Shown: positions 1-25,897 of the stretch, piece by piece | Numbering within the stretch: position 1 is the first letter of the stretch | Layout of the letters: every line of letters starts with the position of its first letter | Source of the DNA: a virus | IMG/VR virus record: IMGVR_UViG_3300025120_000483 | Location: 1-25,897 of that record | Reading direction: 5' to 3' (one strand) | DNA: 25,897 bases | Notes under the pieces: generated by a model | Seen by the model: the letters and a program-made list of their open reading frames with translations, nothing else | Told to the model about the DNA's origin: nothing | Database searches by the model: none | Program-made: the position numbers and the translations under genes

Positions 1-90
1 GAGCTTTGACCACATTGAGTTTAGTACTTTATCGACAATCGCTTGATTGTATTTTTTGTTAAGCTTTAGCTTATGTTGTTTTATATTCAT
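1..90 (-). CDS. small phage protein, N-terminal fragment cut by window edge
   Basis: The reading frame starts with ATG at 90 and stays open for 30 codons until it leaves the window, beginning MNIKQHKLKLNKKYNQAIVD. It is Lys-rich and I do not recognise it. The start is supported by position: a copy of the conserved promoter-like element (102-126) ends 11 nt upstream, and the leader between them is A/T-only. The fragment lies in the same minus-strand series of tiny genes as its upstream neighbours. The family cannot be judged because most of the gene may be missing. Confidence 0.6.
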   Translation of the reverse strand, partial: MNIKQHKLKLNKKYNQAIVDKVLNSMWSKL

Positions 91-101
91 ATTATTATTA
101 T

Positions 102-126
102 CTATTAGTTATCGTATTTAGTTTGT
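102..126 (-). promoter_or_regulatory. T7-like promoter element, copy 1
   Basis: On the minus strand this reads ACAAACTAAATACGA, then seven bases, then TAG, with the presumed +1 at the G (plus-strand C at 102). It has the same architecture as the three other copies at 774-798, 1135-1159 and 1484-1508. The TACGA block and the nine-base distance to G match the layout of the T7 class promoter, and the bases just before +1 (ATA) also match. It lies just upstream of the fragment starting at 90. It could also be an operator or a host sigma-factor promoter. Confidence 0.6.
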
Positions 127-127
127 T

Positions 128-379
128 TTATTTGCACTCGTGTTTGTAGAAATCATTAATAAAACCGTGAGTTTCATCTAGTAATTCATAGTAATACTCT
201 GCATACTCTTCATCAATTCTATCATTAGCAACATCTTGAGTGATCCACTCTTGCATATCTTCAATATTATTCATAGCGTGAACTAATTGAGTTGAGTAGT
301 AAACTTCAGTACCATCTTTTTCTGTTGGTGTAGTAAATAGAGAACTAGCTACTCCAAGTGTCATTATTATTTTATTCAT
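128..379 (-). CDS. hypothetical small acidic protein, 83 aa
   Basis: This gene of 83 residues has no family I recognise. The N-terminus (MNKIIMTLGVASSLF) is hydrophobic but short and lacks a clear cleavage site, so a signal peptide is possible but weak. The rest is acidic and aromatic, with a helical Glu/Tyr-rich stretch near residues 57-68. It is third in a minus-strand group after the genes at 542-742 and 444-545, and is probably co-transcribed with them, because the sequence between 380 and 443 has no good copy of the promoter element found ahead of other genes here. The 65-bp gap upstream holds small inverted repeats (GAGT/ACTC near 418-430, and ACTACTTACGTAGT at 401-414). Role unknown; an early host-takeover protein would fit the position but is a guess. 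Confidence 0.6.
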   Translation of the reverse strand: MNKIIMTLGVASSLFTTPTEKDGTEVYYSTQLVHAMNNIEDMQEWITQDVANDRIDEEYAEYYYELLDETHGFINDFYKHECK

Positions 380-443
380 ATTATTTATTTATTGTTTAAG
401 ACTACTTACGTAGTTTCGAGTATTAAACTCTCGTCAGTTAAAC

Positions 444-545
444 TTAGTTTGTTATGTAAGCTAATAATATAACTATTATTGCTGTTAATAAAAAGTAACC
501 TAGTACTTCAAATCCATCTGTTGTAAAGTCAGTTTTCTTTTTCAT
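444..545 (-). CDS. tiny single-pass membrane protein, 33 aa
   Basis: This 33-residue frame reads MKKKTDFTTDGFEVLGYFLL and continues as a hydrophobic segment (about residues 15-31, rich in Leu, Ile and Val) to a short polar end. The start is supported by an ATGA overlap: its ATG (543-545) shares bases with the TGA stop (542-544) of the gene at 542-742, the usual sign of coupled translation. The basic N-terminus and single transmembrane helix suggest an inner-membrane miniprotein. Its last codons and stop spell ACAAACTAA, which is also the first half of the promoter element seen elsewhere; this may be chance. Function unknown. Confidence 0.6.
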   Translation of the reverse strand: MKKKTDFTTDGFEVLGYFLLTAIIVILLAYITN

Positions 546-742
546 AATATTTGATTTAGTATTTCGTAAACATCATCTTGTTGTGATTTATCTAGTGACA
601 TAAAGACACCATTAGCCTCACCAGGATAATTGAGTACATGATTTATAGATTGTTGAGTCATTTCTGTTTGATGAACATACTTGTCCATTTCGTCAAAAGC
701 TTTTTGCCATGACCAGTTTGAAGGAGAATTTGAGTGATACAT
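542..742 (-). CDS. hypothetical small protein, 66 aa
   Basis: A 66-residue protein starting MYHSNSPSNWSWQKAFDEMD, with no family I recognise. It is soluble, Gln/Asp-rich and probably helical, with a C-terminal stretch (residues 52-65, DKSQQDDVYEILNQ) that could be an amphipathic helix. The start at 742 follows a copy of the promoter-like element (774-798) and a 31-nt leader made almost only of A and T. It heads a three-gene group: its stop overlaps the start of the 33-residue membrane protein, and the 83-residue gene follows. No Shine-Dalgarno is present. Function unknown; the context is a block of probable early genes. Confidence 0.65.
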   Translation of the reverse strand: MYHSNSPSNWSWQKAFDEMDKYVHQTEMTQQSINHVLNYPGEANGVFMSLDKSQQDDVYEILNQIL

Positions 743-773
743 ATTATTTATATTTATTAGTTATTATTATTAT

Positions 774-798
774 CTTACGACTATCGTAATTAGTTTGT
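774..798 (-). promoter_or_regulatory. T7-like promoter element, copy 2
   Basis: The minus strand reads ACAAACTAATTACGA, seven bases, then AAG followed by ATAATAATAATAAC. The presumed +1 G is the complement of 774, 32 nt from the start codon at 742. Spacing between the TACGA block and the G is identical in all four copies. The leader downstream is also nearly the same as that of copy 3. It drives the group 742 to 128. Confidence 0.65.
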
Positions 799-863
799 GC
801 TGAGTAATATGTTCGTGTTATTTATAGTCGTTAAAGTATTACTATCAACGTCGACTTTTAGTT

Positions 864-1100
864 TTAAGACTGAGTACTTAATTCTCTACAGAATTTTGGA
901 ACAGTATTACTATTTGTATAAGATTTGTACTGTTGGAAACATTGCATTTCTTCAAACTTTTGTTGAAATGTTGAGTAAATTTCATCATGATCATAAGTGA
1001 ATGTGACTTCTTTCTTATTAGTAAATGTAATTACTGTATTTGTACCGAGTAAAGATTTTCTTATTACAAATCTTTTTGTTGTTAAGTTATTAGTTTTCAT
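864..1100 (-). CDS. hypothetical small protein, 78 aa
   Basis: The 78-residue product begins MKTNNLTTKRFVIRKSLLGT. The first half is beta-like and basic with a hairpin pattern (VITFTNKKEVTFTYD, about residues 23-37), and the second half is a polar, Gln-rich helix (FQQKFEEMQCFQQY, about 45-58). I do not recognise the family. Its start lies 35 nt from the presumed transcription start of the promoter-like element at 1135-1159. An overlapping plus-strand frame exists but has no leader or promoter signal, so I take the minus frame as real. Function unknown; probably an early accessory protein. Confidence 0.65.
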   Translation of the reverse strand: MKTNNLTTKRFVIRKSLLGTNTVITFTNKKEVTFTYDHDEIYSTFQQKFEEMQCFQQYKSYTNSNTVPKFCRELSTQS

Positions 1101-1134
1101 AGTTTATATTTATTTATTTAGTTATTATTATTAT

Positions 1135-1159
1135 CTTGTTAGTGTCGTATTTAGTTTGT
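1135..1159 (-). promoter_or_regulatory. T7-like promoter element, copy 3
   Basis: The minus strand reads ACAAACTAAATACGA, CACTAAC, AAG, with the presumed +1 at the complement of 1135. In the stretch from -16 to -9 it matches the T7 consensus AATACGAC exactly, and G is at +1. The leader AATAATAATAACTAAATA before the start at 1100 is shared with copy 2. Between 1160 and 1275 a further partial leader-like stretch (1168-1197) has no gene behind it and may be a decayed unit. Confidence 0.65.
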
Positions 1160-1275
1160 AAGAGTGTTATTTTATTTAGTTATTATTATTAGTTGTTAAG
1201 TCCTACACATGAGTTCTCAGTATCTTACCCTGAATAACTCAGATGTTTTAATTAATTAGTTTATATTTAACTTAT

Positions 1276-1452
1276 TTAGTTAGTATATATTAATTTCATT
1301 AAAGTATTAATTAACATTTGTTCATCTTCAATTGAATTATATTCGCAATCAATTTCTACAAATTCATTTACTTGTTTTTGTATTTCTTTTTTACTTACAT
1401 AGTTTGATTCAAATTGAAAGTGGTTTATAGTATCGTCATTAAAGTATTTCAT
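1276..1452 (-). CDS. hypothetical small acidic protein, 58 aa
   Basis: This 58-residue frame starts MKYFNDDTINHFQFESNYVS and ends with a helical, acidic stretch (residues 32-55). It is supported by the same upstream arrangement as its neighbours: a promoter-like element at 1484-1508 whose presumed +1 is 32 nt from the start codon, and an A/T-only leader containing AACTAATAAATAAATAAC. No family recognised, no membrane segment, one Cys. It is the first gene of the minus-strand block, adjacent to the 1509-1846 non-coding region. Function unknown. Confidence 0.6.
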   Translation of the reverse strand: MKYFNDDTINHFQFESNYVSKKEIQKQVNEFVEIDCEYNSIEDEQMLINTLMKLIYTN

Positions 1453-1483
1453 GTTATTTATTTATTAGTTACATATATATTAT

Positions 1484-1508
1484 CTAAACTATGTCGTATA
1501 TAGTTTGT
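1484..1508 (-). promoter_or_regulatory. T7-like promoter element, copy 4
   Basis: The minus strand reads ACAAACTATATACGA, CATAGTT, TAG, with the presumed +1 G at the complement of 1484. TACGAC and the TTAG ending fit the T7-type pattern. It is 32 nt upstream of the start at 1452 and is the outermost promoter of the minus-strand block. Confidence 0.65.
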
Positions 1509-1697
1509 AATAGTAAAAGCTAAAATATCCTAGAATCTCGGTGGAATTCTCGGACGCAATATCGTATCGCAAATTCGCATATATGCAAAACAAAATCGTG
1601 AAAACGATGGGAACCCCAAAATTTAAAACTGAATTTGGTTTAAAAAACAAAATAAAATTTCAATATTGCAGTACTTTACTTATATACATCTAAAAAA

Positions 1698-1744
1698 GGT
1701 GACATTTACCCCCTAGAGCTATAGAATAAGGGGCATTTGTCACC
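1698..1744. terminator. long imperfect hairpin, possible bidirectional terminator
   Basis: Outer arms GGTGACA (1698-1704) and TGTCACC (1738-1744) pair perfectly. Inside them CCCCT (1710-1714) pairs with AGGGG (1729-1733) across a loop of about 14 bases. Six A residues precede the left arm and CTTTGTT follows the right arm, so either strand could use it as an intrinsic terminator, although the T-runs are short. Between divergent genes a terminator would insulate the two blocks; an attenuator in a leader RNA for the plus-strand genes is equally possible. Confidence 0.45.
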
Positions 1745-1800
1745 CTTTGTTATAAGTTTTAATTGTAGTTAAGTAGGTAAAAACGAGTAATTCTATGTAA

Positions 1801-1817
1801 TACCTTATATTAAGGTA
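1801..1817. promoter_or_regulatory. perfect 7-bp inverted repeat upstream of the late genes
   Basis: TACCTTA (1801-1807), TAT, TAAGGTA (1811-1817), flanked by GTAA and ATTAC that partly extend the symmetry. It ends 29 bases before the first late-gene start at 1847. It has the size and symmetry of a dimeric regulator's operator, but could also form a small RNA hairpin near the 5' end of the transcript. No clear promoter is visible around it. Confidence 0.35.
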
Positions 1818-1846
1818 ATTACTTAAAAATATTAAAAAATAAAATC

Positions 1847-2416
1847 ATGATGAAAAATAAAAAAGCAGCTGGAGCAGTTAAAAAAATGGCTAAAGGTGTT
1901 AAAGATGCTGACACTAAAGATATGCCAGTAATAGATAGAGAAAAAGACGCTATGAATAAAGACGGAGCTTCAAAAGCTTTTAAAGATAAAACTAGAGGCG
2001 GTCAAAGAAGAGCTCTTAAAAGAGCTAATAAAAGAAAGTACGGAAAAGGAGAAGCTGGAAAAGCTAAAAAAGCGGCTGAAATAGCTAAAGAAGCAGCACT
2101 TGGTGATATGGAAATGATGGGGGTGTCAATGTACGGTAAAAAACACGGGTCTTCTATGTACGGTAAAAAGCATGGATCTTCTATGTATGGCAAAAAGCAC
2201 GGGTCTTCTATGAACGCATACCAAGATAAAGAAGCATCGATGGATGACTATTCTCATGAGAAAAAATTAAAAGCAGACGGAAGATATGAAGCTGCACATG
2301 GTAAAATGGCTAATGCTAAAAATGACTTCAATCACGCACATGCTTTAAAGAAAGACGCAAAGCACGATGCTAAAGGCAGACACTCTATCATGAAGCACAT
2401 GAGAGGTTTTAAATAA
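1847..2416 (+). CDS. Lys/Ala-rich basic repeat protein, probable internal virion protein
   Basis: A 189-residue, strongly basic protein with no recognised family. Residues 40-43 are the Asp-Gly-Ala-Ser motif that recurs in other proteins of this window. Residues 95-121 are three exact copies of the nonapeptide MYGKKHGSS, a variant (His-Gly-Ser-Ser) of the same motif. The rest is Lys/Ala/His-rich and probably helical or disordered. Two start codons are adjacent (1847 and 1850). There is no Shine-Dalgarno; the leader is A-rich. It is the first gene of the plus-strand run, and its stop overlaps the next start (TAATG). Lys-rich low-complexity proteins next to structural genes often enter the virion with DNA, so an internal or DNA-associated role is my inference. 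Confidence 0.7.
   Translation: MMKNKKAAGAVKKMAKGVKDADTKDMPVIDREKDAMNKDGASKAFKDKTRGGQRRALKRANKRKYGKGEAGKAKKAAEIAKEAALGDMEMMGVSMYGKKHGSSMYGKKHGSSMYGKKHGSSMNAYQDKEASMDDYSHEKKLKADGRYEAAHGKMANAKNDFNHAHALKKDAKHDAKGRHSIMKHMRGFK
2129..2209 (+). repeat. three tandem 27-bp units in a coding sequence
   Basis: Units begin at 2129, 2156 and 2183 and each encodes MYGKKHGSS. They differ at third codon positions (for example GGT/GGC, CAC/CAT, GGG/GGA), so the peptide has stayed identical while the DNA drifted. Confidence 0.9.
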
Positions 2417-3054
2417 TGAGTTTAAAAACTAACAGGTACGGAGCAAGTCAAAGAAATGGGCTTACTCCTGGTGGTAAGACAAATAGGTCAATGACTAATT
2501 TAGGTAATAAGACTATTAATGCTGCTGCTAATTCAAACCAAAAGCCACAATACACTGGATCAGGTGATAATTACAGAGATGCGAATAATAATAAAGTTTC
2601 AGGACTTCAAGTTGATGAAGGTAGATTGTCTTCTGTTGTTAGAAAATCGCCTGAAAGACCTCACGTTGTAGCTAGCCCTGGCGCTCTTAAAAATCAAGGT
2701 GGTATAACTGAAAAGCTTTATTTAGATGGTAAGCCTGAAATGAAAGCAATGAGAAGAGGTGAAAAGCTTATTCCTGCCAAGAAAGCAATGGGTAGAATGG
2801 CTACTCCTGTAAAATCGACAATGAGAGGTGAAAAGCTTATTCCTGTCAAGAAAGCGATGAAAACCGCTGGTAAACTAACTCCTGCTAAGACAGCGATGAA
2901 GACCGATAGTAAACCCGCTGGTAAACTAACTCCTGCTAAAACAGAAATGAAACACGAAAAACTCACTCCTGCAGTAAAAATTAATCCAAAAGCAAAAGGC
3001 AGAACTATGAGTGATAGAAAATTTAACAGAATAGATAGAAAACTTAATAAATAA
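2416..3054 (+). CDS. Lys/Pro-rich repeat protein, probable virion accessory protein
   Basis: A 212-residue basic protein of unknown family. The first half is polar and probably disordered and contains a Tyr-Gly-Ala-Ser motif at residues 8-11. Residues about 109-185 are imperfect repeats of a unit like GEKLIPAKKAM or GKLTPAKTAMK, at least five copies, each with Leu, Pro and several Lys. DNA copies are close (2755-2790 against 2824-2859), so the array expanded by duplication. Its ATG shares a base with the preceding stop, so translation is probably coupled. The fibre gene follows after 3 nt. A DNA-binding or scaffolding role inside the particle is plausible but unproven. Confidence 0.7.
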   Translation: MSLKTNRYGASQRNGLTPGGKTNRSMTNLGNKTINAAANSNQKPQYTGSGDNYRDANNNKVSGLQVDEGRLSSVVRKSPERPHVVASPGALKNQGGITEKLYLDGKPEMKAMRRGEKLIPAKKAMGRMATPVKSTMRGEKLIPVKKAMKTAGKLTPAKTAMKTDSKPAGKLTPAKTEMKHEKLTPAVKINPKAKGRTMSDRKFNRIDRKLNK

Positions 3055-3057
3055 ATT

Positions 3058-6000
3058 ATGCCTATAATATATACATTTCCTTCAAAAGGTACTCCTGTAC
3101 TAGCGGATCAAGTTTTAATATCAGACTCCCAAGACGGAGAAGCTACTAAAAACGCTACAATATCATCGATAAAAGATACTATTGATGTAGTTGATCGAAT
3201 TACAGCAGGTTCTGGAATATCTGTATCAAATGCTACTGGTAACATAACTATAGGAAATACAGGTGTGTTGTCTTTAACAGCTGGAACTAACATATCTTTA
3301 TCTGGCTCTACCGGCGCTATTACAGTATCTTCCTTAAGTGTTGGTGGATCTGGAACAGCTAATAAAATAACAAAATGGTCTGCTAATGGAAGTGATATAG
3401 AAAATTCTATAATAACTGAAGACCCTGGAGGACCAGGAATAATTGTAGCAGGCAACGTGTCAGTTGCATCTGGTAGCTATATATCTACTCCAAGTATTTT
3501 AGATGGGTCTGGAGAACTTGGAAGTGCTAATCAAGTTTTAAGCGCTGGGTCTAGTGGAAGTTCTATTGAATGGACTTCAACTTTCAAAGGTGATTTAAAC
3601 GGTACGATAAATACAGCAACTACAGGAGTTACACAAGCTAACGCAGTAGACAACACAACAATAGCCACTACAGCTTATGTAAATAACAAAATAGGTTTAA
3701 TACCTGCTGGATTAGAATATTCTGGAACTTGGAACGCTTTTAATAACACTCCAGCATTGGCAAGTGGTGTAGGCACAACAGGTGCATTTTATATAGTTTC
3801 AACTCCAGGTTCAACTAATTTAGATGGAATTACAGACTGGAAAGTTGGTGACTGGGCTATATTTGTAGAATCAGGAGCTACTGATGCTTGGCAAAAAGTA
3901 GATAACTCTTCTGTGTTAAATGGATCTGGCACTGGACAAAAAGTATCTTTGTGGTCAGGATCTGGAACATCGGTAACTTTAACGGATTCAATAATGACTC
4001 AAAATCCATCTGGTGGACTTTTTGCAGGTCAATATATTGATATTTCAGGAAGTGGTGGGATATCAGCCAGTCAGTTCAACATAGGCGGAAAATTATTAGA
4101 TGGTAATAATTTTCAAGGAATTGATGGATATGTATTATCTAGCACAACTGTAGGCTCAAACAGAAAAACTGCATGGGTTCCTCCTTTGACTGCCGCAACT
4201 ACAACTAATTTAGGTGGTGTAAAAACTGTCGGGCAATTTGGAGGCAGTTACATAGGAAATCCAATTACAACTACATCAGGTAGAAACTATGGTATTGCAA
4301 TAACAAGTGCAGATAGCAAACTTTTAGTTAATGTTCCTTGGACAGACACAACTTACACCGCTGGTAGTAATATTTCTATATCAGGAACTAATGTTATATC
4401 GGCTTCTGTAACAAACTTACCTGTTGCCACTCAATCTGCTTTAGGTGGTATAAAAAGTCATCTTAATTACGGATCTCAAGTTACAGTTAATTCCATTACA
4501 AGTACAGGTTCAAGATTCTATGGTGTTGTAATTAATGATGATGATAAAGCAATGGTAAACGTACCTTGGACAGATACTGGTACAACATACACAGCTGGCA
4601 CAGGGCTTACTCTAACTGGTACAGTTTTTAATGCCAATACTGTTGGTACTCAAAGCCAGGTAGCAGTCAGCGCCAGTTCTACATCCCTAAGGTCGTATCC
4701 TATTCAAACAGGAGCTGCTAGTGGTGCTTCAGGCAGTAATCATCTAGTGGTAAATGTACCTTGGACAGATACAAATACAACATACCAAGCTGGTACTAAT
4801 ATTGATATAGATGGAAGTAATGTTATATCGGCTACTATTCCATTAGCAAGTAGTGCAGTTATAGGTGGTTTTAAATTACTTACTAATACAACTGGTACAG
4901 CTCCTAGTTTTGTCACCACTACTGCAAATAGAAACTATGCAATACAAAGAGATTCTAATGGAAAAGCAATGGTAAACGTACCTTGGACAGGTACAAATTT
5001 TACAGCCGGCACAGGTCTTACTTTAGACGGTACAGTGTTTAATGCTAATGTTGGTGAAACTACTCAAACACAAGCGGCTAATTCAGCTACAGATACTCAA
5101 CTTAGAACTTACGAAATTCAAGTTAATAGTAGTGACGATTTAGTAGTAAACGTTCCTTGGGTAGACACAAATACTACTCCCCAAGCAACAGCAACTACTA
5201 TAGGTGGTATGAAAATATTCTCTGATGCAGTTACAGTGGCTGCTAATCCAAGAACAAATACTGCTAGCAGATCTTACGGTATTCAAATAAACGCTGGTGG
5301 TGCAGGACAGGTTAATGTTCCTTGGACAGATACAACTCCAACTGCATCAGCAAGTATTATAGGTGGTATTAGATTAGCTACTAATACTGTTGCTACTAGT
5401 CAGAATGGTATCTCTACAACTGCAAATAGAAACTATGGACTACAAATAGATTCTAATTCAAGAGGGGTTATTAACGTTCCTTGGACAGATACAACTTATA
5501 CCACGGCAACAAGCAGTACATTAGGTTTAGTTCAAATAGGATATTCTGAAAATGGTAAAAATTATCCTGTAGAACTACTTAATGATCAAATGTTTGTTAA
5601 TGTACCTTGGACAGATACAACATATACCGCAGCTACAAGTAGTACATTAGGCTTGGTTAAAATAGGTTTTACTCAAGCAGCTAAAAATTATCCAGTTCAG
5701 CTATTTAATGAGCAAGCTTATGTTAATGTACCTTGGGCAGATACAAATACAACTTACACCGCTGGCACAGGTCTTACTTTGAGTGGTACAGTGTTTAATG
5801 TTGATGTTGCCACTTCAGGTGTTTTAGGTGGTATAAAAAGTCATCTTAATTACGTATCTCAAGTTACAGTTAATTCCATTACGACTACATCTTCAAGAAA
5901 CTATGGTATTACTCTGAATGCTGACGATAAAGCAATGGTAAACGTACCTTGGACAGATACGGTTACTCCTACAGTAACAGCATCACAAGGTTTAACAAAA

Positions 6001-6756
6001 ACTTCAAATAATATTACTTTAGATATAGCAGATCCTACAACTGGATGGGCTATTCTTGGTGGCGGTCCAGGAGCATCAACATCAGTCATAGGTGGTTATG
6101 CAGGTACTAATGCAACTGGAAACAAAAACTTTGGTATAACTAATTTTACCCAACCTTCTACTGTAACAAGCGCAAATAACAACGTAGCTATAGGATTTGA
6201 CTCTATGGGAACTTCCGTAACAACTGCATCTAATAATGTAGTTATTGGATCAACCGCTGGATCTAGTATGACAACAGCCCTTGATGCCGTTTTAATTGGA
6301 CAAGACGCTGGCAAAGGTATAACTACTGGAGGAGAAAATACTATAATTGGGGCAAACGCTGGTGAAACTATAACTACTGGTAGTAGAAATACTATAATTG
6401 GAAGTGGAGCCATTGCTGGAACTGGAGCTGGTTCAGCATTCGCGACCGTTGTAGGTCGAGACGCTTCAGCAACTAGCTCATCAGTAGCTGTAGGTTCAGG
6501 AGCAATTGTTGCTGGAGCTACTGGCGTAGCGGTAGGTGATGTAGCGAGCACCGCGTCAAACGCTCTAAATGGAATAGCTTTAGGTAAGGGAGCTCAAGCA
6601 ACACTGCGAGGAACAGTAGGAAATGTAGCTATAGGTAGTTCAGCTAATCCAGTTAGTTTAACTGAACCAGCAGAATTTTCTGAGGAATTTGAGTATTTAA
6701 ATGTAACTATAAACGGAAGTCAATACTATATAAGATTATACAAGGCAGCAGAATAA
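3058..6756 (+). CDS. repetitive tail fibre / adhesin with YadA-head-like C-terminal region
   Basis: This 1232-residue protein probably forms a trimeric fibre that binds the host surface. The N-terminal 45 residues (beginning MPIIYTFPSKGTPVLADQVL) resemble the virion-attachment end of other marine phage fibres. About residues 215-290 form a compact Trp-rich domain (GTWNA, WKVGDWAIF). From about 424 to 965 there are ten copies of the motif VNVPWTDT or close variants, each ending a repeat of roughly 45-75 residues that often contains a G-G-[IVM]-K turn. Residues about 1041-1196 are Gly/Ala-rich repeats of the type NVVIGSTAG and SVAVGSGA, as in the left-handed beta-roll of YadA-type adhesin heads. 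The end is a short beta segment (YLNVTINGSQYYIRLY). No intramolecular chaperone peptidase is visible. Internal DNA repeats suggest copy-number change by recombination. Confidence 0.85.
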   Translation: MPIIYTFPSKGTPVLADQVLISDSQDGEATKNATISSIKDTIDVVDRITAGSGISVSNATGNITIGNTGVLSLTAGTNISLSGSTGAITVSSLSVGGSGTANKITKWSANGSDIENSIITEDPGGPGIIVAGNVSVASGSYISTPSILDGSGELGSANQVLSAGSSGSSIEWTSTFKGDLNGTINTATTGVTQANAVDNTTIATTAYVNNKIGLIPAGLEYSGTWNAFNNTPALASGVGTTGAFYIVSTPGSTNLDGITDWKVGDWAIFVESGATDAWQKVDNSSVLNGSGTGQKVSLWSGSGTSVTLTDSIMTQNPSGGLFAGQYIDISGSGGISASQFNIGGKLLDGNNFQGIDGYVLSSTTVGSNRKTAWVPPLTAATTTNLGGVKTVGQFGGSYIGNPITTTSGRNYGIAITSADSKLLVNVPWTDTTYTAGSNISISGTNVISASVTNLPVATQSALGGIKSHLNYGSQVTVNSITSTGSRFYGVVINDDDKAMVNVPWTDTGTTYTAGTGLTLTGTVFNANTVGTQSQVAVSASSTSLRSYPIQTGAASGASGSNHLVVNVPWTDTNTTYQAGTNIDIDGSNVISATIPLASSAVIGGFKLLTNTTGTAPSFVTTTANRNYAIQRDSNGKAMVNVPWTGTNFTAGTGLTLDGTVFNANVGETTQTQAANSATDTQLRTYEIQVNSSDDLVVNVPWVDTNTTPQATATTIGGMKIFSDAVTVAANPRTNTASRSYGIQINAGGAGQVNVPWTDTTPTASASIIGGIRLATNTVATSQNGISTTANRNYGLQIDSNSRGVINVPWTDTTYTTATSSTLGLVQIGYSENGKNYPVELLNDQMFVNVPWTDTTYTAATSSTLGLVKIGFTQAAKNYPVQLFNEQAYVNVPWADTNTTYTAGTGLTLSGTVFNVDVATSGVLGGIKSHLNYVSQVTVNSITTTSSRNYGITLNADDKAMVNVPWTDTVTPTVTASQGLTKTSNNITLDIADPTTGWAILGGGPGASTSVIGGYAGTNATGNKNFGITNFTQPSTVTSANNNVAIGFDSMGTSVTTASNNVVIGSTAGSSMTTALDAVLIGQDAGKGITTGGENTIIGANAGETITTGSRNTIIGSGAIAGTGAGSAFATVVGRDASATSSSVAVGSGAIVAGATGVAVGDVASTASNALNGIALGKGAQATLRGTVGNVAIGSSANPVSLTEPAEFSEEFEYLNVTINGSQYYIRLYKAAE
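4441..4499 (+). repeat. direct repeat in the fibre gene, copy A
   Basis: This 59-bp stretch is repeated at 5824-5882 with one mismatch by my reading (G for T in the codon after ...CTTAATTAC). Most other fibre repeats have diverged far more at DNA level, so this pair is a recent duplication or gene-conversion product. Confidence 0.85.
5824..5882 (+). repeat. direct repeat in the fibre gene, copy B
   Basis: Second copy of the 59-bp repeat at 4441-4499, 58 of 59 bases the same. The two flank about 1.3 kb of fibre repeats, so recombination between them would delete or duplicate several binding units in frame (the distance between copies, 1383 bp, is a multiple of three). Confidence 0.85.
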
Positions 6757-6773
6757 AAAAACTAAATAACCGA

Positions 6774-6789
6774 ATTATCAAGTGATAAT
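6774..6789. promoter_or_regulatory. perfect inverted repeat between fibre and chaperonin gene group
   Basis: ATTATCA (6774-6780), AG, TGATAAT (6783-6789) lies in the 69-bp gap between the fibre gene and the 97-residue gene. With no T-run it is a poor terminator; an operator or a small mRNA hairpin is possible. The motif AAGTGATAATA recurs at the right end of the window after another gene (about 25879-25889). Confidence 0.35.
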
Positions 6790-6825
6790 ATAAATAACCA
6801 ACGTTTAACTTAAAACCAAAATACA

Positions 6826-7119
6826 ATGACGTTTTTATATACCAGCACTAATACGTGGTCTAGTGCACCACAACCAACAGAAGATACCATTAAATATTGG
6901 AAACATATTTCAAGTAAGAAAAACTGGAGAATAGTTCAATTACCTAATGGATTTTTACAAACCGAATATAATAGCATTGACAATCCAGAAGTATGGATCG
7001 ATGTTACCAGAAGAGAAACACTAGGTGGAGCAGAACAAGCAATAGATGCATCTATTGAACATTATGCTAAAAAGCTAGAGTTTACCAAAGGACCGAAAGT
7101 AATTAAAACCTTCGAGTAA
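6826..7119 (+). CDS. conserved hypothetical phage protein, 97 aa
   Basis: A soluble 97-residue protein starting MTFLYTSTNTWSSAPQPTED. The middle (about residues 30-63) looks like a small beta-sheet with aromatic residues (NWRIVQLPNGFLQTEYNS, VWIDVTRRE), and the last third is a helix (GGAEQAIDASIEHYAKKLEF). I recall similar proteins in marine phages near tail or fibre genes, but no function. It lies after the fibre, 69 bp downstream, and 32 bp before GroEL, so it may be a fibre-assembly or tail accessory protein; that is inferred from position only. Leader A-rich with no Shine-Dalgarno. Confidence 0.75.
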   Translation: MTFLYTSTNTWSSAPQPTEDTIKYWKHISSKKNWRIVQLPNGFLQTEYNSIDNPEVWIDVTRRETLGGAEQAIDASIEHYAKKLEFTKGPKVIKTFE

Positions 7120-7151
7120 TATTCAAAATCAATTATATCAAATTAAATTAA

Positions 7152-8699
7152 ATGCAAGAATTAAAGTTAGTTAAAAATCTGGCTTTTGGTGATGGTGCCA
7201 GAAGTCAGATATTAACTGGGGTAGAAAAACTTACTAATGCAGTAGGGTCTACTTTAGGAGCAAGTGGTAAATGTGTTATATTAGAAGATGCTAATGGCAT
7301 GCCACAGATAACAAAAGATGGAGTAACAGTAGCTAATGCAGTTACATTACAAGATTCTTTAGAAAATATTGGAGCTACGTTAATAAAGCAAGCAGCACAA
7401 AGAACAGTATCAGATGCAGGTGACGGTACTACGACTGCTACAGTATTAGCAAAAGCTATTTTAGATGAAGCTTATAAACACAGTGAACTAGATACTTCAA
7501 GAGAATTAAAAGAAGGTATTGACTCAGGTGTTAAGAAAGTTATAGCTTATTTAGAAAAAACATCAAAAAAAGTAAAAGGTAAAAAAATTGACCAAGTGGC
7601 TACAATATCAGCCAATAATGACAAAGAGCTTGGGAAGATTATAGGAGAAGCATTTAGATTAGTAGACGAAACAGGTATTGTCATGATGGAAACAAACGAA
7701 CAGCCTGAGACAGTAGTTGAGTTAATAGAAGGCGTGCAATATGATCAGCCCTTGAAAAACAACCACTTTATTACCAACAATGAAAAGGGCACGGCTGAAC
7801 TTGAAAATCCGTTGATTCTAATTGTAGAGTCAGTAATACCCAACGTGCGGAAGATTCAGTCAGTTCTTGAACATGTAATAAAGACAGGTAAAAGTTTGCT
7901 TATAATAGCAGATGTTGACCCACAAGTAGTTTCAGCACTTTCAATGAACAAAGTAAAAGGAAACATAAAGGTTAACATTATAGATGCACCGGTTTATGGT
8001 ATTAGTAAAAAGGATACTCTAAATGATTTATGCGCAGTTACTGGTGCTACACTTATTAATGAAGATCTAGGTGATGATATGGATATAATAAGTCCAGAGC
8101 ATTTAGGTAGCTGTTTAAGAGTTATAACTAATCACGAGGAGACAATAATGAAGGTTGATTTATCTAATAATAAAGATGTTGAAGATATAACTAACTTATT
8201 AGAAACTCAAATAAAAGAAACTAAAAATCCAAATTTAATTATTAGACTAGAAAGACGTTTAGCTAAGTTAAAAGCTAAGGTTGCTACAGTTAAGATTGGT
8301 GCTAACTCTGAAATAGAATTAAAAGAAAAAAGAGATAGAGTAGAAGATGCTATTTGTGCTACAAAAGCTGCGATCAAAGAAGGTATAGTGCCAGGAGGCG
8401 GTATAGCTTTATTAAACGCTGCACAGCAATTAAAACCAATGTCAATGGGCGAAGAAGTACTTTATTGTGCTATTAAAGAACCTTATAAATTGATACTTAA
8501 AAATGCTGGCGTTGAAGATTATAAAACACCAGAAGTAAAAGGCATGGGATTGAATGTGGTTACAGGAAATACGGTTGATATGGTAAAAGCCGGAATTATA
8601 GATCCTTTGCTAGTTACTAAAAGTGCACTAATGAACGCAGCCTCAGTGGCCACAACAATATTATCTACTGATTGTGTTATTAACAATGTTAGAGCATGA
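7152..8699 (+). CDS. groEL: group I chaperonin GroEL, phage-encoded
   Basis: At 515 residues this is a full GroEL without the usual Gly-Gly-Met tail. It should form a ring that folds proteins with ATP. Equatorial ATP-site residues are kept: ITKDG (Asp56, equivalent to E. coli Asp52), GDGTTTATVLA (Asp91, equivalent to Asp87), RVEDAICATKAAIKEG (Asp399, equivalent to Asp398) and GIIDP near 484. The phosphate-loop sequence is LGASG, not LGPKG, so the usual Pro is missing. In the apical domain the positions of E. coli Tyr199 and Tyr203 read Leu and His (QPLKNNHFIT), while the next Phe is kept, so substrate or co-chaperonin contacts have changed. GroES follows with an ATGA overlap. Capsid or fibre proteins are the likely clients. 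Identification is secure; clients are inferred. Confidence 0.97.
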   Translation: MQELKLVKNLAFGDGARSQILTGVEKLTNAVGSTLGASGKCVILEDANGMPQITKDGVTVANAVTLQDSLENIGATLIKQAAQRTVSDAGDGTTTATVLAKAILDEAYKHSELDTSRELKEGIDSGVKKVIAYLEKTSKKVKGKKIDQVATISANNDKELGKIIGEAFRLVDETGIVMMETNEQPETVVELIEGVQYDQPLKNNHFITNNEKGTAELENPLILIVESVIPNVRKIQSVLEHVIKTGKSLLIIADVDPQVVSALSMNKVKGNIKVNIIDAPVYGISKKDTLNDLCAVTGATLINEDLGDDMDIISPEHLGSCLRVITNHEETIMKVDLSNNKDVEDITNLLETQIKETKNPNLIIRLERRLAKLKAKVATVKIGANSEIELKEKRDRVEDAICATKAAIKEGIVPGGGIALLNAAQQLKPMSMGEEVLYCAIKEPYKLILKNAGVEDYKTPEVKGMGLNVVTGNTVDMVKAGIIDPLLVTKSALMNAASVATTILSTDCVINNVRA

Positions 8700-8956
8700 A
8701 AGCAGTAGGTAAATTTATAGTTATAGATCCAGTCAAGGAAACTGATGTAACTACAAAAGGTGGTTTAATCTTAGCTGAAAAGCAAAGAGAAGATATTAGA
8801 TATAGAAGAGCTAAGGTTATAGAACCTGGCTCTGAAGTATCTGTATTAAAAAAAGGTGATGAAATTTATTATGATAAATCAGCTGGATTTAATATTGAAA
8901 TAAATAAAGAAGAATATAAAGTTATTAAAGAGTTTGATGTAGTTATTATACTATGA
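8696..8956 (+). CDS. groES: co-chaperonin GroES, phage-encoded
   Basis: An 86-residue GroES, slightly shorter than the bacterial protein (about 97). It should cap the GroEL ring encoded just upstream. The N-terminal strand (MKAVGKFIVIDPVKE) is followed by a mobile loop with KGGLILAEKQRED, where Gly-Gly-Leu-Ile-Leu corresponds to the GroEL-binding tripeptide region Gly-Gly-Ile-Val-Leu. VLKKGDEIYYDKSAG matches the conserved V-x-x-G-D segment, and the end is FDVVIIL. Its ATG overlaps the GroEL stop, and its stop overlaps the next start, so the three genes are probably translationally coupled. Confidence 0.93.
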   Translation: MKAVGKFIVIDPVKETDVTTKGGLILAEKQREDIRYRRAKVIEPGSEVSVLKKGDEIYYDKSAGFNIEINKEEYKVIKEFDVVIIL

Positions 8957-9387
8957 GAAAGTTAACTTCTGGGGATTTAAAAGAACTAGGTTTACTTAAA
9001 CATTATAGAATAATTAGAAAATGGGCTTGTAAAACTAATAACTTAAATGATGCAGAATTAGAATTACTAATATATCTCGATGCTATAGATATGTTTACTA
9101 AAGATGATTTTATAAAAGGTACGTACTCATTCAGCTGGGATAACAGGCGCTGGAACAAGTTATTGAAACAAGGGTGGATTATAGTGTGGAGAAAAAGAAA
9201 CCACACCACTCAAAAATATCATATATATAAAGTTTCCTATAAGTGCAAACAGCTGATAAGTCGCATGTACCGTATAATATTAGGCGAAGAAGATATGCCT
9301 ACAAAAAAATTAGAAAAAAGTAATAGATATAGTTATAAAGTAATTACTAAATCAATAGATTACGTTAACAAAGACAAAACAAGATAA
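8953..9387 (+). CDS. possible winged-helix DNA-binding protein, 144 aa
   Basis: A basic 144-residue protein. Residues about 15-100 fit a winged-helix or MarR-like layout: a helix (LKHYRIIRKWACKTNN), a helix (DAELELLIYLDAIDMFT), then a recognition-type segment (WDNRRWNKLLKQGWIIVWRK) and a beta wing ending in KYHIYKVSYKCK. This is pattern reading; no database support. The gene is ATGA-coupled to groES. A regulator or DNA-binding virion component are both possible. Bases 9121-9230 (GCTGGGATAACAGGCGCTGG and beyond) are more G/C-rich and use different codons from the neighbours, perhaps from recombination. Confidence 0.6.
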   Translation: MRKLTSGDLKELGLLKHYRIIRKWACKTNNLNDAELELLIYLDAIDMFTKDDFIKGTYSFSWDNRRWNKLLKQGWIIVWRKRNHTTQKYHIYKVSYKCKQLISRMYRIILGEEDMPTKKLEKSNRYSYKVITKSIDYVNKDKTR

Positions 9388-9388
9388 T

Positions 9389-10531
9389 ATGGCTTATAAA
9401 CAACCTAAAAATACTCCTTTGCATAATGACGGTGCTTCAGCTGTCGGTATAATAGCAGGAATAGGTGCTGGTATTGCTAAATTAGCAACAGCAGCAAAAG
9501 CGGCTAAAGTAGCTAAATTAGCAGCAACAGCAGCAAAAGCGGCTAAAGCAGCTAAAGCTGGTAAAACAATTGCTACTGCAGCAAAAGCAGCTAAAACAGC
9601 TAAAGCAGCTAAATTAGCAGCTAAATCAACTAAACTAGCGAAAGCAGGTAAAACAGGTAAAGCTGCAAGAGTTTTGAAAAGGTCTGGAAAAGTAGCTGAT
9701 AAGGCTAAAGCTATTGGTGAAAAAGCAACTAACAAGGCTTTAAATGCTGGAAAGAAAATGGAAGGCAAGCTTATGAAACAAGTTGATAGGCAAATGGGTA
9801 GAAGTCTTAAAAGTGGAGAAAAAGAATTAGCTAAAGCAGCAAAGTCTCAAGCAAAAGCTGATGGAACTTATTCACCGATTAAAGATGCAATAGGTAAGGC
9901 TAAAGACGGAATAAATAAAGGTTTTGACAAAGCTTCTGATATAACAGGTCAATCTGCAGATGATTTAAAAGCAAAAGCACTTCAACTTGGTATTAATCAA
10001 ACTTCTAATTTAGTTCAAAAACAAAAAGCTAAAAACCAGTCATCACTTACAAAAGAAGATTTTCACCAATCGCTAGGTGTTACAGAAGAAGAGCCACAAA
10101 TAGTTCAACAATCTTATCAACCAGAAGATAAGTCAAGCTCTTATAGCAACCCAACTGGAGCTTCAATGGTTAATAAAAAAAGTAACACAACAGTTCCAAA
10201 AGGATATTTATCTAGTCCTCCTGAAAATCAAAAAGCTCCTTCAACAAATTATCAAAGATTTTTTCAAAACTTAGCTAACAATAGTGTAAATGCCAACATA
10301 GGTGGTGTTAAAGTTAATGTAGGTCACTTAGGTTTAATAGCTGGTCATTTAATTGGAAAAGGCGTTGATGCTGTTAAAACAAAGAAAAGATTAAACGGTA
10401 TTAAAAAACAAGATAAAATTAAAAACGAATCAGCTGCTAGAGCTAAAGAAGAAGTTGCTAATAAAAAAATAATGCAAGATATTGAAAATCAAGAAAACAA
10501 TATTGCTAATAAAACTTTTAATAAAAAATAA
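9389..10531 (+). CDS. Ala/Lys-rich helical protein, probable internal virion protein
   Basis: A 380-residue protein with three regions. Residues 14-17 are the Asp-Gly-Ala-Ser motif near the N-terminus. Residues about 20-120 are a long run of AAKAAKxAK-type units, which would form a cationic, Ala-rich helix like the tails of histone H1 or bacterial histone-like proteins. The middle (about 200-290) is polar and includes a Thr-Gly-Ala-Ser variant. Near 310-330 there is a short hydrophobic segment (VGHLGLIAGHLIGKGV) that might insert into a membrane. No family recognised. Candidate roles are DNA condensation in the head or an ejected inner-core protein; both are inferences from composition and position. 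Confidence 0.7.
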   Translation: MAYKQPKNTPLHNDGASAVGIIAGIGAGIAKLATAAKAAKVAKLAATAAKAAKAAKAGKTIATAAKAAKTAKAAKLAAKSTKLAKAGKTGKAARVLKRSGKVADKAKAIGEKATNKALNAGKKMEGKLMKQVDRQMGRSLKSGEKELAKAAKSQAKADGTYSPIKDAIGKAKDGINKGFDKASDITGQSADDLKAKALQLGINQTSNLVQKQKAKNQSSLTKEDFHQSLGVTEEEPQIVQQSYQPEDKSSSYSNPTGASMVNKKSNTTVPKGYLSSPPENQKAPSTNYQRFFQNLANNSVNANIGGVKVNVGHLGLIAGHLIGKGVDAVKTKKRLNGIKKQDKIKNESAARAKEEVANKKIMQDIENQENNIANKTFNKK

Positions 10532-10536
10532 AAATT

Positions 10537-10710
10537 ATGCCAAGTTACGGAGAAAAACAAGCACCAGCAGGTAAAGTTCTACTAAATAAGTGCAAGCCTG
10601 TTGTAGGAACTAGAATTATGAAAAGTAATAATTCAACAATAACACCTGATCTAAAACAAATAGATAATATACCTTACAAAGGAAACGCAGTAATAAACGC
10701 AAATAGATAA
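10537..10710 (+). CDS. small conserved-looking protein, 57 aa
   Basis: A 57-residue frame beginning MPSYGEKQAPAGKVLLNKCK and continuing PVVGTRIMKSNNSTITPDLK to the stop TAA (10708-10710), which overlaps the next start. It fills the gap between the 380-residue gene and the membrane protein, with a 5-nt gap before it and coupling after it, which supports it being real. It is basic and Pro/Asn-rich with one Cys and no membrane segment. No family recognised and no function suggested beyond a small accessory virion or lysis-block protein. Confidence 0.6.
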   Translation: MPSYGEKQAPAGKVLLNKCKPVVGTRIMKSNNSTITPDLKQIDNIPYKGNAVINANR

Positions 10711-10871
10711 TGGATATGGAAGATTTGAAGTTGTACTTACTGAATGCGTCTTCTTTTACTCTAGCCACATTAAACTGGGTAGAGCCAATGTTAGAAATAC
10801 TACTACTAGCTTTAACTATGGGTTATACTATTCATAAATGGCTATTGTTGCACAAAAAAAATAAATCATGA
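10710..10871 (+). CDS. small membrane protein, holin candidate, 53 aa
   Basis: The 53-residue frame MDMEDLKLYLLNASSFTLAT... has an amphipathic N-terminus, then a hydrophobic segment (about residues 28-47, Leu-rich) and a basic tail ending HKKNKS. Its start overlaps the preceding stop (TAATG) and its stop overlaps the next start (ATGA). The topology of one transmembrane helix with a charged C-terminus, and the amidase two genes downstream, fit a class III-like holin or another lysis-associated membrane protein. There is also a two-TM holin-like protein at 14862-15308, so which one acts as holin is open. Confidence 0.7.
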   Translation: MDMEDLKLYLLNASSFTLATLNWVEPMLEILLLALTMGYTIHKWLLLHKKNKS

Positions 10872-11413
10872 AAAATAATGACGGAGCATCACAAACTTAT
10901 GAAGAGTTTTTAAATAGAAATGGTCTATTAAATGCTTACAATCAAAGAGCTGCAGAAGCAGAAGCTAAGACAAAGAGTGGAGGAGATTATTCATCGGCAA
11001 TAATGAATTCAGATGGTACATACACAACGGTTGTAGATGATAGTACTGAGTTTCGAGCAAATAAAGCATTTAATAAATTTAATGCTGTAGCAAAAAAAAA
11101 TACAAATCCTTTTGCAAACGCATCAGCTTTTAGAGCTAAAAATGCTCAAAATCAACTAGACAACTTAAATGTTGGTAATTCCGCTAGAATGGCAAGAGAA
11201 GCTGACAATGCTAGAGACGCTATAATAGACGGAAAAGGGGATACTCAAGAAGACTTAGCAGCAAATTCACAAACTATATCGCCTGTTGCAGGACCGCCTA
11301 TGAGCAATGGAACTGGATCTGCAAGGCCAACGTTTAGCGAAAGAGCTTCAAAAAATATTAAAGAAATTAATAAAGGAGATTCTATAAAAAACATTTTATT
11401 TAAAAAGAAATGA
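10868..11413 (+). CDS. polar DGAS-motif protein, 181 aa
   Basis: This 181-residue protein carries the Asp-Gly-Ala-Ser motif at residues 5-8, immediately after its start (MKNNDGASQTYEE). The rest is polar, Ala/Asn-rich, probably mostly helical and partly disordered, with a Pro/Gly stretch at about 143-156 and a basic end. No family recognised. It overlaps the holin candidate (ATGA) and the amidase (ATGA), so it is translated with the lysis genes. The N-terminal placement of the motif resembles that in the 380-residue protein. Role unknown; a virion-associated protein is possible. Confidence 0.65.
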   Translation: MKNNDGASQTYEEFLNRNGLLNAYNQRAAEAEAKTKSGGDYSSAIMNSDGTYTTVVDDSTEFRANKAFNKFNAVAKKNTNPFANASAFRAKNAQNQLDNLNVGNSARMAREADNARDAIIDGKGDTQEDLAANSQTISPVAGPPMSNGTGSARPTFSERASKNIKEINKGDSIKNILFKKK

Positions 11414-11820
11414 GATTAGTAAAAGAAATTATAATACATTGCTCCGCAACTAGAGAGGGACAACAAGTTTCAGTAGATACTATTAGAGATTGGCATTTGG
11501 CCAAAGGTTGGAATAATATAGGTTATCATTTTTATATTGATTTAGACGGAACAATAAATAAAGGTCGTGATATTGATAAAATAGGTGCTCATTGCAAAGG
11601 TCATAATCGTAATTCAATAGGAATTTGCTATTGCGGTGGTGTTGAGACTGATGGTAAGACACCTAAAGATACAAGAACACAAAAACAGAAAGATAGTCTC
11701 TTAAACGTGCTTAAAACACTTAAAGCAATGTACCCAGAGGCAGTTATTTATTCACACAGCGAGTTTGCTAACAAAGCATGCCCGTCATTTGACGCAACAG
11801 AGGAGTATGAAAATATCTGA
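11410..11820 (+). CDS. N-acetylmuramoyl-L-alanine amidase, T7 lysozyme type (endolysin)
   Basis: The 136-residue enzyme should cut the amide bond between N-acetylmuramate and L-alanine in peptidoglycan and so release phage progeny. It is an Amidase_2 domain alone, close in length to T7 lysozyme (about 150). Zinc ligands are visible: His10 in IIIHCSAT, His116 in YSHSEFANK and Cys124 in KACPSF. The catalytic Tyr39 (NNIGYHF) and Lys122 match T7 lysozyme Tyr46 and Lys128. The segment GHNRNSIGIC matches NHNSIGVC of T7. T7 lysozyme also inhibits its RNA polymerase; if this phage uses a T7-like polymerase, a similar link is conceivable but unsupported. No signal peptide, so a holin is needed. Starts within the preceding stop. 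Confidence 0.95.
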   Translation: MRLVKEIIIHCSATREGQQVSVDTIRDWHLAKGWNNIGYHFYIDLDGTINKGRDIDKIGAHCKGHNRNSIGICYCGGVETDGKTPKDTRTQKQKDSLLNVLKTLKAMYPEAVIYSHSEFANKACPSFDATEEYENI

Positions 11821-12163
11821 AAACACAGAATTTAAAATAGATGTAAAAACAGTAATAGGTATAATCATGTTAACAACTACTTTAGTTGGTATGTATTATT
11901 CACTGCAAGATGATATTGACTTAGCTAAAAGGTTACCACCAACAGAAGTTAAAAGATTAGAGTATGATTTAAAAGAGCAATGGAATCATGCTAATATAGA
12001 AGATCTAAAAGAAAGAGTTGACATGATGGAACAGATGGGTGATATACTATCTGAAGAGATTAAAGTTCTTTCTACACTAGTTAAAGATGGTACAAAGACT
12101 GATGGCAAGTTAGATGAGTTAGCTAAACAAGTTTTAGCATTAAAATCAAAAAAACGTAGATAA
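11807..12163 (+). CDS. membrane-anchored coiled-coil protein, spanin (Rz-like) candidate
   Basis: I start this protein at ATG 11807, giving 118 residues, because an earlier in-frame ATG at 11765 lies deep inside the amidase gene and would add only an unremarkable N-terminus. After a short polar start (MKISENTEFKID) there is one transmembrane helix (about residues 15-31, VIGIIMLTTTLVGMYY), then about 85 residues of charged helix with heptad-like spacing and a KSKKRR end. The layout (N-terminal anchor, periplasmic coiled coil, position overlapping the endolysin by 14 nt) fits an inner-membrane spanin. No outer-membrane lipoprotein partner is seen. A tail or holin accessory role is the alternative. 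Confidence 0.65.
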   Translation: MKISENTEFKIDVKTVIGIIMLTTTLVGMYYSLQDDIDLAKRLPPTEVKRLEYDLKEQWNHANIEDLKERVDMMEQMGDILSEEIKVLSTLVKDGTKTDGKLDELAKQVLALKSKKRR

Positions 12164-12294
12164 TGGAAAAAGAATATAAACCTCACATGATGTATAAAGA
12201 CTGTAAAGAAGTAATGGCTAAAACTATGAAAAAACATCTTTCTTTAAAGAAAAAAGGTTATGATCACAAAAAATCTAAAGACTGTAAAAAATAA
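12163..12294 (+). CDS. tiny Lys-rich protein with two Cys, 43 aa
   Basis: A 43-residue frame, MEKEYKPHMMYKDCKEVMAK followed by a Lys/His-rich tail ending KSKDCKK. It starts with a TAATG overlap on the spanin candidate and ends with a TAATG overlap on the next gene, so it is tightly packed and probably real. Very basic, with Cys14 and Cys41 perhaps binding a metal or forming a disulphide. No family recognised. It belongs to the run of small basic proteins from 12163 to 13978. Confidence 0.6.
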   Translation: MEKEYKPHMMYKDCKEVMAKTMKKHLSLKKKGYDHKKSKDCKK

Positions 12295-12452
12295 TGGGAA
12301 AAATTAGTCCAGCTTGTAAAGCAGCAGCAAAAAAGAAATTTAAAGTATGGCCAAGTGCTTACGCTAGTGGTTGGGGCGTCCGATGTACAAAAGCTGGTGG
12401 CCCTGGCAATTATGGTGGTGGATCTAAACTTAAGAAACGTGGGAAAGATTAA
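12294..12452 (+). CDS. small viral PSAYASGWGVRC-motif protein, 52 aa
   Basis: This 52-residue protein starts MGKISPACKAAAKKKFKVWP and contains the segment PSAYASGWGVRCTKAGG. I recall this short module (PACK-A-A-KKKF, then [YW]PSAYAS) in many marine phages and also in large DNA viruses of algae, with no known function. It ends in a Gly/Lys-rich tail. Two Cys are present. The next module-bearing gene overlaps its 3' end by 14 nt in the +1 frame, and in other viruses such modules are found together in various orders. A DNA- or capsid-associated role is possible. Confidence 0.7.
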   Translation: MGKISPACKAAAKKKFKVWPSAYASGWGVRCTKAGGPGNYGGGSKLKKRGKD

Positions 12453-13098
12453 AGGAGGCGGAACTAGTAAAGTTTGCCTGCCTGCTTCTAAGGTAAGATC
12501 AATGAGTACTGCTGAAAAAAACAAAGTAGTTAACGCTAAAAGATCAGCTGCAGCTTCCGGAAAATACAAAAGATCGAGTTCATCTAACGTTAAAGGTGCT
12601 CGTAAAAAAGGAGCTACACTTAGAGATTGGTTTGAAAAAGAAAACTGGATAAACGTAGCTACAGGTACACCTTGTGGCGGTGGTTCAAAAAAGCGTAATA
12701 GAAAAGATGGTGCTTCAATGAAAAAATCAACCCCTTGTTGGAATGGCTTTATAAAAAAAGGCATGAAGAAGAAAGGTAATAGGATGGTTAACAACTGTGT
12801 TAAAGCAGATGGTGCTAGTGCAGCTGATCCTAGAAAAACTATAGGCAAAGGTAAGAATTTTAATAAAGCTAATCCTACAGGTACAGGAGGTAAAGCTGGT
12901 GGTGGTATGACGCAAAAAGGTGTTAATGAATACAAGCGTAATAATCCAGGTAGTAAATTAAAAACAGCTGTCACAAAAGATCCGTCAAAGCTGAAACCAG
13001 GAAGTAAAGAGGCTAATCGTAGAAAATCATTTTGTGCTAGATCAAAAAGCTGGAAAGGTGAAAGAGGATTAGCAGCTAGAAGAAGATGGAACTGTTAA
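12439..13098 (+). CDS. multi-module basic Cys-rich viral protein, probable GTG start
   Basis: I place the start at GTG 12439, giving 219 residues beginning MGKIKGGGTSKVCLPASKVR, because the frame's ATG at 12355 lies entirely within another gene's conserved motif. Modules in order: CLPASKxRSMS (about 13-23); LRDWFEKENWINVATGTPCG (about 61-80); Asp-Gly-Ala-Ser; CWNGFIKKGMKKKGNRMVNNC (about 100-120); a second Asp-Gly-Ala-Ser; NPGSKLKTAVT and RKSFCARS ending in RRRWNC (about 165-219). I recall these modules from marine phages and algal giant viruses, without a known role. Lys/Arg-rich and Cys-containing, so nucleic-acid or metal binding is likely. An AAAGGAGG sequence at 12450-12457 has no start behind it. 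Confidence 0.75.
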   Translation: MGKIKGGGTSKVCLPASKVRSMSTAEKNKVVNAKRSAAASGKYKRSSSSNVKGARKKGATLRDWFEKENWINVATGTPCGGGSKKRNRKDGASMKKSTPCWNGFIKKGMKKKGNRMVNNCVKADGASAADPRKTIGKGKNFNKANPTGTGGKAGGGMTQKGVNEYKRNNPGSKLKTAVTKDPSKLKPGSKEANRRKSFCARSKSWKGERGLAARRRWNC

Positions 13099-13109
13099 AT
13101 TAAATAAAA

Positions 13110-13262
13110 ATGAAATCAAGAGGTTTAGGCGATAGCATAGAAAAGTTTACAAAAGCAACAGGTATAAAAAGAGTTGCAGATATGATACCAGGCGGTTGCG
13201 GTTGTGATGATCGTAAGCAGTGGTTCAATAATAATTTTCCTTATAACATGAATAAAAAATAA
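13110..13262 (+). CDS. small GCGC-motif phage protein, 50 aa
   Basis: A 50-residue protein, MKSRGLGDSIEKFTKATGIK, then a GGCGCDDRKQWFN segment and a FPYN end. I recall the pattern G-x-G-D-x-[IV]-x-K-x-T-K-A-T-G-I, followed by C-x-C-x-x-R and N-x-x-F-P-Y, from many Bacteroidota and marine phages, usually near structural genes. The two Cys (30 and 32) may bind metal. The ATG at 13110 follows an A-rich leader of 11 nt. Function unknown. Confidence 0.75.
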   Translation: MKSRGLGDSIEKFTKATGIKRVADMIPGGCGCDDRKQWFNNNFPYNMNKK

Positions 13263-13266
13263 AACA

Positions 13267-13767
13267 ATGGGATATAAAAGTGACGCACAAAGAAAAGCTG
13301 TTCATGCTTCAAAGGCCGAACAAGGAGCTTCTAAAAAGTTTCCAGAAATAAAGAAAAAGAACGAAGGTAAATTCACTGCATGGGTAGAAAAGAATATGGG
13401 TGGTATGGACACTTGTAAAGCTGCTAGCAAAGTAATGAGATCTAAAACAAAAAAATACTCTTCAGCTGTAGTTAAAATGGCTAACTACGCTAATAACTTT
13501 GGTTGTAAGACTAAGAAAGATGGAGCTAGTTTTAATCCTAAGTTAAAGAAAGCAGTGGCTGATGGAAAAATAAAAGGTAAGTTTGCTGAAAAAATAATGT
13601 CTTCTGATGGAGCTTCATTAAGTGCAAAACGTGCAGCTAAAAAAGTAGCTTCAGGTCAATTACACAAAAAAATGAGTCCAGCTGAAAAGCTAGAAGCTAT
13701 AAAAAATAAAAGTGCAAGATTTACTGTAGGAGTAAAAGAAGGCACTCCTATGAAAAAGAAAAAATAA
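13267..13767 (+). CDS. basic DGAS-motif protein with KFTAWVEKNM module, 166 aa
   Basis: A Lys-rich 166-residue protein in modules. Residues 1-17 (MGYKSDAQRKAVHASKA) form a short motif common in phage virion-like proteins. About 36-84 is a module GKFTAWVEKNMGGMDTC...SKYSSAVVKMANYANNFGC with two Cys, which I recall in marine phages with unknown function. It holds two Asp-Gly-Ala-Ser motifs (about residues 87-90 and 115-118) and one Gln-Gly-Ala-Ser (20-23). The C-terminus is basic (MKKKK). It seems to be built from the same short parts as the gene at 12439-13098. Probable virion or DNA-associated role, inferred from composition. Confidence 0.75.
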   Translation: MGYKSDAQRKAVHASKAEQGASKKFPEIKKKNEGKFTAWVEKNMGGMDTCKAASKVMRSKTKKYSSAVVKMANYANNFGCKTKKDGASFNPKLKKAVADGKIKGKFAEKIMSSDGASLSAKRAAKKVASGQLHKKMSPAEKLEAIKNKSARFTVGVKEGTPMKKKK

Positions 13768-13768
13768 T

Positions 13769-13978
13769 ATGAGTAAATTAGGTAAAAATAAATGCAATAG
13801 ACTTTGGAAAAATTGGGCTAAAGATTATGGCGAACAAGCTAGTAAAAGTAAATACGCTTATTATTGTAATGGGAAAGATATAGTTCCTCGTACACAGAAA
13901 AACAGTGATGCTGATGTTTACGATAGTGATGAACAAATGAAAGCTCAAGAAAATAATAAAAAAAAGACTAAAAAATAA
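13769..13978 (+). CDS. hypothetical small basic protein, 69 aa
   Basis: A 69-residue protein starting MSKLGKNKCNRLWKNWAKDY. The N-terminal half has two Cys (9 and 33) and several Trp/Tyr; the C-terminal half is Asp/Gln/Lys-rich and disordered. It follows the 166-residue gene by 1 nt and precedes the HExxH gene by 3 nt. I do not recognise the family. It fits the run of small basic accessory proteins. Function unknown. Confidence 0.6.
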   Translation: MSKLGKNKCNRLWKNWAKDYGEQASKSKYAYYCNGKDIVPRTQKNSDADVYDSDEQMKAQENNKKKTKK

Positions 13979-13981
13979 ATA

Positions 13982-14869
13982 ATGGGTTTTAAACTAAAAG
14001 GTGCACCATACGATAAATCTAACATGAACATAGCTGTTTACAAAAAAGATTTAAAAGACGGATCTATTGGTAAATCAAACCACACTGGTATAATAGTACA
14101 AAGTGGTATTAGCCCAGAAGAAGAGCAGCATGTTATAGCCCATGAAAAAGTTCACCAAGAGCAGCAAGCTAAAGGTGATTTAGATTATGATAAAGATAAT
14201 TTTTATTGGAAAGGTAAAACTTATCCTAGAGCAAATTTAAACGAACACAACGAACAATTACCTTGGGAGAAAGAAGCTTACAAGGCTAGTGAAAAATCAA
14301 GGAATAAAGAATCAGAAGAAATGGGATCAACAAAATTTAAATTAAACGGCTATAGAGGTAATAAAAAACCCTTTAGTCAAATGACAAGTAGAGGATTAAT
14401 AGGAGCTTCTATGAATGATACTGATGGTTATAGTCAGCCTGATTATGGTTCTTCAATGGATAACACTATTGATATGAGTGCTGGCGATGACGTAATGCAA
14501 GAAGAAGACAAAAACAAACCTGTTTTGGAATATAATAAAATGAATCCTGGCAATGACCCATCGATGATTAATAATCCATTAACGGCTAATGACCCTTCAA
14601 TGGTTAATGACCCGTCTATGGTCGATGATATTAGGTCAAACGCCTCAAAGTTAAATTACGGAGCATCTGAAGAGTCAACAAAGGTTAAATACAAAGATAA
14701 AAAAACTGGAAAAGTTTCTATATTAACAAAAGATAGTAGTGGTCGTTTAACTAAAAATGGCCAACCAGTAACAGCTAACAAAGATCAAGTTCCTTATAAT
14801 CCGGGAACAAGTAAAGAGTCTAATACACAGAAATTAGCTAGGTTGAAAAAAGAAAAGAAAAATGGATAA
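13982..14869 (+). CDS. HExxH metallopeptidase-like protein with a disordered C-terminal half
   Basis: A 295-residue protein with a short zincin-like N-terminal domain. H54-E-K-V-H58 (VIAHEKVHQEQ) is a zinc-binding HExxH helix, and E98 in PWEKEAY, 40 residues on, is a plausible third ligand as in gluzincin-type folds. The domain (about residues 1-110) is small for a full protease. Residues 140-230 are disordered, with NDPSM repeats (at least three) and Ile/Tyr-Gly-Ala-Ser and Tyr-Gly-Ser-Ser variants of the recurrent motif. It could process virion proteins, cut peptidoglycan peptides or be an inactive structural relic. Neighbours are small basic proteins upstream and a holin-like gene overlapping by 8 nt downstream. 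Confidence 0.7.
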   Translation: MGFKLKGAPYDKSNMNIAVYKKDLKDGSIGKSNHTGIIVQSGISPEEEQHVIAHEKVHQEQQAKGDLDYDKDNFYWKGKTYPRANLNEHNEQLPWEKEAYKASEKSRNKESEEMGSTKFKLNGYRGNKKPFSQMTSRGLIGASMNDTDGYSQPDYGSSMDNTIDMSAGDDVMQEEDKNKPVLEYNKMNPGNDPSMINNPLTANDPSMVNDPSMVDDIRSNASKLNYGASEESTKVKYKDKKTGKVSILTKDSSGRLTKNGQPVTANKDQVPYNPGTSKESNTQKLARLKKEKKNG

Positions 14870-15308
14870 AAAGTTTAAGGATACTAAAATAGGTATTTTT
14901 TTAAAAACAAAAGCACCTAAAGTTTTGCAGCTGCTAGGTAATGTATTACCAGACAAAGGGACGCTTGGTGTAGTAAAAAATCTTATATCAAGTGATAATA
15001 AGATTAAGGCAGTTGATAAAGAGCAAGCTATGAAGCTTATAGAGCAAGACATAGCTGAAATGAAAGAAGTCTCTAGCAGGTGGAGAAGCGATATGAAAAG
15101 TGACTCATGGCTTTCTAAAAATACACGCCCGCTAGCTTTAATATTCTTAACAGCCTCAGCGGTATTAATGATGGCTGTAGATTCTTTTCATTTACAATTT
15201 GATGTAGATGAAGCTTGGATAAACTTATTAAAAACATTACTGGTAACAGTTTACGTAGCATACTTCGGAAGTCGTGGTGCTGAAAAAATAACAAAAATAA
15301 ACAAATAA
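14862..15308 (+). CDS. holin-like protein with two transmembrane segments, 148 aa
   Basis: The protein has a soluble helical N-terminal part (residues 1-85) and two membrane helices (about 90-107 and 119-135), then a short basic tail. The segment SSRWRSDMKSDSWLSKNTRP just before the first helix, and FGSRGAEKI at the end, are typical of phage holins of the gene-transfer-agent/3TM class (GTA_holin_3TM-like). It would make holes in the inner membrane so the amidase can reach the wall. It overlaps the upstream gene by 8 nt. The 53-residue membrane protein at 10710 is a rival or partner. Confidence 0.8.
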   Translation: MDKKFKDTKIGIFLKTKAPKVLQLLGNVLPDKGTLGVVKNLISSDNKIKAVDKEQAMKLIEQDIAEMKEVSSRWRSDMKSDSWLSKNTRPLALIFLTASAVLMMAVDSFHLQFDVDEAWINLLKTLLVTVYVAYFGSRGAEKITKINK

Positions 15309-15310
15309 AA

Positions 15311-16120
15311 ATGGCATACAACAACTGGGAACCTACATTAAATGGTTTAGAAGGAAACACAATGGCACAACCAAGAGTTTTTGGTCATGATGCTAAAGCA
15401 ATAGTAATAGGAGCTATAGATAATTCAAATCCTAACATATTTACAAATTTCACAGCAGGTACTGAAGGTTATAGTAACTTAACTGGTATAGCTACAACCG
15501 GTGGTGGTGGTTCTGGATTGACAGTTAATGGAATATCAGTAGGAGAAATATGTGCTCTTGTTGGTGGTTTGACAATTACTACCGCAGGAACTGGATATAG
15601 TGCTGGAACATCCGTAGTTTTAACTGGCGGATCTGGTACAGGAGCTAAGGCTAACGTTAGTGTTAATGCTGGTGTTATAGACGCTATTAATATATCTGAC
15701 TTAGGAAGTAAAGGTTATATAGTAGGTGATGTATTAACAGTAAGTGGAGGTAATGAAGACGCGACTGTTACAGTAGCTGGTTTATTATTAACTGGAGCAA
15801 CTGTTTCTGCACCAGGAAGCGGGTATACTCTACCAACTCTTGCTTCGCCTCAGACTATAACTCTAGCTGATGGAGTAGGAGCAGGTGTTTTACCAACTTT
15901 TAAACTAGCTCAAGATGTAGCTATAAACATACCAAATACACAAGAAAGAGGATGTGTAGTATATAATGGAAACGCAGAACAAACAGTTTCTTTAATTACT
16001 GAATCTGGAGGAGCGGCAGTAAGTTTTCCATTATGTCAGCCAGGTAAAACAGTAGGTGATAAATCACCTGTATTAGCAAAAAGAATAACTGCAGGTAGTA
16101 ATTTAGTTGCAGTGTATTAA
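15311..16120 (+). CDS. Gly-rich beta structural protein, 269 aa
   Basis: A 269-residue protein without Lys-rich low complexity. Residues about 85-175 hold at least three repeats of the form G-x-G-Y-x-x-G-x-x-[LV]-x-[LV]-x-G-G (AGTGYSAGTSVVLTGGSGTG; GSKGYIVGDVLTVSGG; GSGYTLPT), typical of beta-solenoid or spiked phage decoration or fibre proteins. The N-terminal (MAYNNWEPTLNGLEG) and C-terminal (SPVLAKRITAGSNLVAVY) parts are globular beta-rich. I recall similar repeats in marine phage structural proteins. A surface or fibre-associated virion protein is likely; it may decorate the head, but no ligand can be read from the sequence. Confidence 0.7.
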   Translation: MAYNNWEPTLNGLEGNTMAQPRVFGHDAKAIVIGAIDNSNPNIFTNFTAGTEGYSNLTGIATTGGGGSGLTVNGISVGEICALVGGLTITTAGTGYSAGTSVVLTGGSGTGAKANVSVNAGVIDAINISDLGSKGYIVGDVLTVSGGNEDATVTVAGLLLTGATVSAPGSGYTLPTLASPQTITLADGVGAGVLPTFKLAQDVAINIPNTQERGCVVYNGNAEQTVSLITESGGAAVSFPLCQPGKTVGDKSPVLAKRITAGSNLVAVY

Positions 16121-16151
16121 GTAAAACAAACAAACAATCAAATCAAATAAA

Positions 16152-16421
16152 ATGGATAAAATAACACAAGAACAATTAGATGTAGTTTTAAAACATCAAA
16201 CAGAAGTAAGTAAAATAGCTTATGAAATAGGAGTGCAAGAACATCAAAAACACCTTTTAATAAAAGGGCTAGATAAGCTTAATGATGAAATTATAGAATA
16301 TAAAAAAGTTTTAGAAGCTGAGTATGGTTCAATAAATATAAACCTAGAAGATGGATCTTATACTACCATTGAAAAAGAAGTAGAAGAACTAGAGGATGTC
16401 AAAGAAGATAAGAAAGATTAG
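16152..16421 (+). CDS. acidic coiled-coil protein, 89 aa
   Basis: An 89-residue, mostly helical protein (MDKITQEQLDVVLKHQTEVS). Heptad-like Ile/Leu/Val spacing through residues 5-56 suggests a coiled coil, and the end (about 70-89) is strongly Glu/Lys-rich. No family recognised. Its 3' end overlaps the next gene by 26 nt. A chaperone-like or scaffold-associated role is possible, as it sits at the start of the packaging gene block, but this is only positional. Confidence 0.7.
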   Translation: MDKITQEQLDVVLKHQTEVSKIAYEIGVQEHQKHLLIKGLDKLNDEIIEYKKVLEAEYGSININLEDGSYTTIEKEVEELEDVKEDKKD

Positions 16422-16623
16422 TATAGGGGCTGATTACAAAAACGAAGCCATGCATTATGCTACTGGTCAAGAAGTATATGGCAAACACATTATTAGTGAT
16501 ATTCTTTTTGAAGACAAAGATCAATCGTATAATATATATATAAGCAAAAACGATGAAGTCTTGCCTTGGAAAAAGTTTAATGCTAATATGGCTGTTTCGG
16601 TAGAGTATGATCTTAAGTATTGA
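16396..16623 (+). CDS. hypothetical protein, 75 aa
   Basis: A 75-residue mixed alpha/beta protein, starting MSKKIRKISIGADYKNEAMH, with a beta-rich C-terminal half (SYNIYISKNDEVLPWKKF, SVEYDL). The ATG at 16396 lies inside the preceding gene; no later in-frame ATG before the conserved-looking GADYKNEAMHY segment exists. Its stop overlaps the next start (TGATG). I recall similar small proteins upstream of terminase in marine phages. Function unknown. Confidence 0.7.
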   Translation: MSKKIRKISIGADYKNEAMHYATGQEVYGKHIISDILFEDKDQSYNIYISKNDEVLPWKKFNANMAVSVEYDLKY

Positions 16624-17216
16624 TGAAAAGCTTGTATAGCTTTATCGTAAAACCTTTAAATGAAAGATACGATAATGTAAAAAATATAGATAATAAAAAA
16701 CTTATTATCAACACAGGTATTGAAGATCATCAATTTATTAGTAAAAAAGCAGTTGTAGTTTCTACTCCAGCTGCTTTTAAAAGTAAAGTAAATATAGGAG
16801 ATGAAGTTTATATTCATCATAATATATTTAGAAGATGGTATGATCAAAAAGGAAGAGAGCGAAATAGTTCAACTTATTTTAAAGATGATCTTTATTTTGT
16901 TTCACCTGATCAAATCTATATGTATAACTTAAAACCACATTTAGATTATTGCTTTATAAAACCAATTTTAAATACCAGTTTCTTAGAGAATAGAAAAGAA
17001 CAACCTAACTTTGGTATAGTAAAATATACTAATATTGCTCTAGAAGCGCTAGGAATTACTCCTGAAACACTTATTACGTTTACCCCAAACTCTGAATTTG
17101 AGTTTATTATAGATGGTGAACGACTCTATTGTATGAAATCAAATGATATAGCCTTAACCCATGAATATAAAGGAAACGAAAAAGAAAATAATCCAAGCTG
17201 GGCAGAAAGCAGTTGA
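16620..17216 (+). CDS. GroES-fold-like protein, possible second co-chaperonin
   Basis: The first 105 of 198 residues line up with GroES in order: an N-terminal strand ending in a basic pair (LYSFIVKPLNERYD), a loop with a hydrophobic patch (NKKLIINTGIEDHQF, in the place of the mobile loop), strands AVVVSTP, then KVNIGDEVYIHHNIFRRW matching V-K-V-G-D-x-V of GroES, and a C-terminal strand (FVSPDQIYMYNL, like MSESDILAIV). Residues 110-198 (YCFIKPIL, FGIVKYTN, TFTPNSEFEF) look like a second, degenerate copy. T4 gp31 is a known phage GroES substitute with poor sequence similarity. Starts could be M1 or M2. The C-terminal 19 codons overlap the next gene. Assignment rests on pattern reading. Confidence 0.65.
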   Translation: MMKSLYSFIVKPLNERYDNVKNIDNKKLIINTGIEDHQFISKKAVVVSTPAAFKSKVNIGDEVYIHHNIFRRWYDQKGRERNSSTYFKDDLYFVSPDQIYMYNLKPHLDYCFIKPILNTSFLENRKEQPNFGIVKYTNIALEALGITPETLITFTPNSEFEFIIDGERLYCMKSNDIALTHEYKGNEKENNPSWAESS

Positions 17217-17436
17217 AGAATTAATTAAAGTAGCAAAAGAAAAGATTGTAGACTCAGACGACGATGTAAGCGCTGACAGATTAAAAAATGCTGCTGCAAC
17301 GAAAAAATTAGCAATATTTGATGCTTTTGAAATACTAACTCGTATACAAATAGAGGAAGATATTTTAAATGAAAAACCTAAAGAAGTTAAAGATCAAAAG
17401 ACTTTTAAAGGCTTTGCTGAAGGGAGAAGCAAATGA
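17161..17436 (+). CDS. candidate terminase small subunit, 91 aa
   Basis: A 91-residue helical protein, MNIKETKKKIIQAGQKAVEE. It lies immediately upstream of terminase large subunit with an ATGA overlap, the usual place for TerS. The middle (SADRLKNAAATKKLAIFDAF, about residues 38-57) is a conserved-looking helix region that I recall in marine phages at this position. It is short for a TerS and shows no clear helix-turn-helix. The start overlaps the GroES-like gene by 56 nt, an unusually long overlap; no later in-frame ATG exists. TerS is inferred mostly from position. Confidence 0.6.
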   Translation: MNIKETKKKIIQAGQKAVEELIKVAKEKIVDSDDDVSADRLKNAAATKKLAIFDAFEILTRIQIEEDILNEKPKEVKDQKTFKGFAEGRSK

Positions 17437-19658
17437 GTTACGAGCAAACTCTTTGGAAAGAGGTTAAAGATTTAGTTAACCCTAAAATATTAAAGAAACA
17501 AAATCGTTTCAAAAAATGGGAGTATGGTTATAACTCTGATTATGATTTCATAGTAATAAGTAAAACTGGACAAATTGGACAAATCATTGAAATACAAAAT
17601 CTCAAAATTGCTTTACCAACAACAAATGAACCGTTTAAACGAAGCGATAACAAAACGGAACAACATTGGGAAAAAGCAAAATACCCAAAAGAGCTAAGTA
17701 GAATTAAATCTAGATTTGACTGGGAAGATTATGACACTGAATTTAAAGAAGAGTGGTATGATTATATCGATAAAGAATTTACAAGAAGGGATCAAGGATT
17801 TTGGTTTTATAATAAAGGTTTACCTACTTATATTACTGGTACTCATTACATGTACTTACAATGGTCAAAGATCGACGTTGGAGCGCCAGACTATAGAGAA
17901 GCAAATAGATTATTCTTTATATTTTGGGAAGCATGTAAAGCAGATGACAGATGTTACGGGATGTGCTACCTTAAAAACAGAAGGTCTGGATTTTCATTTA
18001 TGTCGTCAGCAGAACTTGTTAACCAAGCGACGATATCGAGTGATGCCAGATTCGGTATATTATCTAAATCTGGATCAGATGCTAAAAAAATGTTTACAGA
18101 TAAAGTCGTGCCAATATCCGTTAACTATCCGTTTTTCTTCAAGCCGATCCAAGACGGTATGGATCGTCCTAAGACAGAACTGGCGTATAGGGTTCCGGCT
18201 TCAAAACTTACTAGAAGAAAGCTTGAGAGTAATGAGCAATTAAGAGAACTTGATGGACTTGATACAACTATTGATTGGAAAAATACTGGTGACAACTCTT
18301 ACGATGGTGAGAAATTAAAATTATTAGCACACGACGAAAGCGGAAAATGGGAAAGACCGGACAACATATTAAACAATTGGCGAGTTACAAAAACAACACT
18401 AAGGCTAGGATCAAGAATCGTAGGCAAGTGTATGATGGGCTCAACTTCAAACGCGTTAGATAAAGGTGGAAACAACTTCAAAAAGTTATACTATAATTCA
18501 GACGTTACAAAAAGAAATAGAAACGGACAAACTTCTTCTGGACTCTATTCTATGTTCATCCCTATGGAATGGAACTACGAAGGATTCATGGATTCTTACG
18601 GATCACCTGTTTTCATTAGAGAAAAAAATAGCATCAAAGGAGTTGACGGTTATGACATTACAACAGGCGTTATTGAACACTGGGAAAATGAAGTTGAAGG
18701 ATTAAAAAATGATCAAGATAGTTTAAATGAATATTACAGGCAATTCCCAAGAACAGAGCAACACGCTTTTAGAGACGAGTCGAAACAGTCTATATTTAAT
18801 TTAACAAAAATATATCAACAAATAGATTATAACGAAGAAATTAATAATTTAAGTAGAGTTTCTAAAGGTAATTTTCAGTGGATTAACGGTGTTAAAGATA
18901 CTAAAGTTTCTTTTTACCCTAACAGAAACGGAAGATTTTTAGTTTCATGGGTGCCAAAAATTGAGTTACAAAATAGAGTAATTATTAACAATGGCATTAA
19001 ATACCCTGGAAACGAACATATTGGCGCTTTTGGTTGTGATAGCTACGATATATCAGGAACTGTAGACGGCAAAGGTTCTAATGGAGCATTGCATGGCTTA
19101 ACTAAGTTTAGTATGGAAGACGCGCCTCCTAACCACTTCTTCTTAGAATATATATCAAGACCACAAACGGCAGAGATATTTTTTGAAGATGTACTAATGG
19201 CTTGTGTATTTTATGGTATGCCAATATTGGCTGAAAACAACAAACCTAGATTATTATATTATTTTAAACGTAGAGGTTATAGAGGTTTTTCAATTAATAG
19301 ACCTGACAAAGTATGGAATAAGTTATCTACAACAGAAAAAGAAATTGGTGGAATACCTAACTCAAGTGAGGATATAAAGCAAGCACATGCCGCTGCTATA
19401 GAGTCTTATATAGAAAGTCATATTGGATATTCAAATGAAGAATATGGTGATATGTTTTTTCAAAAAACATTAGAGGATTGGGCTACTTTTGATATAAATA
19501 ACAGAACAAAGCATGATGCTTCTATAAGTTCCGGTTTAGCTATTATGGCTTGTAACAAAAATAAATATACACCGGTATCTACAGTTATTAAAACAAAAAT
19601 AGACTTAGGTATAAAAAAATATAATAACGAAGGAAGTTTATCTAAAATAAAAAAATAA
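17433..19658 (+). CDS. terL: terminase large subunit (packaging ATPase and nuclease)
   Basis: The 741-residue motor pumps DNA into the procapsid and cuts it. The ATPase half has a deviant Walker A, K181-N-R-R-S-G-F-S188, where the usual Gly-Lys-Thr/Ser reads Gly-Phe-Ser; I recall the same RRxGFS form in crAss-like and other Bacteroidota phages. Walker B is LLAHDE (Asp301, Glu302). The RNase H-like nuclease half shows GCDSYDI (Asp536, Asp539) and a C-terminal Asp695 in RTKHDASISSG. YITGTHYMYLQWSKID and PFFFKPIQDGMD are further conserved-looking segments. The 5' ATG overlaps the TerS candidate's stop, and the portal starts directly after the TAA. Confidence 0.95.
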   Translation: MSYEQTLWKEVKDLVNPKILKKQNRFKKWEYGYNSDYDFIVISKTGQIGQIIEIQNLKIALPTTNEPFKRSDNKTEQHWEKAKYPKELSRIKSRFDWEDYDTEFKEEWYDYIDKEFTRRDQGFWFYNKGLPTYITGTHYMYLQWSKIDVGAPDYREANRLFFIFWEACKADDRCYGMCYLKNRRSGFSFMSSAELVNQATISSDARFGILSKSGSDAKKMFTDKVVPISVNYPFFFKPIQDGMDRPKTELAYRVPASKLTRRKLESNEQLRELDGLDTTIDWKNTGDNSYDGEKLKLLAHDESGKWERPDNILNNWRVTKTTLRLGSRIVGKCMMGSTSNALDKGGNNFKKLYYNSDVTKRNRNGQTSSGLYSMFIPMEWNYEGFMDSYGSPVFIREKNSIKGVDGYDITTGVIEHWENEVEGLKNDQDSLNEYYRQFPRTEQHAFRDESKQSIFNLTKIYQQIDYNEEINNLSRVSKGNFQWINGVKDTKVSFYPNRNGRFLVSWVPKIELQNRVIINNGIKYPGNEHIGAFGCDSYDISGTVDGKGSNGALHGLTKFSMEDAPPNHFFLEYISRPQTAEIFFEDVLMACVFYGMPILAENNKPRLLYYFKRRGYRGFSINRPDKVWNKLSTTEKEIGGIPNSSEDIKQAHAAAIESYIESHIGYSNEEYGDMFFQKTLEDWATFDINNRTKHDASISSGLAIMACNKNKYTPVSTVIKTKIDLGIKKYNNEGSLSKIKK

Positions 19659-22064
19659 ATGCAAATACAAACTTATAATGGCAGTTCATTCCCAGACCAG
19701 GTTGTACCTGACGAGGTTAAAGAAAGTTTAGACTACGGCAGGCAGGTTGGTAGAGCGATTGAAGGAGATTGGTTTAGCGGAACTAGATCCGGAGTATCAG
19801 GTAGATTTAATACTAATTATAACAATTTTAGAAATTTAAGACTATATGCTAGAGGCGAACAGACTGTGCAGAAATATAAAGATGAACTAGCTATTAATGG
19901 TGACTTGTCTTATTTAAACTTAGATTGGAAGCCAGTGCCTATTATACCTAAATTTGTAGATATAGTTGTTAATGGTATGGATGGTAAGCTATATGATATA
20001 AAAGCATATGCTCAAGATCCACAATCAATAAAAAAAAGAACTCAATATGCTGAAACTTTATTAAGAGATATAGAAGCTAAAAAACTTATAGATAAAATAA
20101 AGAGTGTAACTGGCATGAATATGTATTCAACGTCTAATCCAGAAGATCTTCCTCAAAATAAAGAAGAACTAGACGTTCATATGCAATTAACTTATAAGCA
20201 GTCAATTGAAATAGCTGAAGAAGAAGCTATAAATAATACTTTAACTTTTAATAAGTATGAATTAACTAGAAGAAGAATGGCTGAAGACTTAGTGATACTA
20301 GGTGTCGGAGCTGTTAAAACTTCTTTTAACTTATCAGAAGGTGTTACTGTAAAATATGTTGACCCAGCTGATTTAGTTTACTCATATACGGATGATCCAA
20401 ACTTCCAAGACATATGGTATGTTGGTGAAGTTAAATACATAAGTTTAAATGAGCTTAAAAAAGAATTTCCTTATTTAAGTGAAGAAGACTTAGAAAGAAT
20501 ACAACAATACCCTGGAAGTTCTAGTTACAATTATCAATTCAATGGAAGACAAGATAATAATAGTGTAGCTGTTTTATACTTTGAATACAAAACTTATCAA
20601 AATCAAGTTTTTAAAATAAAAGAAACTGCAACAGGTTTAGAAAAAGCAATTGAAAAGCAAGACACTTTTGATCCACCTAAAAATGATAATTTTGATAGAG
20701 TCTCTAGATCAATAGAGGTGTTATATCAAGGAGCAAAAATACTAGGGCACGATATGATGCTTAGTTGGAAACTAGCTAAAAATATGGTAAGACCAGATTC
20801 AAATTTAGTTAAAGTAAATATGAATTACAATATATGTGCTCCTAAAATGTATAAAGGACGTATAGAATCACTAGTTAGTAGAATGACTGGATTTGCAGAT
20901 ATGATTCAATTAACTCATCTGAAGCTACAGCAAGTTCTAGCTAGAACAGTTCCAGATGGAGTTTTCTTAGATGTAGATGGTTTAGCAGAGGTTGATTTAG
21001 GTAATGGAACAAATTATAATGCTGCTGAAGCTTTAAATATGTATTTCCAAACAGGTAGTATACTTGGAAGATCAATGACTCAAGATGGTGGAGCTAATCC
21101 TGGTAAAGTACCAATACAAGAATTACAGTCAGGATCTGGAGGAGCCAAAATGCAGGCTTTGATACAAACTTATCAATATTACTTGCAGATGATGAGAGAT
21201 GTTACTGGACTTAATGAAGCTAGAGATGGTAGTCAACCAAACAAGGATTCTTTGGTAGGTCTACAAAAGCTAGCTGCTGCTAATTCAAATACAGCTACTA
21301 AACATATAGTTCAAGCTAGTTTATATCTTTCAGCTAGAACATGTGAGAATATTTCTTTAAGAATAGCTGATATGTTAGAATTTCCTTTAACTAAAGAAGC
21401 TTTAAAATCAAGTATTAGTTCTTATAACGTAGGTACATTAGAAGATATGAAGAATTTAAATATGTTTGATTTTGGAATATATTTAGAATTAGTTCCTGAC
21501 GAAGAAGAAAGAGCTCAATTAGAGCAAAACATTCAAATAGCTCTTCAATCACAATCTATAAACTTAGAAGATGCTATAGAAATAAGAGATATTAAGAATT
21601 TAAAATTAGCTAATCAATATATTAAAATAAAAAGAAAACAAAAAGCTGCTGAAGATCAACAAAAAAGTCAAGCTAATATACAGGCTCAAGCTCAAGCAAA
21701 TGCTGAATCAAGTGAAAGAGCTGCATTAGCTGAAATGCAAAAACAGCAAGCTTTAGCTGAGACAACTTTGCAAATAGCAAAAGGTAAGTCTGAATTTGAT
21801 ATTAACAAAATGCAACAAGATGCAGAGTTAAAAAAGCAAATGATGGAAATGCAATTTAAATTCGACAAAGAATTAAAACAAATGGAAGTAAATAGGCTTT
21901 TTGATAAAGAGAAATTAATAGAAGATAGAAAAGATACGAGAACTAGGATTGAAGGAACACAGCAAAGTGAAATGATAAACCAAAGAAACTTAAATTTACC
22001 ACCTATAGATTTTAAACAAGGTGGTGGAATGCAAGACTCTATGCCAGAAGGAATTTTAGAGTAA
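19659..22064 (+). CDS. portal protein
   Basis: At 801 residues this matches the large portals of crAss-like and similar podoviruses. It forms the dodecameric ring at one vertex, the docking site for terminase and tail. The start MQIQTYNGSSFPDQVVPDEV and the core (LDWKPVPIIPKFVDIVVNGM; VKYVDPADLVYSYTDDPNF; KMYKGRIESLVSRMTGFADM) fit portal organisation. The C-terminal 140 residues (about 655-770) are a long Gln/Lys/Glu-rich coiled coil (QQKSQANIQAQAQANAESSE), likely the barrel or a scaffold contact. It follows terL with no gap and precedes the scaffold candidate. Confidence 0.9.
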   Translation: MQIQTYNGSSFPDQVVPDEVKESLDYGRQVGRAIEGDWFSGTRSGVSGRFNTNYNNFRNLRLYARGEQTVQKYKDELAINGDLSYLNLDWKPVPIIPKFVDIVVNGMDGKLYDIKAYAQDPQSIKKRTQYAETLLRDIEAKKLIDKIKSVTGMNMYSTSNPEDLPQNKEELDVHMQLTYKQSIEIAEEEAINNTLTFNKYELTRRRMAEDLVILGVGAVKTSFNLSEGVTVKYVDPADLVYSYTDDPNFQDIWYVGEVKYISLNELKKEFPYLSEEDLERIQQYPGSSSYNYQFNGRQDNNSVAVLYFEYKTYQNQVFKIKETATGLEKAIEKQDTFDPPKNDNFDRVSRSIEVLYQGAKILGHDMMLSWKLAKNMVRPDSNLVKVNMNYNICAPKMYKGRIESLVSRMTGFADMIQLTHLKLQQVLARTVPDGVFLDVDGLAEVDLGNGTNYNAAEALNMYFQTGSILGRSMTQDGGANPGKVPIQELQSGSGGAKMQALIQTYQYYLQMMRDVTGLNEARDGSQPNKDSLVGLQKLAAANSNTATKHIVQASLYLSARTCENISLRIADMLEFPLTKEALKSSISSYNVGTLEDMKNLNMFDFGIYLELVPDEEERAQLEQNIQIALQSQSINLEDAIEIRDIKNLKLANQYIKIKRKQKAAEDQQKSQANIQAQAQANAESSERAALAEMQKQQALAETTLQIAKGKSEFDINKMQQDAELKKQMMEMQFKFDKELKQMEVNRLFDKEKLIEDRKDTRTRIEGTQQSEMINQRNLNLPPIDFKQGGGMQDSMPEGILE

Positions 22065-22069
22065 TTATT

Positions 22070-22089
22070 AATTATTATATTATATTATG
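22070..22089 (+). repeat. A/T-only leader shared with the 25063 gene
   Basis: AATTATTATATTATATTATG directly before and including the start codon at 22087. The first 19 bases are found again at 25041-25059 ahead of the 271-residue gene. Such leaders replace Shine-Dalgarno sites in Bacteroidota. Confidence 0.6.
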
Positions 22090-23181
22090 TCAGAAGAAAT
22101 AAAAGAAACGGCCGGAGGTGAGTTAACTCAAGGCGAGTTTAAAATCAAAAAACAAGTTAAAAAATTAACACAAAAAGATACTCCAATAAAAGTAAATTTT
22201 AATAAAGAAAATAAAGAAGAAGAAGTAGAAAGTAAAGACACTGTATTAAAAGTAGATTTAAAAAAAGAAGAATCAAAAGATGCTATTATACAAGAAATTA
22301 CTGAAACTAAAGAAGTAAAAGAAGAAGTAAAAGAAGAAGTAAAAGAAGAAGTAAACTTAAAGCTACCTGAAGGAATAAATAAACTTATAGAGTTTATGCA
22401 AGAAACTGGTGGAACTGTAAAAGATTATGTTAGACTAGATACTGACATTTCTAGTGTTGACGAAAACACTTTATTAAAAGAATATTATAAAAGTACTAAA
22501 CCACATCTTAACATTGAAGAAATTGATTTTATAATGCAAGATCAATTTGGAGTTGATGAAGATCTGGATGAAGAGCGAGATATAAAGAAAAAGAAACTCG
22601 CCTTTAAAGAAGAAATTGCAAATGCCAAGAGTTTTTTGGAAGACGCTAAGGAAAAATATTACGAAGATATCAAGTTGAGACCTAACGTAACCCAAAGTCA
22701 ACAAAAAGCAACAGAATTTTTCAATAGATACAATAAAGAACAAGAAAAAGCAAACACACAACAGCAAGAGTTTATTAATTTAACTAACGAATATTTTTCT
22801 GAAGATTTCAAAGGTTTTGAGTTTAACGTAGGAGAAAAGAGGTTTAGTTATAATGTTAATAATGCTCAAGAGTTAGCCAATAAACAAGCTAAATTATCAG
22901 ACTTCACTAAGATGTTCTTAAATGAAGATGGTTCAATAGCTGACTATAAAGGTTACCACAAAGCTATGTTTGCTGCTAGAAATGCCGATACAATAGCTAA
23001 ACATTTTTATGAACAAGGTAAATCCGATGGAATTAAAGATATAGTTAATAAGTCTAAAAATATAGAAACATCATCAAGGCCTCAAAACAATGGTGATATT
23101 TTTATTGGAGGAATGAAAGTAAAAGCAATATCTGGCGTTGATAGTTCTAAGTTGAAAATACAAACAAAAAATAAAAACTAA
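22087..23181 (+). CDS. probable scaffold protein, 364 aa
   Basis: The gene lies between portal and major capsid, the standard place for a scaffolding protein. The 364 residues are highly charged and mostly helical. Residues 1-95 are disordered and Lys/Glu-rich, with a repeat VKEEVKEEVKEEV (22318-22353). The middle (about 170-260) is a long charged coil (KEEIANAKSFLEDAKEKYYE). The C-terminal end has a compact segment (DIFIGGMKVKAISG), similar to the capsid-binding tail of scaffolds in crAss-like phages by my recollection. No protease motif is seen. Scaffold is assigned by position and composition, so moderate confidence. Confidence 0.75.
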   Translation: MSEEIKETAGGELTQGEFKIKKQVKKLTQKDTPIKVNFNKENKEEEVESKDTVLKVDLKKEESKDAIIQEITETKEVKEEVKEEVKEEVNLKLPEGINKLIEFMQETGGTVKDYVRLDTDISSVDENTLLKEYYKSTKPHLNIEEIDFIMQDQFGVDEDLDEERDIKKKKLAFKEEIANAKSFLEDAKEKYYEDIKLRPNVTQSQQKATEFFNRYNKEQEKANTQQQEFINLTNEYFSEDFKGFEFNVGEKRFSYNVNNAQELANKQAKLSDFTKMFLNEDGSIADYKGYHKAMFAARNADTIAKHFYEQGKSDGIKDIVNKSKNIETSSRPQNNGDIFIGGMKVKAISGVDSSKLKIQTKNKN

Positions 23182-23192
23182 AAACTAAAATT

Positions 23193-24680
23193 ATGAGTTT
23201 ATCAGGTGGGAGTTTTCCCGCGTCAATAGTGCCTTCTCAAGCGAGAATGGCATTGCAAAGTAATTTTCTAGAGTTCAATACTGGAGCTGGAAAAGATTTT
23301 GCACAACAATATCTACCTGAGCTTTACGAAGCAGAAGTAGAAAGATACGGAAACAGGACTTTGTCTGGTTTCTTGAGAATGGTAGGAGCTGAAATGCCTA
23401 TGACTTCTGATCAAATTATTTGGTCTGAACAAAATAGATTGCATATCGCATATAAAGGTGTTACACAACCTATCAACGGCGCTGCTGGGGTATTTAAAGT
23501 AACTCCATCTTTAGCTGCTCCAAATACTACTACTAGTATTGCTGTTAGAAAAGGACAAACTGTTCTTTTATCTGACCAAGCTACTGGTTTAGTAACTGCT
23601 AAAGTTTACGTTGTCAATGTATTTGATGCTGTAAACGCTGGTGGAAATCCAGTACTTAACGGAGAATCTGATGCTTTAAGTTTCACATGCTCACCTTACG
23701 GATCTGACACTTTACCTGCTGCCTTAACAGCTAACACTGGAGTTAATATGTTCGTTTATGGTTCTGAATTTAAAAAAGGTGATACTGGAATGGAAGGTTC
23801 TATTGAGCCATCTTTCACTCAGTTTTCTAACAGACCTGTAATTATCAAAGACAAGTACGAAATCAATGGTTCTGATACTGCTCAAATTGGGTGGGTTGAA
23901 GTTGCTACTGAAGACGGAACATCTGGATATTTATGGTATCTAAAGGCTGAGTCTGAAACTAGACTACGTTTTGAAGATTATCTTGAAATGATGATGGTTG
24001 AGGGCAAGAAAGCTCCGACTGGAACTGTATTAAGAACATCAGGACTAGAAGGTACTGAAGGTATGTTCGAAGCTATCGAAGCAAGAGGAAATATTTATTC
24101 TGGATTTGCTGGTGCTGCTGCTCCTGGAGCTGGTGCATTAGGAGATTTTGATGAGATCCTTAAAAACTTAGATAAGCAAGGTGCTATTGAAGAAAACATG
24201 TTATTCTTATCAAGATCTACGGCTCTTGATTTTGATGATATGATTGCTGCTATGGCAGGTGGAGGTTTTGCTTCTACAGCTTCAGCTTCTTATGGTTTAT
24301 TTGATAACGAACAAGAAATGGCATTAAACTTTGGATTTTCAGGATTCAGAAGAGGTTCTTATGACTTCTACAAGACTGACTGGAAATATCTAAATGATGC
24401 TACGACTAGAGGATTAGATAAGGCTATTGATGGTGTTTTAGTTCCTGCTGGAACTTCAACAGTATACGATCAAATGCTAGGTTCTAACATTAGACGTCCT
24501 TTCTTACATGTACGTTACAGAGCTTCTGAAACTGAAGATCGAAGATTCAAAAACTGGATTACTGGTTCAGTTGGAGGAGCTTACACTTCTGATTTAGATG
24601 CAATGTCTGTACATTTCTTATCTGAAAGATGTTTAGTTACACAAGCTGCTAATAACTTCGTGTTATTCAAAGGAGCATAA
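23193..24680 (+). CDS. major capsid protein, HK97 fold
   Basis: The 495-residue protein builds the icosahedral head. Length, position after the scaffold, and the C-terminal segment (VHFLSERCLVTQAANNFVLF) fit capsid proteins of crAss-like and related phages. The N-terminus (MSLSGGSFPASIVPSQARMA) runs into a helical arm (LPELYEAEVERYGNRTLSGF), followed by a beta domain insert (about 95-230) with Gly/Ser-rich loops, and a helix-beta core (LWYLKAESETRLRFEDYLEM, about 248-267; FRRGSYDFYKTDWKYLND, about 390-407). Codons are more uniform than in the neighbours, consistent with high expression. This is the likely main client of the phage chaperonins. Confidence 0.9.
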   Translation: MSLSGGSFPASIVPSQARMALQSNFLEFNTGAGKDFAQQYLPELYEAEVERYGNRTLSGFLRMVGAEMPMTSDQIIWSEQNRLHIAYKGVTQPINGAAGVFKVTPSLAAPNTTTSIAVRKGQTVLLSDQATGLVTAKVYVVNVFDAVNAGGNPVLNGESDALSFTCSPYGSDTLPAALTANTGVNMFVYGSEFKKGDTGMEGSIEPSFTQFSNRPVIIKDKYEINGSDTAQIGWVEVATEDGTSGYLWYLKAESETRLRFEDYLEMMMVEGKKAPTGTVLRTSGLEGTEGMFEAIEARGNIYSGFAGAAAPGAGALGDFDEILKNLDKQGAIEENMLFLSRSTALDFDDMIAAMAGGGFASTASASYGLFDNEQEMALNFGFSGFRRGSYDFYKTDWKYLNDATTRGLDKAIDGVLVPAGTSTVYDQMLGSNIRRPFLHVRYRASETEDRRFKNWITGSVGGAYTSDLDAMSVHFLSERCLVTQAANNFVLFKGA

Positions 24681-24710
24681 TTAATAATTAACATTTAAAA
24701 AAATAAGAAA

Positions 24711-24998
24711 ATGGGTTTAATAAATATCATACCACAAGATTCACTTCCTGAAAATCCAGGAGTGAATGAATTAATAGATTCTGGAACAAGTGCATTATCA
24801 GTAGCTGTGGGTACTGTTACTCTTGGAACTAATACTATTGTTTACACAGCCACAACAGGTACATTACCATCTGCTCAAGAAATTTTTGATCTATGGGCGC
24901 CAGTTGCTGGGGCTGCTAACGGAGCCGCTGGCCCCGCTGTAGTGGCACCAAGAATAATTGCTAGCAATGGTGATGTTCTTTATCCTACTGTTTCGTAG
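24711..24998 (+). CDS. small capsid-proximal protein, 95 aa
   Basis: A 95-residue protein (MGLINIIPQDSLPENPGVNE) with beta-like Thr/Val-rich middle (SVAVGTVTLGTNTIVYTATT, about 30-49) and an Ala/Gly-rich segment. It follows the capsid gene by 30 nt and is the last gene before a strong terminator, so it is expressed with capsid. A decoration or minor head protein is plausible. I do not recognise the family. Confidence 0.7.
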   Translation: MGLINIIPQDSLPENPGVNELIDSGTSALSVAVGTVTLGTNTIVYTATTGTLPSAQEIFDLWAPVAGAANGAAGPAVVAPRIIASNGDVLYPTVS

Positions 24999-25014
24999 GA
25001 CATAAAAATAACAA

Positions 25015-25040
25015 GATCCCGCTTCGGCGGGGTCTTTTTT
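25015..25040 (+). terminator. intrinsic terminator after the capsid operon
   Basis: GATCCCGC (25015-25022), loop TTCG, GCGGGGTC (25027-25034), then six T. The stem is eight pairs including one T-G wobble and is G/C-rich with a stable UUCG loop. It ends transcription that has passed through the capsid and 95-residue genes. It is the only strong plus-strand intrinsic terminator I see in the window. Confidence 0.93.
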
Positions 25041-25062
25041 AATTATTATATTATATTATATT
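25041..25062 (+). promoter_or_regulatory. A/T-only leader after the terminator
   Basis: AATTATTATATTATATTAT (25041-25059) plus ATT precedes the ATG at 25063, matching the leader before the scaffold gene (22070-22088). Lying just after a strong terminator, it is either the leader of readthrough transcripts or part of an A/T-rich promoter; no recognisable promoter boxes are seen. Confidence 0.4.
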
Positions 25063-25878
25063 ATGAAAAATACAAAGAAAAAACCTACAGCAGTAGCTGT
25101 GGAAACAGTTGAAAAGACTGTTGAAACTCCTAAAGTAAAAAAAGATACTTGGGAATATAAAGATAGAAACTATTACTTAGTAGGTAACCAAGAACCTTTA
25201 ACATATACATTACCTAGTAAGCATAATAGAAAGTATCCTTTAGTATGGTTTGATCCAAAAAGAGGTTATGAAAGAGAATTAAGATACGCTACCAATCAAG
25301 AAAGTATATTTGTAGACGAGCAAAAAGGTCAAGTTACTCTAAAGCATATTGTTTTTGAAATGGGGCATTTAATGGTTCCAAAAGAAAAAAGAAATTTACA
25401 AGAATTTTTATATCATCACCCTCACAAGTCTTTAATATTTGCAGAATACGATTCTGAAGTTGAAGCTGTTGATGATGTAGATCAATTAGAAATAGAATTA
25501 CTAGCTATGAATGCTGCATCAGAAATGGAAGTTGACTTCGCTGAAGCTATATTAAGAGTAGAGATTGGATCTAAAGTATCTTCTATGAGTTCTAAAGAAC
25601 TTAAAAGAGATTTGCTACTATTTGCAAGAAAAAATCCTTATCTTTTCATTGAGTTAGCTAATGATGATAATGTTCATCTTAGAAATATTGCTATTGTAGC
25701 AGTTGAAAAAAGCATTATAAAACTAAGCGGTGATAATAGATCATTTTCTTGGGGATCTAATGATAGAAAATTAATGACAGTACCTTTTGATGAAAACCCT
25801 TATTCAGCAATGGCTGCGTGGTTTAAAACAGATGAAGGCTTGGAGGTTTTTAAATCTATAGAGAAAAAACTAAAATAA
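25063..25878 (+). CDS. conserved hypothetical phage protein, 271 aa
   Basis: A 271-residue soluble protein; I recall close relatives directly after the capsid gene in other Bacteroidota and marine phages, with no assigned function. The N-terminal 30 residues are Lys/Val/Thr-rich and disordered. A beta-rich part (YYLVGNQEPLTYTLPSKHNR; WFDPKRGYERELRYATN; VDEQKGQVTLKHIVFEMG) spans about 35-105, followed by a helical part (EIELLAMNAASEMEVDFAEA; SSKELKRDLLLFARKNPYLF) to 215 and a compact end (WGSNDRKLMTVPFDENPYSA). It could be a head or head-tail connector component. Its transcript probably starts after, or reads through, the terminator at 25015-25040. Confidence 0.8.
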   Translation: MKNTKKKPTAVAVETVEKTVETPKVKKDTWEYKDRNYYLVGNQEPLTYTLPSKHNRKYPLVWFDPKRGYERELRYATNQESIFVDEQKGQVTLKHIVFEMGHLMVPKEKRNLQEFLYHHPHKSLIFAEYDSEVEAVDDVDQLEIELLAMNAASEMEVDFAEAILRVEIGSKVSSMSSKELKRDLLLFARKNPYLFIELANDDNVHLRNIAIVAVEKSIIKLSGDNRSFSWGSNDRKLMTVPFDENPYSAMAAWFKTDEGLEVFKSIEKKLK

Positions 25879-25897
25879 CAAGTGATAATAGTATAAG

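Follow-up and report, generated by a model that had tools for sequence, protein, structure and literature searches.

Phage-encoded sigma factors are known from T4 (gp55) and from SPO1 (gp28 and gp33/gp34). Promoters of the sigma-70 type usually allow a spacing of 16-18 bp, and in the holoenzymes known so far the A at -11 and the T at -7 are flipped out of the helix by sigma region 2. T7-class promoters, which are read by a single-subunit phage RNA polymerase, conserve their melting region. In flavobacterial hosts, the promoter box is TAHHTTTG (PMC6847099). We describe here four elements of a marine virus contig that very probably act as promoters of a phage regulon, predicted from their sequence to be served by the multi-subunit RNA polymerase of the host together with a phage factor of the sigma-70 family. 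The promoter motif itself had no match in the literature searched.

Results

The window and its two gene blocks

The window, that is, the whole stretch of DNA analysed, is an entire IMG/VR contig of 25,897 bases. Its nearest relative is a contig of 63 kb (G046), in which TerL is 94% identical. The plus strand carries a structural block with TerL, portal, a capsid-type protein, amidase and holin, and the left end holds small minus-strand genes, listed here together with five late-block proteins:

1276..1452, minus strand: early mini-gene, 58 aa, conserved in G033 (93%)
864..1100, minus strand: early mini-gene, 78 aa, 97% identical in G046
542..742, minus strand: early mini-gene, 66 aa, 91% identical in G046
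128..379, minus strand: early mini-gene, 83 aa, promoter of the GATAATA type absent directly ahead
1..90, minus strand: early gene MNIKQHK..., start only, running off the contig end, 93-100% identical in G046 and G033
1847, 9389, 10868, 12355 and 13267, plus strand: late-block proteins bearing the tetrapeptide DGAS

The downstream minus-strand mini-genes are real, since the 78-, 66- and 58-aa reading frames are 91-97% identical in G046 or G033. Ahead of the 83-aa gene (380-541, minus strand), a single ACAAACTAA lies close to small inverted repeats and is accompanied by neither TACGA nor GATAATA. In the divergent region between the two blocks (1556-1745), sequence blocks are identical in G046 and G033, and a strong minus-strand hairpin is followed by T's (z -5.5); this region might act as a terminator or play a part in replication or packaging. 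A search for Rfam families in the window found none. The late block includes a GroEL gene (7152-8699, plus strand; 99% identical in G033, 91% in G046), and DGAS occurs seven times in its five proteins listed above (1847-13767), where shuffles lead to an expectation of about zero. The closely related G046 and G033 contain the same tetrapeptide six to seven times, and the other relatives no more than twice.

A promoter family in related viruses

Four minus-strand elements had been predicted ahead of the mini-genes, and all four were found at the predicted sites and on that strand, matching ACAAACTANNTACGANNNNNNNWAG with 0 mismatches. At up to three mismatches, shuffles of the window yield about one match, so that this pattern alone is only moderately significant inside the window. 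In viral contigs at large, the exact pattern is present in at least 120 stretches, often in several copies each. When 46 records were scanned with two mismatches allowed, the sites proved to be clustered, mostly 4-10 together and on a single strand, and a reversed control pattern gave almost none. The matrix scan suggested by the original prediction was run with a matrix from the relatives and returned 184 sites scoring 20 bits or more across 1.52 Mb, against 0 sites at this threshold in Markov decoys. These sites occupy one strand only in each genome, and 113 of them (61%) lie wholly within the 6% of sequence outside reading frames of at least 60 aa. Altogether, 545 unique sites, selected on positions 9-30 of the motif only, were collected in uncultured marine tailed phages, from records that are mostly incomplete metagenome contigs; they are placed in the early/replication block.

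Copies ahead of the plus-strand structural genes are absent from the window, as had been noted before, and this holds in the other contigs as well. Separate control of early and structural blocks was rightly proposed, the structural block being devoid of such sites, and the description of these elements as phage-specific promoters appears to be right, too.

Architecture of the element and predicted start

An alignment of 121 unique sites revealed a conserved element longer than originally reported, YACAAACTAAATACGA-N9-GATAATA. What had been described as an A/T leader after 'WAG' is in fact a second near-invariant block, GATAATA, whereas the nine bases between the two blocks are loosely conserved (0.06-0.33 bits at positions 16-23). 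The spacing is rigid: N9 occurs in 371 sites, N8 in 1, and no other length between 6 and 12 in any.

At position 37, which took no part in site selection, a purine stands in 97.7% of 426 sites (61% A and 37% G), the subset of the 545 in which an ATG lies elsewhere than at positions 35-37. In the same sites, position 36 leans towards pyrimidine and G reaches at most 7% at positions near 37. The original prediction had put +1 at the G in position 25. Because a purine (98%) is fixed 12 nt past this G, the G most probably represents -12 of a -10 box, with the predicted start 12 nt further downstream. If position 37 is taken as +1, the upstream box extends from -37 to -22 and GATAATA from -12 to -6, with an A at -11, a T at -7 and a purine +1 about 7 nt past T-7. 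Judged from the alignment, GATAATA with its fixed purine is the geometry of the sigma-70 family. On this numbering, the four putative promoters of the window are composed as follows:

1494..1509, minus strand: promoter 4, upstream box (TACAAACTATATACGA, -37 to -22)
1478..1484, minus strand: promoter 4, -10 box GATAATA, predicted +1 the G at 1472
1145..1160, minus strand: promoter 3, upstream box (TACAAACTAAATACGA)
1129..1135, minus strand: promoter 3, -10 box GATAATA, predicted +1 the A at 1123
784..799, minus strand: promoter 2, upstream box (CACAAACTAATTACGA)
768..774, minus strand: promoter 2, -10 box GATAATA, predicted +1 the A at 762
112..127, minus strand: promoter 1, upstream box (AACAAACTAAATACGA)
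96..102, minus strand: promoter 1, -10 box GATAATA, predicted +1 the A at 90

Promoter 4 has a predicted leader of about 20 nt, to the ATG at 1452, and the predicted +1 of promoter 1 doubles as the A of its ATG, so that this transcript is predicted to be leaderless. Across the family, an ATG starts exactly at position 37 in 106 of the 545 sites (~19%), and about one fifth of the sites would consequently yield leaderless mRNAs. This predicted share is far above the 5.5% of leaderless mRNAs in F. psychrophilum (PMC9723704).

The position of the elements a short way ahead of start codons would also suit operators or RNA leader elements. Such a function is scarcely credible in view of the fixed purine after a pyrimidine-leaning base, the geometry of GATAATA and the ATG at +1 in 19% of sites.

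Phage polymerases as candidate readers

The original prediction ascribed the elements to a T7-family single-subunit phage RNA polymerase starting at the conserved G. AATACGA and the later TAG do coincide with letters of the T7 consensus, and the rigid spacing also speaks for it, but a T7-type reader is extremely improbable. PF00940 (RNA_pol) had no match in any of 39 related phage contigs, while the T7 control was detected at E=1e-109. The supposed -9 to -1 stretch is nearly unconserved, the contiguous conserved promoter including a melting region at -4 to -1 is lacking, and the alignment places the fixed purine of the predicted start at position 37 rather than 25. A genome without phage RNA polymerase, together with 5' ends mapping elsewhere, had been named as evidence against the T7 reading; the first of these holds for the related contigs, the window's own genome being incomplete.

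Another phage polymerase that escapes recognition, for example within a virion protein of ~3,000 aa, might read these promoters. A giant polymerase protein is annotated in Crassvirales, phi14:2 among them, and the phages with the motif encode a giant protein of no assigned identity. Against this stand the giant protein of G045, for which searches of PHROGs, Pfam and PDB sequences returned no polymerase, and the lack of any credible PF00623 match in 10 contigs in which controls were detected; moreover, a polymerase of this kind would leave the sigma gene described below unexplained. We consider it very unlikely. A single weak PF00623 match, pursued as a sign of a multi-subunit-type polymerase, sits in a frame full of stops and was discarded.

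A sigma factor encoded by the phages

Relatives whose contigs reach the replication block, including G046, encode a protein of ~250 aa with sigma-70 regions 2 and 4. In order to avoid circularity, only contigs picked by the motif were counted for its presence: 16 of 18, read whole, carry the gene, and the other two, G033 (21 kb) and G049, show no replication genes (G049: by its ORF list). Pfam Sigma70_r2 and Sigma70_r4 are each above cut-off in some members, and a profile of 51 members matches RpoD, FliA and SigA in the PDB at ~1e-8. An AlphaFold model (mean pLDDT 81) matches sigma-A chains with a Foldseek probability of 1.00 and a low whole-chain TM of ~0.3. With regions 2 and 4 and a sigma fold, the protein belongs to the sigma-70 family.

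Motif and sigma gene were both absent, at the search sensitivity used, from the cultured phages phi38:1, phi46:3 and elemoA and from the environmental genome MW202828. At 80 sigma loci, half-sites are oriented 287 sense versus 3 antisense, and a site within 60 nt of the sigma gene itself was found at only 2 loci. The contig of the window contains neither the sigma gene nor that of its partner (see below); judging by close relatives, both would lie beyond its left end. In one contig of 129.5 kb (G052), the sigma gene, the partner and the promoter cluster are each present twice (clusters at ~13-21 kb and 75-84 kb); it represents either two joined genomes or a duplicated block.

A probable helix-turn-helix partner and variation of the upstream box

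A protein of ~206 aa with a C-terminal helix-turn-helix is usually encoded just upstream of sigma, often with an overlap of 14 nt, and G046 carries both. Pfam HTH_7 and HTH_11 are above cut-off in this partner, and outside the short helix-turn-helix no clear match was found among solved structures. In elemoA (NC_055852, 20143-21039), a phage with neither sigma nor motif, there is a weak match (E 5e-4) to the partner family.

Upstream boxes differ among lineages, while sigma stays similar. Among 112 unique sigma loci, those with a partner have AC at -36/-35 in 332 of 362 sites and those without it CG in 35 of 39. In six partner-less loci, which are those carrying five or more sites, TCGAAA takes the place of TACAAA in the far-upstream box, and whole-contig searches of G011, G064 and G065 found no partner. 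The CG-type loci form one group in a tree, mixed with the partner-bearing locus L417, and thus reflect few independent events. A strict rule linking partner to box is broken: L373 and L381 lack the partner, keep TACAAA and have lost TACGA, and L417, L346 and L350 possess it and have other boxes. These exceptions leave the partner a plausible, not a proven, reader of the upstream box. A covariation check of sigma region 4 against the change of the distal box found no group-specific residue. A replacement gene in partner-less phages was considered and dismissed, as the reading frame ahead of sigma in these phages encodes a pyrimidine-dimer-glycosylase-like protein that is shared across the group.

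The presence of the partner next to sigma in nearly all phages with the motif, and the altered distal box of the six partner-less loci, could also mean that a host sigma reads the -10 box with the 206-aa protein as activator at the upstream box, in the manner of T4 middle promoters with MotA/AsiA, the phage sigma serving another class of genes. We regard this as unlikely: the partner-less L318, L369 and L379 retain GATAATA and sigma, L417 and L346/L350 combine the partner with other boxes, and T-8, T-6 and G-5, which belong to the -7 box of flavobacteria, are missing from GATAATA. The mismatch of GATAATA to TAHHTTTG (PMC6847099) makes the host primary sigma an unlikely reader. The original prediction had correctly stated that the elements are unlike the Bacteroidota TAnnTTTG box, which is absent from the promoter matrix at -12 to -5, and counts of Bacteroidota-type promoters were not above those in shuffles. 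Related Cellulophaga and Flavobacterium phages suggest a host in the Bacteroidota. Host assignment via MAG bins was abandoned, because the bins disagree.

Discussion

We infer from these data that the phage sigma reads the sites, and likewise the role of its partner. Most likely, the phage sigma would join the host core polymerase, probably with a DNA-binding partner, and thereby redirect host RNA polymerase. Region 2 of the sigma would recognise GATAATA (-12 to -6) and position the start; recognition of the 16 bp upstream (-37 to -22) would fall to sigma region 4, to the 206-aa helix-turn-helix protein or to both. Transcription would begin at the purine 12 nt past the G of GATAATA. Several early mini-genes would each have their own promoter, and the plus-strand structural block would be controlled otherwise.

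The totally rigid spacing, unlike the usual freedom of sigma-70 promoters, speaks against reading by sigma, as do the lack of a group-specific residue in region 4, the variation of upstream boxes beside a similar sigma and the rarity of sites directly ahead of the sigma gene. The rigidity would be explained only if both boxes were read by a single rigid complex. A two-protein form of phage initiation may exist in this abundant group of phages, in which sigma fixes the -10 box and the adjacent helix-turn-helix protein recognises a modular upstream box held at a fixed distance, with many leaderless transcripts and an upstream box that changes between lineages, once along with loss of the helix-turn-helix protein. 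We put forward this fuller scheme tentatively, at somewhat less than an even chance.

From sequence alone, our analysis attributes a transcription strategy to uncultured marine phages that form a widespread group. Their early genes can be recognised by a very clean promoter matrix, two proteins are named as candidates, and the natural variation of the upstream box, including partner-less lineages, makes it directly testable which protein reads which box. If confirmed, the system would be a candidate for orthogonal expression in Bacteroidota, provided that the hosts belong to this phylum, for which the related phages are the sole indication.

Compared with known systems, the proposed mechanism resembles that of T4 gp55 and the SPO1 sigmas, in that a phage protein of the sigma family would turn host RNA polymerase to a class of promoters specific to the phage. 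It differs from them in its promoter, a long 16-bp upstream box plus GATAATA, in a sigma with recognisable regions 2 and 4 that is similar to RpoD/FliA, and in the placement of sites in the early/replication block instead of ahead of structural genes. With T4 middle promoters, where MotA/AsiA appropriate sigma, it shares the combination of an upstream box with a -10 box, for which a DNA-binding protein of the phage is the candidate reader. The differences are a -10 box that departs from the host consensus, the presence of a phage sigma, a longer upstream box, and a partner with no detected similarity to solved structures outside its short helix-turn-helix. The Bacteroidota primary sigma promoter (-33 TTTG / -7 TAnnTTTG) has the same overall geometry and A-11 and T-7 in common with the phage element, which lacks T-8, T-6 and G-5 and has a strong upstream box. 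The T7 class promoter shares the letters AATACGA and TAG, whereas the phage element has a predicted start 12 nt further downstream, an extra GATAATA block and an unconserved melting region.
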